Below, piece by piece: positions 1 through 64,000 of a DNA stretch of 64,000 nt. The first letter of the stretch is position 1; each line of letters opens with the position of its first letter. The DNA lies in NCBI GenBank assembly GCA_024958715.1, contig JANWUS010000058.1, forward strand, positions 1-64,000, given 5' to 3'. The notes under the pieces were generated by a model, which was given only the letters and a program-made list of their open reading frames with translations, did no database searches and was not told where the DNA came from. The translations under genes were made by a program, and so were the position numbers. The DNA is from Cyanobium sp. FGCU52 (lineage in GTDB: Bacteria > Cyanobacteriota > Cyanobacteriia > PCC-6307 > Cyanobiaceae).

Positions 1-1
1 A

Positions 2-286
2 GCGTCTTGTTGGCGGGGTGCCAGGGGCTTGCGGAGCTTTGTTGCTGATCAAGATTCCTCAAGCCCGTCGGCCACCTATCCGGTGGAGGGTTACATGAAA
101 TTCACTGACGGCACCAGCCTGCAGGTCTTCAGCCAGCGGCTCAGCCTGCCCGTGGGCGGCCAGAAGCTGTTCGGGCCCTTCCGGGCCGTGCCGGGCAAGC
201 AGGCCGCTCAGATGAACTTCAAGGTGGGCGGCGATCCCTCGTCGCTGGGCTACAGCTACCAGATCTCGGTGGAAGGATGCGACTGA
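2..286 (+). CDS. Hypothetical protein, left-truncated or uncertain start
   Basis: ORF 29..286 (TTG start) stays open to the window edge; C-terminal part looks like a small soluble domain (KFTDGTSLQVFSQRLSLPVGGQKLFGPF...). N-terminus uncertain. Confidence 0.4.
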   Translation, partial: ASCWRGARGLRSFVADQDSSSPSATYPVEGYMKFTDGTSLQVFSQRLSLPVGGQKLFGPFRAVPGKQAAQMNFKVGGDPSSLGYSYQISVEGCD

Positions 287-305
287 GTGCGGGCCCGGGC
301 CGCGC

Positions 306-1862
306 TCAGGGGTTGATGTCCACGCTGCTCAGACGGCCGGTGACGTCGAGCAGCGGGTAGTCGGGATCCCCCCAGCCGGCCGGTGCCAGCAGATTGGGGG
401 CATTGGGGCCAGGAGCGGCGGCGGCGCCCGCCTCGAAGGCCCCGTCGGTCCAGCTGAGGATCAGGCCGCGCAGCGGGCCGCCCCCATCGGCCAGAGGCGA
501 GCGCAGGTTGAAGTGATCCCCTCCCTTCACCATCACCAAGCGATGGCCGCCACCCTCCCTGCGGGCCTGGCCGGCCATGATCCGGATCGCCTCCGGACCG
601 GAGGGCACCACCCAGTCGCGGCTGCCGCTCACCATCAGCACCCTGCCGTTCATGCCACGGGATGACCCCCGGTCGAACAGCAGGGCGGAGGGCGGGCTGA
701 CGGAGACCACCGCCTTGATGCGGGGATCCGGGGCCACCGCCCGCCCGGCGCTGCTGCGGAAGCTGCACTGCAGCACCCAGCTCAGGTTGCGTTCCGGATC
801 GCGCAGGTCAGCGCAGTAGCGGTCGATCCGGCCGGCGCTCGGCCGGGCACCCGCCAGCTGCAGCACGGTGGTGGCCCCCCAGGAATGGCCCAGGGCCACC
901 ACCTGGTCGGTGCGCACGGGAGAGGGGAGGCGCAGCCTGCCGGCGGCAGCGGCATCGATCGCCGCCGACACATCCAGGGGACGCAGGCGAAGGTCGTCCG
1001 GGCTCGGAGGTGGCACCTTGCCCTCCAGCATCGCCTGCTGCTGGTTGCTGTCGCTGCCGGGATGGCGCGGCAGGATCACCGTGTAGCCACGGCGGGCCAG
1101 ATGGGCCGCCCAGCCCTCGAAGTTCTCCGGCGAATCCCAGAGGCCGTGGGAGATCACCACCAGACGGCCGTTGGCTCCCTGCCCCGGGGCCACCACCACC
1201 ACCGAGAGGGGCTCGGGGCGGTGGGTCACCCGGATCGCCACATCGCTGCGCTGAATCTCCAGCGGGCCCGCTCCCCGCAGAGCAGGGTCGGCGGTGGCGG
1301 CCGGGGTTTCGCTGATCAGGCGATCGCCCGTGAGCTGCTGGTTCTTGAGCCGCTGCAGGGCGAACAGGGCCTGCTCCAGGTCAACGGTGGCGGTCTTGCC
1401 CGGGATCGCCTCCAGCACGTCGAGCACCGTCAGGTTGCCCTTCTCGGCGGTCCTGTCCAGCCGTTCCAGTCCTTGGCGCAGCTGGGCGCTTTCGCCCTCG
1501 TCCATGCCATCGATGCGCACCAGCGCGGACACCAGCAGCAGGGCCTGGTTGCCGAGGGGGGAGCCCACCGTCTTGTCGGCGAAGACCCGGCTGGAGAGGG
1601 GAAGGGGATCGTCGAGCAGGGTGACAAGGCGGCGGCCGATGGCGCCACCGGTGGCCTGATCCAGCTCCGCCAGGTCGCTGCTGCCGCTGAGAAGGGCCTG
1701 GCGGTTGCGGAGTTCGCTCACGTTCACCGTGAAGCTGGTCTCCAGCAGGGGCAGCCTGAACTCGATCCGCTCGATCGCCCGCACCGGCGCCAGCGGCGCG
1801 AGGGCCAGCAGGGCGGTGAGCGGCGCGGCCAGATGCCGGAAGGGATGGGGGCGAACGGGCAT
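306..1862 (-). CDS. Alpha/beta hydrolase with N-terminal DUF1400-like domain, exported
   Basis: Internal ATG at 1862 gives signal peptide MPVRPHPFRHLAAPLTALLALAPLAPVRA; nucleophile elbow GHSWGA; dienelactone-hydrolase-like C-terminal half. Confidence 0.8.
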   Translation of the reverse strand: MPVRPHPFRHLAAPLTALLALAPLAPVRAIERIEFRLPLLETSFTVNVSELRNRQALLSGSSDLAELDQATGGAIGRRLVTLLDDPLPLSSRVFADKTVGSPLGNQALLLVSALVRIDGMDEGESAQLRQGLERLDRTAEKGNLTVLDVLEAIPGKTATVDLEQALFALQRLKNQQLTGDRLISETPAATADPALRGAGPLEIQRSDVAIRVTHRPEPLSVVVVAPGQGANGRLVVISHGLWDSPENFEGWAAHLARRGYTVILPRHPGSDSNQQQAMLEGKVPPPSPDDLRLRPLDVSAAIDAAAAGRLRLPSPVRTDQVVALGHSWGATTVLQLAGARPSAGRIDRYCADLRDPERNLSWVLQCSFRSSAGRAVAPDPRIKAVVSVSPPSALLFDRGSSRGMNGRVLMVSGSRDWVVPSGPEAIRIMAGQARREGGGHRLVMVKGGDHFNLRSPLADGGGPLRGLILSWTDGAFEAGAAAAPGPNAPNLLAPAGWGDPDYPLLDVTGRLSSVDINP

Positions 1863-1890
1863 CACGGCGGCAGGAGGCGCGGCTCCATGA

Positions 1891-3099
1891 TCACCCTGCG
1901 GCCGCCGCGGCGACCAGCCGCTCCGCCAGGGCTTCGGCACTGCTCCAGGCGCCCTGCACCCGGCCGAAGCCCGGCCCTGCCAGGTAGTCGCCGCAGAAGC
2001 CGATGCGGCTGGCGGGGCAGAGGCTCAGGGCGGAGGGGAGGCCAGGCCCCCTGGGGTAGGCGGCCCCCCAGCGCATCAGCTGCCGCCGGCAGCGGCCCAT
2101 CAGGGAGTAAGGGATGCGGGGATGGAGGGCCTGGTGCAGGGCGGCGGTGAGGGCGGTGATCACCGCGTCCTCCTCCGCGGCCGGGACGGGGCGTCCCAGC
2201 TGACGGGCGATCGCGGAGCCGGAGCCGTAGACCTTCAGGTGCTCCTCGGCGAAGATCGCCGTGGAATGGGCCACCACGGCGCAGCGCCCGTCGTCGAGAG
2301 GCTGGATGGCGATCCGCTCCAGCCCCCAGCGCTGGCGGGCCGCCGCGTCGAGGATCAGCAGCCGGAAGGGCAGATCCCGCCAGATCCGGGCCGCTTCGCC
2401 CTCCGCCACCAGCAGCAGGTTGCTGCGGGCCTCGGCGCGGAGGGAGGCGATCGCCACCAGGGCATGCTCCAGCTGGGAATCCGCCAGGCTCCTGGCGGCC
2501 TCCGCCAGGGGAATGCTCTCCCAGCCCAGGGTGAGCCGGGCCCGGGGATGGGCCAGCAGGGTGCCGGAGAGCACCAGCCAGTCGGCCTGCCCCAGCGTCT
2601 GGCCATCGGCGGCGAGCAGCTCCCAGGGCCCGCCCGCTGAAGCCCGCAGGCGCCGGACCAGCTGGCCGAAGCGGCCCTCCACGGCCCCACCGGCCTGGTG
2701 CAGCAGGCCTTCGCAGAGCCGATCCATCCCGCCCCGGCCCCGCAGGAGCGTCCCGTCCAGCTGGGGGTCGGCGGGCGGGTCCCCCACCTGGCCATGGACA
2801 TCGAGCCCCGCGATCGCTCCCTTCCAGGGCTCCACCCAGCCCCCCTCGATCAGGGCCTGCAGCAGCGGCGGCGGCGGGGCTTCCGCCGGATGCAGGTTGA
2901 ACAGGGGGGCGCCGTGGTCGATGCGCAGAGCGTCATCGCTGCGGGAGCGGCGGGTGGAGGCCCGGCCCCCGGGGCCCCGCCCCGTCTCCCAGAGGGTGAG
3001 CGGGCCGCTCCAGCCCAGGGCCACCAGGCGGGCCGCCAGGACGCAGCCGGCGACTCCGGCGCCGATCACGGCCAGGCTGGGGCCCGGGGAGAGGGACAT
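1891..3099 (-). CDS. NAD(P)/FAD-dependent amine oxidase/renalase-like oxidoreductase
   Basis: N-terminal Rossmann motif LAVIGAGVAGCVLAARL; GRGPGGRASTRR; C-terminal FCGDYLAGPGFGRVQGAWSSAEALAERL. Confidence 0.8.
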   Translation of the reverse strand: MSLSPGPSLAVIGAGVAGCVLAARLVALGWSGPLTLWETGRGPGGRASTRRSRSDDALRIDHGAPLFNLHPAEAPPPPLLQALIEGGWVEPWKGAIAGLDVHGQVGDPPADPQLDGTLLRGRGGMDRLCEGLLHQAGGAVEGRFGQLVRRLRASAGGPWELLAADGQTLGQADWLVLSGTLLAHPRARLTLGWESIPLAEAARSLADSQLEHALVAIASLRAEARSNLLLVAEGEAARIWRDLPFRLLILDAAARQRWGLERIAIQPLDDGRCAVVAHSTAIFAEEHLKVYGSGSAIARQLGRPVPAAEEDAVITALTAALHQALHPRIPYSLMGRCRRQLMRWGAAYPRGPGLPSALSLCPASRIGFCGDYLAGPGFGRVQGAWSSAEALAERLVAAAAAG

Positions 3100-3283
3100 G
3101 CGGAGGCGAGGGGGGCGGCGCGGGCCGGGCGGCATCTCCAGGATGCCCGAGGTTCGGCTGGCGGCGCGTCACCGAAAGCCCCGGGAAGCCCGGGGCGTGG
3201 TGAAGTCGCACGGGTCTCGTGCTGCACGATTCTGATCCCATCCGGGCCGGGTCCGAGGATGCGGACTTCCCGCCCCCCACGGC

Positions 3284-4069
3284 ATGGCGACCCCTCCGAT
3301 CGACCACACCGCCGCGGTGCAGGCCCGCTACGGGGCCGCCGCGATCGAGCCCGAGCCCTGCCTGTGCTGCGGTGTCGCCTTCGATCCCTCCCTGCTGGAG
3401 GTGATTCCGGCGGAGGTGGTCGAGCGCGACTACGGCTGCGGCGATCCCACCCGCTGGGTGCGGCCGGGCGACACGGTGCTCGATCTGGGCAGCGGCAGCG
3501 GCAAGAACGCCTTTCTCTGTGCCCAGCTGGTGGGCCCCGAGGGCCGGGTGATCGGTCTCGACCGCAACGGCGAGATGCTGGCGCTGGCCCGCTGGGCCGC
3601 CCCGATCGTGGCCGACAAGATCGGCTATGCCAACGTGAGCTTCCGGGAGGCCGCCATCGAGGACCTGGGCCGCGACCTTGCCGGCCTGCCCCTGCTGGCC
3701 GACGGGAGCGTGGATCTGGTGCTGAGCAACTGCGTGCTCAACCTGGTGCGCCCCGATGCCCGCCCCGCCCTGCTGCGGGAGATCCGGCGGGTGCTGCGGC
3801 CGGGCGGCCGGGTCGCCATCAGCGACATCGTCAGCGATCGGCCCGTGCCCCTCGATCTGCAGCAGGATCCGGAGCTCTGGAGCGGCTGCATCAGCGGCGC
3901 CTGGCAGGAGGATCGCTTCCTCGAGGACTTCCGCACCCTTGGCTTCGAGGGGGTGCACTACGCCGACCGGCAGGAGCGTCCCTGGCGGGAGGTGGAAGGG
4001 ATCGCCTTCCGGGCCGTCACCCTGGTGGGCCATCGGCCCGGTCCCTCCCAGGCTTCCAGCTGCTGCTGA
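3284..4069 (+). CDS. Arsenite methyltransferase-like (ArsM family) SAM-dependent methyltransferase
   Basis: VLDLGSGSGKNAFLCAQLVG, LSNCVLNLVRPD, RPGGRVAISDIVSD, conserved Cys positions (CLCC, GCGDPTRW, SGCISGA). Confidence 0.75.
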   Translation: MATPPIDHTAAVQARYGAAAIEPEPCLCCGVAFDPSLLEVIPAEVVERDYGCGDPTRWVRPGDTVLDLGSGSGKNAFLCAQLVGPEGRVIGLDRNGEMLALARWAAPIVADKIGYANVSFREAAIEDLGRDLAGLPLLADGSVDLVLSNCVLNLVRPDARPALLREIRRVLRPGGRVAISDIVSDRPVPLDLQQDPELWSGCISGAWQEDRFLEDFRTLGFEGVHYADRQERPWREVEGIAFRAVTLVGHRPGPSQASSCC

Positions 4070-4158
4070 GCGCTGCGGCGCATCCGCCGGGGTTCCGCCG
4101 AAGGGCGTGGCGGCCCCGCCGGGCGTGGCGAGGGTGGGCCATCGCCACGCCTTCGACG

Positions 4159-5406
4159 ATGACCCTCGTTGCTTCCCGGCCCCGCGCCTCCACCGGGCCG
4201 GCGTCGGTCGTGCCGCCCCCGGTGCTGGCCCTGCTGCAACAGGCCGACGTGGGCCTCGACGGGGCGCGGCCCTGGGACCTGTGCCTCCATCGTCCCGATG
4301 TGCTGAAGCAGGTGGCGTGGGGCGGATCGCTGGCCTTCGGCGAGGCCTACGTGCGCGGCGACTGGGACTGCGGGCGCCTCGATGAGCTGTTCGATCGCCT
4401 GCTGCGGGTCGGTGCCGTCCGGGGCCTTGCCGCCGGCCGCTCCATCGTTGCCCGGGTGGCGGCCCTCGCCGCCCGCCTGGGGGATCCCCAGTCGCCCGCC
4501 CGCGCGCGGCGGGCCGTGCGCCATCACTACGACATCCATCCGCAGGTGTATGCGGCGATGCTCGATCCCCTGCGCCAGTACAGCTGCGGCTTCTGGCAGC
4601 ACGCCAGCAGCCTGGAGGAGGCCCAGCGGCACAAGCTGGCCCTGATCGGCGAGAAGCTGGCCCTCGAACCGGGCCAGCGGGTGCTGGACATCGGCTGCGG
4701 CTGGGGCGGTCTGGCGGCCTGGCTGGCCGAGCGGCACGGCGTGGAGGTGGTGGGCATCACGCTCTCGCAGCGCCAGCTCGACTGGGCCCGGGAGCGCTGG
4801 CAGGGGCTGCCCGTGCGATTCGAGCTCTGCGACTACCGGGACCTGGCCCGCCTCCAGGAGCGACCGTTCGACCGGATCGTCTCGGTGGGGATGCTGGAGC
4901 ACGTGGGGCCGAGCCATCTGCGCCGCTTCTTCCGGGAGGTTCGCCGGGCCCTGCAGCCGCAGGGGCTCGCCCTGGTGCACACCATCGGCTTCCCGAGACG
5001 CACCGTCGCCACCGACCCCTGGATCGCCGCCCACGTGTTCCCGGGGGGACGGCTGCCCGCCGCGGGCGAACTGGCGGATGCCCTCGGCGACGATCTGCTG
5101 ATCGAGGACTGGCACGGGTTCGGCAGCGATTACGACCTCACCCTGATGGCCTGGCACGTGCGCTTCGAGCGGGCCTGGCCCCAGCTGCGCCCGCTGCTCA
5201 CGGCCGATGGCGGCCCGGAGGCCGCCGAGCGGTTCCGTCGCTTCTGGCGCTACTACCTGCTGTGCTGCGCCGGCTTCTTCCGCGCCCGCCAGGGCCAGCT
5301 CTGGCAGCTGGTGCTGAGCCCGGCCGATCGATCCCCCACCACGCCCTACCGCTCGGTCCGCCCGGGGCCCTGCCCGCTGGCCTCCGCCGGGGAGATCGGG
5401 CGATGA
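4159..5406 (+). CDS. cfa: Cyclopropane-fatty-acyl-phospholipid synthase family protein
   Basis: Internal ATG at 4159 within ORF 2698..5406; HHYDIHPQVYAAMLDPLRQYSCGFW, VLDIGCGWGGLAAWLAERHGVEVVGITLS. Confidence 0.85.
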   Translation: MTLVASRPRASTGPASVVPPPVLALLQQADVGLDGARPWDLCLHRPDVLKQVAWGGSLAFGEAYVRGDWDCGRLDELFDRLLRVGAVRGLAAGRSIVARVAALAARLGDPQSPARARRAVRHHYDIHPQVYAAMLDPLRQYSCGFWQHASSLEEAQRHKLALIGEKLALEPGQRVLDIGCGWGGLAAWLAERHGVEVVGITLSQRQLDWARERWQGLPVRFELCDYRDLARLQERPFDRIVSVGMLEHVGPSHLRRFFREVRRALQPQGLALVHTIGFPRRTVATDPWIAAHVFPGGRLPAAGELADALGDDLLIEDWHGFGSDYDLTLMAWHVRFERAWPQLRPLLTADGGPEAAERFRRFWRYYLLCCAGFFRARQGQLWQLVLSPADRSPTTPYRSVRPGPCPLASAGEIGR

Positions 5407-5858
5407 ACGGCGATCGCTGGGAGCATTTCGCCCCGGAAGGGTGTCTGGGACTGCGGGGGGTGGGCTCCAGCAAGGAGCGGGCCTTCGAGCAGGTGGGGCT
5501 CGCCCTCACGGCCACCATGATCGATCCGGCGAGTGTGCGTCCGCAGGGGAGGGAGGAGATCCACTGCAGCGCTCCCGACGACGAACGTCTGCTGCTGGCC
5601 TGGATCGAGACCCTGCTGGGCCGGATGGCGGTGCAGCATCTGCTGTTCGGCCAGTACCGGGTGAGGATCGGGCCGCAGGGACTGCAGGCCACGGCCCTGG
5701 GGGAACCCCTCGATCCGCGGGGGCTGGATCCCCGGCTGGATCTGCATCGGGTTTTCTGTGAGCAGTTGCGCCTGATTCGCGGGCCTGCCGAGGACTGGCG
5801 GGCCGAAGTCATCCTCCGGCCTAGGGGGTTGGCTGAGGCGGATGACGGCGGAAGCTGA
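5403..5858 (+). CDS. Archease family protein
   Basis: ATG overlaps the cfa stop (ATGA). Archease-like WEHFAPEGCLGLRGVGSSKERAFEQVGLALTATMIDP...LLLAWIETLLGRMAVQHLLFGQYRVRI. Confidence 0.75.
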   Translation: MNGDRWEHFAPEGCLGLRGVGSSKERAFEQVGLALTATMIDPASVRPQGREEIHCSAPDDERLLLAWIETLLGRMAVQHLLFGQYRVRIGPQGLQATALGEPLDPRGLDPRLDLHRVFCEQLRLIRGPAEDWRAEVILRPRGLAEADDGGS

Positions 5859-6035
5859 GCAGTGGCTGGGCGGAATCAAGGAGCTTCTCAGCAGGGAGGG
5901 AGCAGGAATGCATCACCTTGCCGCATCAGCAACCTTGCTGACTCCATAGCCTGATCTGGTGCTTTTCCTGGTCTCAGGTTTGTCGACCTCCGGGCTAACA
6001 AACTGGTTGCCATTGCCTCCGCTGCTCTATCTTCC

Positions 6036-6305
6036 ATGAACGACCGACTGCGTCTGCTCCAGCGCCAGCCCCGTCGCATCACGATCACCCTCAGCTATCA
6101 CGTGCACGAGGCCCTGCTCAACCGCTCCGAGGAGGAGGGGCGATCGGTGTCGAATCTCTGTGCCTTTCTGCTGGAAGAATCGCTGCGCCATCCCCAGGCC
6201 CTCCCTGCTGCCCCTGAGGGCCTGGGGATCGAGCGTCGTCAGGAGCGCCATCAGGGGATGCACCCAGGAGCCGATGGCCATCTGCGGCAACGCCGGCCAG
6301 GCTGA
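6036..6305 (+). CDS. Small ribbon-helix-helix (CopG-like) protein, copy 1
   Basis: RRITITLSYHVHEALLNRSEEEGRSVSNLCAFLLEESLRH, RHH pattern. Confidence 0.65.
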   Translation: MNDRLRLLQRQPRRITITLSYHVHEALLNRSEEEGRSVSNLCAFLLEESLRHPQALPAAPEGLGIERRQERHQGMHPGADGHLRQRRPG

Positions 6306-6421
6306 AATGTCAATCGGTCGTCAACCCTTCCGGCTCGACTATCCAAATCATGCGGGAACTGCAAGCGATTTGACCTGGCCATGGGCGACTGCTACGTCTA
6401 TGTTCCGTCGCTCACTCCGCC

Positions 6422-6640
6422 ATGGCGCCGTCGCCCTCACAGCCACCGTCATTCTCCGGGTCATCTCCAGGGTTCAGGTTGCCGATCCTGTCCCGCCGGC
6501 CGGTGCGGATCTCGATCACCGTGTCGCAGGCCGTGCATGAGGCGCTGCTGAATCGCAGCGACTTCGAGGGCCGCTCCCTCTCCAATCTGGCGGCTTTTCT
6601 GCTCGAAGCTGCACTCCATCAGAGCGACACAACCCGATGA
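6422..6640 (+). CDS. Small ribbon-helix-helix (CopG-like) protein, copy 2; start uncertain
   Basis: VRISITVSQAVHEALLNRSDFEGRSLSNLAAFLLEAALHQ, clearly paralogous to 6036..6305. Confidence 0.65.
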   Translation: MAPSPSQPPSFSGSSPGFRLPILSRRPVRISITVSQAVHEALLNRSDFEGRSLSNLAAFLLEAALHQSDTTR

Positions 6641-6801
6641 GGGCGCGATGACCCGCCCCCCCGGCAATCGTGACCGGTTCCATGGGATCGGTCCCGCCTG
6701 TCGTCCCAGCCGGCTGTCCAGGGGCCACAGCCGGAAGCGGTAGCGCTATGCCGGACCCGGCGGCGGTGCCGGGCCCGGGGAGACGATGCGCTCGAAACGG
6801 C

Positions 6802-7245
6802 TCACTCCACCGGTACGGTCACGGCCGCCTCGGGCGCAACGGTGGCCTTGCGGGGCACCGTCACCGTCAGCTGGCCGTCCTGACAACGGGCCTTCAGTCC
6901 GCTCGGATCCGCGTCCGCCGGCAGGGTGAAGCTGCGCCGGAAGCGGCCGTGGAAGCGCTCCAGCCGATGCATCAGGGTGCTCTCCTGGAGCTTCTCCTCC
7001 TTCCGTTCCCCCTCGATCGTGAGCACGCCGTCGGCCAGGCTCACGCGCAGATCCTCCCGCCGCAGTCCCGGCACGTCGGCGTGGATCCGGTAGCTGCCGT
7101 CGTCCTCGCTGATGTCGACGCGGGGGTTCAACTCCATCGTCATCAGCGAGGCCGGCCGCGCCAGGGGCCAGCGGAAGGGAATGGCTGGCCGATCGATCAT
7201 CTTCTCCAGGTCCTGCAGGGACTCCAGGGCATTCATCAGGGTCAT
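6802..7245 (-). CDS. Hsp20/alpha-crystallin family small heat-shock protein
   Basis: PRVDISEDDGSYRIHADVPGLRREDLRVSLADGVLTIEGERKEE...FRRSFTLPADADPSGLKARCQDGQLTVTVPR. Confidence 0.9.
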   Translation of the reverse strand: MTLMNALESLQDLEKMIDRPAIPFRWPLARPASLMTMELNPRVDISEDDGSYRIHADVPGLRREDLRVSLADGVLTIEGERKEEKLQESTLMHRLERFHGRFRRSFTLPADADPSGLKARCQDGQLTVTVPRKATVAPEAAVTVPVE

Positions 7246-7419
7246 GGCGACAGGGGCGCAGGGACGGGGAGCCGCTGGTCGCGCCAAGCCGCGCGGCCGG
7301 TCGGCACCGCTGCTCTGACCCTATGGAGATCGGTGACAGGTGCGTGCAGAGGATCCGCTGCATGGCCGCCTGCCGTGGATCGTTGGCGCCACCGTGGGAG
7401 TGTCTGCACCGCGCCCGCG

Positions 7420-8094
7420 ATGATCGCCCCTGATGCGTTCTGGACCGACCGCCGCGCCGCCGGTCTCGCCCTGGCCGCCCGGCTGCGGGAGCTTCACCCC
7501 CATCCCGCCGGCAGCGTGGTGGTGGCCCTCCCCCGCGGCGGTGTGGTGGTCGCCGCCGAGGTGGCCCGGGCCCTGCGGCTGCCCCTCACCACCTGGTCGG
7601 TGCGCAAGCTGGCGCTCCCCACCCAGCCGGAGATCGCCCTGGGAGCCCTCGCCCCGGGCGGGGTGACCCTCTGGGATCCCCACACCGCCTGGATGTTCAA
7701 CGAGCATCCCGTTCTGCGTGAGCAGGTGATGGAACGGGAAGGGAGGGAACTGGAACGCCGGCGGCTGCTTTACGGCGATGCCGACCCCGCTGACCTGCGC
7801 GGCCGGCAGCTGATCGTCGTCGATGACGGCATCGCCACCGGGCTCAGCGTGCGCGCCGCCCTCACCTCGCTCCAGCGGCTGGGGCCCGCCCGCGTCGTGC
7901 TGGCGGTGCCCGTGGCGGCCCGTCAGAGCCTGCCGGCCCTGCGGGAGCTGGTCGACGAACTGGTGCTGCTGGCGGCTCCCGATGATCTGGTGGCCGTGGG
8001 CCTCCACTACGGACGCTTCGACCCGGTGGACGATGCGGAGGTGCTGGCCATCCTGCGTCAGGCGCGCAGCGTTGCCGCCCAGGCCCCGTTCTGA
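7420..8094 (+). CDS. Phosphoribosyltransferase family protein
   Basis: ATG at 7420; VVALPRGGVVVAAEVARAL and PRPP-loop-like LIVVDDGIATGLSVRAAL. Confidence 0.85.
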   Translation: MIAPDAFWTDRRAAGLALAARLRELHPHPAGSVVVALPRGGVVVAAEVARALRLPLTTWSVRKLALPTQPEIALGALAPGGVTLWDPHTAWMFNEHPVLREQVMEREGRELERRRLLYGDADPADLRGRQLIVVDDGIATGLSVRAALTSLQRLGPARVVLAVPVAARQSLPALRELVDELVLLAAPDDLVAVGLHYGRFDPVDDAEVLAILRQARSVAAQAPF

Positions 8095-8994
8095 TCAGGC
8101 GGCGATCGCCACCACCTGATTGCGGCCCTTGCGCTTGGCCCGGTACATGGCGGCATCGGCGCGCTCGATCAGCTCCGTGGTCAGTTCGTGGGGCCGGGCC
8201 AGGGTGACGCCGATGCTCAGGGTGGGAACGGTGAAGCCGCGCCCATCCGGCAGTTCGAGCGGCTGGGCCACCGCCAGGCGCAGGGCGTCCGCCACGGAGA
8301 GGGCGTCATCGAGGCCGCCCACCCCGTCCAGCACCACCAGCAGCTCATCGCCACCGATGCGTGCCGCCAGGTCGGTGCTCCGCAGGTGGCGACGCAATCT
8401 CCGGGCCACCTCACGCAGCACTTCATCGCCACTGCGGTGGCCCCAGCGATCGTTGATGGCCTTGAAGTCGTCGAGATCGCAGAACAGCACCGCCATGGCC
8501 CTGCCCTGGCGTCGTTCCTCCCCCTGAAGCCGATCCAGATGCCGCATCATCTCGCGGCGATTCAGCAGGTCGGTGAGGTCGTCACAGCGCAGCTCACGGC
8601 TCAGGTCCCCTGGGGGTGGCTCGGCCCCCTCCGCCATCAGCACCAGTCGGGCCACCGCATCGACACCGTCGTGATCGCCGCCGGTGTCCGGGGTCGCCTC
8701 CAGCTGCACCCAGTGCCAGCGGCCATCACGGCTGCGCAAGCGGTCCCGCCAGATCACCCGCTGCCCGGGGCCGAGCCGGGCCAGCCGCACATCAACGCCA
8801 CCGAGACCCTCGGGATGGAGGAACTCCTCCACGCCGTGGCCGATCCAATCGTCGGGGCGCCAGCCCAGCAGGCTGGCGATGCCCTCCGAGACTCCCACCA
8901 ACCGGCCCCGGCGCAGGCGCAGCTGCACCTCGGCCGCCTCGGCTGGGGGCGCAACGTTGTTGCCTGGAGGGCTGGAACGGCTGGAACTGCTCAT
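8095..8994 (-). CDS. PAS-GGDEF diguanylate cyclase
   Basis: ATG at 8994; PAS-like VSEGIASLLGWRPDDWIGHGVEEFLHPE; active site RIGGDELL with upstream RSTD (RxxD I-site). Confidence 0.85.
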   Translation of the reverse strand: MSSSSRSSPPGNNVAPPAEAAEVQLRLRRGRLVGVSEGIASLLGWRPDDWIGHGVEEFLHPEGLGGVDVRLARLGPGQRVIWRDRLRSRDGRWHWVQLEATPDTGGDHDGVDAVARLVLMAEGAEPPPGDLSRELRCDDLTDLLNRREMMRHLDRLQGEERRQGRAMAVLFCDLDDFKAINDRWGHRSGDEVLREVARRLRRHLRSTDLAARIGGDELLVVLDGVGGLDDALSVADALRLAVAQPLELPDGRGFTVPTLSIGVTLARPHELTTELIERADAAMYRAKRKGRNQVVAIAA

Positions 8995-9275
8995 CGTTGG
9001 GTTCGCTCCTCTCGGGCGGCGGCCGGTGCCCCGCTGCAGGTGCTCGTGGGGGATCGGGATGGCATAGGGGGATGGGAACTCCACTCGCACCAGCGCTTTC
9101 GATCTGCGGCAGGTGTGATGCGAAACGCGGAATCTTGCTGTTCTTTTTGTGCCTAGCCTGAATTCTCCACGGAACTGCAATAGCTAATCCTCGCTGATTG
9201 CACGCAGTTCTGTGTGAACAATCCCTGGTCGGCGCCTCAGCGATCCCGGCCCCCGTTCCTTCGCTCCCAACCCTC

Positions 9276-10103
9276 ATGACCTCCTTTCCCGTGGTGCCGA
9301 CCGAAGGGTTGGGCCCCGATCTGCCGCGGCTGCTGCGCTGGGCCGGGCTCTGCCTGCTGGGGCTGTTCGCCCTGGGGGTGGTGTCCAGCCTGCTGCCGCT
9401 CGCCCTGATGTCTTCGGCCTGGCAGCTGCAACAGATCCAGACCCTTCTGCAGCAGGGGCCGATGGCCCTGATCGGGCTCGCCCTGGTGGGCGTGGGACGC
9501 CATCTGGCTGATCTGGATCTCTCCGAGCGTCGCGCCGCCCTGCTGCGCCGTCTGGTCCTGGCCGTGGCGCTGGGCTACGGGCTGCTGATCCCGCTGCAGT
9601 TGTTCGCTACTTGGAACCAGTGGAAGCAGGCGGCCAGCCGGGAGGCCGCCGGTCGTGAGCGGCTGCGCTCCCGGCTGGAGACCCTCGATCGCCAGGTGAG
9701 CGGTGCCCGTGATGACGCCCAGCTGCAGCGCCTGCTGCGCCAGCTGCCCGTGGCGGCCCCCAGCCTGGAGCAGCTCGGTGCCAATCCCCAGGCCCGCCGG
9801 CGCGGGGCCCAGGTGCTGCTGAGCCGGCTCTCCGACGGTGTGGCCCTCGAGCTCCGACGCCGCGAGGAGCGCCAGGGGATGCTGGTGTTCCGTAGCAGCC
9901 TGCGCAATGCCCTGGCGGCCCTGCTGCTGTCGGTGGCCTGGCTGATGGTGGCCGCGCCTCGGCCCCGCCTGGCGCTTCCCTGGCGGAGGGAGGGGGCCGG
10001 GTCGGGGCGTCGTCGCGGCTCGCAACGGCTGGAAGATCTGTTCGATCCCGCTCTCACGCCGGCGGAGACCGGCAACCAAGGGGCACCGCGGCCCGGCGCC
10101 TGA
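9276..10103 (+). CDS. HpsJ-like membrane protein
   Basis: Several predicted TM helices flanking a coiled region (ASREAAGRERLRSRLETLDRQVSGARDDAQLQRLLRQLP); resembles the HpsJ family. Confidence 0.55.
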   Translation: MTSFPVVPTEGLGPDLPRLLRWAGLCLLGLFALGVVSSLLPLALMSSAWQLQQIQTLLQQGPMALIGLALVGVGRHLADLDLSERRAALLRRLVLAVALGYGLLIPLQLFATWNQWKQAASREAAGRERLRSRLETLDRQVSGARDDAQLQRLLRQLPVAAPSLEQLGANPQARRRGAQVLLSRLSDGVALELRRREERQGMLVFRSSLRNALAALLLSVAWLMVAAPRPRLALPWRREGAGSGRRRGSQRLEDLFDPALTPAETGNQGAPRPGA

Positions 10104-10126
10104 CACCCGGTGCTGGACGTTTGCCC

Positions 10127-10837
10127 TCATCCCGGCGATGGCGGCAGGTTCCGCAGGAACCACTGCCTCGCCAGCAGAGCCACCTGATCCAGGGTGTCGC
10201 CTTCCTCGAACAGGTGGCTGGCCCCGGCGATCAGCCGAAGCTCATGGGGGCACGACAGCAGCCGTGCCGCTTGCCGGTTGAGGCTCAGCACCTCCGGGTC
10301 CCGATCCCCCACGATCAGCAGGGTGGGGCAGCGCACTCGCCCCAGCATCGGCCTGGCCAGATCCGGCCGCCCTCCCCGCGACACCACCGCCCGCACCATC
10401 GCCGGTCGCAGGGCCGCCGCTGCAAGGGCCGTCGCTGCCCCTGTGCTGGCGCCGAACAGCCCCAGGGGAAGGGCGGTCAGTTCGGGCCGTTGCCCCCATC
10501 CGTCGATCGCTGCCACCAGGCGGCCGGTGAGCAGGGGAAGGTCGAAGCGCAGATGGGCATCGTTCCTGTCCCGTTCCGCCTCCGCGGGGGTGAGCAGGTC
10601 GAACAGCAGGCTGGCCAGTCCGCCCTCCACCAGAAGGGCGGCCACCCTGCGGTTCCGCAGGCTGAAGCGGCTGCTGCCGCTGCCGTGGGCGAACAGCACC
10701 ACCCCCCGGGGCTGCGCCGGGAGAGTGAGATCGCCGCGCAGCTCCCCATCGCCGAGCGGCAGCCGCAGCTCCCTCTCCCTGCAGGCTGAGGTCTCCATGG
10801 CTCGCTCCAGGGTTCGGTAGGTCTGTGCCCAGTCCAT
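10127..10837 (-). CDS. Alpha/beta hydrolase (dienelactone hydrolase-like)
   Basis: GVVLFAHGSGSSRFSLRNRRVAALLVEGGLASLLFDLLTP, LGLFGASTGAATAL. Confidence 0.8.
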   Translation of the reverse strand: MDWAQTYRTLERAMETSACRERELRLPLGDGELRGDLTLPAQPRGVVLFAHGSGSSRFSLRNRRVAALLVEGGLASLLFDLLTPAEAERDRNDAHLRFDLPLLTGRLVAAIDGWGQRPELTALPLGLFGASTGAATALAAAALRPAMVRAVVSRGGRPDLARPMLGRVRCPTLLIVGDRDPEVLSLNRQAARLLSCPHELRLIAGASHLFEEGDTLDQVALLARQWFLRNLPPSPG

Positions 10838-10956
10838 CCGGCCCCTCGCCTTGCTGTCGGGCCCTGCGGCCGATGCGTGGGGATTCCGATGGCCCCCGCC
10901 GCAGCAAGGGAGCGTTCAGGGCCGGCACGTACATTGCCTGCGGCACTTCTGTTTCC

Positions 10957-11945
10957 ATGTCTCCACCGAATCCCGGACTCCGGCGTTCCATCGCCGGCGT
11001 GCTTGCGATCGGTTCGGCGGGGGCCCTCCTGAGCGCCTGCGGTGGCAGCAGCACCCTCAATGGTGCCGGCGCCTCGTTTCCGGCGGCCATCTACCAGCAC
11101 TGGTTCCAGCAGTTGTCCGCCCAGGGGGTGAACGTCAACTACCAGTCCGTCGGCTCCGGAGCGGGGGTGCGCCAGTTCGAGGCCGGCACCGTTGACTTCG
11201 CCGCCAGCGATGTGCCGATGAAGCCCGCGGACGTGGCCCAGGTGTCACGCGGGGTGGTGCAGGTGCCGATGACCGCCGGCGCCATCGCCGTGGCCTACAA
11301 CCGCAAGGGCTGCAGCCTGAAGCTCACCCAGGCCAGCTGGCCGACATCTTCCTGGGCCGCATCACCGACTTCCGCCAGCTCGGCTGCGGGGCCCGGCCGA
11401 TCCGGGTGGTGCATCGTTCCGACGGCTCCGGCACCACCGCCAACTTCACCGCCCACCTCAGCGCCGTGAGCCCGGCCTGGAAGGCCGGCCCCGGCAACGG
11501 CAAGACCGTGAAGTGGCCCACCGGCATCGGCGCCAAGGGCAACGAGGGCGTGGCCGCCCAGCTCAGCCAGGTGGACGGCTCGATCGGCTATGTCGAGTCG
11601 GCCTACGTGAAGGGTGTCCTACAGGCCGCCGCCCTCACCAATGCTTCCGGCCAGGTGGTGACCCCCACGCCCGCCAACGCCGCCGAGGCCCTGGCCGCGA
11701 TCAACCTCGGCCCCGATCTGGTGGGCTCCGATCCCAATCCGGCCCGGGGCTACCCGATCGTCACCTTCAGCTGGATCCTGCTCTACAAGCAGGGCAACGG
11801 CGCCAAGCTCGAGCCCCTGCGCCGCACCTTCGAGGCCACCCTCTCGGAACCGTTCCAGGCGGAGGCCCCGAAGCTGGGCTACGTGAGCCTGCCGCCGGCG
11901 GTGGCGGCCCGCGGCCGTGAAGCCCTCAAGACGCTGGCGCCCTGA
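10957..11945 (+). pseudogene. pstS: Phosphate ABC transporter substrate-binding protein PstS, disrupted by a single-nucleotide frameshift
   Basis: Frame 1 encodes lipobox plus LNGAGASFPAAIYQHWFQQ...AYNRKGCSLKLTQA; frame 3 resumes with HRSDGSGTTANFTAHLSAVSPAWK...; adding one C near 11331-11336 restores TQAQLADIFLGRITDFRQLGCGARPIRVVHRSDGSGTT. Confidence 0.9.
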
Positions 11946-11969
11946 GCAGGCCGGCTCCTCCCCGGGAGA

Positions 11970-12623
11970 TCAGTTCTCCTGGGTCGTGCCGCCCATCTGT
12001 TCCCCCAGCAGCATCCGCTGGTACTCCACCGTGAGCGATTCCAGGTGACGCCGTGCCTCGGCGTGCAGCCCGGGATCCACCTGCTCGAAGGTCTTGCCGG
12101 ACGGGACCCGCATCCGCATCACCAGCGCGAGGGCATCGAACAGACGCACCTGATCGGCCTGCCAACCCTGATAGTCGCCGGCGAGGGCCATCAGCCGCTC
12201 GCCCGCGTCCTCTCCCTCCCGCAGTCGCTCCCGCAGGCTCTGCACCTCCGCCAGCCGGGCTGAGGCCACCAGGGCATGGGCCGAGCCGAGGGCGGCGAGG
12301 GCGTCGGCGGCTTCCCGCTTGAGCAGGCTGAGATCGCGGCGCAGCACCGCATCCTCCACCGAGAGCGGTTCCCTCAGACCCGGACAGAACGCCAGCACCG
12401 GGGGCTCAGCGGATCCCTCGCGTGGGGCCAGGGCGCCGGAATCCGGCGGGAGCTTGGCGAGCCTGCCACCGGGCGCAGAGGGAGCTTCCGCCAGGGCGGG
12501 TTGGCTGGTGCGGCCGCTGAGAGCGGTGCCCCAGGCGATCAGCCGGCCGGCCAGCCATTGGCGCAGTCCCCCCGGACGGCCGGCGAAGCGATGGGGGCGG
12601 GGCTGGGTGGACGCCATGGCCAT
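11970..12623 (-). CDS. Hypothetical protein
   Basis: Helical C-terminal region; long ORF between neighbours; no family recognised. Confidence 0.6.
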   Translation of the reverse strand: MAMASTQPRPHRFAGRPGGLRQWLAGRLIAWGTALSGRTSQPALAEAPSAPGGRLAKLPPDSGALAPREGSAEPPVLAFCPGLREPLSVEDAVLRRDLSLLKREAADALAALGSAHALVASARLAEVQSLRERLREGEDAGERLMALAGDYQGWQADQVRLFDALALVMRMRVPSGKTFEQVDPGLHAEARRHLESLTVEYQRMLLGEQMGGTTQEN

Positions 12624-12783
12624 GGGCGGTGGTGATCACCGGCGACGTCCCCCAATCTGGCCCCTCCGGAGGCAAGGCTGCAGTGTCGGGTTTACCGGAT
12701 GGGACGGTCGGGATCCCACCGGCCCGGCCGCCGGGCCCTTTCCCGACCCTGGTAGAAACGAGGCATCCGCGCTCGGGCGCCCG

Positions 12784-13764
12784 TTGACCTTCTCTGCCCC
12801 GCCGTTCGGGTGGCCCCTTCCGGCCTGGCTGGGCTCCGCCCTCGCGTCCGTCGGGGTCGGGCTGCTGCTGGCCGCCCCCGGCCCGGCCGCCCCCGGACCC
12901 TCGGCCCAGCCGGCGTCCCAGGTGCGCACGGCCGATGCGGAGAGCGGACTTCGCCCCCAGCTGCTGCGGCAGGGGCCCCTGGAGGCGGTCCTGCATCACG
13001 AACGTCGTCTCGACGCCGATGGCCTGGTCACCCTCCAGCCGATCGTGGTGGTGCGGCTCGATGGCCGTGAGGTGGGGCGGCTGAAGGGCGCCGTGAAGAT
13101 CGGCTCCAACCAGCCGATGGCCCTGCTGCAGCTCGCCGATCTCGACCCCGCCAACCCCTGGCCGGAGGTGCTGCTCTCCTCCTTCAGCGGCGGGGCCCAC
13201 TGCTGCAACGACACCCGCGTGCTCACCAGCGATGCGGCCGGCAGCACCTGGCACACCGTGGCGCTGGGGCCGTTCAACGGCGTGGTGCGGGCGGCCACCG
13301 ATCCCCTCGGCCTCGGGCGCTGGGTGGTGGTGGATGGTGACAACCGTTTCCTCTACGAGTTCTCCAGCTATGCGGGCAGCCGGCCGCCGCTGCGCATCTG
13401 GCAGCTGAACGGGCGGCGCTTCGAGGATGTGAGCCATCAGGACGCCTTCGTTCCCCTGCATCGCCATGCTCTGCGGGCGATGGAGTCGTGGTTCGAGGAG
13501 GCGGATGGGGGCGAGGCCAACGGCTTCCTGGCCGGCTACGTGGCCACCAAGGCCCTGGTGGGCGAGTTCGCCGAGGGGTGGCAGCGCATGCTGGGCCGCT
13601 ACGACCGGAGCTCCGACCTGGGCCTGCGCCAGTGCGCCGCCGGCCTGGGCAGCGACGGTCGCTGCCTGGGGGCTGAAGTGGAGTACGCCACCTATCCCGA
13701 GGCTCTGCGCGCCTTCCTGCGCCATACCGGCTACATCGGCCGGGGCGAGACGAAGCGCCCGTGA
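12784..13764 (+). CDS. Hypothetical exported protein
   Basis: TTG at 12784 gives a signal-peptide-like N-terminus WLGSALASVGVGLLLAAPGPAAPG; LSSFSGGAHCCNDTRVLT. Confidence 0.6.
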   Translation: MTFSAPPFGWPLPAWLGSALASVGVGLLLAAPGPAAPGPSAQPASQVRTADAESGLRPQLLRQGPLEAVLHHERRLDADGLVTLQPIVVVRLDGREVGRLKGAVKIGSNQPMALLQLADLDPANPWPEVLLSSFSGGAHCCNDTRVLTSDAAGSTWHTVALGPFNGVVRAATDPLGLGRWVVVDGDNRFLYEFSSYAGSRPPLRIWQLNGRRFEDVSHQDAFVPLHRHALRAMESWFEEADGGEANGFLAGYVATKALVGEFAEGWQRMLGRYDRSSDLGLRQCAAGLGSDGRCLGAEVEYATYPEALRAFLRHTGYIGRGETKRP

Positions 13765-14474
13765 GTTCCGGCGGGCGTGCCGGTGAGCTGGCGGGGGTCG
13801 ACGGCTGCCGGGAAGGCTGGCTGGTGGTGCGGGCCCCGCTGGCTGAGGGGCCGCCCAGGGCCGCCCTGCTGGCGGACATCGCCGATCTGCTGCTGGCACC
13901 CGAGGCGCCGGCGCTCACCGCCATCGACATGCCGATCGGCCTGCCGGATGCGGGGGCCCGGCCCTGCGACCGTCAGGCCCGCCGTCTGCTCGGTCCGGGG
14001 CGGGGCAGCAGCGTGTTCCCGGCGCCGATCCGGCCCATGCTCGAGGCCCGAAGCCAGGCCGAGGCCTCGGCGATCGGCCGGCGGATCGATGGCCGCGGCC
14101 TCCCCGTCCAGGCCTGGAACCTGATGCCCCGCATCCGCGTCCTCGACGCTCTGCTGGCACAGGATCCCGCCCTAGCGGCGCGGCTGCGGGAGGCCCATCC
14201 CGAACTGATCTTCCGGCTCTGGGCGGGCCGGCCCCTGGGCTGGGCCAAGCGCCGGCCGGAGGGCCGGGCCGAACGGCTGGCGCTGGTGGAGGCCCGCTGG
14301 CCGGGGGCCTGGGCCCGCAGCCGCGCCGGCCTGCCCCGGGGCGGCTGGGCCGACGACGATCTGCTCGATGCCTTCGCCTGTCTGCACGCGGCCCAGCGCC
14401 TCCACGCCGGGACGGCCACGGTGCTGGGCGGCGAGACGGATGGCTGCGGCCGGGTGATGGAGATCTGCGCTTGA
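13761..14474 (+). CDS. DUF429 domain-containing protein
   Basis: GTG start overlaps upstream stop (GTGA); GVDGCREGWLVV...TAIDMPIGLPDAGARPCDRQARRLLG...WADDDLLDAFACLHAAQRL. Confidence 0.8.
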   Translation: MSSGGRAGELAGVDGCREGWLVVRAPLAEGPPRAALLADIADLLLAPEAPALTAIDMPIGLPDAGARPCDRQARRLLGPGRGSSVFPAPIRPMLEARSQAEASAIGRRIDGRGLPVQAWNLMPRIRVLDALLAQDPALAARLREAHPELIFRLWAGRPLGWAKRRPEGRAERLALVEARWPGAWARSRAGLPRGGWADDDLLDAFACLHAAQRLHAGTATVLGGETDGCGRVMEICA

Positions 14475-15118
14475 GCTCGCCACCCGATCCCACGGTGCTG
14501 TTCAGCGATCCCTGGCTGCTGGCGGTGGACAAGCCGGCCGGGCTGCTCAGCCAGCCGGGGCTGGGGCCGGAGCAGGTCGATGCGGTGGCGGGCCGGCTGG
14601 TGGCCCGCTGGGGTTCGCTGCACCTGGTGCACCGGCTCGACCGCGACACCTCCGGCCTGCTGCTGCTGGCCCGGGATGCCGCCAGCCACCGGGCCCTTTC
14701 GCTGGCCTTCGCCGAGCGCCGGGTGGAGAAGACGTACCTGGCCGACGTGCTGGGGAATCCAGGAGCCGCCGGGCGGATCGAGCGGCCCCTGCGCCGGGCC
14801 TCCCGCCGTCCGCCCCGCTACCGCGTGGATCCCGCCGGCCGGCCCAGCCGCACCGACTGGCATCGGCTGGAGGCCCATCCCGGCTGGAGCCGCCTGGAAC
14901 TGCGACCGCTCACCGGCCGTTCCCACCAGCTGCGGGTGCACCTGGCCTGGCTGGGCCATCCGCTGCTGGGAGACCCCCTCTACGGCAACGCCCGCAGCCG
15001 GGGCCTCGCCAGCCGCTTGCGGCTGCACGCCGCCCGGCTGGCCTTCGACCATCCCGTCAGCGGGGCCCGGATCGAGCTGTGCTCTGGGGCCCCCCTAGCG
15101 TTCGGACCTGGCTGGTGA
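14471..15118 (+). CDS. RluA-family pseudouridine synthase
   Basis: LVHRLDRDTSGLLLLARD catalytic motif; GRSHQLRVHLAWLGHPLLGDPLYG; TTGA overlap with the upstream stop. Confidence 0.9.
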   Translation: MSSPPDPTVLFSDPWLLAVDKPAGLLSQPGLGPEQVDAVAGRLVARWGSLHLVHRLDRDTSGLLLLARDAASHRALSLAFAERRVEKTYLADVLGNPGAAGRIERPLRRASRRPPRYRVDPAGRPSRTDWHRLEAHPGWSRLELRPLTGRSHQLRVHLAWLGHPLLGDPLYGNARSRGLASRLRLHAARLAFDHPVSGARIELCSGAPLAFGPGW

Positions 15119-15139
15119 GGGCTCAGGGCCCTGACTCTC

Positions 15140-16012
15140 TTGTCCTCAGCGGGTCCCGCCTTTTCCCCCTTCCCCCAGGGCTCACCAGTGGCCCTGGCCA
15201 CCCGCCACGGCAAGGAACGGGCGCTGGGGCGTCCCTTCCGCCATGCGCTCGGGTTGCCGCTCGTCCTCGCCGACATCGACACCGATGCCCTGGGAACGTT
15301 CGATGGCGATCGCCCCCGTCCGGCTCCGCCCCGCGACACCTGCCGCCTGAAGGCCGAACGGGGCATGGCGGCCACCGGTCTGGCCCGCGGGCTCGCCAGC
15401 GAGGGGAGCTTCGGTCCTCACCCCCAGCTCCCGTTGCTGCCGGTGGGTGAGGAGTGGCTCGTGTTCCTCGATCGGGAGCAGGGTCTGGTGGTGGAGGAGC
15501 GCATGCTCGCGCCACGCACCAACTTCTCCCACCTCCGCCTCGCGGCCGACGCAGATCCGTCCTCCTGGCTGCGGCGGATCGGCCATCCCAGCCACGGGGT
15601 GCTCGTGCGTCCGTCCCAGCCGCTGGATGGCCCCGCCCTGTGGCGCGATCTTGATGACCCCGACGACCTGCGGCAGGCGATCCTGCGCGCCGCCGCCGCC
15701 TCAGCCGATGGCCAGGCCCTGCTCGAGACCGACATGCGGGCCCATCGCAATCCCACCCGGATGGCGAGCATTCGCCGGCTGGGCTTCCGTCTGGTGCGCC
15801 GTCTGGCCAGGCGCTGCCCCGCCTGCCGGACTCCGGGCTTCGGCGAGCTGGAGACTCTGCCCGGGTTGCCCTGCTCCTGGTGCGGTACCCCCACCGGGTT
15901 GGTGCTCTGGGAGGTGGTGGGCTGCACAACCTGCGGACATCGGGAGCGCCATCCCCGCCGCGACGGCCGGCTGCAGGCCGATCCCGGTCAGTGTCCGCTG
16001 TGCAATCCCTGA
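15140..16012 (+). CDS. DUF6671-like protein with C-terminal zinc-ribbon-like Cys pairs
   Basis: ATRHGKERALGRPF, ASEGSFGPHPQLP, RTNFSHL; CPAC, CSWC, CTTC and CPLC motifs. Confidence 0.7.
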   Translation: MSSAGPAFSPFPQGSPVALATRHGKERALGRPFRHALGLPLVLADIDTDALGTFDGDRPRPAPPRDTCRLKAERGMAATGLARGLASEGSFGPHPQLPLLPVGEEWLVFLDREQGLVVEERMLAPRTNFSHLRLAADADPSSWLRRIGHPSHGVLVRPSQPLDGPALWRDLDDPDDLRQAILRAAAASADGQALLETDMRAHRNPTRMASIRRLGFRLVRRLARRCPACRTPGFGELETLPGLPCSWCGTPTGLVLWEVVGCTTCGHRERHPRRDGRLQADPGQCPLCNP

Positions 16013-16016
16013 GCGC

Positions 16017-16886
16017 TCACCAGTCGTGGGACGTGGCATCCGCCGCATGCAGTTCCACCTGGTACTCCAGGCGGGAGGCCACGCCGGTGCCCCGGTAGTG
16101 GCCGCTGAACGGTGCGGCCAGCCGCGGATCGGGGGCGGCGGCCAGAACGACATGGCCATCGGCAACGGCCAGCCCCAGGCTCGGGTCGTAGCCCCGCCAG
16201 CCCCCGCCCGGCACGTACACCTCGGCCCAGGCGTGCAGTTCGTGCTCGCTCACCTCGGGCGGGTGATGCATGGAGTACCCGCTCACGAAGCGGGCCGCCA
16301 GGCCCTGGCTGCGGCAGGCGGCCACATACAGAAGGGCGGTGTCGCGGCAGGCGCCGGTGCGGTGCTGCAGGGTCTGCGACGGAGGCAGGGCATCGCCATC
16401 GGGCCGGCCGATGTGGTGAAAGTCCCGGTGGATGGTGGCGGCCAGGTTCACGAGGAAGTCTGTGGCCCGTCCCTCCACCTCTGCTGCCCGTTCGGCCGCC
16501 CAGGCCGCCACCACCGGCTCCACCCCCCGAGGGTCGAGACAGCCCGCCAGGGAACGCTGCTCCAGGTCGGGGTAGGCCACGGGCAGAAACATCGCCGGCC
16601 CGTGGGTGACGATCCAGTCGAAGGGGTTGTGACGCAGGGTTTCCACCTCCATGTCCACCTCCACGGTGAGCTCGTCGCGCGGTTCGTTGAACCACAGCAC
16701 CACCGCTTCGTTGCCGTCGGCCTCCAGCACCCGGCTTTCGCCCGCCGCCCGGGGAAGCACCCGCAACTCATGGGCGAGCACCTTCTGCATGGCGTCCTGG
16801 CGAGGGGTGAGCCGCAGGGTGGTGGGCTCGAGGAACACCGGGCGCTCGTAGGCGTAGCGGAGGATGTGGCGGATGCGGAACAGCAT
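16017..16886 (-). CDS. Transglutaminase-like cysteine protease family protein
   Basis: TLQHRTGACRDTALLYVAACRSQGLAARFVSGY, HAWAEVYVPGGGWRGYDPS. Confidence 0.88.
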   Translation of the reverse strand: MLFRIRHILRYAYERPVFLEPTTLRLTPRQDAMQKVLAHELRVLPRAAGESRVLEADGNEAVVLWFNEPRDELTVEVDMEVETLRHNPFDWIVTHGPAMFLPVAYPDLEQRSLAGCLDPRGVEPVVAAWAAERAAEVEGRATDFLVNLAATIHRDFHHIGRPDGDALPPSQTLQHRTGACRDTALLYVAACRSQGLAARFVSGYSMHHPPEVSEHELHAWAEVYVPGGGWRGYDPSLGLAVADGHVVLAAAPDPRLAAPFSGHYRGTGVASRLEYQVELHAADATSHDW

Positions 16887-16898
16887 GGAGACCTGGGT

Positions 16899-17273
16899 TC
16901 AGGACGCGGAGACGTCCGGTTTCGGGAACAGACGCCCTTCCGGGTCGTAGGCCTGGAGCGGAGTGTCGGCGAGATCCTCCACCAGCGGGAAGAGGCGCAC
17001 CCGGAACCAGCGGTGAAACAGCTCCGGGCCCAGGGGTTCGGGCCAGAGCCGGCGATCCCGGCACCACAGTTCGAGCTCGGCGCGGAAGATGGCGGTGCAA
17101 TGGAGGTCCACGCAGCGCTGCGCCTCGTTGTCGTCGTCGAAGGTGGGCACGAGGTAGAGGCTCTCCTCCTCGCCCAGCCCCTCCATGTCCTCGCGGGTCT
17201 GGAAGGGGCGGCTCCAGGCGCGCATCGGCTCGCGGGGAGCCACGGCGATGGCGCAGCGGTTGAGCACGGCCAT
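16899..17273 (-). CDS. Hypothetical protein
   Basis: Internal ATG at 17273 (MAVLNRCAIAVAPREPMRAW...); 13 bp upstream of the transglutaminase gene. Confidence 0.55.
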   Translation of the reverse strand: MAVLNRCAIAVAPREPMRAWSRPFQTREDMEGLGEEESLYLVPTFDDDNEAQRCVDLHCTAIFRAELELWCRDRRLWPEPLGPELFHRWFRVRLFPLVEDLADTPLQAYDPEGRLFPKPDVSAS

Positions 17274-17367
17274 GCCGTCGCTGCAGGGACGCCATGACGC
17301 TAGCGGCGGAGGGCGGAACAGGCCGGACGCATCTAGTGTTCCGACGCCCCTGTCCGCCGAGGTCGCC

Positions 17368-17754
17368 ATGGAGCCGATCGAGGCCATCGAGGCGGTGCTG
17401 GTCCCCCTGGCCACGGCCACCCGCGTCCTGCTCGAGTCCCTGTCGGTGCTCACCGTGCTGGGCGGCCTGCTCAGCGTGCTGCGCCAGGCCGTGCCCCGGT
17501 TCGCGCGTCGTCTGCCGGAGCGGCCCTCCAACCGGGCCCGCCTCACCTTCGGCAGCTGGCTGGCCCTGGCCCTGGAGTTCCAGCTCGGGGCCGACATCGT
17601 CGCCACCACCACCAGCCCCTCCCGGGAGAATCTGATCCAGCTGGGTGTTGTGGCCATCATCCGCACCTTCCTCAACGTGTTCCTCAGCCGCGAGATCGAG
17701 GCGGAGGTGCGGATGGAACAGGAGCGGCGTCCACCGCTCTCACCCCGGATCTGA
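17368..17754 (+). CDS. DUF1622 family membrane protein
   Basis: SWLALALEFQLGADIVATTTSPSRENLIQLGVVAIIRTFLNVFLSREIE. Confidence 0.8.
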   Translation: MEPIEAIEAVLVPLATATRVLLESLSVLTVLGGLLSVLRQAVPRFARRLPERPSNRARLTFGSWLALALEFQLGADIVATTTSPSRENLIQLGVVAIIRTFLNVFLSREIEAEVRMEQERRPPLSPRI

Positions 17755-17761
17755 GACGCCG

Positions 17762-18154
17762 ATGGTTTCGCCCAATCTCGCCAACGAGCTGGCCAAGCAG
17801 CGCAACCGCAACGCGGCGGACCGCACCCTGATGGCCTGGGTGCGCACCTGTCTCTCGCTGATCAGCTTCGGATTCGGCCTCGACAAGATCATCGCTGCCA
17901 TCGATCGCCGCACCAGCGGCGCCGGCGCCCATGCCGAACTCGGGGTGCGCCTGGTGGCCATGGCCTTCGTGATCACCGGCATCGCGGCGATGGCGGCCGC
18001 CACCATGCAGCACCGCCAGGAGCTGCGCCGCCTGCGCGACGACTTCGTCTACGTGCCCGAGCAACGCTCGATCGCCCGCGCCACCGCCGTGGCGATCACC
18101 GGCATCGGAGCCTTCGCCCTGCTGCTGCTGGTGCTGGGTCTGGTGGCCCGCTGA
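17762..18154 (+). CDS. YidH/DUF202 family membrane protein
   Basis: NRNAADRTLMAWVRTCLSLISFGFGLDKII plus three predicted TM helices. Confidence 0.85.
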   Translation: MVSPNLANELAKQRNRNAADRTLMAWVRTCLSLISFGFGLDKIIAAIDRRTSGAGAHAELGVRLVAMAFVITGIAAMAAATMQHRQELRRLRDDFVYVPEQRSIARATAVAITGIGAFALLLLVLGLVAR

Positions 18155-18218
18155 CGCCGTGGCCGTGGCCGGCGTGCGCGGCGGATGGCAGCCTGCCTCT
18201 GCCCTTCGGCTGGGAACG

Positions 18219-19229
18219 ATGCTGCCCGCCCTCTCCCGTCGCCTGGTGCTGATGGGGGCCCTGCTGCTGCCCCTGCTGGGCCGGCGCCCCGCACGCGCAC
18301 GCCCAGCCCTGTCGGCATTGCCGTCGGCACCGCCGTCGGGGATGCCGCCCGATCCGTTGCCCTCCTGGAGTCCGGGCCCCTCGCGCGAGCGCATCCTGTC
18401 CTTCCTGCACGCGGTCACCACCCCGGGCAGTCCGCAGTTCGTGCCTGCCGACGAGCGGATCGCCGTCTTTGACAACGACGGCACCCTCTGGAGCGAGCAG
18501 CCGATGTACGTGCAGCTGGCCTTCGCCCTTGACCGCGCCCGGGCCCTGGGGGTGGCCGTGGACCGCGACGACCTGATGGCCCGCGGCAATGCCGCCCTCC
18601 TCGATCTGCTGACCCGCACCCACACCGGCATGGACACCGAGGCGTTCGCGGCCCTGGTGCGCCGCTGGCTGGCGGAGGCGCGTCACCCCACCCTGCGGGT
18701 GCCCTACACAGCCCTGGCCTACCGGCCGATGCTGGAGGTTCTGGCCGCCTTCCGGGCAGCGGGGTTTCGCACCTGGATCGTCACCGGCGGCGGCCTCGAC
18801 TTCGTGCGGGTGTTCGCCGAGCGGCTCTATGGGATTCCCCCCGAACAGGTGGTGGGCTCGAGCGTGGTGACCCGCTACGAGGACAGCGGCGATGTTCCGC
18901 GGCTGCTGCGGGAACCGAGGCTGGAGTTCCTCGACGACGGTCCGGGCAAGCCGGTGGGCATCCACCGGGCCATCGGCCGCCGACCGATCGCCGCCTTCGG
19001 CAATTCCGACGGCGACCTGGCGATGCTGCGCTGGGTCACCAGCGGCCCGGGGCTCCGCCTGGGCATGCTCGTTCACCACGACGACGCCCGGCGTGAGGTC
19101 GCCTACGACCGCAGCTCTCCCTTCGGCCGGCTCGACCGCGGGCTGGAGGAGGCTCCGAAACGGGGCTGGGGATTGATCAGCATGCGGGAAGACTGGGCGA
19201 GGATCTACGCCGGTTCCGAGGGCCCGTGA
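18219..19229 (+). CDS. HAD-family phosphatase, predicted exported
   Basis: Hydrophobic N-terminus MLPALSRRLVLMGALLLPLLGRRPARA; IAVFDNDGTLWSEQP; IVTGGG; FGNSDGDLAML. Confidence 0.8.
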   Translation: MLPALSRRLVLMGALLLPLLGRRPARARPALSALPSAPPSGMPPDPLPSWSPGPSRERILSFLHAVTTPGSPQFVPADERIAVFDNDGTLWSEQPMYVQLAFALDRARALGVAVDRDDLMARGNAALLDLLTRTHTGMDTEAFAALVRRWLAEARHPTLRVPYTALAYRPMLEVLAAFRAAGFRTWIVTGGGLDFVRVFAERLYGIPPEQVVGSSVVTRYEDSGDVPRLLREPRLEFLDDGPGKPVGIHRAIGRRPIAAFGNSDGDLAMLRWVTSGPGLRLGMLVHHDDARREVAYDRSSPFGRLDRGLEEAPKRGWGLISMREDWARIYAGSEGP

Positions 19230-20260
19230 GTTCATTTCCGGAAACCCTGCTGTCGAGGCCGCTGCTGTTCCGGCCTGATCTGGCGATCACCGACACCGAT
19301 GTCGATGCGCTGGCCGAACGGCTGGCCCTGGCGATGAAGCTCTGCGACTTCGAGCGCATCGGATCGCCCGCGTCGTTTCTCTACAGGGCCAGCACCGTCA
19401 CGGTGGGTGATCTGGTGGCGAGCACGGGCTTTCACAGCCCGATGCGTGTCGTCACCGAGGAAACACCCCGCGCCACGGTCATCCTGGCCCAGGGAGGCGA
19501 CACCACCTTCTTCTATGAGGGCGGATCCCTGCGCTTCGGCGCGGTTCACGACCTGGCCTACCTGCCCGGCTGCGCCTTCGTGGAGCAGTCGAGCTGGATC
19601 AGCGGCGTGCTGTTCTCCGTCGACGTGGATCGGCTGATCCGCACCGCGGCGACGATGGCCGGTCTCCACGGCGGCGCCTACCGACTGCGCCAGCGCCTGC
19701 AGCGCCCCCAGCTGCTCCGTCCCACCCCCGGCAGCAGCGGCATGGAGGTGGTGAAACAGCTGCACACGCTGTTCACCATGCTCGATGCCCCCCGGCTCGA
19801 GCAGGAGCGGCTGCTGGAGTTGCTCGGTCTGGATGATCTGCTGTATCGGGCGATCGCCATGGCCTTCTGCGGCGATCTGATCGGCTCCAGTCCGGAGAAC
19901 GCTCCCGGCCCCAGGGCGATCAAGAGCGCGATCGTGGAGGATCTGCTGGCCTGGATCGAGGCCAATCTCGATCGGCCGATCCGCCTCAGCGATCTGGAGC
20001 AGCGCAGCAGCTATTCCCAGCGCACCCTGCGCAAGGCCTTCCAGGAGCGCTGCGGATGTGGTCCCCATGAGTGGATCCACCGTCAGCGGATGCAGGCCGC
20101 CCGCAACCAGCTGCTCCATGCCCAACCCGGCGACTCCGTCACCTCGATCGCCCGCCGCTGGGGTTACACCCATCTGTCCCAGTTCAGCCGCAATTTTCAG
20201 AGAACCTTCGGGATTTCGCCCTCACGGGTGCTGCGGGAAGCACGTCTGAACCTTCCCTGA
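19226..20260 (+). CDS. AraC-family transcriptional regulator
   Basis: GTG overlaps the HAD stop (GTGA); C-terminal HTH: SYSQRTLRKAFQERCGCGPHEWIHRQRMQAARNQLL...VTSIARRWGYTHLSQFSRNFQRTFGISPSRVLRE. Confidence 0.88.
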   Translation: MSSFPETLLSRPLLFRPDLAITDTDVDALAERLALAMKLCDFERIGSPASFLYRASTVTVGDLVASTGFHSPMRVVTEETPRATVILAQGGDTTFFYEGGSLRFGAVHDLAYLPGCAFVEQSSWISGVLFSVDVDRLIRTAATMAGLHGGAYRLRQRLQRPQLLRPTPGSSGMEVVKQLHTLFTMLDAPRLEQERLLELLGLDDLLYRAIAMAFCGDLIGSSPENAPGPRAIKSAIVEDLLAWIEANLDRPIRLSDLEQRSSYSQRTLRKAFQERCGCGPHEWIHRQRMQAARNQLLHAQPGDSVTSIARRWGYTHLSQFSRNFQRTFGISPSRVLREARLNLP

Positions 20261-20448
20261 GCCGGCGGCAGGGGCGGGCGGCAGCAGGTGTGCAACAAGC
20301 GTGAAGAAATGGTTGGCCTGATGGACGGGCCACGCAGAACACCCATGATCTGTTGCATCGGGCAGCCGCTTCAGCGTTTCTCATCGTCTGGTTCCGGATC
20401 CGTTAACGGCTGCCGATTCCGTTTCGTCCTTTCTCCCGTTCTCCTTCC

Positions 20449-21960
20449 ATGCCCAACGGCAAACCCAACATCCTGATCCTCTGGGGTGATGACATCGGCC
20501 AGAGCAATCTCAGCTGCTACAGCCACGGCCTGATGGGGTATCAGACCCCGAACATCGATCGGGTGGCCAGAGAAGGGGCCAAATTCATCCACTATTACGC
20601 CGAGCAGAGCTGCACGGCGGGCCGCGCCGCCTTCATCACCGGCCAGAGCGTGTTCCGCACCGGCCTCTCCAAGGTGGGCCTGCCGGGCGCCGAACTGGGC
20701 TTCCGGGCCGAGGATCCCACCATCGCCGAACTGCTCAAGCCCCAGGGCTACCGCACCGGCCAGTTCGGCAAGAACCACTTCGGCGACCGCGACGAGCATC
20801 TGCCGACGATGCACGGCTTCGACGAGTTCTTCGGCAATCTCTATCACCTCAACGCCGAGGAAGAGCCCGAACTCCGCGACTATCCCAAGGAAGACGATCC
20901 CGAGTTCCCCAACTTCCGCAAGCGTTTTGCCCCCCGTGGTGTTCTGCACTGCTGGGCCAACGGCGACGGCACCCAGCGCATCGAGAGCACCGGCCCGCTC
21001 ACCCGCAAACGCATGGAGACGGCGGATGACGAGTTCCTGGTGGAGGCCAAGCGTTTCATCCGTGACGCGGTGGCCTCGGGTGAGCCCTTCTTCGTGTGGT
21101 TCAACACCACCCACATGCACTTCCGCACCTATGCACGCCCCCAGGATGTGGGCCGCAGCGGGCGCTGGCAGTCGGAATACCACGACGTGATGATCTATCA
21201 CGACGAATGCATCGGCGAGATGCTCAATCTGCTCGATGAGCTCGGCATCACCGATGACACGATCGTGATGTACAGCACTGACAACGGCCCCCACATGAAC
21301 AGCTGGCCTGATGCCGGCATGACCCCGTTCCGCAGCGAAAAGAACACCAACTGGGAGGGGGCCTTCCGGGTGCCGGCCATGGTGCGCTGGCCCGGCAGGA
21401 TTCCCGCTGGCACCAACATCACAGGCATCTGCAGCCATCTCGACTGGCTGCCCACCCTGCTGGCGGCTGCCGGAGAGCCGGACATCAAGCAGAAGCTGCT
21501 CACGGGCTATCCGGTGGGCAGCAAGACCTTCCGCATCCATCTGGATGGCTACAACATGCTCGACTACTGGACGGGCAAGACCGACAGGAGTCCGCGCAAG
21601 GAGTTCTTCTACTTCTCCGACGACGGCGATCTGGTGGGTCTGCGCTACGACAACTGGAAGTTCGTGTTCAAGGAACAGCGGGAACAGGGCACCTGCCAGA
21701 TCTGGGCCGAACCCTTCGTGGAACTGCGCGTGCCGAAGATCTTCAACCTGCTCACCGATCCCTACGAGCGGGCCGACATCACGTCCAACACCTACTGGGA
21801 CTGGATGTTCGATCACGTGTTCATGCTCGTGCCCGCCCAGACCTACGTGGGCGAGTTTCTCAAGACCTTCGTCGACTATCCCCCGCGCCAGAAGGCCGCC
21901 AGCTTCTCGCTGGAGCGAGTGATGGAGAAGCTCAACAACGCCGTCAGCGGCGGTACCTGA
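20449..21960 (+). CDS. Type I arylsulfatase
   Basis: NILILWGDDIGQ, FGly-type motif SCTAGRAAFITGQ, STDNGPHMNSWPD, GAFRVPAMVRWPG. Confidence 0.9.
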   Translation: MPNGKPNILILWGDDIGQSNLSCYSHGLMGYQTPNIDRVAREGAKFIHYYAEQSCTAGRAAFITGQSVFRTGLSKVGLPGAELGFRAEDPTIAELLKPQGYRTGQFGKNHFGDRDEHLPTMHGFDEFFGNLYHLNAEEEPELRDYPKEDDPEFPNFRKRFAPRGVLHCWANGDGTQRIESTGPLTRKRMETADDEFLVEAKRFIRDAVASGEPFFVWFNTTHMHFRTYARPQDVGRSGRWQSEYHDVMIYHDECIGEMLNLLDELGITDDTIVMYSTDNGPHMNSWPDAGMTPFRSEKNTNWEGAFRVPAMVRWPGRIPAGTNITGICSHLDWLPTLLAAAGEPDIKQKLLTGYPVGSKTFRIHLDGYNMLDYWTGKTDRSPRKEFFYFSDDGDLVGLRYDNWKFVFKEQREQGTCQIWAEPFVELRVPKIFNLLTDPYERADITSNTYWDWMFDHVFMLVPAQTYVGEFLKTFVDYPPRQKAASFSLERVMEKLNNAVSGGT

Positions 21961-21982
21961 GCCGGGCCGTTCCTCTGCCTCC

Positions 21983-22990
21983 ATGTCCTCCCCTCCCTCT
22001 CCGGTCTCCAGCCGCCCGGTCAGCAGGTCCCCCGGACGCCCTCCGGCTCCGGGGATGGTCTGGATCCCGGGGGGGGTGTTCACCATGGGCTCCGATCACC
22101 ACTACCCGGAGGAGGCCCCTGCCCACCGGGTGGAGCTGGAGGGCTTCTGGATCGACCGCGCCCCGGTCACCAATGCCCAGTTCCAGAAGTTCGTGAAGGC
22201 CACCGGCCATGTGACCCTGGCGGAGAGGCCCGCCGATCCCGCCCAGTACCCTGACGCCCTGCCGGAACTGCTGGCCCCGTCGTCGATCGTGTTCGTGCCG
22301 CCCCCCGGGCCGATCGGCAGCGGCGATCCCTACCGCTGGTGGCAGTACGTGCCGGGGGCGAACTGGCGCCATCCGGAGGGGCCGGGCAGTTCGATCAAGG
22401 GCCGCGAGACGCACCCGGTGGTGCATGTCGCCCACGCCGATGCCCTGGCCTACGCGGCCTGGATCGGCAAGCGACTCCCCAGCGAGGCGGAGTGGGAGCG
22501 CGCCGCCCGCGGCGGCCTTGAGGATGCCGAATTCGCCTGGGGGGATGAGCTCCATCCCGGCGGCCGCCCCGTGGCCAACACCTACCAGGGAGAATTCCCC
22601 CATCACAACAGCCGCCTCGATGGATGGGAGCGCACCTCACCGGTGGGCTCGTTCCCCGCCAACAGCTATGGGCTGCTGGACATGATCGGCAACGTCTGGG
22701 AGTGGACCGACGACTGGTACCGCGATCACGCCACCCTGCCGCCCAAGGCTGCGGGGAGTTGCTGCACCCTGCGCGATCCCCGCGGCGGCAGCCAGGAGGA
22801 GAGCGTCGATCCCGCCAGCCAGCATGGAGCGATCCCGCGCAAGGTGGTCAAGGGCGGCTCCTTCCTCTGCGCCCCCAGCTACTGCCGTCGCTACCGGCCG
22901 GCGGCGCGCATGGCCCAGGGCATCGATACTTCCACCTGCCACATGGGCTTCCGTTGTGTGGTGTCCGGCCCCGGGGAGCATCTCCGATGA
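21983..22990 (+). CDS. Formylglycine-generating enzyme (SUMF1/FGE family)
   Basis: FTMGSDHHYPEEAPAHRV, LPSEAEWERAARGG, GNVWEWTDDWY, C-terminal FLCAPSYCRRYRPAAR retaining a Cys-x4-Cys pair, MGFRCV. Confidence 0.9.
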   Translation: MSSPPSPVSSRPVSRSPGRPPAPGMVWIPGGVFTMGSDHHYPEEAPAHRVELEGFWIDRAPVTNAQFQKFVKATGHVTLAERPADPAQYPDALPELLAPSSIVFVPPPGPIGSGDPYRWWQYVPGANWRHPEGPGSSIKGRETHPVVHVAHADALAYAAWIGKRLPSEAEWERAARGGLEDAEFAWGDELHPGGRPVANTYQGEFPHHNSRLDGWERTSPVGSFPANSYGLLDMIGNVWEWTDDWYRDHATLPPKAAGSCCTLRDPRGGSQEESVDPASQHGAIPRKVVKGGSFLCAPSYCRRYRPAARMAQGIDTSTCHMGFRCVVSGPGEHLR

Positions 22991-23106
22991 CCTTGTGTGA
23001 ATGCGGCGGGCCCGGCGTGGACGCCCGCCCGCGACATTCACAAGATGGAGCAAGGCAGATCCCTTGCGAAGTCCTGCCGTTCTTCCTGCACTCCGGGCTT
23101 TCTTCC

Positions 23107-23631
23107 ATGCTCCAGGCTGCGTCCTGTCCGTCGACGTTGCGGCGTCGCTTCCCATGGCCACCGGCCACGGTGCTCCCCCTGGCCGTGCTGGCCGTTCTGG
23201 CTACCGCCGCCCCTGGTCACAGCCAGGCGCTCTACACGCTCGAGACCAAGTGCTCCCTCAAGGGAGCCGCTCCCGTCGCCTGCACCGTCGAGGCCACCGA
23301 CGAGGGGGAGTCCACCCTGTACAAGCACACCATCGGCAACGTGGTGGAAACGGTGCGCATCACCGACAGCCCGGTCACGATGACCCGCTGGGATGAGGCC
23401 AGCCGCACCTGGAAGCGGGTGGGCCAGGCCGAGGCCCGCTTCTCCACCAACACGGTCTGCTTCGACAACCGGCAGCTGTGTGTGGTGAACCCCAACTACC
23501 TCAACAGCGTCCGCGAGGATCGGGCCGGCACCAATCTCGATGGACGGGATCTGGTGATGGTGCACTTCGGTAAGGACGGCAGGGTGGACGCCAGCTGCTA
23601 CGACGATGCCTGCGCCCTGATCAAGAAATGA
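23107..23631 (+). CDS. Hypothetical secreted protein
   Basis: ATG at 23107; signal peptide ending PGHSQA; several Cys residues. Confidence 0.6.
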   Translation: MLQAASCPSTLRRRFPWPPATVLPLAVLAVLATAAPGHSQALYTLETKCSLKGAAPVACTVEATDEGESTLYKHTIGNVVETVRITDSPVTMTRWDEASRTWKRVGQAEARFSTNTVCFDNRQLCVVNPNYLNSVREDRAGTNLDGRDLVMVHFGKDGRVDASCYDDACALIKK

Positions 23632-24671
23632 ACAAGCACGCCGGATTCGCTCTTGCGCTGGCCGGGGTGCTGACCCTTCCGGCCGGCGCAGGCCTGGCCC
23701 TTCCCTCCTCCGGGATCCCCGAGGCGGCCGACGGCGGTGCCACCTTGATCGCCCGAGGCGGCGGTGGTCGTGGCGGCGGCGGCGGCCGTGGTGGCGGCGG
23801 GGGGCGCGGCGGCGGATCGCGTGCCCGCAGCGGCTTCCAGGGATCCGGCGGCAGCAGCCTCGGTCGCGGGTCCTCCCGTCCCACCGGCGGCTGGAGCAGC
23901 GGCACCCGCGGCACCCGCGGTCCGTCCCTGGATCGTCCCGGCGGCGGATCCTTCTCCCGCCCGTCCACGCGCCCCGCGGGTGGTCTGGGGGATCGCCCAT
24001 CCGGTCTGGCGGATCGCACCCCGTCGGGGGGCCGCGACTTCAACCGCGCCGGTGACCGCACCCTCAACCGCAGCGGCGACCTGGGCTCCCGCGACTTCAA
24101 CCGCACAGGCGACCGCACGCTGAACCGGGACGGCAATCGCGACATCAACCGCGATTTCAACCGCGACCTCAACCGCAACGTCAACCGCGATTTCAATCGC
24201 AATGTCGACGTCAACCGCAACGTCGACTGGAACCGGCAGGTCAACATCGGCGATGTCAACCTCCGCCCCGGCTGGGCCCGCCCCGGCTGGGGTGTCGCCC
24301 GACCCTGGAACTACGGCTGGTACGGCGGCTGGGCCACGCCCGCCTGGGGCTGGTGGGGCGCCCGCGCCGCCACCTGGGGCATCGCCTCCCTGGCCACCGC
24401 GTCGGTGATCAATGCCGCGGTTGACAGCGCGGTGAATGCCAACACCACCTACATCGTGGTGCCGAACAGCAGCTACGAGCTCCAGTACGGCACGGTGGAG
24501 CCCTATCCGGCCGGAACGGTGGGCGTTCGCTTCGTGGCGACGCAGGGCGGCAGCAGCTACGAGCTCACGGCCGACTGCCAGACCGGCTACCTCAATGGCC
24601 GCGAACCGGCCAGCGCGGCCGAGGCGGAGCTGGTGAACGCTGCCTGCCAGGTGGCCTTCGGCAACACCTGA
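23628..24671 (+). CDS. Secreted low-complexity protein: Gly/Arg-rich block, Asn-Arg-rich repeats, hydrophobic Trp-rich segment
   Basis: ATGA overlap with upstream gene; GGGGRGGGGGRGGGGGRGGG; RDFNRAGDRTLNR...RDINRDFNRDLNRNVNRDFNRNVDVNRNVDWNRQVN; signal peptide. Confidence 0.65.
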   Translation: MNKHAGFALALAGVLTLPAGAGLALPSSGIPEAADGGATLIARGGGGRGGGGGRGGGGGRGGGSRARSGFQGSGGSSLGRGSSRPTGGWSSGTRGTRGPSLDRPGGGSFSRPSTRPAGGLGDRPSGLADRTPSGGRDFNRAGDRTLNRSGDLGSRDFNRTGDRTLNRDGNRDINRDFNRDLNRNVNRDFNRNVDVNRNVDWNRQVNIGDVNLRPGWARPGWGVARPWNYGWYGGWATPAWGWWGARAATWGIASLATASVINAAVDSAVNANTTYIVVPNSSYELQYGTVEPYPAGTVGVRFVATQGGSSYELTADCQTGYLNGREPASAAEAELVNAACQVAFGNT

Positions 24672-24677
24672 GGGCAG

Positions 24678-24702
24678 GGGCCCGCCCCCAGCGGGCGGGC
24701 CC
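24678..24702. terminator. Perfect 10-bp GC-rich hairpin between convergent genes
   Basis: GGGCCCGCCC-CCAGC-GGGCGGGCCC; no T tract, so only terminator-like. Confidence 0.45.
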
Positions 24703-24713
24703 TATCGCCGTCG

Positions 24714-25133
24714 TCACCAGGGCAGGGGCGTGCGGTTGTTGGCCAGGTTGCAGCCCATCCCCTGACCGAGCAGGGCTCCGAGGGGAACGGCCCAGCTGCG
24801 GCCGTCCTGCCGGGAGGCGCCATAGCCCACGGCGCCGCCCACCAGGCCGCCCACCAACCGGCCCACGTTGCAGCGCTGGGCCGTCTGCGCGTCCACCCAG
24901 CCCGGGGCCACAGGCACCGGGTAGGGGCGCTGGCCATAGGGCACCGCCTGGGAGATGGCGGGGGGCGGAGGGGGCGCAGCCTGGGTCCAGGGTGCGTCGT
25001 AAATGGTGCTCGAGCTGGGCGGGGGCGGGGCGCTCCAGCCGCGGGGGTAGGCCTCCGCCGCCGTCGGGCCGGCCAGCATGCCGAGGCTGGTGAGGGCTCC
25101 GAAGAGCATCCGCCGGGTGGTGAGGAAGGTCAT
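24714..25133 (-). CDS. Small exported Gly-zipper-like protein
   Basis: ATG at 25133; signal peptide MTFLTTRRMLFGALTSLGMLAGPTAAEA; GRLVGGLVGGAVGYGASRQ. Confidence 0.6.
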   Translation of the reverse strand: MTFLTTRRMLFGALTSLGMLAGPTAAEAYPRGWSAPPPPSSSTIYDAPWTQAAPPPPPAISQAVPYGQRPYPVPVAPGWVDAQTAQRCNVGRLVGGLVGGAVGYGASRQDGRSWAVPLGALLGQGMGCNLANNRTPLPW

Positions 25134-25330
25134 GGAGGTGAGAGGAGGTGTGGAGTGGAAAGGTCGGGGCCGGAAGTCCCCCCCGGGAAGCCGGCCCCAA
25201 CACACCTAGACAAGCGAGCCCCTGTGACAGGCCCGTTTCCACGGCGCGCCGAACTGTGACCGGATGCGACCGTGGTCGGATCCGCCTGTCGTGGCCACGC
25301 TGAGAGACGTGGGGAATCAAGGAGAACCCG

Positions 25331-25537
25331 ATGAGCTGGAGCGAACTGGAGCGGCTGGTCGAGGAAGCCGAAACCGATGACGTCATCCGCCGCTCGCTGC
25401 GCCACTGCCGTTCCCGCGTCGAGCTGGTCCTGGCTGCCCGGCGGCTCGGGTACCGCATCACCGATCTGGATCTCTGGCGGGCCTGGCGGCTGCACGGCCG
25501 CGAGCAGCGGGCCGGCGCCGGCGTCATGCTCGGCTGA
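25331..25537 (+). CDS. Nif11-like small protein
   Basis: MSWSELERLVEEAETDDVIRRSLRHCRSRVELVLAARRLGYRITDLDLWRAW fits the Nif11 pattern (paired helices, LGYxIT-xDL). Confidence 0.6.
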   Translation: MSWSELERLVEEAETDDVIRRSLRHCRSRVELVLAARRLGYRITDLDLWRAWRLHGREQRAGAGVMLG

Positions 25538-25552
25538 ACTTGCTTCCTTCCG

Positions 25553-25702
25553 ATGCGCCGTCGCCCCGCAACCCCCGCAACCGATACCGACCCGGCCCGG
25601 GCCGCGCTTGTGGTGCGGCTGCAGATCCTGGCGGCGGTGTTTGTGCCGATGCTGCTGATCGGGATCTGGTTGCAGTCGAAGGGCTTCTTCCAGAGCCCCT
25701 GA
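25553..25702 (+). CDS. 49-aa single-TM small protein (not in the ORF track)
   Basis: MRRRPATPATDTDPARAALVVRLQILAAVFVPMLLIGIWLQSKGFFQSP*, read directly from sequence; TGA at 25700-25702. Confidence 0.5.
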   Translation: MRRRPATPATDTDPARAALVVRLQILAAVFVPMLLIGIWLQSKGFFQSP

Positions 25703-25705
25703 CCC

Positions 25706-26221
25706 TCAGGGCTCCAGCCAGCGGTCGCCGCCCGCGGCCCTCACCAGCGACCCCAGCTGCACCCCGGCGTCGTAGGCCGCCGCATGGAGTTGCTCCTGCT
25801 GCCAGGGGCTGAGGCCATCCCAGAAGGCATGGAAGAGATCGAGAGAGGCCTTGCCCACGCCGATCACCCCCAGAACGCCCAGAGGCAGGCTCAGCCAGGG
25901 GCAGACCAGCAGCAGCAGGGCGAGGGCCAGGCTCACGGCGCTGCCCTCCTTCACCGAGGACCACACCGTCCGCAGGATCAGGCGGCCCTGGGCTCCCCGC
26001 CCCAGTTCCCCCCGCCGCACCATCGCCTCGCTGCGCAGCCCGGTGAGCAGGGCCTGGTAGGCCGCGTACACCATCACCCCGGCCACGGTGGATTCCACAA
26101 GGAACCGGCGGGTGCTCAGCCCCACCGGCCCGCCGCTGAGCTCGAGCCCGGCCAGGCCGGCCAGCGGTGCCGCCTCGAGGCCGGCCTGGGGAACCCGGTA
26201 GGGATCACGTTCGCGGCTCAT
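25706..26221 (-). CDS. Hypothetical membrane protein
   Basis: Internal ATG at 26221 of ORF 25706..27826; TM segments SAVSLALALLLLVCPWLSLPLGVLGVIGVG. Confidence 0.6.
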   Translation of the reverse strand: MSRERDPYRVPQAGLEAAPLAGLAGLELSGGPVGLSTRRFLVESTVAGVMVYAAYQALLTGLRSEAMVRRGELGRGAQGRLILRTVWSSVKEGSAVSLALALLLLVCPWLSLPLGVLGVIGVGKASLDLFHAFWDGLSPWQQEQLHAAAYDAGVQLGSLVRAAGGDRWLEP

Positions 26222-26359
26222 GGCACCACTGCGATGGCAGCGATCTTCGCGCAGGTTTCCGTCCCGCACGAGGGGGGAATCCGCTCCCCCGCCATAGCCT
26301 GGGTGGGGGCGTGGTTTTGGGGCCCCCCTAGGGTGCGATCTGGCTGTTCTCCCCGCACG

Positions 26360-27850
26360 ATGGGCGATGCCGCGTTCTGGGATGGGCGCTACCGCTCCGG
26401 CGGCGATGGCTGGGAGCTCGGTCGCCCGGCGCCTCCCCTGGCCCGGTTCCTGGCCCACCACCCCCTGGCCCCCCGGCCACCGGGCCGGGTGCTGGTGCCC
26501 GGCTGCGGCCGGGGCCACGAGGCCCGCCTGCTGGCCGACCTTGGCTTCACGGTGGTGGGGCTCGATCTGAGCGGTGAAGCCCTGGCGGAGGCGCGACGCT
26601 GGCATGGCGAGGGCCATCCGCGCCTGCGCTGGTGCCAGGGCGACCTGCTCGATCCGCAGCAGAGGTCGGTCCTCGGGCTCAGCCCCTCCTCCTTCCAGGG
26701 GGTGGTGGAGCACACCTGCTTCTGCGCCATCGATCCGGGCCGCCGCACCGACTACCTGGCGGCGGCGGTGGAGCTGCTGGAGCCGGGGGGCTGGCTGCTG
26801 GGGCTGTTCTGGTGCCACGGCTCCCCCGGAGGTCCCCCCTGGGGTGGGGATCCCGACGCGATCGCGGCCCAGCTGCGGGCCGCTGGCCTGGAGCGGGAGA
26901 TCTGGCAGCCCGCCGAGGGCTCGGCCGTCGGACGTGACGGCAGCCCCCGCACCGATGAGTGGCTGGCGCTCTGGCGCAAGCCCCTGGGGGAGGATCCGCC
27001 GCCCCTGACGGCCCGTTCCCTTCGCCCGCCGATCGCCCTCAGCCTGGGGGGCAGTGATTCCGGTGGGGGGGCGGGCATCCAGGCCGATCTGCGCACCTTC
27101 GCCGCCTACGGGGTCCATGGCTGCACCGCCCTGAGCTGCGTCACCGCCCAGAACACCCTCGGGGTCACCCGGGTCGACGTGCTGCCGCCGGAGGCCCTCA
27201 CAGCCCAGGTGGCGGCCGTGGTGGCCGACCTGCCGCCGCGGGCCCTCAAGACCGGCATGCTGCCCAATCGGGCCCTGATCGAGGCGGCGGCGGCGGCCAT
27301 CGCCCCCCTCGACGCGTTCCGGCTGATCGATCCGGTGATGGTGTCGCGGGCGGGGGCGGTGCTGCTGGAGCCCGAGGCGATCAGCGCCATCGTTGAGCAC
27401 CTGCTGCCACTCGCCGACCTGATCACGCCCAACCGCCATGAGGCCGGCCTGCTCACGGGCCTGGCGGTGGAGGGTCCCGCCGACATGGAGCGGGCGGCGG
27501 AGCGGCTGGCGGCCCTGCTGCAGCAGCGGGCCGCCTCGCTGGGCCGGCCCGCCGGCGCGGTGCTGATCAAGGGGGGTGGTGTGGCGGCCTGCCGGGGCCG
27601 CGATCTCTTCTGGGACGCAAGCGGCCCCCGCTGGCTGGTGCGCCCGCCGGTGGACACCCCCCACACCCATGGCAGCGGCTGCACCCTCGGGGCCGCGATC
27701 ACGGCCGGCATCGCCCGCGGTCTGGCGCTGCCGGTGGCCCTGGTGGCGGCCAGGCAGTTCGTGGAAGGGGGCCTGCTCCATTCCCTGGCGATCGGCGGCG
27801 GCCAGGGGCCCCTCTGCCACTGGCATCGCCAGGCCGGGACACTCAGTTGA
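26360..27850 (+). CDS. thiD: TPMT-like SAM methyltransferase fused to hydroxymethylpyrimidine/phosphomethylpyrimidine kinase (ThiD)
   Basis: Single open frame from ATG 26360: [54 protein letters not shown], then [41 protein letters not shown]...LIKGGG...[16 protein letters not shown]. No ATG at the junction. Confidence 0.8.
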
Positions 27851-30617
27851 GGCGGATCTCGGCGGCCACCACGTCGGCGCGGGGTGTGAGCGTGAAGCCG
27901 AGCTTGCTGCACACCCGCTGCATCGCCCGGTTCTCGTGGAGGATCTCGGCGGTGACCCGCTCGAGGCCCTCGTCGCGGCCGATCTGCAGCAGCAGCCCCA
28001 GCAGCCTGGTGCCCAGGCCCTGGTGCTGCCAGGGGTCGCTCACCAGCATCGAGAACTCGGCAGCGGCCTCGCCGTGCACGCGGCTGAGCCGCCCCACCGC
28101 CAGCACGCTGTGGCTGCCGCCTGAAGGGTCGCGCCGGTCCACCACCAGGGCCATCTCACGGTCGTAGTCGGTGAAGCAGATGCGCGTCAGCCGCTCGTGG
28201 GTGGTGCGGCTGCTGAGGGTCATCAGGTGGAAGTAGCGCAGGTACACGCTCTGCTCCGAGAGCGTGCGGTGGAACTCAACGAGCAGCGGCTCGTCCTCCG
28301 GCCGGATCGGCCGGATCGTCACCGGCGAGCCGTCGCGCAGCGTCCAGGGCTGGACGTACTGGCGCGGATAGGGGCGGATCGCCGGGCGCGGCGCCGGGCA
28401 GATCGCCCCCTCGCTGGCCTGCAGGCGGATGCGGGCATCCAGCGCCACCAGGCCGTGGTCGGCGCCGACGGGCGCCACCAGCAGCGGGTTGATGTCGAGC
28501 TCGAGGATCGCCGGCTGCTCCAGCACCAGCTGCGCCACCCGCACAAGCACCTGCTCCAGCTCCTCCAGGTCCACCCCGGCCCGGCCCCGCACCCCCAGCA
28601 GGGCCCTGTGGATGCGGGTGCGTTCCATCAGCCGCCGCGCCAGGGTGGTGTTCAGCGGCGGCAGGGCCACGGCGGTGTCGCGGTGCACCTCCACCAGCCG
28701 GCCACCGGCCCCGAACAGCAGCACGGGCCCGAACTGGGGATCCATGCTGCTGCCCACGATCAGCTCGTAGGCCTCCTCCAGATCGAGCATCGGCTGCACC
28801 GTCACCCCGCCGAAGGCGGCCTCGCCGTGGTCGCGGCGGATGCGGAGGGCCAGCTCCTCGAACGCCTCAGCCACCGCCTCGCCGTCGCGCAGGTTCAGCT
28901 GAACGCCCCCCACCTCGGTCTTGTGGGTGAGCGACGACGACAGCAGCTTCACCACCACCGGCCAGCCGATCGCCTCGGCCGCCGCCACCGCCTCCGCCGC
29001 CGTGAGGGCGATGCGCGTCTCCACCACCGGGATGCCGTAGGCGGCCAGCACCTCCTTGGCCTCCGCCTCGTTCAGCAGCTCCCGTCCCGCTTCGGCGGCG
29101 GCGCTGACGATGCCGCTCACCCGCTGCCGATCCGGTGGCGGGCCGTCCTCGCTCTCCGGCAGCAGGGAGGGGGTCTCGTACAGGGCCCGCAGGTTGTCGC
29201 CGTAGCGCCACAGGGCCTCGAACAGGGCGGCGGCCCGGTCCGGGTAGCGGGTGGTGGCGATGCCGGCCTCGTTGAGCAGCCGCTCGCCCTCATCCACCTC
29301 CGCTCCCCCCATCCAGCTGGCCAGAACGGGTTTGCGGCTTTCGGCCGCCAGGCTCACCAGCCGCTGGGCGGTGGCGGTGGGATCGGTCATCGCCTGGGGC
29401 GTGAGCACCACCAGCAGCCCGTCGCTCTGGGGGTCGGCCAGGGCGGCGGCGATCGCCTGGCCGTAGCGCTCCGGATCGGCGTCGCCGAGAATGTCGATCG
29501 GGTTGCCCCGGCTCCAGTGGGGCGGGAGCGTGGCCTCGAGGGCCTCCCGCGTGGACGCCGACAGTTCGGCCAGCTGCCCGCCGCTGCGCACCAGGGCGTC
29601 GGTGGCCAGCACCCCCGGCCCGCCGGCGTTGGTGAGGATCGCCAGCCGGGGGCCGGCAGGCCGACGCCGTTGCTTGCTGAGCACCTCGGCCAGGTCGAAC
29701 AGCTCCTCGATGCCCTCCACCCGCAGCACGCCGCAGCGGCGGAAGGCCGCATCCAGCACGTCGTCGCTGCCGGTCAGGGCGCCGGTGTGGGAGGCCGCGG
29801 CGCGGGCGGCCTCGGCGGTGCGGCCGGCCTTGATCACCACGATCGGTTTGGTGAGCGCCACCTCCCGGGCGGCGGAGAGGAACGAGCGGGCATCGCCGAT
29901 CGATTCCATGTACAGCACGATGCTGTGGGTGTCCGGGTCGTCCCCCAGCCAGGTGATCAGGTCGCCCCAGCCCACATCGAGCATCGAGCCGATCGAGGCG
30001 AAGGCGCTGAAGCCCACGTTCTCCCGCAGGCTCCAGTCGAGCACCGCGGTGCAGATCGCCCCCGACTGACTGAGGAAGCCCACGTGGCCGGGAAGGGCCA
30101 TGGCGCCCGCGAAGGTGGCGTTGAGCCCGAGCCGCGGGTTCATCAGCCCCAGGCAGTTCGGACCCAGCAGCCGCAGACGGCTGCGGCGCAGGGTGTCGCG
30201 GAGGCGTGCCTCCAGGGCCAGCCCCTCGGCCCCCACCTCGCGGAAACCGGCGGAGAGCACGATCGCCGAGCGCACGCCGGCGGCGGCGCACTCCTCGATC
30301 AGATCCGGCACGGTGGCGGCCGGCGTGGCGATCACCGCCAGATCCACAGGCTCGGGGATGGCGCTCACCCCGGGGCAGGCTCGGATCCCCAGCACGCTGT
30401 GGTGGCGCGGGTTCACCGGGTAGACGGTGCCGCCGAAGGGCGAGCGGATCAGGTTCCAGAGCACCGTGCGGCCCACGCTCCCGTGCCGTTCGCTGGCCCC
30501 GATCACGGCGACGCTCGCCGGGGAGAACAGGGCGGCGAGCGGCTGGCGCTCGCTGCGCAGGATGTCGTAGGTGGGATCGGTGGCCGGGGCCGGCGGGGGC
30601 TTCGGCGCGGGATTCAT
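27843..30617 (-). CDS. Bifunctional acetate--CoA ligase (ADP-forming)-like / GNAT N-acetyltransferase
   Basis: [26 protein letters not shown], CoA-ligase core, ATP-grasp part [25 protein letters not shown]-terminal [30 protein letters not shown]. Confidence 0.88.
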
Positions 30618-30675
30618 CGGCTTCCGCCCCCCGGGGGCGGCCCATCGGCTCCCCCAGCTAAGCGACGGCCGGGCG

Positions 30676-31128
30676 TCAGCGCACCACCAACACCGGGCAG
30701 GGTGCCTGAACCAGCACCCGCTGGGTCTCGCTGCCCAGCAGCAGGCCCCCCAGCCCACGCCGGCCGTGGGAGGCCATCACGATCAGATCGCAGCCCAGAC
30801 GCTCCGCGGCCGCGAGGATCTCCCGGTGCGGCAGGTCGCCACTCACCTGCTCCCGTGCCGCCGGCACACCCGCGGCGTCGGCGGCGGCCACGGCCTCGTT
30901 GAGGATCCGCTCCGATTCCTGCCGCGCGGCGATCGCCAGCCGATCGATGGCGGCGGCATCGAGCATCTCCCCCATCCCCAGCACCGACACCGGCACCCGC
31001 GGTTGAACGTGCAGGAAGGTGACCCGGGCCCCGAGGGCGGCGGCCAGGCCCAGGGCCCTCTCCACCGCCTGGTCGGAGCGCTCCGAACCGTCGCTGGGCA
31101 CCAGCAGATGCTGGAAGGGTTGGGCCAT
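30676..31128 (-). CDS. Universal stress protein (UspA family)
   Basis: [26 protein letters not shown]...[37 protein letters not shown]. Confidence 0.9.
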
Positions 31129-31227
31129 GGCCGAACAGCGTGACGTCTCCAGCTTGGCCACGCTTCCGCGTCGGTGCTGCCGGTTCCGATCCGCGCCCGC
31201 CACCGCCCGGTGACCAGAATCGCCGCC

Positions 31228-32628
31228 ATGACCCTTTCCTCCTCTCCAGGCCTCGCCCCTGCACGGGCCGGCGATGCCGATGCGCCCGATGCCGCTTTCG
31301 CAGCCGAGACGGAGGACGACGGGGCCGAGGACTCCTGCTGGCGGCGCCACTGGTTTCCGGTGGCCTACCTGCGCGATCTCGACCGCCGCCGGCCCCAGCC
31401 GTTCACCCTGCTCGGCGAGGACCTGGTGCTGTGGTGGGACCGGCAGGGGGAGAGCTGGCAGGCCTTCAGCGATGTGTGCCCCCATCGCCTGGTTCCCCTC
31501 TCCCAGGGACGCATCAACGATGCGGGCGAACTCGAGTGCCCCTACCACGGCTGGACCTTCGCCGGCGATGGCCGCTGCACCGCCATCCCCCAGGCCGAGC
31601 CCGGCACCACACCCTCCGAGCGCCGCTCCCGCTGCCGTCGCCATGCCACGGCCCAGGCCCAGGGGCTGCTGTTCGTGTTCGCCGGCGAGCCCGAGGACGC
31701 GGCCGCCGTGGCCCTGCCCCTCGTGCCGGTGCTTGAGGAGGGGGACTGGCTGGTTCAGGACACCTTCCGGGATCTGCCGATGGATGCCCTCACCCTGCTG
31801 GAGAACGTGCTCGACGTGAGCCACGTTCCCTTCACCCACCACCGCACCGTGGGCCGGCGCGAGAACGCGAGCCCGGTGCAGGCCGAACTCACCGGCTTCG
31901 GTCCGGAGGGCTTCACGGCCGTCTGGCCGGAGGGCCCCCGCCGCGGCCGCCTCGGGTCGCAGTTCACCACTTTCCTGGCCCCGGGCCTGATGTGGCACGA
32001 CCTCACCGCCAAGGGCTTCGCCCGCATCCTCACCGTGGTGTATGCGGTGCCGATCCGCCGGGGCGAGTGCCGCCTGTTCGCCCGCTTCCCGTTCCGGTTC
32101 GAGTCGAAGCTGCCGGCGCTGCTGCTGCGCCTGCGGCCCCTGTGGCTGCAGCACATCGGCAATCACACCGTGCTCGAGGACGATCAGGTGTTCCTGCACT
32201 GGCAGGAGCGGGTGCTGGAACGGCGGGGCCGCAGCGGCTCCGCCGCCCGCGCCTTCCACCTGGCCACCACGGCGGATGTGTACGTGAAGGCCCTGCACGA
32301 CTGGGTGGTGGCCTACCAGGGGGACCCCTTCCCCGGCGAACCGCTGCCGCCCCGGCGCGAGCTCGCGGCGCTGATGGATCGCCACGACAGCCACACGCGC
32401 CACTGCCGGGCCTGCCGCGATGCCCTGGCCAGGATCCGCTTCTGGCGGCCCGCTCTGGCGGCGGTTCCCTGGCTGGCCCTGCTCGCCCTGCTGGTGTGGC
32501 CCGCTCCGGCGGTGCTGATCACCGTGCTCGCCGTGGCCCTGATCGCCGCCCTGGCCCACCGTCAGCTCGGCCGCTGGGAGCGTCAACTGCTCAGCGGCGA
32601 TGGCCATCCCCCCCGCAACCGCGACTGA
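31228..32628 (+). CDS. Rieske 2Fe-2S oxygenase, pheophorbide a oxygenase (PAO)/Tic55-like; approximate start
   Basis: Rieske CPHRLVPLSQGRI...CPYHGWTF, LLENVLDVSHVPFTHH, C-terminal HCRACRDAL (CxxC) and TM segments. Confidence 0.85.
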   Translation: MTLSSSPGLAPARAGDADAPDAAFAAETEDDGAEDSCWRRHWFPVAYLRDLDRRRPQPFTLLGEDLVLWWDRQGESWQAFSDVCPHRLVPLSQGRINDAGELECPYHGWTFAGDGRCTAIPQAEPGTTPSERRSRCRRHATAQAQGLLFVFAGEPEDAAAVALPLVPVLEEGDWLVQDTFRDLPMDALTLLENVLDVSHVPFTHHRTVGRRENASPVQAELTGFGPEGFTAVWPEGPRRGRLGSQFTTFLAPGLMWHDLTAKGFARILTVVYAVPIRRGECRLFARFPFRFESKLPALLLRLRPLWLQHIGNHTVLEDDQVFLHWQERVLERRGRSGSAARAFHLATTADVYVKALHDWVVAYQGDPFPGEPLPPRRELAALMDRHDSHTRHCRACRDALARIRFWRPALAAVPWLALLALLVWPAPAVLITVLAVALIAALAHRQLGRWERQLLSGDGHPPRNRD

Positions 32629-32638
32629 GGCCTGCGCC

Positions 32639-33304
32639 TCAGCCCGCCCGGCCCTGACCCTTCCACCCCGCCATATGGGAGGCGGCCCTGGAGGCCACCA
32701 GGGCCCGGGCCGCGGGCAGGGCCGGCTCGAGGCAGGAGGAGCTGAAGGGCGGCAGGGGGCGGCTGCGCAGCCAGGCTCCCCAGCGGAACTCGTGGAAGGG
32801 AATCAGGGGGGCCGGTTCGATCCGACCCTCCTTCTTCAGCTTCCATACCAGGCTGCGGTAGGGGTCATCCTGCAGGTCCGCCAGATGCGTCGGCAGGGCG
32901 GCCGGGGCCAGGGGCCCGAGTCCCCGGCCGTCGTACAGGTACAGCCAGCCGCGGCGCTCCAGTTCCGCCAGCACCACGTGCCGGTCGTCGCTCGCCACCT
33001 CGAGGGCCACGTAGCCCACCGCCATCGCCTGGGGGTCGAGTTCCACCAGTCCCCGCAGGCGGTGGTGGCGATCCACCATCCAGAGTTCACCGGCGGCGCT
33101 GCGCACCAGGGGTACGGGCTTGGTCTCCAGGTAGCGCAGCCGCTGCTCGGCGGATTCGCTGCTGAAATCCAGCTGCCGGCTCCTCACCTCGGCCAGCCCC
33201 ACGCACATCTGGGTGGGCTGCAGCCGGGCGATGGGCACCAGGAGGCGATCCCGGGAGGCATCGGGAGGCGGCAGGGGCTGATAGGGAGGAAGGCGCAGGC
33301 TCAT
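32639..33304 (-). CDS. ParB-like N-terminal domain (ParBc_2) protein
   Basis: LLVPIARLQPTQMCVGLAEVRSRQ...ELWMVDRHHRLRGLVEL; internal ATG 33304. Confidence 0.7.
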   Translation of the reverse strand: MSLRLPPYQPLPPPDASRDRLLVPIARLQPTQMCVGLAEVRSRQLDFSSESAEQRLRYLETKPVPLVRSAAGELWMVDRHHRLRGLVELDPQAMAVGYVALEVASDDRHVVLAELERRGWLYLYDGRGLGPLAPAALPTHLADLQDDPYRSLVWKLKKEGRIEPAPLIPFHEFRWGAWLRSRPLPPFSSSCLEPALPAARALVASRAASHMAGWKGQGRAG

Positions 33305-33412
33305 GGCGGCCCTGGCAAGAGCTCCATCCTCCCGCTTCCCGCCGCACCCCGTGGGCGCCGGCGCCGGGGGCCAGGCGAGGCGGCGATAGTGTCGCTCCAG
33401 CCCCGATCCCCC

Positions 33413-34600
33413 ATGCGCAGCGATTCCGGCACTCCGGCTTCCCTCGGAACCAGCGGCCCCGATGGACCCCTCGGCGTGCTCGTCTGCGGTCACGGCAGCC
33501 GCAACCGACTTGCGGTGGGCGAGTTCGCCTCCCTGGCCGATCAGCTCAGGCAGGTGCTGGCGCCGGTTCCTGTGGCCCATGGCTACCTGGAGTTCGCCCG
33601 GCCGATCCTGCGGGACGGCCTCGAGGACCTGCGCCGGCAGGGCGTGCGCCACGTGCTGGCGGTGCCCGCGATGCTGTTCGCCGCCGGCCACGCCAAGAAC
33701 GACATCCCCTCGGTGCTGAACACCTGGGCGGCGGAGACCGGCATCCGGGTGGACTACGGCCGCGAGCTCGGCGTGGATCGCCAGATGATCCAGGCCGCCG
33801 GGGCCCGGATCCGCGCCTGCCTCGAGCAGGCCGATGCGGCCGCTGCCGCGGAGGGGCGATCTCCGGTGCCGGCGCACCAGACGCTGCTGGTGGTGGTGGG
33901 CCGCGGCTCCTCCGATCCCGATGCCAACAGCAATGTGGCCAAGGTGACGCGCATGCTGGTGGAGGGCTTCGGCTTCGGCTGGGGGGAGACGGTGTACTCC
34001 GGCGTCACCTTCCCGCTGGTGGAGCCCGGCCTGCGCCAGGTGATGCGACTGGGCTACCGGCGGGTGGTGGTCTTCCCCTACTTCCTGTTCTCCGGTGTGC
34101 TCGTGAGCCGGATCCGCGAGCACAGCCAGCGGGTGGCGGCCGATCACCCGGAGGTGGAGTTCCTCGCGGCCGGCTACCTGGGGGACCATCCGCTCGTGCT
34201 GGCCACCTTTGCCGAGCGGGTGGAGGAGATCCTGCGCGGCGACACGGCGATGAACTGCTCCCTCTGCAAGTACCGGGCCCAGGTGCTGGGCTTCGAGCAG
34301 GAGGTGGGCGCCCCCCAGCGCAGCCACCACCACCACGTGGAGGGGCTGGTGGAAAGCTGCACGCTGTGCGAGGCGGAGTGCACCGGCGCCTGCCAGCCCG
34401 ATGGGGTGCCGCTGCCGCTGGGTGAGGCCCGCAGCGAGGCCCACGGCCATGGCCATGACCACCACGGGCACGGCCATGACCACCACAGCCACGCTCATGA
34501 CCACGACCACGACCATGGGCATGGCCATGAGCACCATCCGCCCTATCCCCACGCCGACCACCCCCTCGGGCCGCGCACCCTGCGCCGGGGAGATGGCTGA
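33413..34600 (+). CDS. cbiX: Sirohydrochlorin chelatase, CbiX-type, with Cys motifs and His-rich C-terminus
   Basis: GVLVCGHGSRNRLAVGEF, AVPAMLFAAGHAKNDIPS, MNCSLCKYRAQV; tail HGHGHDHHGHGHDHHSHAHDHDHDHGHGHEHH. Confidence 0.85.
   Translation: MRSDSGTPASLGTSGPDGPLGVLVCGHGSRNRLAVGEFASLADQLRQVLAPVPVAHGYLEFARPILRDGLEDLRRQGVRHVLAVPAMLFAAGHAKNDIPSVLNTWAAETGIRVDYGRELGVDRQMIQAAGARIRACLEQADAAAAAEGRSPVPAHQTLLVVVGRGSSDPDANSNVAKVTRMLVEGFGFGWGETVYSGVTFPLVEPGLRQVMRLGYRRVVVFPYFLFSGVLVSRIREHSQRVAADHPEVEFLAAGYLGDHPLVLATFAERVEEILRGDTAMNCSLCKYRAQVLGFEQEVGAPQRSHHHHVEGLVESCTLCEAECTGACQPDGVPLPLGEARSEAHGHGHDHHGHGHDHHSHAHDHDHDHGHGHEHHPPYPHADHPLGPRTLRRGDG
34441..34564 (+). repeat. Coding low-complexity repeat (His/Asp/Gly)
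   Basis: Repeated ccacggccatggccatgaccaccacggg-type units encoding HGHGHDHHGHGHDHHSHAHDHDHDHGHGHEHH. Confidence 0.85.
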
Positions 34601-34748
34601 AGGGATCTTGTCGAAAGACAACGCAACAGCAATCGGGAGAAAAACGGTGGCTCCCGAACCCCTCATGCGACTCATCCAGGGTTGGATCTCGCGAGACTCT
34701 GCCTGATCAGGTTTTCTGATCGGATCCCGGATTCCCCACGGAAATGAG

Positions 34749-34792
34749 GTTTTCCCCAGGTTGCGGCGGTGTTTTCCCCAGGTTGCGGCGGG
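34749..34792 (+). repeat. 22-bp tandem duplication in intergenic DNA
   Basis: GTTTTCCCCAGGTTGCGGCGGT (34749-34770) followed by GTTTTCCCCAGGTTGCGGCGGG (34771-34792), 21/22 identical. Confidence 0.9.
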
Positions 34793-34987
34793 ATCGGGTC
34801 ACGCGCTTCGTGCGTCTGGGGAAAGCGTCGGATTGCTCATTTCGCTCTTGACGGGATGCGTGCTGATGCATTTCCGCCGCAGACCGGGAGCGCTCAACCC
34901 CACAGCCTGCCGCTCCCACGGGCTGTCTCATCCCCAGGCCGCTGGACGCGCCGCGTCCCGACTCCCTTTGACGCCGGGGGATGGCCT

Positions 34988-35257
34988 GTGGCGTACTGGC
35001 ACCGCCAACGACATCCGCCGCCGTATCCCGTGGATCTGTTCCGTGACCCCACCCCCGTCGGGGAAAGCAGCATCAGCCTCGAGGCGGAGGTGCCCGAAGT
35101 GCTGTTCGAGGGGATGCGCGACTTCCTGCGGCTGCACCCCCAGTGGGATCAGTACAGCGTGATCACCTCCGCCCTGGCCGGGTTCCTGTTTCAGAACGGC
35201 TGCAGTGATCGGTCGGTGACCCAGCACTATCTCGACGGCCTGTTCCTGCAGCGTTGA
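34988..35257 (+). CDS. DUF2811 domain-containing protein (start uncertain)
   Basis: SSISLEAEVPEVLFEGMRDFLRLHPQWDQYSVITSALAGFLFQNGCSDRSVTQHYLDGLFLQR. Confidence 0.7.
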   Translation: MAYWHRQRHPPPYPVDLFRDPTPVGESSISLEAEVPEVLFEGMRDFLRLHPQWDQYSVITSALAGFLFQNGCSDRSVTQHYLDGLFLQR

Positions 35258-35286
35258 GGTTCCGGGGGCCAGGGGAACGCGGCATG

Positions 35287-35325
35287 AAAAAGGCGAGGGT
35301 GCCAACCCTCGCCCAGCGTTTTCTC
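35287..35325. terminator. Hairpin terminator between convergent genes, possibly bidirectional
   Basis: AAAAA-GGCGAGGGT-GCCA-ACCCTCGCC-cagcgTTTTC: 9-bp stem at 35292-35313 with an A tract on one side and a short T tract on the other. Confidence 0.7.
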
Positions 35326-35443
35326 CCTTGCCCGACCCATTGGGATAGGTCGCCCCGCCATTGTGCGGAGAGCCCCGGGGCCCAACTGTGGTCACCGACA
35401 CCAGCGGCCCGCTCCCGTGTTCAACTGCTGACCCCCGAGGCCA

Positions 35444-37135
35444 TCAGGCCAGGTGGGCCCTGTCCCGCGCCGCTGCGTCACAGGCCCGCCACGCCAGGGC
35501 CATCGAGGTGAGCGTGGGGCTCTGCCAGCCGGCGGAGGGCCAGCAGGCCCCGTCCACCACCAGCACGTTGGGGGCTCCCCAGCAGCGGTTCCAGGGATCC
35601 ACCACCCCCTGCTCCGCCCGGGCCGCCATCGCGGCCCCCCCCAGTTCATGGATGTAGTAGCCCGGCGGTGCGGCCTCGGGGCGGACCGCCACGGCCCGGC
35701 GCACCAGGGGTTCGATCAGCGGCAGCACGAACAGCTCCTCCACCGGCCGGATCCGTCCGCCGGCGGCGGCCACCACCGCCTCCATCCGCCGCTGCATGTG
35801 GTCCACCATCGCCCGTTCGTTCGCTCCCCAGCGGCATTCGATCCGCGGCACGGGCAGACCCCAGGCATCCAGCGCTTCCTCGGCCAGCGTCACCCTGTTG
35901 GCGGGATTGCGCTGAACCTCCCCATGGCCGATCAGGAACCCCACGGCCTCGCCGCGGTGGCGGCGCAGCACGGCAGGTGGATCGAAGCGCTGCATCGCCG
36001 TCCACAGGCCGTAGCCGCCGCGGAAGTTCACCGGCTCCCCACTCCCTTCGTGACCCCCTTCGCTGAGGTTCACCGTGTTGGGGATGAAGCAGCTGCCGGC
36101 TCCGGAGAGCTCCGCTGCCGCCGATGGGGGGGGCAGGCCGGGAATCGAGAAGAAGCGGCTGCTGGAGATGTGGTCCATCAGCCCGGTGCCGAGGCTGCCG
36201 GAGGGATCGATCAGACCGCCGCGGCGCCGGCCCTCGGTGGAGTGCAGCAGGATCCGCAAGGACTCGATTGTCGAGGCGCACAGCACCACCAGCGGCGCCG
36301 CCACGAACGAGCGGGCGCCGCTGCGGCCGTCCACCACCACCACTCCTTCGGCCCGGGAGGCGTCGGGGCTCAGGCGCAGGTGGCTGACGATGCACGCACT
36401 GCGCAGCCGCACCCGGCCGGTGGCCAGGGCCCGCGCCAGGGTGACGCCCTGGGCGCTGGAGGCCGGCCAGGGACGCTCCGGCGTGGGGCGGTGCAGGGCG
36501 AAGCCGCGGGAGTGGATCAGCGGCAGCCCAAGCTGCCTGTCGATCGCCCGCCGCAGGTGCTCCTCGCCAGGGGTGAAGGGAAGGGCGGGGTGGTACTCGC
36601 CGTCGGGCAGCTGGGCAAGGCCGTCGCGGTGGCCGTGCACCCCCAGCAGCTTCTCCAGCCGGCTGTACCAGGGCGCCAGGTCGCGGCTGTCGATCGGCCA
36701 GGCCGGTCCCCGGCCCTCCCCCTGGTCGGCCTGGAATTCATGGTCGGAGAGCCGCAGGGTGATCCCGCCCCAGGTAAGGCTGCGGCCGCCCACCTGGCGT
36801 CCGCGGGTCCAGAGAAACGGCGCGTCGTCCGGCGTGAGATAGGGGTTGAGCCGTTCGTCGACGAACAGCTCGGGATTGTTCTTCCAGTAGCCCGGGTGCT
36901 CCGCCTGAAGGCGGTGGCGGCCCCCGGCCAGATTGGCGACCCGCCGCAGGCTGTTGAGCGGTTCGCTGCCCAGGGCCTGCCGGGCACTGAGTTCGGGGCC
37001 CGCCTCCAGCACCAGCACCCGCAGCCCGGCCTCGCTCAGGGCCATCGCTGCCACGCCCCCCGTGGCGCCGGCGCCCACCACCACCGCATCGAAGCCGCCG
37101 CCGGCATCCGGCGCGATCGGGTCGGCGGCGGTCAT
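35444..37135 (-). CDS. GMC-family oxidoreductase (start approximate)
   Basis: DAVVVGAGATGGVAAMALSEAGLRVLVLEAG, RQVGGRSLTWGGITLRLSDHEF, HELGGAAMAA...VLVVDGACWPSAGWQSPTLTSMALAWRACD. Confidence 0.88.
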   Translation of the reverse strand: MTAADPIAPDAGGGFDAVVVGAGATGGVAAMALSEAGLRVLVLEAGPELSARQALGSEPLNSLRRVANLAGGRHRLQAEHPGYWKNNPELFVDERLNPYLTPDDAPFLWTRGRQVGGRSLTWGGITLRLSDHEFQADQGEGRGPAWPIDSRDLAPWYSRLEKLLGVHGHRDGLAQLPDGEYHPALPFTPGEEHLRRAIDRQLGLPLIHSRGFALHRPTPERPWPASSAQGVTLARALATGRVRLRSACIVSHLRLSPDASRAEGVVVVDGRSGARSFVAAPLVVLCASTIESLRILLHSTEGRRRGGLIDPSGSLGTGLMDHISSSRFFSIPGLPPPSAAAELSGAGSCFIPNTVNLSEGGHEGSGEPVNFRGGYGLWTAMQRFDPPAVLRRHRGEAVGFLIGHGEVQRNPANRVTLAEEALDAWGLPVPRIECRWGANERAMVDHMQRRMEAVVAAAGGRIRPVEELFVLPLIEPLVRRAVAVRPEAAPPGYYIHELGGAAMAARAEQGVVDPWNRCWGAPNVLVVDGACWPSAGWQSPTLTSMALAWRACDAAARDRAHLA

Positions 37136-37248
37136 GGCGGATCCCTCACCCAACGGCCGAGGATCGCATCCGGCCCGCCGGGCAGGGCCCCGCCTTCGTG
37201 GCGGTTCGGCGGTCCAGCTCTGGGCAGCACGGCGCCAATGACGCCACC

Positions 37249-39033
37249 ATGAGGCTTGGCCACCCGCGTCTCCCCCCTTCCCCCAGCGTCGTGTCCGTGC
37301 CGGAGCCTCCCGCGCCGAACCCTCAGCAGCCCCCCGCCAGCGCCCTCGCCGAAGCAGCCATCGGCTCCGGGAACCTCCGGGATGATCCGATCGACCTGGG
37401 TGCGGGCGTGTGGTGGGTGGGGGTTCGCCTGCCGAACGATCGCTTCCAGAGCCACGCCTACTACCTGCACCATCCCGCCGGCGGCGTGCTGTTCGATCCG
37501 GGCTCGCCGGTGACCATCGAGGCCACGATGGCGAAGGTGGCCCGGATCGCCGATCCCCAGTCGATCCGGTGGCTGGTCTGCCATCACCCCGATCCCGACA
37601 TCGCCTCGGCGCTCCCCTGGCTGTCGGAGTTCCTCCGGGGCGACGAGGTGAGGGTGGTGACCGAGTGGCGGGCCGAGGCGCTGATGAAGTTCTACGGCTT
37701 TCGCTTCCCGACCTGGCTGGTGGAGGAGCATGACTGGCGCCTGCCCCTGGGGGACGACCGGGAGCTCGAGTTCCAGCTCACCCCCTATCTCCACTTCCCG
37801 GGGGCCTTCGTCAGCTACGACCGCACCTCCGGCATCCTGTTCTCCTCCGACCTGTTCGGCGGTTTTGTGCCCCGCTCCGAGGTGCTGGTCAGCGACGACC
37901 TGCCCTACATCCTGGAGGCGGCCCGGCCCTTCCACCAGCACTACATGCCCAGCAGCGAACTGCTCGCAGCGGGGCTGAAGCGGATCCAGCGCCGCTGGCC
38001 CCGGATCGATCGCATCGCTCCCCAGCACGGCCACATCATCGCCAGCGGTGCCGTGGCCGGCGCCTTCGAGGGGCTCTCCCGCCTGGAATGCGGCGTGTTC
38101 AGCATCGGCGATGCCGATGACGACCTGCGGCGTCTGCTGCGGCTGGCGGAGACCCGCGCCCGCCTGATCACGACCCTGCTCGATGCCACCGAGCCGGGTG
38201 ATCTGCCCGAGGTGCTGAACCATGAGCTGGGTTCCTCCCACAGGATCGCCTGCTGCAGCCTCTGGGTCAGGCTGCCGCGGCGGGGCTGGATCCTCTGGAG
38301 CGGGGGAAGCCACTGCCGTCCTTCGCAGGCTGGTCCCCCGGAGGGGGCGGGGCAGGTGCCGCTCCCGGGCGATCCGCAGGCCCTGCTCGTGCTCGAGCCC
38401 CAGCGGGGTGTGAATCTGGATCCGGATCTGCTCGATCTGCTGCGGGAACGGGTGCCCGGCATCCGCCAGGTGCTCGACCGCTGGATCCAGCGCAACGAGA
38501 CGGAGGATCGGCTGCGCCTCCTGCAGTCCGAGGCCCACACCGATCCCCTCACCGGCCTGCTCAACCGCCGGGCCCTCGAGCAGGCGGTGCCGATGGGCAG
38601 CTACGGGCTGATCTGTCTCGATCTCGATCGCTTCAAGGCCGTCAACGACACCTACGGCCACGACTCCGGCGACCGGGTGCTGAAGCTGGTGGTGGAGGCC
38701 CTGCAGCGCAGCCATCGTCAGGCCGACCGCCTTTACCGGCTGGGGGGCGAGGAGTTCCTGATCGCCATGCCGGACTGCGAGGGCGAGACGGTGTGGCGGG
38801 TGGCCGAGCGCAGCCGCCGTGCCGTGAAGGATCTTCCCCTGGCGGGCCTGGCGCCGGGCGGGCGCATCACCATCAGCGTCGGGGCGGTGGCGGCGAAGGA
38901 TCTGCCGGCGGAGGGTTTCCGGGCCTGTCTGCGCACCGCCGACCGAGCGCTGTACGAGGCCAAGCGCCAGGGAGGGGATGTCGTGGTGGTGCAGGAACCC
39001 CCGGATCCCCCGATGGCCACCCCGACGAGATGA
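37249..39033 (+). CDS. ODP-type metallo-beta-lactamase domain fused to GGDEF diguanylate cyclase
   Basis: N-terminal GVWWVGVRLPNDRFQSHAYYLHHPAGGVLFDPGSP, LVCHHPDPDIASALPWL, FSSDLFGG, IAPQHGHII; C-terminal DPLTGLLNRRALEQ, RLYRLGGEEFLIAMPD with upstream RQAD. Confidence 0.88.
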   Translation: MRLGHPRLPPSPSVVSVPEPPAPNPQQPPASALAEAAIGSGNLRDDPIDLGAGVWWVGVRLPNDRFQSHAYYLHHPAGGVLFDPGSPVTIEATMAKVARIADPQSIRWLVCHHPDPDIASALPWLSEFLRGDEVRVVTEWRAEALMKFYGFRFPTWLVEEHDWRLPLGDDRELEFQLTPYLHFPGAFVSYDRTSGILFSSDLFGGFVPRSEVLVSDDLPYILEAARPFHQHYMPSSELLAAGLKRIQRRWPRIDRIAPQHGHIIASGAVAGAFEGLSRLECGVFSIGDADDDLRRLLRLAETRARLITTLLDATEPGDLPEVLNHELGSSHRIACCSLWVRLPRRGWILWSGGSHCRPSQAGPPEGAGQVPLPGDPQALLVLEPQRGVNLDPDLLDLLRERVPGIRQVLDRWIQRNETEDRLRLLQSEAHTDPLTGLLNRRALEQAVPMGSYGLICLDLDRFKAVNDTYGHDSGDRVLKLVVEALQRSHRQADRLYRLGGEEFLIAMPDCEGETVWRVAERSRRAVKDLPLAGLAPGGRITISVGAVAAKDLPAEGFRACLRTADRALYEAKRQGGDVVVVQEPPDPPMATPTR

Positions 39034-39085
39034 GCGAATGTGCCGATGTCTCGACCGGCACCCCTGGTCAGAGTGAAGGTTCCGG

Positions 39086-39382
39086 ATGCGAGGCCCGATG
39101 CCACAGTCTGCCGCGCCGAAATCACCCGCTCCCGTGCCGAGGCTCTATCGACTGGTGGAATTCCCCGGTCTGCCCCACCCTTCCCTTGATGGGTTGTATG
39201 ACTCAATCGAGGAGGCCTGGACCGATGCCATCAGCTGGTGGCAGGGCAGGAGCGCCGATTCCTCCCCCGTGGCCGGGGCGATCGGGGTGGAGGTGAGCAC
39301 CCCGGCCGGCGAATGGCGCACCCTTCACATCCGCAGCCACGGCCTGTCCCGCAGCCACACCCTCAGCCGTTCGGGCCGCTGA
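39086..39382 (+). CDS. Small hypothetical protein
   Basis: PRLYRLVEFPGLPHPSLDGLYDSIEEAWTDAISWWQG; ORF only. Confidence 0.5.
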   Translation: MRGPMPQSAAPKSPAPVPRLYRLVEFPGLPHPSLDGLYDSIEEAWTDAISWWQGRSADSSPVAGAIGVEVSTPAGEWRTLHIRSHGLSRSHTLSRSGR

Positions 39383-39440
39383 CCGCTCAGGCAGCGCCGG
39401 AACCCTTCCGTTCACGGCCAGGTCACGGGCGCTCCCTTCA

Positions 39441-39475
39441 CAACAAAGGCCCCGGTGATGAGCCGGGGCCTTGTC
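39441..39475 (-). terminator. Rho-independent terminator downstream of tRNA-fMet
   Basis: Stem GGCCCCGG-tgatgag-CCGGGGCC; on the minus strand followed by TTTGTTGT. Confidence 0.75.
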
Positions 39476-39477
39476 GT

Positions 39478-39554
<77 letters not shown>

Positions 39555-39648
39555 ACGGGTGAGGTGCCACCGTGGTGGCCCTGGCCTTCGGCGCTTGACC
39601 GATGAAAGAAGCTTACCAGTCCGCCTGCCCGGCCCCATGGGGCGGTGA

Positions 39649-40620
39649 TCAGTCGAAACGCAGCTCGCCCACCACCTCGAGCTGCAGGTGGTCGGCCGGC
39701 GCCAGGAAGCGCTGGCGCAGCTCCTCGAGGGTCAGGGGCGTCAGCCAGTCGAGCTGCTCGAGCAGATGCACCGCCACGGCATGCTTGGCCCGGGCGGCGC
39801 CGTCCTCCACCTTGATCGCCATGCCCATGCCTTCCCCCACCCGGCTGAGGCACTGGATGCCTTCGGCGCCCCCCTTGCTCAGCACCTGGCCGTGGCTGCC
39901 GCGCATCAGCTCGGTGTCGAAGCGGCCTTCGCCGGCCACCAGCTCCGGGTAGGCGAGCATGGCCCGGCTCAGGCGCTCCAGGTCGGGCTGTTCGCCTGCC
40001 CCCAGGTGGGCGAACAGCAGGGCCATCTGGGCCAGCTGCAGCTGCAGGGTGGGCGCCCCGCAGTCGTCGCGGGCGGCCACCAGTTCGGCGGCCGGCAGCC
40101 CCAGCAGTTCCCCAGTGCGCTTGATCACCTCCTGCTGCAGGGGGTGATCAAGCTGCAGGTAGGTCTCCAGGGGCCAGTGCAGGTGCCGGCAGGCCGCCAG
40201 GAAGGCGGCGTGCTTGCCGGAGCAGTTGTGCTCCAGCGGGCTCGTTCCGCCCGCAGGAACAGGGCACTGCAGCCGATCGGCCTCCAGTTCCGCACCCCAG
40301 AGCAGGCGGAAGGCCTCGCGGGCGTGGGCGGGGGTGCCGGCATGGGAGGCGCAGGCGATCGCCAGCCCCTTCTCGCCGCTCGCCCCATGGTCGGCGGCGC
40401 CGCTGGCCACGAACACGGTGGCCTGGAAGGGCTTGAGCGCCGAGCGCACGAAGCTCAGCTGCTGGGGATCGCCGGCCCGCATCAGCACCCGACCCCGCTG
40501 ATCGCCCACCACCGCATGCACCCGGTGGCGCGACTCGACGATGCCGTTGCGCAGCAGCCTGACCTCCAGGGGCGGCACGCCCGGACGGGACGAACCGGAG
40601 AAGCTGGAGGGAAGCGCCAT
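39649..40620 (-). CDS. Asparaginase (AsgA/thermolabile L-asparaginase II family)
   Basis: CASHAGTPAHAREAFRLLWG, LEHNCSGKHAAFLAACRHLHWPLETYLQLDHPLQQE, DDCGAPTLQLQL. Confidence 0.88.
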   Translation of the reverse strand: MALPSSFSGSSRPGVPPLEVRLLRNGIVESRHRVHAVVGDQRGRVLMRAGDPQQLSFVRSALKPFQATVFVASGAADHGASGEKGLAIACASHAGTPAHAREAFRLLWGAELEADRLQCPVPAGGTSPLEHNCSGKHAAFLAACRHLHWPLETYLQLDHPLQQEVIKRTGELLGLPAAELVAARDDCGAPTLQLQLAQMALLFAHLGAGEQPDLERLSRAMLAYPELVAGEGRFDTELMRGSHGQVLSKGGAEGIQCLSRVGEGMGMAIKVEDGAARAKHAVAVHLLEQLDWLTPLTLEELRQRFLAPADHLQLEVVGELRFD

Positions 40621-40637
40621 GGACGGGAGGGCCGGTC

Positions 40638-41180
40638 TCAGAGAGCCTGGCAGAGGGCGGTTCCTGCCAGAAGCAGGGAGGTCGTCACGGCGATCCCACG
40701 GACGATGCGCTGGAGCACGGGATTCACCTGATGGCGGGCCACCAGCAGGTCCTGCTGCCGCCAGGCCGTTGGCTTCTCCCACACCATGCCGTCGTACCAG
40801 CCCGACTCCTCGTACTCCACGGTGTGGGCCTGGAGGCGGCGGCGCACATAGCTCCAGCCCAGCCACTGGCGCAGCAGCAGCAGCAGGGGCGGCAGCAGGG
40901 CCGCCACGGCGCCGGCCGCCACCAGCTGGGGGAGGTTGCGGCGCAGGCTGACGCTGCCGCTGGCCACCAGCAGGCACAGCGGCAGGGCGAACAGCCAGGC
41001 CGTCGCAAGGATCCGGGGCAGTCGTGCGACAGGACCCGCCGGCCAGGCGAAGAACCAGGACGCCAGCAGCTGCTCGTACTCCCGCAGCGGGCGCTGCTCG
41101 GGCGGCACCGGGCAGGGGCCCACCTGGGCCAGGGCGGTCGGGCCCGTGGACTCGTCCCGCTGGGATTCGCTGCTGCCCAC
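40638..41180 (-). CDS. CGLD27/DUF1230 family protein
   Basis: CPVPPEQRPLREYEQLLASWFFAWP...HTVEYEESGWYDGMVWEKP...RHQVNPVLQRI. Confidence 0.85.
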   Translation of the reverse strand: MGSSESQRDESTGPTALAQVGPCPVPPEQRPLREYEQLLASWFFAWPAGPVARLPRILATAWLFALPLCLLVASGSVSLRRNLPQLVAAGAVAALLPPLLLLLRQWLGWSYVRRRLQAHTVEYEESGWYDGMVWEKPTAWRQQDLLVARHQVNPVLQRIVRGIAVTTSLLLAGTALCQAL

Positions 41181-41185
41181 GTCGC

Positions 41186-41590
41186 TCAGGCCGGTGGGGT
41201 CGCGGGCACCCAGCGCACCTGCTCCCCGTGGCCCCAGAAGGACTCCAGGTCGTAGTAGCTGCGCTCCTGGGGCGTGAGCACGTGCACGATCAGCTCGCCG
41301 TAATCGAGCAGCACCCAGTGGCCCTCGCTCTGGCCCTCGCGGCGCAGGGGAACCCGGCCCGTCTCCTCCTCGAGGCGATCCTCCACGGAGCGGGCGATGG
41401 CCCGCACCTGCACGTCGGAGAGGCCGCTGCAGATCACGAACCAGTCGGCCAGGGAGGACACCTCATCCACCCGGATCAGGCGGATGTCGACCGCCTTGCG
41501 GTCGTCGCAGGCTTCGGCGGCGAGACGGGCCAGGGATTCACTGTCGCCGGGCAGCACCACCGGCTGGCTGCCGGGAGCACGTTCAGCCAT
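41186..41590 (-). CDS. rsfS: Ribosome silencing factor RsfS
   Basis: ADWFVICSGLSDVQVRAIARSVEDRL...WVLLDYGELIVHVLTPQERSYYDLESFWG. Confidence 0.92.
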   Translation of the reverse strand: MAERAPGSQPVVLPGDSESLARLAAEACDDRKAVDIRLIRVDEVSSLADWFVICSGLSDVQVRAIARSVEDRLEEETGRVPLRREGQSEGHWVLLDYGELIVHVLTPQERSYYDLESFWGHGEQVRWVPATPPA

Positions 41591-42218
41591 AGACGTTCTC
41601 GCTGCTCACGGACTGGCGGGATCCCTGCTGCTGGGCCATCTCCGCCCGGGCCTTGCCGGCGCTCTTGCGCAGCGCCTCGAGCCGGTCTTCGTAGAAGGCG
41701 CGGCGGCGCTTCTTGCGGGTCTGCTCGACCAGCTCCTTGAGGGCGCCCCCGAGGCTCTTGTAGGCATTGGGAAGGCTGTAGCCGAAGCGGCAGGCCAGGT
41801 CGATGGCCCGTTCGTCGGCGCTGATGGCATCCTGCAGCCGCTTCTCGGAATTGTTCTTCAGATAGAGGCGGTAGCCGGCGAAGCCGGAGAGCCCCATGGC
41901 CATCAGCAGCAGCAGGCCGTCCTGCACCCACAGCTCACCGATGGCCCCGCCCAGGCCGATGGCCAGGGCCGCCATCTCCCAGCCGTCCCGGGGCACCGCA
42001 TCGTTCTGGATCCGGCCCACCTCGTGCCAGAAGAGCAGGTTGCGATGGTCGAGGGCCAGGGCATCCCACTTCTCGAGATCAACCTGGATCTCCATCTCGT
42101 CGCGGCCGATCTCCTCGATCGTGATCAGGGGCGGATCGACCGAGGCGGCGGCTTCGACGAACACCCAGCTCTGCATCTCCGGGGGCAGCAACCCCTTCAG
42201 GCGCTGGAGTTCGCTCAT
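41583..42218 (-). CDS. DUF3318 domain-containing protein
   Basis: ATG at 42218; MSELQRLKGLLPPEMQSWVFVEAAASVDPPLITIEEIGRDEMEIQVDLEKWDALALDHRNLLFWHEVGRIQND. Confidence 0.8.
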   Translation of the reverse strand: MSELQRLKGLLPPEMQSWVFVEAAASVDPPLITIEEIGRDEMEIQVDLEKWDALALDHRNLLFWHEVGRIQNDAVPRDGWEMAALAIGLGGAIGELWVQDGLLLLMAMGLSGFAGYRLYLKNNSEKRLQDAISADERAIDLACRFGYSLPNAYKSLGGALKELVEQTRKKRRRAFYEDRLEALRKSAGKARAEMAQQQGSRQSVSSENVYG

Positions 42219-42352
42219 CGGCTGCGGCAGCGGGTGTCGGAATCTGCCCACACTAGCGATCACCTCCTGGAGCCGAAGCAGGCTCAGGGTCGGAAGACCG
42301 CCCGCGGCTCCGCCATCATGAGAGGCTGGGTCGGTTTGGCCATCCGACACCC

Positions 42353-45676
<3,324 letters not shown>

Positions 45677-45685
45677 ACCCACGGA

Positions 45686-46369
45686 TCAACCCTGCCCCGG
45701 CCACTCCCGCACCGGGGGATCCGACCCCTGGGGCTGGGTGCTGAGCCAGAGCAGGGCGGCCTGGGTGCGGTTGCTCACCCGCAGCTTCTGGAGCACCAGA
45801 TGCACGTGGCTGCGCACCGTGCCCTCGCCGATGCCCAGCCGCTGGGCGATCGCCCGGTTGCCCAGGCCGGCGGCCAGCTGGGCCAGCACCTCCCGTTCCC
45901 GGGACGTGAGGGTGTCCAGCAGGGTGGCGGCTGACCCTGCTTCCTTGGCGGTCAGCGGCGGCCGGGAGCCGGCCTGCAGGATGGTCGTGGCCTTGTGGTC
46001 CCACCAGCTGGCACCGGCCCGCAGGGAGGTGATGGCGAGCTCCACCTGCTCGAAGGCCTGGCCCTTGTGCAGGTAGCCCCGGGCGCCCGCCTGCCAGATC
46101 TGCTGCACCCAGTGTGGATCCTCCTGGCTGGTGAGGATCAGCACCGGCAACCCAATGCCCGCGCTGATGCGCCGGCAGGTTTCCAGGCCCCCCAGGCCCG
46201 GCAGCACCAGATCGAGCAGCACCAGATCGGTGCCGACGGCCGCCATCAGCTCGAGGCCCTGTTCCCCGTCTCCCGCCACCAGAACCTCCCGCACCCCTGC
46301 CAGCTGCCGGAGGTGGGACGCCATCGCCAGCCGGTAGGCGTCGTCGTCCTCGATCAGCAGCAGCCTCAT
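45686..46369 (-). CDS. NarL/LuxR-type response regulator
   Basis: LLLIEDDDAYRLAMASHLRQ receiver, LVLLDLVLPGLGG, C-terminal LTSREREVLAQLAAGLGNRAIAQRLGIGEGTVRSHVHLVLQKLRVSNRTQAAL. Confidence 0.92.
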   Translation of the reverse strand: MRLLLIEDDDAYRLAMASHLRQLAGVREVLVAGDGEQGLELMAAVGTDLVLLDLVLPGLGGLETCRRISAGIGLPVLILTSQEDPHWVQQIWQAGARGYLHKGQAFEQVELAITSLRAGASWWDHKATTILQAGSRPPLTAKEAGSAATLLDTLTSREREVLAQLAAGLGNRAIAQRLGIGEGTVRSHVHLVLQKLRVSNRTQAALLWLSTQPQGSDPPVREWPGQG

Positions 46370-47373
46370 GGCCTGGGCTCCGCCAGCGGCAGTTCCACCA
46401 TCACCCTGGCCCCTCCCCCCGGACCATTGGCGGCCTGGATGGTGCCCCCGTGGGCTTCAGCGATCAGGCGGCAGAGGTAGAGGCCAAGGCCTGCCCCACG
46501 GCTTCCATTCGGGCTGTGGTGAAAGCGGTGGAATAGCTCCGGCAGATCCTGGGGCGTGAAACCCGGCCCCCCATCGCGCACCTCCATCCGCAGGGCGTGG
46601 GGCTCCCGACGCAGCTGCAGCCATACCCGCTGTCCCCGCAGGCTGTGGTGAAGGGCGTTGAGCAGCAGGTTCTCCAGCAACCGCTGCAGCAGGGAGGGAT
46701 CGGCCCGCAGATCCAGATGGCTGCGGCGTTCCTGCTGCAGCACCAGGGTGATCCGCCGTTCCGCGGCGATCGGCTCCACCGTGCGCAGGGCATCCTCGGC
46801 AATGGCGAGCAGGTTGCAGGGTTGGGGATCCAGCGGCAGACCCTCCTGCTCGGCGCGGAACACCTGGAGCAGGTCCTCGATCAGGCGCAGGCTGCGCTGC
46901 TGGCTGCTGCGGATGGCCGCCGCCACCGGGCTGCTCTCCAGCAGCGGCAGGGAGGCCAGCGTTCCCAGCACCGGCGTCTTGAGGTCGTGGGCGAGGGTGG
47001 CGATCACGTCACCGCGCAGCTGGGAGCGGGCCAATTCCACCTCCAGGGCCGTGCGCTGCCGCTGCAGCTCCCGGTTGCGCACCAGCAGAACGGTGGTGAC
47101 CACGAGGGCCAGGCAGACCAGCAGGCGGTTCATCAACACCGCTCCCAGGTGTTGATGCACCGGCAGGGGCACCAGCAGATTGCTGAGGGTGGAGGCGCAG
47201 CAGAGCAGCAGGAAGCGCCAGGCCTGCCGGGTTGTTCGCTGGGAGGCCCCGAGCAGCAGGGGCACCACGTAGAGAATGCCGAACACCACCGCGGGGGGTG
47301 TGGCCAGCTCCATCAGCAGAATCGTCAGCCAGATCAACCAGACGACGGCCGTCGGCAGGGCGAAGGCCTTCAC
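46366..47373 (-). CDS. Membrane sensor histidine kinase lacking KdpD N-terminal domains
   Basis: GTG at 47373 overlaps the kdpD-like stop; TM helices, H-box AHDLKTPVLGTLASL, RDGGPGFTPQDLPELFHRFHHSPNGSRGAGLGLYLCRLIAEAHGG; stop overlaps regulator start (ATGA). Confidence 0.9.
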   Translation of the reverse strand: MKAFALPTAVVWLIWLTILLMELATPPAVVFGILYVVPLLLGASQRTTRQAWRFLLLCCASTLSNLLVPLPVHQHLGAVLMNRLLVCLALVVTTVLLVRNRELQRQRTALEVELARSQLRGDVIATLAHDLKTPVLGTLASLPLLESSPVAAAIRSSQQRSLRLIEDLLQVFRAEQEGLPLDPQPCNLLAIAEDALRTVEPIAAERRITLVLQQERRSHLDLRADPSLLQRLLENLLLNALHHSLRGQRVWLQLRREPHALRMEVRDGGPGFTPQDLPELFHRFHHSPNGSRGAGLGLYLCRLIAEAHGGTIQAANGPGGGARVMVELPLAEPRP

Positions 47374-48470
47374 ACGTCCTCGTTCGTTGGCTGCGCCGGC
47401 AGTCCTTCGGAGATCAGGTGCAGATCGATGCTGAGCCCGCGCAGCTGGTGCTGCAGGCGCTCCGACAGGGGACGCCGGAACAGGGCCCTGAGCGGGGAGC
47501 GCATCGTCTGGCCCAGCACGATCTGGGTGATGCGCTTCTCCCGGGCCACCTGGGCGATCGCCGGCAGGATGTCGCTGCTCTCCACCCGCAGGAAGGTTCC
47601 GCCCACGTCTTCGCAGAGTTGCTGGCACTGCTCCTGGATCAGGGATTCCTCGCGGCTGAGGAAGCGGTTGGGGTCGTGCACGGTGAGGGCGAGCAGCGGG
47701 GCATCCATGGCGGCGGCCAGCCGGGCTGCCCGGCGCAGCAGCCGTTTGCCGGTGCGGTAGTTGGCCAGGCACACCATCACCCGTTCCCGCAGCGGCGCAC
47801 TGCTGGGCAGCACATCGTTCTCCACCCGATCCGCCACTTCCCGCAGCGAGAGTTCGCGCAGGGCCACCAGATGGCGGCGCTGGAAGAAGTGGGCCAGGGC
47901 CTGGCCCACCTTCTCCGGGGCATACACCTTCCCCTCCCGCAGACGCTCCTGCAGGGTCTCCGGCGTCACGTCCACCAGCACCACCTCATCCGCCTGTTCC
48001 AGCACCCGGTTGGGGATGCGCTCGCGCACCACCACCCCCGTGAGTTCGGCCACCAGGTCGTTGAGGCTCTCCAGGTGCTGGATGTTCAGCGTGGAGTACA
48101 CGTCCAGCCCCGAGAGCAGCAGGGCCTCCACGTCCTGCCAGCGCTTCTGGCGCTCGCTGCCGGGCACGTTGGTGTGCGCCAGTTCGTCCACCAGCACCAG
48201 CTGGGGACGCCGGGCCAGCACCGCGCCCACGTCCATCTCCTCTAGCTCGACGCCCTGGTAGCGCAGGTGCTTGCGGGGCACCATCTCAAGCCCTTCCGCC
48301 TCCCGCAGGGTGTCCGCACGCCCATGGGTCTCCAGCAGGCCGATCACCACATCGGTGCCGTCGCGGCGGGCCTCCTTGCCCTCCTGCAGCATGCGGCAGG
48401 TCTTGCCCACCCCGGGCGCCATGCCGATGAACACCTTGTGGCGGCCGCGGCGGTGGGTGGAGCGGATCAC
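47370..48470 (-). CDS. kdpD: Truncated KdpD: N-terminal KdpD plus Usp-like domains, no kinase core
   Basis: HKVFIGMAPGVGKTCRMLQEGKEARRDGTDVVIGLLETHGR, LVLVDELAHTNVPGSERQKRWQDVEALLLSGLDVYSTLNIQHLESLNDLV; Usp-like C-terminal part; GTG start overlaps the kdpC stop. Confidence 0.92.
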   Translation of the reverse strand: MIRSTHRRGRHKVFIGMAPGVGKTCRMLQEGKEARRDGTDVVIGLLETHGRADTLREAEGLEMVPRKHLRYQGVELEEMDVGAVLARRPQLVLVDELAHTNVPGSERQKRWQDVEALLLSGLDVYSTLNIQHLESLNDLVAELTGVVVRERIPNRVLEQADEVVLVDVTPETLQERLREGKVYAPEKVGQALAHFFQRRHLVALRELSLREVADRVENDVLPSSAPLRERVMVCLANYRTGKRLLRRAARLAAAMDAPLLALTVHDPNRFLSREESLIQEQCQQLCEDVGGTFLRVESSDILPAIAQVAREKRITQIVLGQTMRSPLRALFRRPLSERLQHQLRGLSIDLHLISEGLPAQPTNEDV

Positions 48471-49027
48471 GGCGCCGGCGGGGCGTCGCTGCCCCCAGGG
48501 AGGTTGTCGAGCGCCAGGTTGAAGGCCAGCACGTTCACCACCGGCTCGATCGACTGGCCCCCCCAAGGGCCCTGCTGATGCTCGCGCAGAAGGGCATGGA
48601 GTTGCTGCTCGCTCACCCCCCTCGCCCGGGCCAGGGCGGGGATCTGTTGGCGAGCGGCCGTCAGGCTGACGTGGGGATCGACACCCGAACCGGAATCCAG
48701 CAGCAGATCCGGGGCCGGGTTCCTGATCCCGGCCTTTTGCCAGCGGCTGGAGGCGGCGCCGACCCGGGCCGCCAGCTCAGGGTTGCTGGGAGCAAGATTC
48801 GGGGCACCGGCGGGTCGTCCCTGCAGATAGCGGTTCGTGCTGAAGGGCTGGCCGATCAGCCGGGAGCCGACGACCGAACCGTTGCGGACGAGCAGGCTGC
48901 CCTCCGCCTGCTCCGGTGCCACAAGCCGGGCAAGGCCCAGCATCGGCAGGGTGATCACCACCACGGTGAGGAACCAGAGCGCGGATGTGAGACGCAGACC
49001 GCGCAACACTTGCGAACTCAGTTTCAT
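48467..49027 (-). CDS. kdpC: Potassium-transporting ATPase subunit C
   Basis: GSLLVRNGSVVGSRLIGQPFSTNRYLQGRPA...DSGSGVDPHVSLTAARQQIPALARARG. Confidence 0.93.
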   Translation of the reverse strand: MKLSSQVLRGLRLTSALWFLTVVVITLPMLGLARLVAPEQAEGSLLVRNGSVVGSRLIGQPFSTNRYLQGRPAGAPNLAPSNPELAARVGAASSRWQKAGIRNPAPDLLLDSGSGVDPHVSLTAARQQIPALARARGVSEQQLHALLREHQQGPWGGQSIEPVVNVLAFNLALDNLPGGSDAPPAP

Positions 49028-49215
49028 CAGAATTTCTCCGGTTGGGCGATCACGGCGAACAGGTAGCCCGAGAGGGCCACCGTGCCGCTGAGCAGAAGGG
49101 CGAGCGCATGGCTCTGAAGGGCTGGCTGGCTGCCGCGGAACAGGGGCGCAACCAGCAGGGTGCCGGCGGTGATCAGCAACGGCAGCCAGAAGCGGGAACG
49201 CATCAGAACAGACAT
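49027..49215 (-). CDS. KdpF/KdpG-like small membrane subunit
   Basis: Two predicted TM helices, C-terminal SGYLFAVIAQPEKF resembling the KdpF terminus; located between kdpB and kdpC. Confidence 0.7.
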   Translation of the reverse strand: MSVLMRSRFWLPLLITAGTLLVAPLFRGSQPALQSHALALLLSGTVALSGYLFAVIAQPEKF

Positions 49216-49237
49216 CAGGGGGACCTCAGGGGGGACT

Positions 49238-51334
49238 TCAGACCAGTCGCAGGACGCCAAGCACCAGATCGATCGCCTTGATGCCGATGAAGGGGCTCAC
49301 CACACCGCCGACGCCGAAGATGAGCAGGTTGCGGCGCAGCAGCTGCTCGGCGCTCAGGGGCCTGAACTGCACGCCGCGCAGGGCCAGCGGCACCAGGGCC
49401 GGAATGATCAGGGCGTTGAACACCATCGCCGAGAGAATGGCGGAGCGGGGTGAGGCGAGCCCCATCACGTTCAGGGACGCAAGACCCACCCCGGCGAACA
49501 GGGCCGGCAGGATCGCGAAGTACTTGGCGATGTCGTTGGCGATGGAGAACGTGGTGAGCGCACCGCGGGTGATCAGCAGCTGCTTCCCGATCGTCACGAT
49601 GTCGATCAGCTTGGTGGGATCGCTGTCGAGATCCACCATGTTGGCCGCTTCCTTGGCGGCCTGAGTGCCGGAGTTCATCGCCACCCCCACGTTGGCCTGG
49701 GCCAGGGCCGGGGCGTCGTTGGAGCCGTCGCCGGTCATGGCCACCAGCTTGCCGAGCTTCTGCTCCCGTTCGATCACGGCGATCTTGTCTTCGGGGGTGG
49801 CCTCGGCGATGAAGTCGTCCACCCCGGCTTCGCGCGCGATCACGCCGGCGGTGATCGGGTTGTCGCCGGTGAGCATCACCGTGCGGATGCCCATGCGGCG
49901 CAGCTGATCGAAGCGCTCGCGGATGCCGGGTTTGATGATGTCCTTGAGGTAGATGACTCCGAACACCTCGGCGCCGCGGCATACGGCAAGCGGAGTGCCG
50001 CCCACCCGCGACACCTGCTCGAAGGCCGCATCCAGATCCTCGGGAACCTGGCCGCCGCGGGAGCGCACGAATCCCTTGATCGCATCCACGGCCCCCTTGC
50101 GGAACTCGCTGCCGTCCGGGGCATCGCTGCCGCTCATGCGGGTGCGGGCCGAAAAGTCGATGCCGCGGGCAGCCTCGGCGGTGAAGGGCAGGGTGGCGGC
50201 CTGCTTCTCGGCCAGCCGCACGATCGAGCGCCCCTCGGGGGTCTGGTCGAAGCAGCTGGCGCCGTAGGCCACCGCCGCGAGTTCGGCGGCCGTGTGCCCA
50301 CCGACGGGCAGGAATTCCTCCGCCAGCCGGTTGCCCAGCGTGATGGTGCCCGTCTTGTCGAGCACCAGCGTGTTCACGTCGCCGCAGACCTCCACGGCCC
50401 GGCCCGAGGTGGCGATCACGTTGAACTGGGCCACCCGGTCCATGCCGGCGATGCCGATGGCGCTCAGCAGTCCGCCGATGGTGGTGGGGATCAGCGCCAC
50501 CAGCAGGGCCACCAGGGTGACCACCGAAGGGGCCTGCTTGAGGTGGCCGGCCACCGGCGGCAGGGTGGCCACGGCGATCAGGAACACCTGGGTGAGCACC
50601 GCCAGCAGCACCGTGAGGGCGATCTCGTTGGGGGTCTTGGTGCGCTCGGCACCCTCAACCAGGGCGATCATGCGATCGATGAAGCCCTTGCCCGGGTCGG
50701 CGCTGATCCGCAGGGTGAGCTGATCCGAGAGGATCCGGGTGCCGCCCGTGACCGAGCCGGCCACATCGGAGCCGGCTTCCTTGAGCACCGGTGCCGATTC
50801 GCCGGTGATCGCCGACTCATCCACCGACGCCACCCCCGCGATCACCTCCCCGTCGGCGGGGATCAGATCGCCGGCCTTGACCAGCACCACATCACCGCGG
50901 CGCAGATCGGAGGAATCCACCAGTCGCTCGCCCCCGCCCTCCAGCTGCAGCAGGGCCTGGGTGCGGGCCTGGGTGCGGCGCAGGGCATCGGCCTGGGCCT
51001 TGCCCCTGCCTTCGGCGAGCGCCTCGGCGAAGTTGGCGAACAGGAGTGTGGCCAGCAGCGTGAGGCTGACCATGGCGTTGAAACCCCGTTCCCCGGCCGG
51101 AGCGCCGGCATCGAGGAGGTTGGGCAGCAGGGTGAGCAGCAGGCACAGGGCGGTGCCGCACCACACCACGAACATCACCGGATTGGCGACCGCCAGCCTG
51201 GGGTCGAGCTTGCGCACGGATTCCACCATGGCCCGATGCACCAGACCCTGCTGGCGCGGGCGTTCGGTGTAGCGGCGCTGGTCGCGGGGTCCCCGCGGCA
51301 TGCGGGGGAACTGGACGAGAGAGGACAACGTCAT
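49238..51334 (-). CDS. kdpB: Potassium-transporting ATPase subunit B
   Basis: P-type ATPase phosphorylation motif [50 protein letters not shown]. Confidence 0.97.
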
Positions 51335-51338
51335 GGGG

Positions 51339-53018
51339 TCAGGAGGCCAGGGTGAGCGCTTCGGCGATCGGCCCGAGGGCCAGCACCGGGAAGAACGTGA
51401 GGGCGCCCAGGATCACCACCACCACGGCCGTCACCCCGGTGAACAGCGGGGTGTCGGTGCGCAGGGAGCCGGGCCCGGCCTCGAGGGCAGGCTTGCGGCG
51501 GAAGCCATCGGCCAGCGCCAGCAGGGCAGCGATCGGCAGATAGCGCCCGCCGAGCAGGCTCACGCTGGTCGACAGGTTCCACCAGAGGCTGCCATCGGCC
51601 AGCCCCTCCATGCCGCTGCCGTTGTTGGCGGCCGCGGAGGCGTACTCGTACACCACCTGGCTGATGCCATGGGAGCCGGGATTGCTGATGCCGGCGAGCT
51701 CGGCGCTGCCCGCCAGGGTGATGGCGGCGGGGATCAGCACGAACACCGGGTGGATCAGCAACACGAAGCTCGCCCACACCACCTGGGGCTTCTCCACCTT
51801 GCGGCCGAGGAACTCCGGCGTGCGTCCCACCATCAGGCCGGTGAGGAACACCGCCAGCAGCAGAAACACCAGCAGGTAGGCGATACCGGTGCCCTGGCCG
51901 CCGAACACCACCTGCAGGAACAGGTTCGAGAGCGCCACCAGCAGGCTGGTGGGCATCAGGGCATCGATGGCGCCGTTGATCGCTCCGGTCATGGTTCCGG
52001 TGGTCACCACCGACCACAGCCCGGTGAGCCCGGCGCCGAAGCGCAGCTCCTTGCCCTGCAGATTCGGGCCGTTGAGCCATGGGGCGAGCACGGGATTGCC
52101 CGCCTGCTCCGCCGCCATGGCCACGGCGGCACCGATCACCAGCAGCACCAGCACCAGCGCCAGCAGCCAGGTGCTCTGGCGGCGGTTGCCGCAGAAGCGT
52201 CCGAAGGCGTCGATGGTGGCCGCCGGGATGATCAGCATCGCCCAGGTCTGAACCAGGTTGGTGAGCAGGGTGGGGTTCTCGTAGGGGTGGCCGGAGTTGG
52301 CCGACACAAAGCCGCCTCCGTTCTCACCGAGTTGCTTGATCGCCTCGTACAGGGCGATCGGCCCGCGGGGCAGCAACTGCCGGGCCCCCTCCAGGCTGGT
52401 GATCTCCAGGGGCGGAGCCAGGGTCATCGGCACCCCGCTCACCAGCAGAAACAGGGCCAGCGCCAGGCTGCCGGGGATCAGCACCCGGGTGAGGGACCGC
52501 ACCAGATCGCGGTGGGCGTTGCCCAGGGGGCGCCCCGTGAGGCCGCGGATCACCGCGAACCCCACCGCCAGCCCCGTGGCTGACGACACGAACATCAGGA
52601 ACTGGATGGCTCCGAGCTGCGCCAGGTTGCCGAGGCTCTGCTCCGGCACCAGGTGCTGCTGGTCGGTGTTGGTGAGAAACGAGAGGGTGGTGTGCAGGGC
52701 CAGGTCCCAGCGGAGCCCGGGAAAGCCCTGGGGGTTCAGCCAACCCGGCTGCAGCAGCAGCAGCAGGAAGGCCACCAGGCCGAACACCAGGTTGGCCATG
52801 ACAAGGGGCAGCAGATAGCCCCAGAGGGAATCGGCGGGGCGACCGTTGTCCCCGATCCAGCGCAGCAGGCGGGTTTCCACGGGCTGCAGCCAGCGGTCCC
52901 ACGCCGGCTGTGGATGGTCATCGAAGACCTCGTACAGGTGGCGTCCGACCGCCGGGGCCGTGAGCACGACGGCCGCCAGGGTGAGGACGGCCAGCATCCA
53001 GGCGAGCACAGGCAGCAA
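51339..53018 (-). CDS. kdpA: Potassium-transporting ATPase subunit A (TTG 53018 or ATG 52997 start)
   Basis: [80 protein letters not shown]. Confidence 0.97.
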
Positions 53019-53182
53019 TCAGGGGCGGGATCCACGCTCGCCGGCCCCGCTCCCGGACGACAACTGCCGAATGGCAGAGATGGGGGATGGGTCCGAGTCC
53101 CGACTGCCGCGACTGGCCGGTGTGCTCCCCGGGACTGGGTGGACTGGGTAGGGTTCACTCTTCCCTGAACCCAGGTTCCCCC

Positions 53183-53869
53183 GTGACATCCACCCTGGAC
53201 GCCACCACCGCCGCTCCCCTGGTTCCCGGCAGCGATGCCACCGCGGCGTTCCGTGCTGCCTATGAGAACCGCTACACCTGGGAGCCCGGTTTCGGTGGCT
53301 ACTGCGGCCGCTGCGTGTGGGAGCAGGGCGATCGCCGGGTGGAGGGCAGCTTCACCGTGGGTGCCGACCTCAAGGCCCAGGTGGAGGGCATCGACGATCC
53401 GGAGGTGCACAAGGCCGTCGCCTCCCAGCTGTGGGAGGTGGCGATCCACCGGGTGCGCCGCAGCTTCGAGCAGACCCACGGCGAGAACACCTTCACCGCC
53501 GGTGACACCGACGCGGTGGGCACCGAGGTGATCGTGGGCGGCAAGGGAGCCGGCGATCGCTACCGCATCCACAACGACGTGGTGACGATGGTGCACCGCC
53601 ACATCCACGGCACGGTGGTGACGATCTTCACCGAGAGCACCATCGATACCGGTGCCGGCTATCTGAGCCGCAGCTACACCAGCCGCTACGCCGATCCCGC
53701 CACCGGCGAGCCCAAAGGGGGCCTGAGCCGCTTCACCGACACCTTCGTGCCCCTGATCGAAGGCGGCCCCTGGGTGCTGAGCGAGCGGGTGGTGGAGAGC
53801 GAAGCCCACGGCGACACCCCTGCCTGGCGGCAGGTGTTCCGCTTCGAGGACCTCGCTCCCCTGACCTGA
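53183..53869 (+). CDS. DUF3386 domain-containing protein
   Basis: GTG at 53183; FRAAYENRYTWEPGFGGYCGRC...EVHKAVASQLWEVAIHRVRRSF. Confidence 0.8.
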   Translation: MTSTLDATTAAPLVPGSDATAAFRAAYENRYTWEPGFGGYCGRCVWEQGDRRVEGSFTVGADLKAQVEGIDDPEVHKAVASQLWEVAIHRVRRSFEQTHGENTFTAGDTDAVGTEVIVGGKGAGDRYRIHNDVVTMVHRHIHGTVVTIFTESTIDTGAGYLSRSYTSRYADPATGEPKGGLSRFTDTFVPLIEGGPWVLSERVVESEAHGDTPAWRQVFRFEDLAPLT

Positions 53870-53892
53870 GGATCAGGCCGCAGGCGTGAACC

Positions 53893-54132
53893 TCAGACGC
53901 CGTCGGGAAGCGGCACGATGCTCTTCAGCCGCTCGTTCAGCTGGGCCGCCATCGACTGACGGCCCACGGCCAGCACCTTGAGGGTGTCTTCGTGCATCCG
54001 CAGCTGGGCATCGGCCACCTGCATGCCGCGCACCAGTTCCTTGAGGTCGTCCGGGAGGCTGTTGAGGTCGTAGCGACGGCCCTCGAAGGTGAGGACCGGA
54101 TTCTGGTTCTGCGGCTGGCCGGGGGTCTGCAT
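53893..54132 (-). CDS. DUF6447-like small protein
   Basis: LTFEGRRYDLNSLPDDLKELVRGMQVADAQLRMHEDTLKVLAVGRQ. Confidence 0.65.
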   Translation of the reverse strand: MQTPGQPQNQNPVLTFEGRRYDLNSLPDDLKELVRGMQVADAQLRMHEDTLKVLAVGRQSMAAQLNERLKSIVPLPDGV

Positions 54133-54153
54133 CGACGATCCTGGGGTTCGGGC

Positions 54154-55920
54154 TCAGGATACGGACCGCTCCACCTCCGCTTCCAGGCGGATGAACTGGC
54201 GCAGACAGAGGTCGCGGTAGCGGCCGCCCCGGGCCATCAGGGCGTCGTGGCTGCCCTCCTCCACGATCCGCCCGGCTTCGAGCACCAGGATCCGATCGGC
54301 TTCCTGCACGGTGGACAGCCGGTGGGCGATCACCAGCACGGTGCGGCCCGCCATCGCCTGGTGCAGCCCTCGCTGCACCGCCTCCTCCGCCTCGGCATCG
54401 AGGGCGCTGGTGGCCTCATCGAGCAGCAGCACGGCCGGATCACCGAGCACGGCCCTGGCGATCGCCAGCCGCTGCAGCTGGCCACCGGAGAGGTTGCTGC
54501 CCCGCTCCTCGATGCGGCTGTCGTAGCCGCTTGGCAGGGCGGTGATGAAGCCATCGGCATTGGCCAGTTTGGCGGCGCGCTCGATCTGATCGAGGCGGGC
54601 GGGGCGGCCGAAGGCGATCGCCTCGGCCACCGTGCCCGAGAACACATTGGAGCGCTGGGGCACCAGGGCCACGGTGCGCCGCAGTTCACGGGCCTGGAGA
54701 TCGGCAAGGTCGTGGCCGTCGAGCAGCACCCGACCCCGCTGGGCGGTGTTGAAGCGCAGCAGCAGCGAGAACAGGGTGCTCTTGCCCGCCCCGGACGGCC
54801 CCACCAGCGCCACCACCTGGTCGGGGGCGATGGAGAGGTTTAGGTCGTGGAGCACCGGCTGGGCGGGGTCGTAGCCGAAGCTCACCTGCTCGAGCACCAG
54901 CTCGCCCCGCACGCTGCCGGGGGGAAGGGCGCGGGCCCCGGGGCGGTCGGGCGTTTCGATCGGCTCCGCCTCGATCGCCCGCAGGCGCCGCAGGGAGGCC
55001 TGCCCCTGCTGGAATTCGTTGTAGTTGGTGGTGAGGTGGGAGATCGGATCGATCAGCATCAGCAGCGCCGCCACGTAGCTGCTGAAGCTCTGGCTGTCGA
55101 GGCCGCCGGCCTGGATGCGGGCGGCGCCGATCAGCAGCACCGCCAGGATGCCGGCCGCCTCGATGAACCCCACCACCGGATGCTGCAGGGCCAGCAGCTT
55201 GAGGGTGCGGTAGCGGGCCTGGCGGTGCAGGTCGATCTCCTCATCGAAGCGCTTCTGCAGCCAGGGTTCGGCGGCGAAGGCCCGCACCAGAGGCAGCCCG
55301 CCGATGGCCTCGCCCAGCAGCGCTGCCAGCTCGCTGACCTGCTTCTGGCTGCGTTCGGCCGCCGCCATCACCCGGGCGCCGAACACGCTCACCAGCAGCG
55401 CCACCAGCGGCGCCAGCAGCAGGGTGGCCAGGGCCAGGGGCACGTCCAGCCAGATCATGTAGCCCAGCACCACCACCAGCTGCAGGGCGCTGGGGGTGGT
55501 GTCCTGGATCGTCTTGTAGATCACCTCGCCCACCCGGTCGGCGTCCTCGGTGAGCCGGTAGGTGAGATCGCCTGCCGAGAGCTTCTCCAGGGCACCGAAC
55601 TCCAGGCGCTGCAGCCGGTCGAAGACCCGGCGCCGCAGCTCCTGGCTCACCCGCAGGGCCGGGCCGGCCAGCAGCGTGTCCTGGCCGAACTGGGCAATCT
55701 TCTGGATCAGGAACACCGCCAGGGCGCCCCCCACCGCCCGCAGCACCGCCGGGAAATCGCCGGCGCCGATCGCCGGGATCAGCCGGCCCGCCAGCCAGGC
55801 CAGCAGCGGCCAGCAGGCCACGTACACCAGCATGCAGAAGCCGCCGGCCACCAGACGGCGCCGATGGGGCTTCAGCAGGGGCCAGAGTCTGCGGAAGCCC
55901 GCCGGCGAGGGTGCAAGCAT
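54154..55920 (-). CDS. ABC transporter, fused permease/ATPase
   Basis: Walker A GPSGAGKST, signature LSGGQLQRLAIARA, Walker B VLLLDEATSALD; N-terminal TM domain. Confidence 0.93.
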   Translation of the reverse strand: MLAPSPAGFRRLWPLLKPHRRRLVAGGFCMLVYVACWPLLAWLAGRLIPAIGAGDFPAVLRAVGGALAVFLIQKIAQFGQDTLLAGPALRVSQELRRRVFDRLQRLEFGALEKLSAGDLTYRLTEDADRVGEVIYKTIQDTTPSALQLVVVLGYMIWLDVPLALATLLLAPLVALLVSVFGARVMAAAERSQKQVSELAALLGEAIGGLPLVRAFAAEPWLQKRFDEEIDLHRQARYRTLKLLALQHPVVGFIEAAGILAVLLIGAARIQAGGLDSQSFSSYVAALLMLIDPISHLTTNYNEFQQGQASLRRLRAIEAEPIETPDRPGARALPPGSVRGELVLEQVSFGYDPAQPVLHDLNLSIAPDQVVALVGPSGAGKSTLFSLLLRFNTAQRGRVLLDGHDLADLQARELRRTVALVPQRSNVFSGTVAEAIAFGRPARLDQIERAAKLANADGFITALPSGYDSRIEERGSNLSGGQLQRLAIARAVLGDPAVLLLDEATSALDAEAEEAVQRGLHQAMAGRTVLVIAHRLSTVQEADRILVLEAGRIVEEGSHDALMARGGRYRDLCLRQFIRLEAEVERSVS

Positions 55921-55942
55921 CGGGGCAACCTAAGCCCCGTCC

Positions 55943-56164
55943 GTGAAGCTCGATCAGTACCTCAAATGGCAGGGCCTGGTGGCCACCGGCGGCGAGGCCA
56001 AGCACCGCATCCAGCGCGGCGACGTGAAGGTGAACGGGGCGATCGAGACGCGGCGGGGCCGCAGCCTCGCCCTCGGGGATGCGGTGGAGATCGATGGCAT
56101 CGAACGGCTGGTGATGCCCCCGGACCGCACGCCCCCAGGGGATCAAGGCCCGACGGCGGCTTAG
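55943..56164 (+). CDS. RNA-binding S4 domain protein (YaaA/RqcP-like)
   Basis: [53 protein letters not shown] start. Confidence 0.85.
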
Positions 56165-56195
56165 CCTGGCCCGAATCCGATCACGAGGGCCGCAG

Positions 56196-56936
56196 GTGCG
56201 CAAGACCGTCATCGCCGGGAACTGGAAGATGCACATGACCTGCGCTGAGACGCGGGAGTTCGCTGCTGCCTTCCGGCCGTTGATCGCCGACCTGCCGGCC
56301 GATCGCCAGGTGGTCATCGCCCCGCCCTTCACCTCCATTCCCACCCTCTGTCGCCATCTGGAGGGTGCCGGGGTGGCGATCGCCGGCCAGAACGTGCACT
56401 GGGAGGAGAAGGGTGCCTATACGGGCATGATCTCTGCGCCGATGCTGATCGAGCACGGGGTGAGCCACGCGATCGTGGGCCACAGCGAGCCCCGCAAGTA
56501 CTACAGCGAAACCGACGAACAGATCAATCTGCGGGCCCGCTCCGCCCAGGCCCACGACCTGATTCCGATCCTCTGCGTGGGTGAGAGCCTCGATCAACGC
56601 GAGGCCCGCGAGACCGAGCGCGTGATCCACCGCCAGGTGGAGCAGGGCCTCGAGGGAATCGATCCCTCCCGGCTGATCGTGGCCTACGAGCCGATCTGGG
56701 CCATCGGCACCGGCAAGACCTGCGCCGCCGACGAGGCCAATCGCATCTGCGCGCTGATCCGCGGCTGGGTCGGCAACCCCGATGTGATCGTGCAGTACGG
56801 CGGCTCGGTGAACCCGGCCACGATCGATGAGCTGATGGCCCAGAGCGACATCGACGGCGTGCTGGTGGGTGGCGCCTCTCTGGATCCGGTGGGCTTCGCC
56901 CGCATCGTCAATTACCAGGTGCCGGTGCACGCCTGA
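56196..56936 (+). CDS. tpiA: Triose-phosphate isomerase
   Basis: [59 protein letters not shown]. Confidence 0.97.
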
Positions 56937-56970
56937 GCCCGGCCGCCGGGGCGGCGCCTGGGCAGGGCTG

Positions 56971-57840
56971 GTGAAGCTGGTGCTATCCCGCAAGGGCTTC
57001 GACGCCCGCCACGGCGGCATCCCCAGCCCGATCCTGCCGGACGGCACCATGCTGCCCCTGCCGATTCCCCATCCGGGCGAGACCAACAGACTGGCCCAGA
57101 TTCCCCTGCCGCTTGGCAGCAGGCAGATCGATGAACTGGTGAGGGATCTCAGCGGTGAGCGGATGGATGGGGGCCTGCGCGTGCATGCAGATCCCCAGCT
57201 GCAGCCCCTGGCCGATGCTCTGCCGGGCTGGCGCCCGTGCCTTGGCCAGGCCGGCGTTGCCGCTGGCCATCTGCGGCGGCAGGGGGTGGGCCCGGGGGAT
57301 CTGTTCCTGTTCTTCGGCTGGTTCCGCGAGGTGGAGCAGCGCCATGGCCGTTGGGCCTACCGGCCTGGCGCCCCCGACCGGCACCTGATCTTCGGCTGGC
57401 TGGAGGTGGGGGAGGTGCTCCCCGTGGGCCAGGATCCAGGCCACGGCCTGGCGCTGCACCCCTGGCTGGAGGCCCATCCCCATCTTCAGCGGGCCGATCT
57501 GCGGGCCGATCCCCACAACACCCTGTACCTTGCGGCCCCCGCCTCGCGGCTGGCGTCGGTTGCCGGGCAGGCGGCCGGTCGCTTCAGGCGGGCCACTCCT
57601 CGGCGGCGGCTCACGGCTCCGGATGCCCCTGGCCGCAGCCTCTGGCGGCTGCCCGGCTGGTGGTTGCCGCTGACTGGCTCACCCTCTCTCAGTTACCACC
57701 GCGATCCCGGGCTGTGGCGGCGCCAGGGCGATGCCGTGCTGCTGAAGTCGGCGCGCATCGGCCAGGAGTTCGTGATCGAACTGCCGGCGACGGGTCCCCA
57801 CCGCGACTGGCTGGCAGCGGTCATCGCCGGCGGACCCTGA
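56971..57840 (+). CDS. Nmad3-like (nucleotide modification associated domain 3) protein
   Basis: GTG at 56971; VKLVLSRKGFDARHGGIPSPILPDGTMLPLPIP, GQAGVAAGHLRRQGVGPGDLFLFFGWFREVE, RHLIFGWLEVGEVL, NTLYLA, GQEFVIE. Confidence 0.8.
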   Translation: MKLVLSRKGFDARHGGIPSPILPDGTMLPLPIPHPGETNRLAQIPLPLGSRQIDELVRDLSGERMDGGLRVHADPQLQPLADALPGWRPCLGQAGVAAGHLRRQGVGPGDLFLFFGWFREVEQRHGRWAYRPGAPDRHLIFGWLEVGEVLPVGQDPGHGLALHPWLEAHPHLQRADLRADPHNTLYLAAPASRLASVAGQAAGRFRRATPRRRLTAPDAPGRSLWRLPGWWLPLTGSPSLSYHRDPGLWRRQGDAVLLKSARIGQEFVIELPATGPHRDWLAAVIAGGP

Positions 57841-57906
57841 GCGCGGCGGGCCGCCCGCTCCCCTCAGGGTGGAGCTCCAGGATGGGCGGCATCTGCTTCC
57901 CTGCCG

Positions 57907-58803
57907 ATGGACCCGGCGGCTTCCCCCGTTCCTGCGGAGCGTCCCCTGCTGCCCGATGGATCCCGCACCTGGGTGATGGGGATCCTCAACCTCACGCCGG
58001 ATTCCTTCAGCGACGGGGGCCGTTTCGATCGTCCGGAGGCGGCGGCCCGCCAGGCTCAGCGGATGCTGGCGGCCGGGGCGGATGTGCTGGATCTCGGCGC
58101 CCAGAGCACCCGGCCGGGGGCCGCCGAGATCGGGGCGGAGGCGGAACTGGAGCGGTTGCTGCCGGTGCTGCGGGCGGTCCGCAGCGCCCATCCCGCTGCC
58201 CTGCTGTCGGTGGATACCTTCCACGCCGCCGTGGCTGAGGTGGCCCTGGCGGAGGGGGCCGACTGGCTGAACGACGTACGCGGTGGCAGTGCCCTGCGCG
58301 ATCCGGCGATGGCTGCCGTGGTGGCCGCCGCCGGCTGCCCCTATGTGCTGATGCACAACCGGGGCGACAGCCGCGCCATGGATGGCCTGGCGGTGTATGA
58401 GGATGTGATGGCGGAGGTGAGGGCCGAGCTGCTGGCCGCCACCGACCAGCTGGTGGCTGCCGGTGTGTCGTCGGGCCGGATTCTCTGGGACCCCGGCCTG
58501 GGCTTTGCCAAGACCGCGGAACAGAACCTGGTGCTGCTGCGCGGGCTCGATCGCCTCGCGGCCGAGGGTTTTCCGCTGCTGGTGGGCCCGTCGCGCAAGC
58601 AGTTCATCGGCACGGTGCTGGAGGAACCGCGCCCCCGGGCTCGGCTGTGGGGAACGGCGGCGGTCTGTGCCCTGGCGGTCAGCCGGGGTGCCGCCGTGCT
58701 GAGGGTTCACGATGTGGGCCCGATCGTGCAGACCGTACGCATGACGGATGCGCTGTGCCGGCAGGATCTGCGTGTCTGCTCACCGGGAGCGGCCATGGCT
58801 TGA
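57907..58803 (+). CDS. folP: Dihydropteroate synthase
   Basis: VMGILNLTPDSFSDGGRF, DLGAQSTRPGA, LSVDTFHAAVAEVAL, WLNDVRGG, LVGPSRKQFIG, LRVHDV. Confidence 0.95.
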   Translation: MDPAASPVPAERPLLPDGSRTWVMGILNLTPDSFSDGGRFDRPEAAARQAQRMLAAGADVLDLGAQSTRPGAAEIGAEAELERLLPVLRAVRSAHPAALLSVDTFHAAVAEVALAEGADWLNDVRGGSALRDPAMAAVVAAAGCPYVLMHNRGDSRAMDGLAVYEDVMAEVRAELLAATDQLVAAGVSSGRILWDPGLGFAKTAEQNLVLLRGLDRLAAEGFPLLVGPSRKQFIGTVLEEPRPRARLWGTAAVCALAVSRGAAVLRVHDVGPIVQTVRMTDALCRQDLRVCSPGAAMA

Positions 58804-58853
58804 CAACAGTCAGGCCCCCTAGGTTTCTTGGAATACGGTGAAACTCCAGACAA

Positions 58854-59696
58854 ATGTCTTCCCCGGCTGCTGTGCCAAGTCCCTCAACATTGGCTGCCGA
58901 TCCCTCGATGGCGGTGACCATCCTGGTGCCGTTTCTGTTCAAGCTTGCCGGTGCTGTTGCCCTCTGGATCGTGGGCACCTGGCTGATCCGACTAGCCCTC
59001 AAGGTGCTGCGCCGCGCCTTTAACAAGAGCACGCTCGATCCCACCCTGATCGGCTTCCTGCTCAACATCCTCGGTGCTCTGCTGCGCGTGGTGCTGGCGG
59101 TGGCCATCCTCGGCTTCTTCGGCATCCAGACGGCCAGCTTTGCCGCCCTGCTGGCCGGTGCCGGGGTGGCGATCGGCGCCGCCTGGAGCGGCATGCTCAG
59201 CAACTTCGCGGCCGGCGTCTTCCTGCAGATCTTCCGGCCGGTGAGCAGCGGTGATTTCGTCACCGCCGGTGGCGTCACCGGCACCGTGGAGGAGATCGGC
59301 ATGTTCGTGACCACCGTTCTGGCGCCGGACAACGTGCGCCACATCATTCCCAACGGCAAGTTCTTCGGCGACACGATCGTCAACTATTCCTCCCACCCCT
59401 TCCGCCGTGTCGAGCTGGAGGCCCAGCTCGACAGCAGCGCCGACGTGAATCGCGCCATCGCCCTGCTCAAGGATGCCCTCAAGTCGGTGCCTAATCAGTA
59501 TCCCGGCAAGGAAGCCGATGTGGAACTGCTTACCTTCACGGAGCGAGGCCCACGTCTGGCGGTTCGTCCTTACACCAGCAACGACAACTACTGGCAGGTG
59601 TACTTCGACTCCAACCGCGTGATCGCTGATACCCTCAGCAAGCACGGCTTCCCGGTGCCCCGGCTCCCGGTGCAGCTTGGTCAGGCGGCCAACTAG
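58854..59696 (+). CDS. MscS-family small-conductance mechanosensitive channel
   Basis: ALLAGAGVAIGAAWSGMLSNFAAGVFLQIFRPVSSGDFVTAGGVTGTVEEIGMFVTTV...IPNGKFFGDTIVNYS. Confidence 0.92.
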   Translation: MSSPAAVPSPSTLAADPSMAVTILVPFLFKLAGAVALWIVGTWLIRLALKVLRRAFNKSTLDPTLIGFLLNILGALLRVVLAVAILGFFGIQTASFAALLAGAGVAIGAAWSGMLSNFAAGVFLQIFRPVSSGDFVTAGGVTGTVEEIGMFVTTVLAPDNVRHIIPNGKFFGDTIVNYSSHPFRRVELEAQLDSSADVNRAIALLKDALKSVPNQYPGKEADVELLTFTERGPRLAVRPYTSNDNYWQVYFDSNRVIADTLSKHGFPVPRLPVQLGQAAN

Positions 59697-59749
59697 GAAG
59701 CAAAGTTGCTGGGGCCAACCCACTCACTCCTTTCGGTTTCTCACGCTTC

Positions 59750-59780
59750 GGGCCTGGCTCTCTCTGCCAGGCCTTTTTTT
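59750..59780 (+). terminator. Rho-independent terminator after mscS
   Basis: GGCCTGGC-TCTCTCT-GCCAGGCC-TTTTTTT. Confidence 0.92.
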
Positions 59781-59928
59781 GTCTGCACTCCTGCCCGCAA
59801 CGCCCCTGACGTGACCCCTGCTCCAACGCGTCATCGGTGTGGGCGGTTCCAAGCCATCATCAAACCCAGCTCCCCCAGAGCCGCCACTCCCCCTGACCCC
59901 GCCCCCGCTGACGATGCCACCCCAGCTG

Positions 59929-59940
59929 GGGGGGGGGGGA
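59929..59940 (+). repeat. 12-G homopolymer tract, intergenic
   Basis: ccccagctgg gggggggggg: 12 consecutive G. Confidence 0.95.
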
Positions 59941-60094
59941 GCCACCCTTGCGCAAGGAGGGGGCATCATCGCGGCGGCGTTCCTCGCAGGCTGGCTTGTT
60001 CCTCGCGAAAGCAGGCTGCGGAATCGAGGCACTGAAGAATGCCCCCCGTCCGTATCTGAACGCGTCTGCACAAGAGGTGGAGATCCTTGGAGGA

Positions 60095-63000
60095 TCAGAC
60101 CTCCGTCACCCCCTCGATCCGGTCTTCGATCTCCTGGTAGATCTCCTGCAGCTGGGCGATGTTCTCCTCGCTGGTTTCCCAGTAGCCACGGCCGTTCACC
60201 TCCAGCAGGGTGCCCACGATGCGGCGGAAGCTGTGGGGGTTGAGCTCCATCAGCCGCTTGCGCATCTCCGGGTCGTTGATGAAGGTGTCGTTGGCCTCCT
60301 CGTACACGAAGTTGTCGACCTGGCCGCTGGTGGCACTCCAGCCGAGGGTGAAGTTGAGTCGCTTGGCCACCTCGCGCACGCCCTCGTAACCGGAGTTGAG
60401 CATGCCCTCATACCACTTGGGATTGAGCAGCTTGGTGCGCGAATCCAGGCGGATCGTTTCGCTCAGGGAGCGCACCTGGGCGTTGGCCGTGGTGGTGTCG
60501 GCGATGTAGCTGGCCGGAGCCTTGCCGTCGTCGCGGAGGTTCGCGATCAGCTTGGTGGGATCGGAATCGAAGTAGTGGCTCACATCGGTGAGCGAGATCT
60601 CAGCCGAATCCAGGTTCTGGAAGGTGACATCGGCCGTTTTCATCGCCGATTCGAACACTTCGCGGTTCTGATTCATCTCGCCGGGATTGTCGGCGTTGAA
60701 GGCGAAGGTTTTGCGGGAGAGGTACATCTCCTGCAGCTCGCCCTCCTCCTCCCAGGTGCTGTTCTCCACCGCCAGGTTCACGTTGGAGGAATAGCTGCCG
60801 CTGGCGTTGGAGAACACGCGGGTGGCCGCTTCGCGCAGCTCGATGCCCTGGGCCTTCGCCTGCTCCTGGGCGTGCTTGCGCACGAAGTTCATCTCCAAAG
60901 GCTCATCGGCCTCGGCCGCCATCTTCACCCCCTGATCGATCAGGGCCATCTGGTTGATGAACAGATCGCGGAACACCCCCGAGCAGTTCACCACCACGTC
61001 GATGCGGGGCCGGCCCAGCTCCTCCAGCGGGATCAGCTCCAGCTTGTTCACCCGGCCCAGGGAATCGGGCAGCGGCCGCACGCCGATGAACCAGAGGATC
61101 TGGGCCAGGGATTCGCCGTAGGTCTTGATGTTGTCGGTGCCCCAGAGCACGCAGGCGATCGTTTCCGGCCAGGTGCCCTGCTCGGCTTTCTGGCGCTCGA
61201 TCAGTCGATCCACCACCACCTTGGCGGCGGCGATGGCGGCGCGGGTGGGGATCGCCTGGGGGTCGAGGGCGTGGATGTTCTTGCCGCTGGGCAGCACACC
61301 GGGGTTGCGGATCGGATCACCGCCGGGACCCGGCAGCACGTATTCGCCGTCGAGGGCCCGCAGCAGGCTCTCCATCTCCATGTCGGCGCAGATCTGCTCG
61401 AGGCAGAAGCGCAGGTAGGCGAAGGTGCGATCGAGCTCCGCCTGATCCACCTCGCCGAAGCCGGCGCTGCTGCAGGCCGCCAGCCAGGGGCTGCGGAAGC
61501 GGATGCCGAAGCGCTCCAGCAGCTCGAACAACCAGCCGAAGTTGCGGCGCAGGGTGACGCGGCCATCGGCGCCGGTGACCTCCTTCACCATCGCGCCCAA
61601 CGCGGCGCGGCAGGTTTCGGTGATCAGGCGATTGAGCTCCACGTCGGCGAGCACGCCGGCGTCGTTGCCCTTGTACACCTCCTGGATGCTGCGCCCCCGG
61701 CACTCGGCCAGCAGGCCCGGCAGCGAGCGCAGCCCTTCCTCCTCCCGCTCCAGGGCGGCGATGTTCACCAAGGTGGCGATCGCCTCCTCGGCGGTGGGGG
61801 GCTTGCCGATGGTGTGCAGGCCGCAGGGCAGCAGGCGGCTCTCGATCTCCATCAGCTGGCGGTACACCGCCCCCACCACGCCGTCGCGCGCGTCCTGGTC
61901 GAGCTCAGCCGCATCGGCCTCGGGCAGGACCACGTCCTTGTCGAGGTTGCACTGGCGCGCCGTTTCCACGATCGCGTTCACGATCTGCACGCCCCGGGAG
62001 CTCTCGCGCAGCTGCTGATAGCTGCCCACCAGCTCGCCCAGCTCCTTGAGACCCTTGTAGAGGCCGGCGTTCTCCGCCGGCGGTGTGAGGTAGCTGATGG
62101 TGGAGGCGTAGCCCCGACGCTTGGCGATCGTGGCCTCCGACGGGTTGTTGGCGGCGTAGTAGTAGAGGTTCGGCAGGGCGCCGATCAGCGAATCGGGATA
62201 GCAGGTTTCGCTCATGCCCATCTGCTTGCCCGGCATGAACTCCAGCGAGCCGTGGGTGCCGAAATGCAGCACCGCATCGGTCTGCCAGACCTTCTCCAGG
62301 TAGGTGTAGTAGGCGGCGAAGCCGTGGTGGGGGCTGGCGCTGCGGGAGTAGAGCAGGCGCATCGGATCACCCTCGTAGCCGAAGGTGGGCTGCACCCCCA
62401 CGAACACGTTGCCGAAGTGGCGGCCGTAGATCAGCAGGTTGGTGCCGTCGGAGTTGAGGTTGCCTGGGGGCTTGCCCCAGTTCTCCTCCAGACGCTCGGA
62501 GTAGGGGGTGAGCCGTTCGTATTCCGCCACGCTCATGCGGTGGGCGATCGCCAGCTCCGGCGCCCCTTCCATCGCTTCGGGGTCCTTGAGCACGGCCTCC
62601 ATCAGGGCCTTGGGCGTACGCGGCATGTCGGCGATGGTGTAGCCCTTGGCCTTCATCTCCTCCAGCACCCGGAAGATCGAGCCGAACACATCCAGGTAGG
62701 CGGCGGTGCCCACGTTGCCCTTGTCGGGCGGGAAGCTGAACACGGTGATCGCCAGCTTCTTCTCGGCGCGGGGCTTGATCCGCAGCGAGGCCCAGCGGAT
62801 GGCGCGCTCGGCGATCGCGTCCACCCGGTCCTGCAGGGTGTGGGCCTTGCCGGTGGCGTCGTCGCGGCCGCTCAGCACGATCGGCTCGATGGCGCCGTCG
62901 AGTTCAGGGATGGCGATCTGCAGCGCCACCTGCACCGGGTGCAGACCCAGGTCGCTCTCCTCCCATTCCTGGGTGGTCTGGAACACCAGGGGCAGCGCCA

Positions 63001-64000
63001 CCATGTAGGGCACGTTCAGCCGCTTCAGGGCATCGATCGCCTTGGGATGGTCCTGCCGGGCGGGGCCGCCCACCAGCGCGAAGCCGGTGAGGCTCACCAC
63101 CCCGTCGACGATCGGCTGCTCGGGGTTGAGCGGATCGTAGAAGAACTGGTTGACCGGCTTGGAGAAGTCGAGGCCCCCGCAGAACACCGGGATCACCGTG
63201 GCGCCGCGGTATTCCATCTCCTGGATCACGGCCACGTAGTGGGCCTCATCGCCCGTCACGATGTGGCTGCGCTGCAGCACCAGGCCGATCACGGGACCCT
63301 TGCGGGCCTTCTCGCTGAGATCGGAGCGGCTGGCGCTCCAGTTGAGGTATTCCTTGAGGTCTTCGAACATCCCCGGCGCCAGAGGATGCCAGATGCCCAG
63401 ATCGGGGAACACCACCGGATCGGCCACCAGCAGCTCGGGCCGGTCCGCCTCCCCGCGGGGGAACACGTACTTGTCGGCCAGCATCAACAGGAAGTTCCTG
63501 AGATTGTCGGGCGTGCCGCCCAGCCAGTACTGGAAACTGAGCATGAAGGAGCGGGCGTCCTGCGCCTTCTCCACAGGTAAGTACTTAAGAACCGTGGGCA
63601 GGGTGTTGAGCAGCTTGAGCATCGCGTCCTGGAAGCCCGCGGAGCCGCCCTTCTCCTTGCGCTTCTTCATGAACTGGGCGATGCCGCTCTTGCTCTGGCC
63701 GAGCTGGGCCATCGAGAAGGTGCCCAGCTTGTTCAGGCGCATCACCTCCGGCATGGAGGGGAACACCACCGCCGCCTTGAGGCGATCGCGATGGGGGGCG
63801 ACGGCCTCCACCACCTTCTGGGCCAGATCCTCGATGAAGATCAGCGAGGCGATGAACACGTCGGCTTCGGCCACATCGGCGCAGAAGTCGGCGTAGTTGG
63901 CGGGATCACGCAGCTCCTCGATCAGGTAGCCGCTCAGGTCGATCGCCAGGGCACCGTTCTGCTCGTTGATCGCCGTGGCGGCGGTGGTGAGGGCGTTCTG
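60095..64000 (-). CDS. chlH: Magnesium chelatase subunit H, 5' end beyond the window
   Basis: [74 protein letters not shown]; reading frame continues past the listed ATG to the window end ([38 protein letters not shown]). Confidence 0.97.

What the first reader, a model, noticed from the sequence alone, without database searches (positions are those of the whole stretch)
45686..53018. kdp locus ends in a split sensory module: truncated KdpD, separate histidine kinase, NarL-type regulator
Order on the minus strand is kdpA-kdpB-kdpF/G-like-kdpC-kdpD(N-term+Usp only)-HK-NarL RR. Seen directly: kdpC/kdpD and kdpD/HK overlap by GTGA, and HK/RR by ATGA, implying one translationally coupled unit. 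Established: E. coli KdpD is one protein (KdpD-Usp-TM-kinase) paired with the OmpR-type regulator KdpE; Anabaena kdpABGCD carries a truncated KdpD. Inference: sensing and kinase modules are separated here and recombined in trans, and the output regulator has been replaced by a LuxR/NarL family member.
Basis: partly seen in the sequence, partly recalled or inferred. Interest (0 to 1): 0.72.

Follow-up and report, generated by a model that had tools for sequence, protein, structure and literature searches.

The report
Potassium pump operon with split controls
This freshwater cyanobacterium ends its potassium-pump operon with a short KdpD protein and a separate kinase/NarL-type regulator pair, a control layout already known from Deinococcus and other cyanobacteria, here moved inside the operon and carrying an unusual change in the short KdpD's ATP-binding site.

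Summary
The gene order and the 4-nt overlaps are confirmed: kdpA-B-F/G-C-D(short)-HK-NarL RR, all on the minus strand. The arrangement is not a novelty in kind. The same HK/NarL-RR pair sits next to kdp in many cyanobacteria and in Deinococcota, including D. radiodurans DR_B0082/DR_B0081; DR_B0081 is NarL-type and its deletion abolishes kdp induction (PMC5716572). In a phylum sample every genome with this HK has kdp genes, but 20 genomes have short KdpD without the HK, and several relatives lost HK-RR and kept KdpD. So 'sensor and kinase recombined in trans' is not favoured. Short KdpD is best read as the stand-alone serine kinase that switches off KdpB (PMC11018627); HK-RR controls transcription, probably through a dyad 58-68 bp before kdpA in 21/21 linked picocyanobacterial loci. 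New here: in one picocyanobacterial clade HK-RR left its usual divergent position and joined the operon end. In that clade the KdpD aromatic that contacts ATP's adenine (E. coli W39) became cysteine (Cys25); all other KdpDs examined have Y/F/W. The window's subclade also lost the c-di-AMP-pocket serine. Whether its serine kinase still works, or now serves the HK, is open.

The parts
51339..53009 (-). kdpA (probable GTG start at 53009; ORF as listed runs to TTG 53018)
   Evidence: Pfam KdpA 1.5e-194; start by alignment with relatives
49238..51334 (-). kdpB; TGES motif with the target serine of KdpD's serine kinase (S180, E. coli S162)
   Evidence: Pfam E1-E2_ATPase/Hydrolase; TGES at residue 177
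49027..49215 (-). kdpF/G-like small subunit (ATG 49215; the longest ORF starts at TTG 49260)
   Evidence: Pfam Potass_KdpF 1.2e-4; conserved in relatives
48467..49027 (-). kdpC
   Evidence: Pfam KdpC 2e-44
47370..48470 (-). Short KdpD: KdpD ATP-binding (serine-kinase) domain plus Usp, no TM, no histidine kinase. Walker A GKT 22-24, Cys25 in place of the aromatic, Walker B DE 95-96, R176
   Evidence: Pfam KdpD 1e-95, Usp 9e-9; residue mapping to E. coli KdpD
46366..47373 (-). Separate membrane histidine kinase (about 4 TM, HisKA H129, HATPase_c)
   Evidence: Pfam, hydropathy, orthologs, model pLDDT 83
45686..46369 (-). NarL/LuxR-type response regulator (REC with D53, GerE)
   Evidence: Pfam Response_reg 2.7e-19, GerE 6e-18; clade with DR_B0081
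53061..53077 (-). Candidate RR operator CTGCC-ATTC-GGCAG-TTG upstream of kdpA
   Evidence: Dyad at -58..-68 in 21/21 HK-RR-linked picocyanobacterial kdp loci, 0.8 expected; only exact match of its pattern in the genome

Best explanation
A Kdp potassium pump with two separate control arms in one operon. Arm 1, transcription: the membrane HK responds to low K+ or a correlate, phosphorylates the NarL-type RR, and the RR binds the dyad before kdpA to turn the operon on, including its own gene. Arm 2, pump activity: short KdpD uses its Walker A/B site as an atypical serine kinase that phosphorylates the TGES serine of KdpB and shuts the pump when K+ is ample. Known in kind from D. radiodurans (RR arm) and D. 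geothermalis/E. coli (serine-kinase arm). The clade-specific step is that HK-RR moved from a divergent position into the operon end, so the regulator is made with the pump and likely autoregulates. Shown here: anatomy, orthology, co-occurrence, conserved dyad, catalytic residues. Inferred: phosphotransfer, RR-dyad binding, the signal, co-transcription, and that the kinase still works with Cys25.
For: RR/HK are orthologs of DR_B0081/82 and of kdp-adjacent pairs across cyanobacteria; the D. radiodurans dRR mutant fails to induce kdp and its RR binds the kdp promoter (PMC5716572). The HK occurs in 65 of 386 phylum genomes; 64 have short KdpD and the 65th has kdpA-kdpB beside the HK at a contig end. 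In the genus 15/15 HK genomes have kdpD and 0/25 kdpD-less genomes have the HK. Dyad at fixed position in 21/21 linked loci with diverged flanks. KdpD Walker A/B and R190, and KdpB TGES, are kept; short KdpD is a c-di-AMP-stimulated serine kinase on KdpB in D. geothermalis (PMC11018627). KdpD stands without HK in 20 phylum genomes.
Against: The adenine-contact residue (E. coli W39; the W39A/R190A double mutant is nearly dead) is Cys in this clade and the c-di-AMP-pocket serine is Ala in the window, so the serine kinase may be weak, differently controlled or lost. The tight kdpD-HK overlap in 15/16 relatives would fit a physical partnership too. The dyad pattern was derived from the same sequences and was not found in other cyanobacteria or D. 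radiodurans. Two relatives without HK-RR give no clear dyad-loss signal (L034 weak match, L166 none).
Confidence: 0.66

Rival explanations
1. One reading: KdpD is a split two-component sensor. Short KdpD binds the HK in trans and supplies the sensing input, so the pair rebuilds an E. coli-like KdpD.
For: Translational coupling of kdpD and HK conserved in the clade. In E. coli the N-terminal domain affects the kinase/phosphatase balance (PMC11018627). HK found only with kdp genes.
Against: In most cyanobacteria the HK is divergent from, or far from, kdpD (40 divergent, 19 elsewhere, 4 same strand). Short KdpD persists without the HK in 20 phylum genomes and in lineages that lost it. HK lacks DUF4118/GAF.
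Confidence: 0.17
2. In this clade short KdpD has lost or changed its serine-kinase function (Cys25, loss of the c-di-AMP serine) and now acts only as a nucleotide-binding accessory of the pump or of the HK.
For: Aromatic residue kept in every KdpD outside the clade, C in 31 of 102 rows, all of this clade. S244-equivalent is A/G in the window subclade, and S244A abolishes c-di-AMP binding in S. aureus KdpD (PMC8214093). Cys arose on the same branch as the HK-RR move.
Against: Walker A/B and R190 invariant; KdpD 84-89% identical within the subclade, about as constrained as KdpB. One coincidence on one branch; another cyanobacterium with same-strand HK-RR keeps Tyr (G409).
Confidence: 0.2
3. HK-RR is an unrelated two-component pair that happens to lie after kdp and controls other genes.
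For: No direct expression data for this organism.
Against: Phylum-wide co-occurrence (64 of 65, plus a kdp fragment in the 65th), adjacency in two different layouts, D. radiodurans genetics, and a single exact dyad site in the genome, before kdpA.
Confidence: 0.04

Closest known systems
D. radiodurans kdp system (DR_B0081 RR, DR_B0082 SK, kdpBAC, kdpD-N), PMC5716572
   Same: Short KdpD (KdpD+Usp), separate HisKA kinase, RR with REC+GerE; HK and RR in one clade with the window's
   Different: SK-RR operon is divergent and upstream; the HK is longer (515 aa); kdpBAC order; Tyr at the W39 position
Cyanobacterial kdp loci with divergent HK-RR (Picosynechococcus 7002 pAQ7, Trichormus variabilis plasmid A, Synechocystis 6714, Nodosilinea, and picocyanobacterial clade I)
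   Same: Orthologous HK, NarL RR and short KdpD
   Different: HK-RR lie on the opposite strand before kdpA; aromatic residue kept in KdpD; c-di-AMP serine kept
D. geothermalis short KdpD (DgKdpD), PMC11018627
   Same: KdpD+Usp only; Walker A/B serine-kinase site; KdpB target serine present
   Different: DgKdpD is shown to be c-di-AMP-stimulated; the window's protein lacks the key Usp serine and has Cys at the W39 position
E. coli KdpD/KdpE
   Same: KdpD domain and Usp homologous; controls a kdpFABC operon
   Different: One 894-aa tandem serine/histidine kinase with DUF4118 and GAF; OmpR-type KdpE
NCBIfam NF038185 KdpD_non_kinase
   Same: Best NCBIfam match of the short KdpD, almost full length (374.6 bits)
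   Different: Below that model's cut-off of 550

Membership tests
Short KdpD atypical serine kinase (DgKdpD type) | KdpD domain plus Usp, no TM/GAF/DHpCA | tested here: met
   Pfam
Short KdpD atypical serine kinase (DgKdpD type) | Walker A GKT and Walker B DE | tested here: met
   Residues 22-24 and 95-96, invariant apart from T/S in 102 rows
Short KdpD atypical serine kinase (DgKdpD type) | Adenine-contact aromatic/arginine pair (W39/R190) | tested here: not met
   R176 kept, but Cys25 replaces the aromatic
Short KdpD atypical serine kinase (DgKdpD type) | c-di-AMP motif (A/G/C)xSxSx2N(Y/F) in Usp | tested here: not met
   Window CLANYRTGK: first Ser is Ala; other cyanobacteria keep that Ser but not the full motif; genome has a diadenylate cyclase
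Short KdpD atypical serine kinase (DgKdpD type) | Target serine in KdpB TGES | tested here: met
   KdpB TGES at 177-180
Short KdpD atypical serine kinase (DgKdpD type) | Phosphorylates KdpB | not testable with these tools
   Needs purified proteins
D. radiodurans-type kdp HK/NarL-RR system | RR and HK orthologous to DR_B0081/DR_B0082 | tested here: met
   Trees
D. radiodurans-type kdp HK/NarL-RR system | Genetic linkage and co-occurrence with kdp | tested here: met
D. radiodurans-type kdp HK/NarL-RR system | RR needed for kdp induction and binds the kdp promoter | not testable with these tools
   Shown in D. radiodurans only (PMC5716572); conserved dyad here
E. coli-type KdpD/KdpE | KdpD histidine-kinase half with DUF4118/GAF, in the same chain or split off | tested here: not met
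   HK has no DUF4118/GAF, hhalign 0.2%; kinase-core kinship not rejected, AU p=0.09
E. coli-type KdpD/KdpE | OmpR/winged-helix regulator KdpE | tested here: not met
   RR is REC+GerE

The most novel reading that the evidence does not exclude
In this picocyanobacterial clade the short KdpD has been rewired. With the adenine-contact aromatic replaced by Cys and, in the window's subclade, the c-di-AMP serine lost, its serine-kinase arm is no longer set by c-di-AMP and instead works through the co-translated HK-RR, or is redox-sensitive through Cys25.
Probability: 0.15. Interest if true: 0.65.

Novelty: new variant of a known kind. Interest (0 to 1): 0.42.

Why it matters
It shows that cyanobacteria and Deinococcota share one kdp control layout in which pump activity and pump transcription are run by separate proteins, unlike the E. 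coli tandem kinase. The clade with the operon-internal HK-RR and the Cys substitution is a natural experiment on how the KdpD serine kinase binds ATP and takes its input, and the conserved dyad gives a concrete binding-site test for a regulator whose operator is not defined at base level.

Tried and rejected
Riboswitch control: no Rfam match at a meaningful score around kdp, so no ydaO. Kinship of HK membrane part with KdpD DUF4118: not found. Firm claim that the HK is not derived from KdpD's C-terminal half: softened, because the AU test gave p=0.09. Functional link between HK-RR relocation and Cys25: only one origin, one revertant without HK-RR (L155, Tyr), other HK-RR losses that keep Cys, and G409 has same-strand HK-RR with Tyr, so treated as a lead. 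Dyad in other cyanobacteria and D. radiodurans: none convincing. No paper on kdp in Cyanobium was found in the held library. The HK structure model was not taken further to a fold search, since its kinase core would dominate the matches.
Full report
WHAT IS THERE. The seven genes are confirmed on the minus strand: kdpA 51339-53009 (probable GTG start), kdpB 49238-51334, kdpF/G-like 49027-49215, kdpC 48467-49027, short kdpD 47370-48470, HK 46366-47373, RR 45686-46369. KdpC/KdpD and KdpD/HK overlap by GTGA and HK/RR by ATGA. In 16 relatives the kdpC/kdpD overlap is kept in all 16, kdpD/HK overlaps in 15, and the HK/RR junction is mostly within a few bases. KdpD has only the KdpD and Usp domains. 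The HK has about four membrane segments, HisKA and HATPase_c with intact catalytic motifs. The RR has REC and GerE, that is, NarL/LuxR type. The genome has one KdpD domain and one diadenylate cyclase.

THE LAYOUT IS WIDESPREAD AND PARTLY CHARACTERISED. Relatives from genome contigs show kdpABGCD-HK-RR in many Cyanobium/Synechococcus/Vulcanococcus genomes. In other cyanobacteria and in Deinococcota the same HK-RR pair sits divergently before the kdp structural genes. D. radiodurans DR_B0081 is also REC+GerE and DR_B0082 a membrane HisKA kinase without DUF4118. Trees put all these RRs in one group (UFBoot 100) and all these HKs in one group. In D. radiodurans the RR deletion abolishes kdp induction at low K+ and the RR binds the kdp promoter (PMC5716572). 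The NarL-type regulator is therefore the normal kdp regulator of these groups, not a local replacement.

CO-OCCURRENCE. In a 386-genome phylum sample 65 genomes have a full-length HK ortholog; 64 of them have short KdpD (Fisher p about 6e-54, not corrected for relatedness), and in the 65th (G242) the HK stands beside kdpA-kdpB at a contig end. Of 63 positioned cases 40 are opposite-strand neighbours (nearly all divergent, about 6-12 kb from kdpD), 4 same strand, 19 elsewhere. Twenty genomes have short KdpD but no HK. In the genus all 15 HK genomes have kdpD, and two kdpD genomes lack the HK. The dependence is one-way: the HK goes with kdp, KdpD does not need the HK.

SHORT KdpD IS BEST READ AS A SERINE KINASE. 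PMC11018627 shows that the KdpD domain is an atypical serine kinase that phosphorylates KdpB S162, that short KdpD of D. geothermalis does this under c-di-AMP stimulation, and that D. radiodurans and Anabaena use a separate two-component system for transcription. The window's KdpD keeps Walker A, Walker B and the R190 equivalent, and KdpB keeps the TGES serine. Its sequence is 84-89% conserved within the subclade, like KdpB.

WHAT IS NEW. A tree of KdpD plus KdpB splits picocyanobacterial kdp into clade I (divergent HK-RR, Phe/Tyr at the E. coli W39 position) and clade II (HK-RR at the operon end, Cys), UFBoot 99-100. Cys occurs in 31 of 102 KdpD rows (some are duplicate contigs), all in this group; the rest are Y, F or W, and some 30 further cyanobacterial KdpDs are also Y/F. 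In E. coli the W39A/R190A double mutant is almost inactive (PMC11018627). In the window's subclade the c-di-AMP-pocket serine (S. aureus S244; PMC8214093) is Ala or Gly; S. elongatus KdpD binds c-di-AMP (PMC5897029). Both changes touch ligand sites of a protein that is otherwise conserved. The tie between Cys and the relocation rests on a single branch: L155 lost HK-RR and has Tyr again, other HK-RR losses keep Cys, and G409 has same-strand HK-RR with Tyr. It is a lead, not a result.

A CANDIDATE OPERATOR. A dyad CTRCC-N4-GGYAG (up to two mismatches) lies 58-68 bp before kdpA in 21/21 HK-RR-linked picocyanobacterial loci (0.8 expected from shuffles), while the adjacent flanks are at background identity. 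In the 15 clade II loci it is followed by TTG. In clade I a second copy lies about 33 bp further upstream in most loci. The pattern extended by TTG has one exact match in the genome, at 53061-53077, and 21 one-mismatch matches against 19 for the reversed control. The pattern was read off these same sequences, so the count is descriptive; it was not seen in Nodosilinea, Picosynechococcus, Trichormus or D. radiodurans.

A split KdpD recombined in trans is disfavoured, not excluded. The HK membrane part is unlike KdpD's, DUF4118/GAF are absent, and KdpD survives without the HK. The kinase core cannot be said to be unrelated to KdpD's (AU p=0.09), and the conserved kdpD-HK overlap leaves room for contact.

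VERDICT. Observation confirmed; interpretation partly supported; new variant of a known kind. The specific new points are the operon-internal HK-RR, the Cys25 substitution with loss of the c-di-AMP serine, and the conserved dyad. Expression, phosphotransfer and binding remain inferred.

Noticed in passing
Phylum sample genomes of family code f38 (G226, G245, G255, G364, G367, G428, G430, G453), e.g. G367:C37:43803-45542: Two KdpD domains about 0.5 kb apart inside one open frame of about 740 aa: apparently a tandem KdpD-Usp-KdpD-Usp protein.
   Followed up: no
L099:3431-4135 (Picosynechococcus 7002 pAQ7): A REC-TPR protein gene is inserted between kdpB and kdpF in the kdp operon.
   Followed up: partly
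L100 (Trichormus variabilis plasmid A) 2438-3559 and 8367-9557: Two short KdpD genes, 49% and 56% identical to the window's, lie near one kdp operon and away from kdpC.
   Followed up: no
L166/L032 (G481): A clade II locus where kdpD is followed directly by kdpA and no kdpB/C or HK-RR is found nearby: a rearranged or broken kdp cluster.
   Followed up: no
L155/L029 (G126): KdpD nested in the Cys clade has Tyr at the position again and its genome has lost HK-RR.
   Followed up: partly
L216 (G409): HK-RR on the same strand about 2 kb downstream of kdpD in a distant cyanobacterium, with Tyr retained: a separate case of same-strand layout.
   Followed up: partly
53087-53869 +: A DUF3386 gene is divergent from kdpA here; other clade II loci have different upstream neighbours, so the shared dyad is not explained by that gene.
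   Followed up: partly
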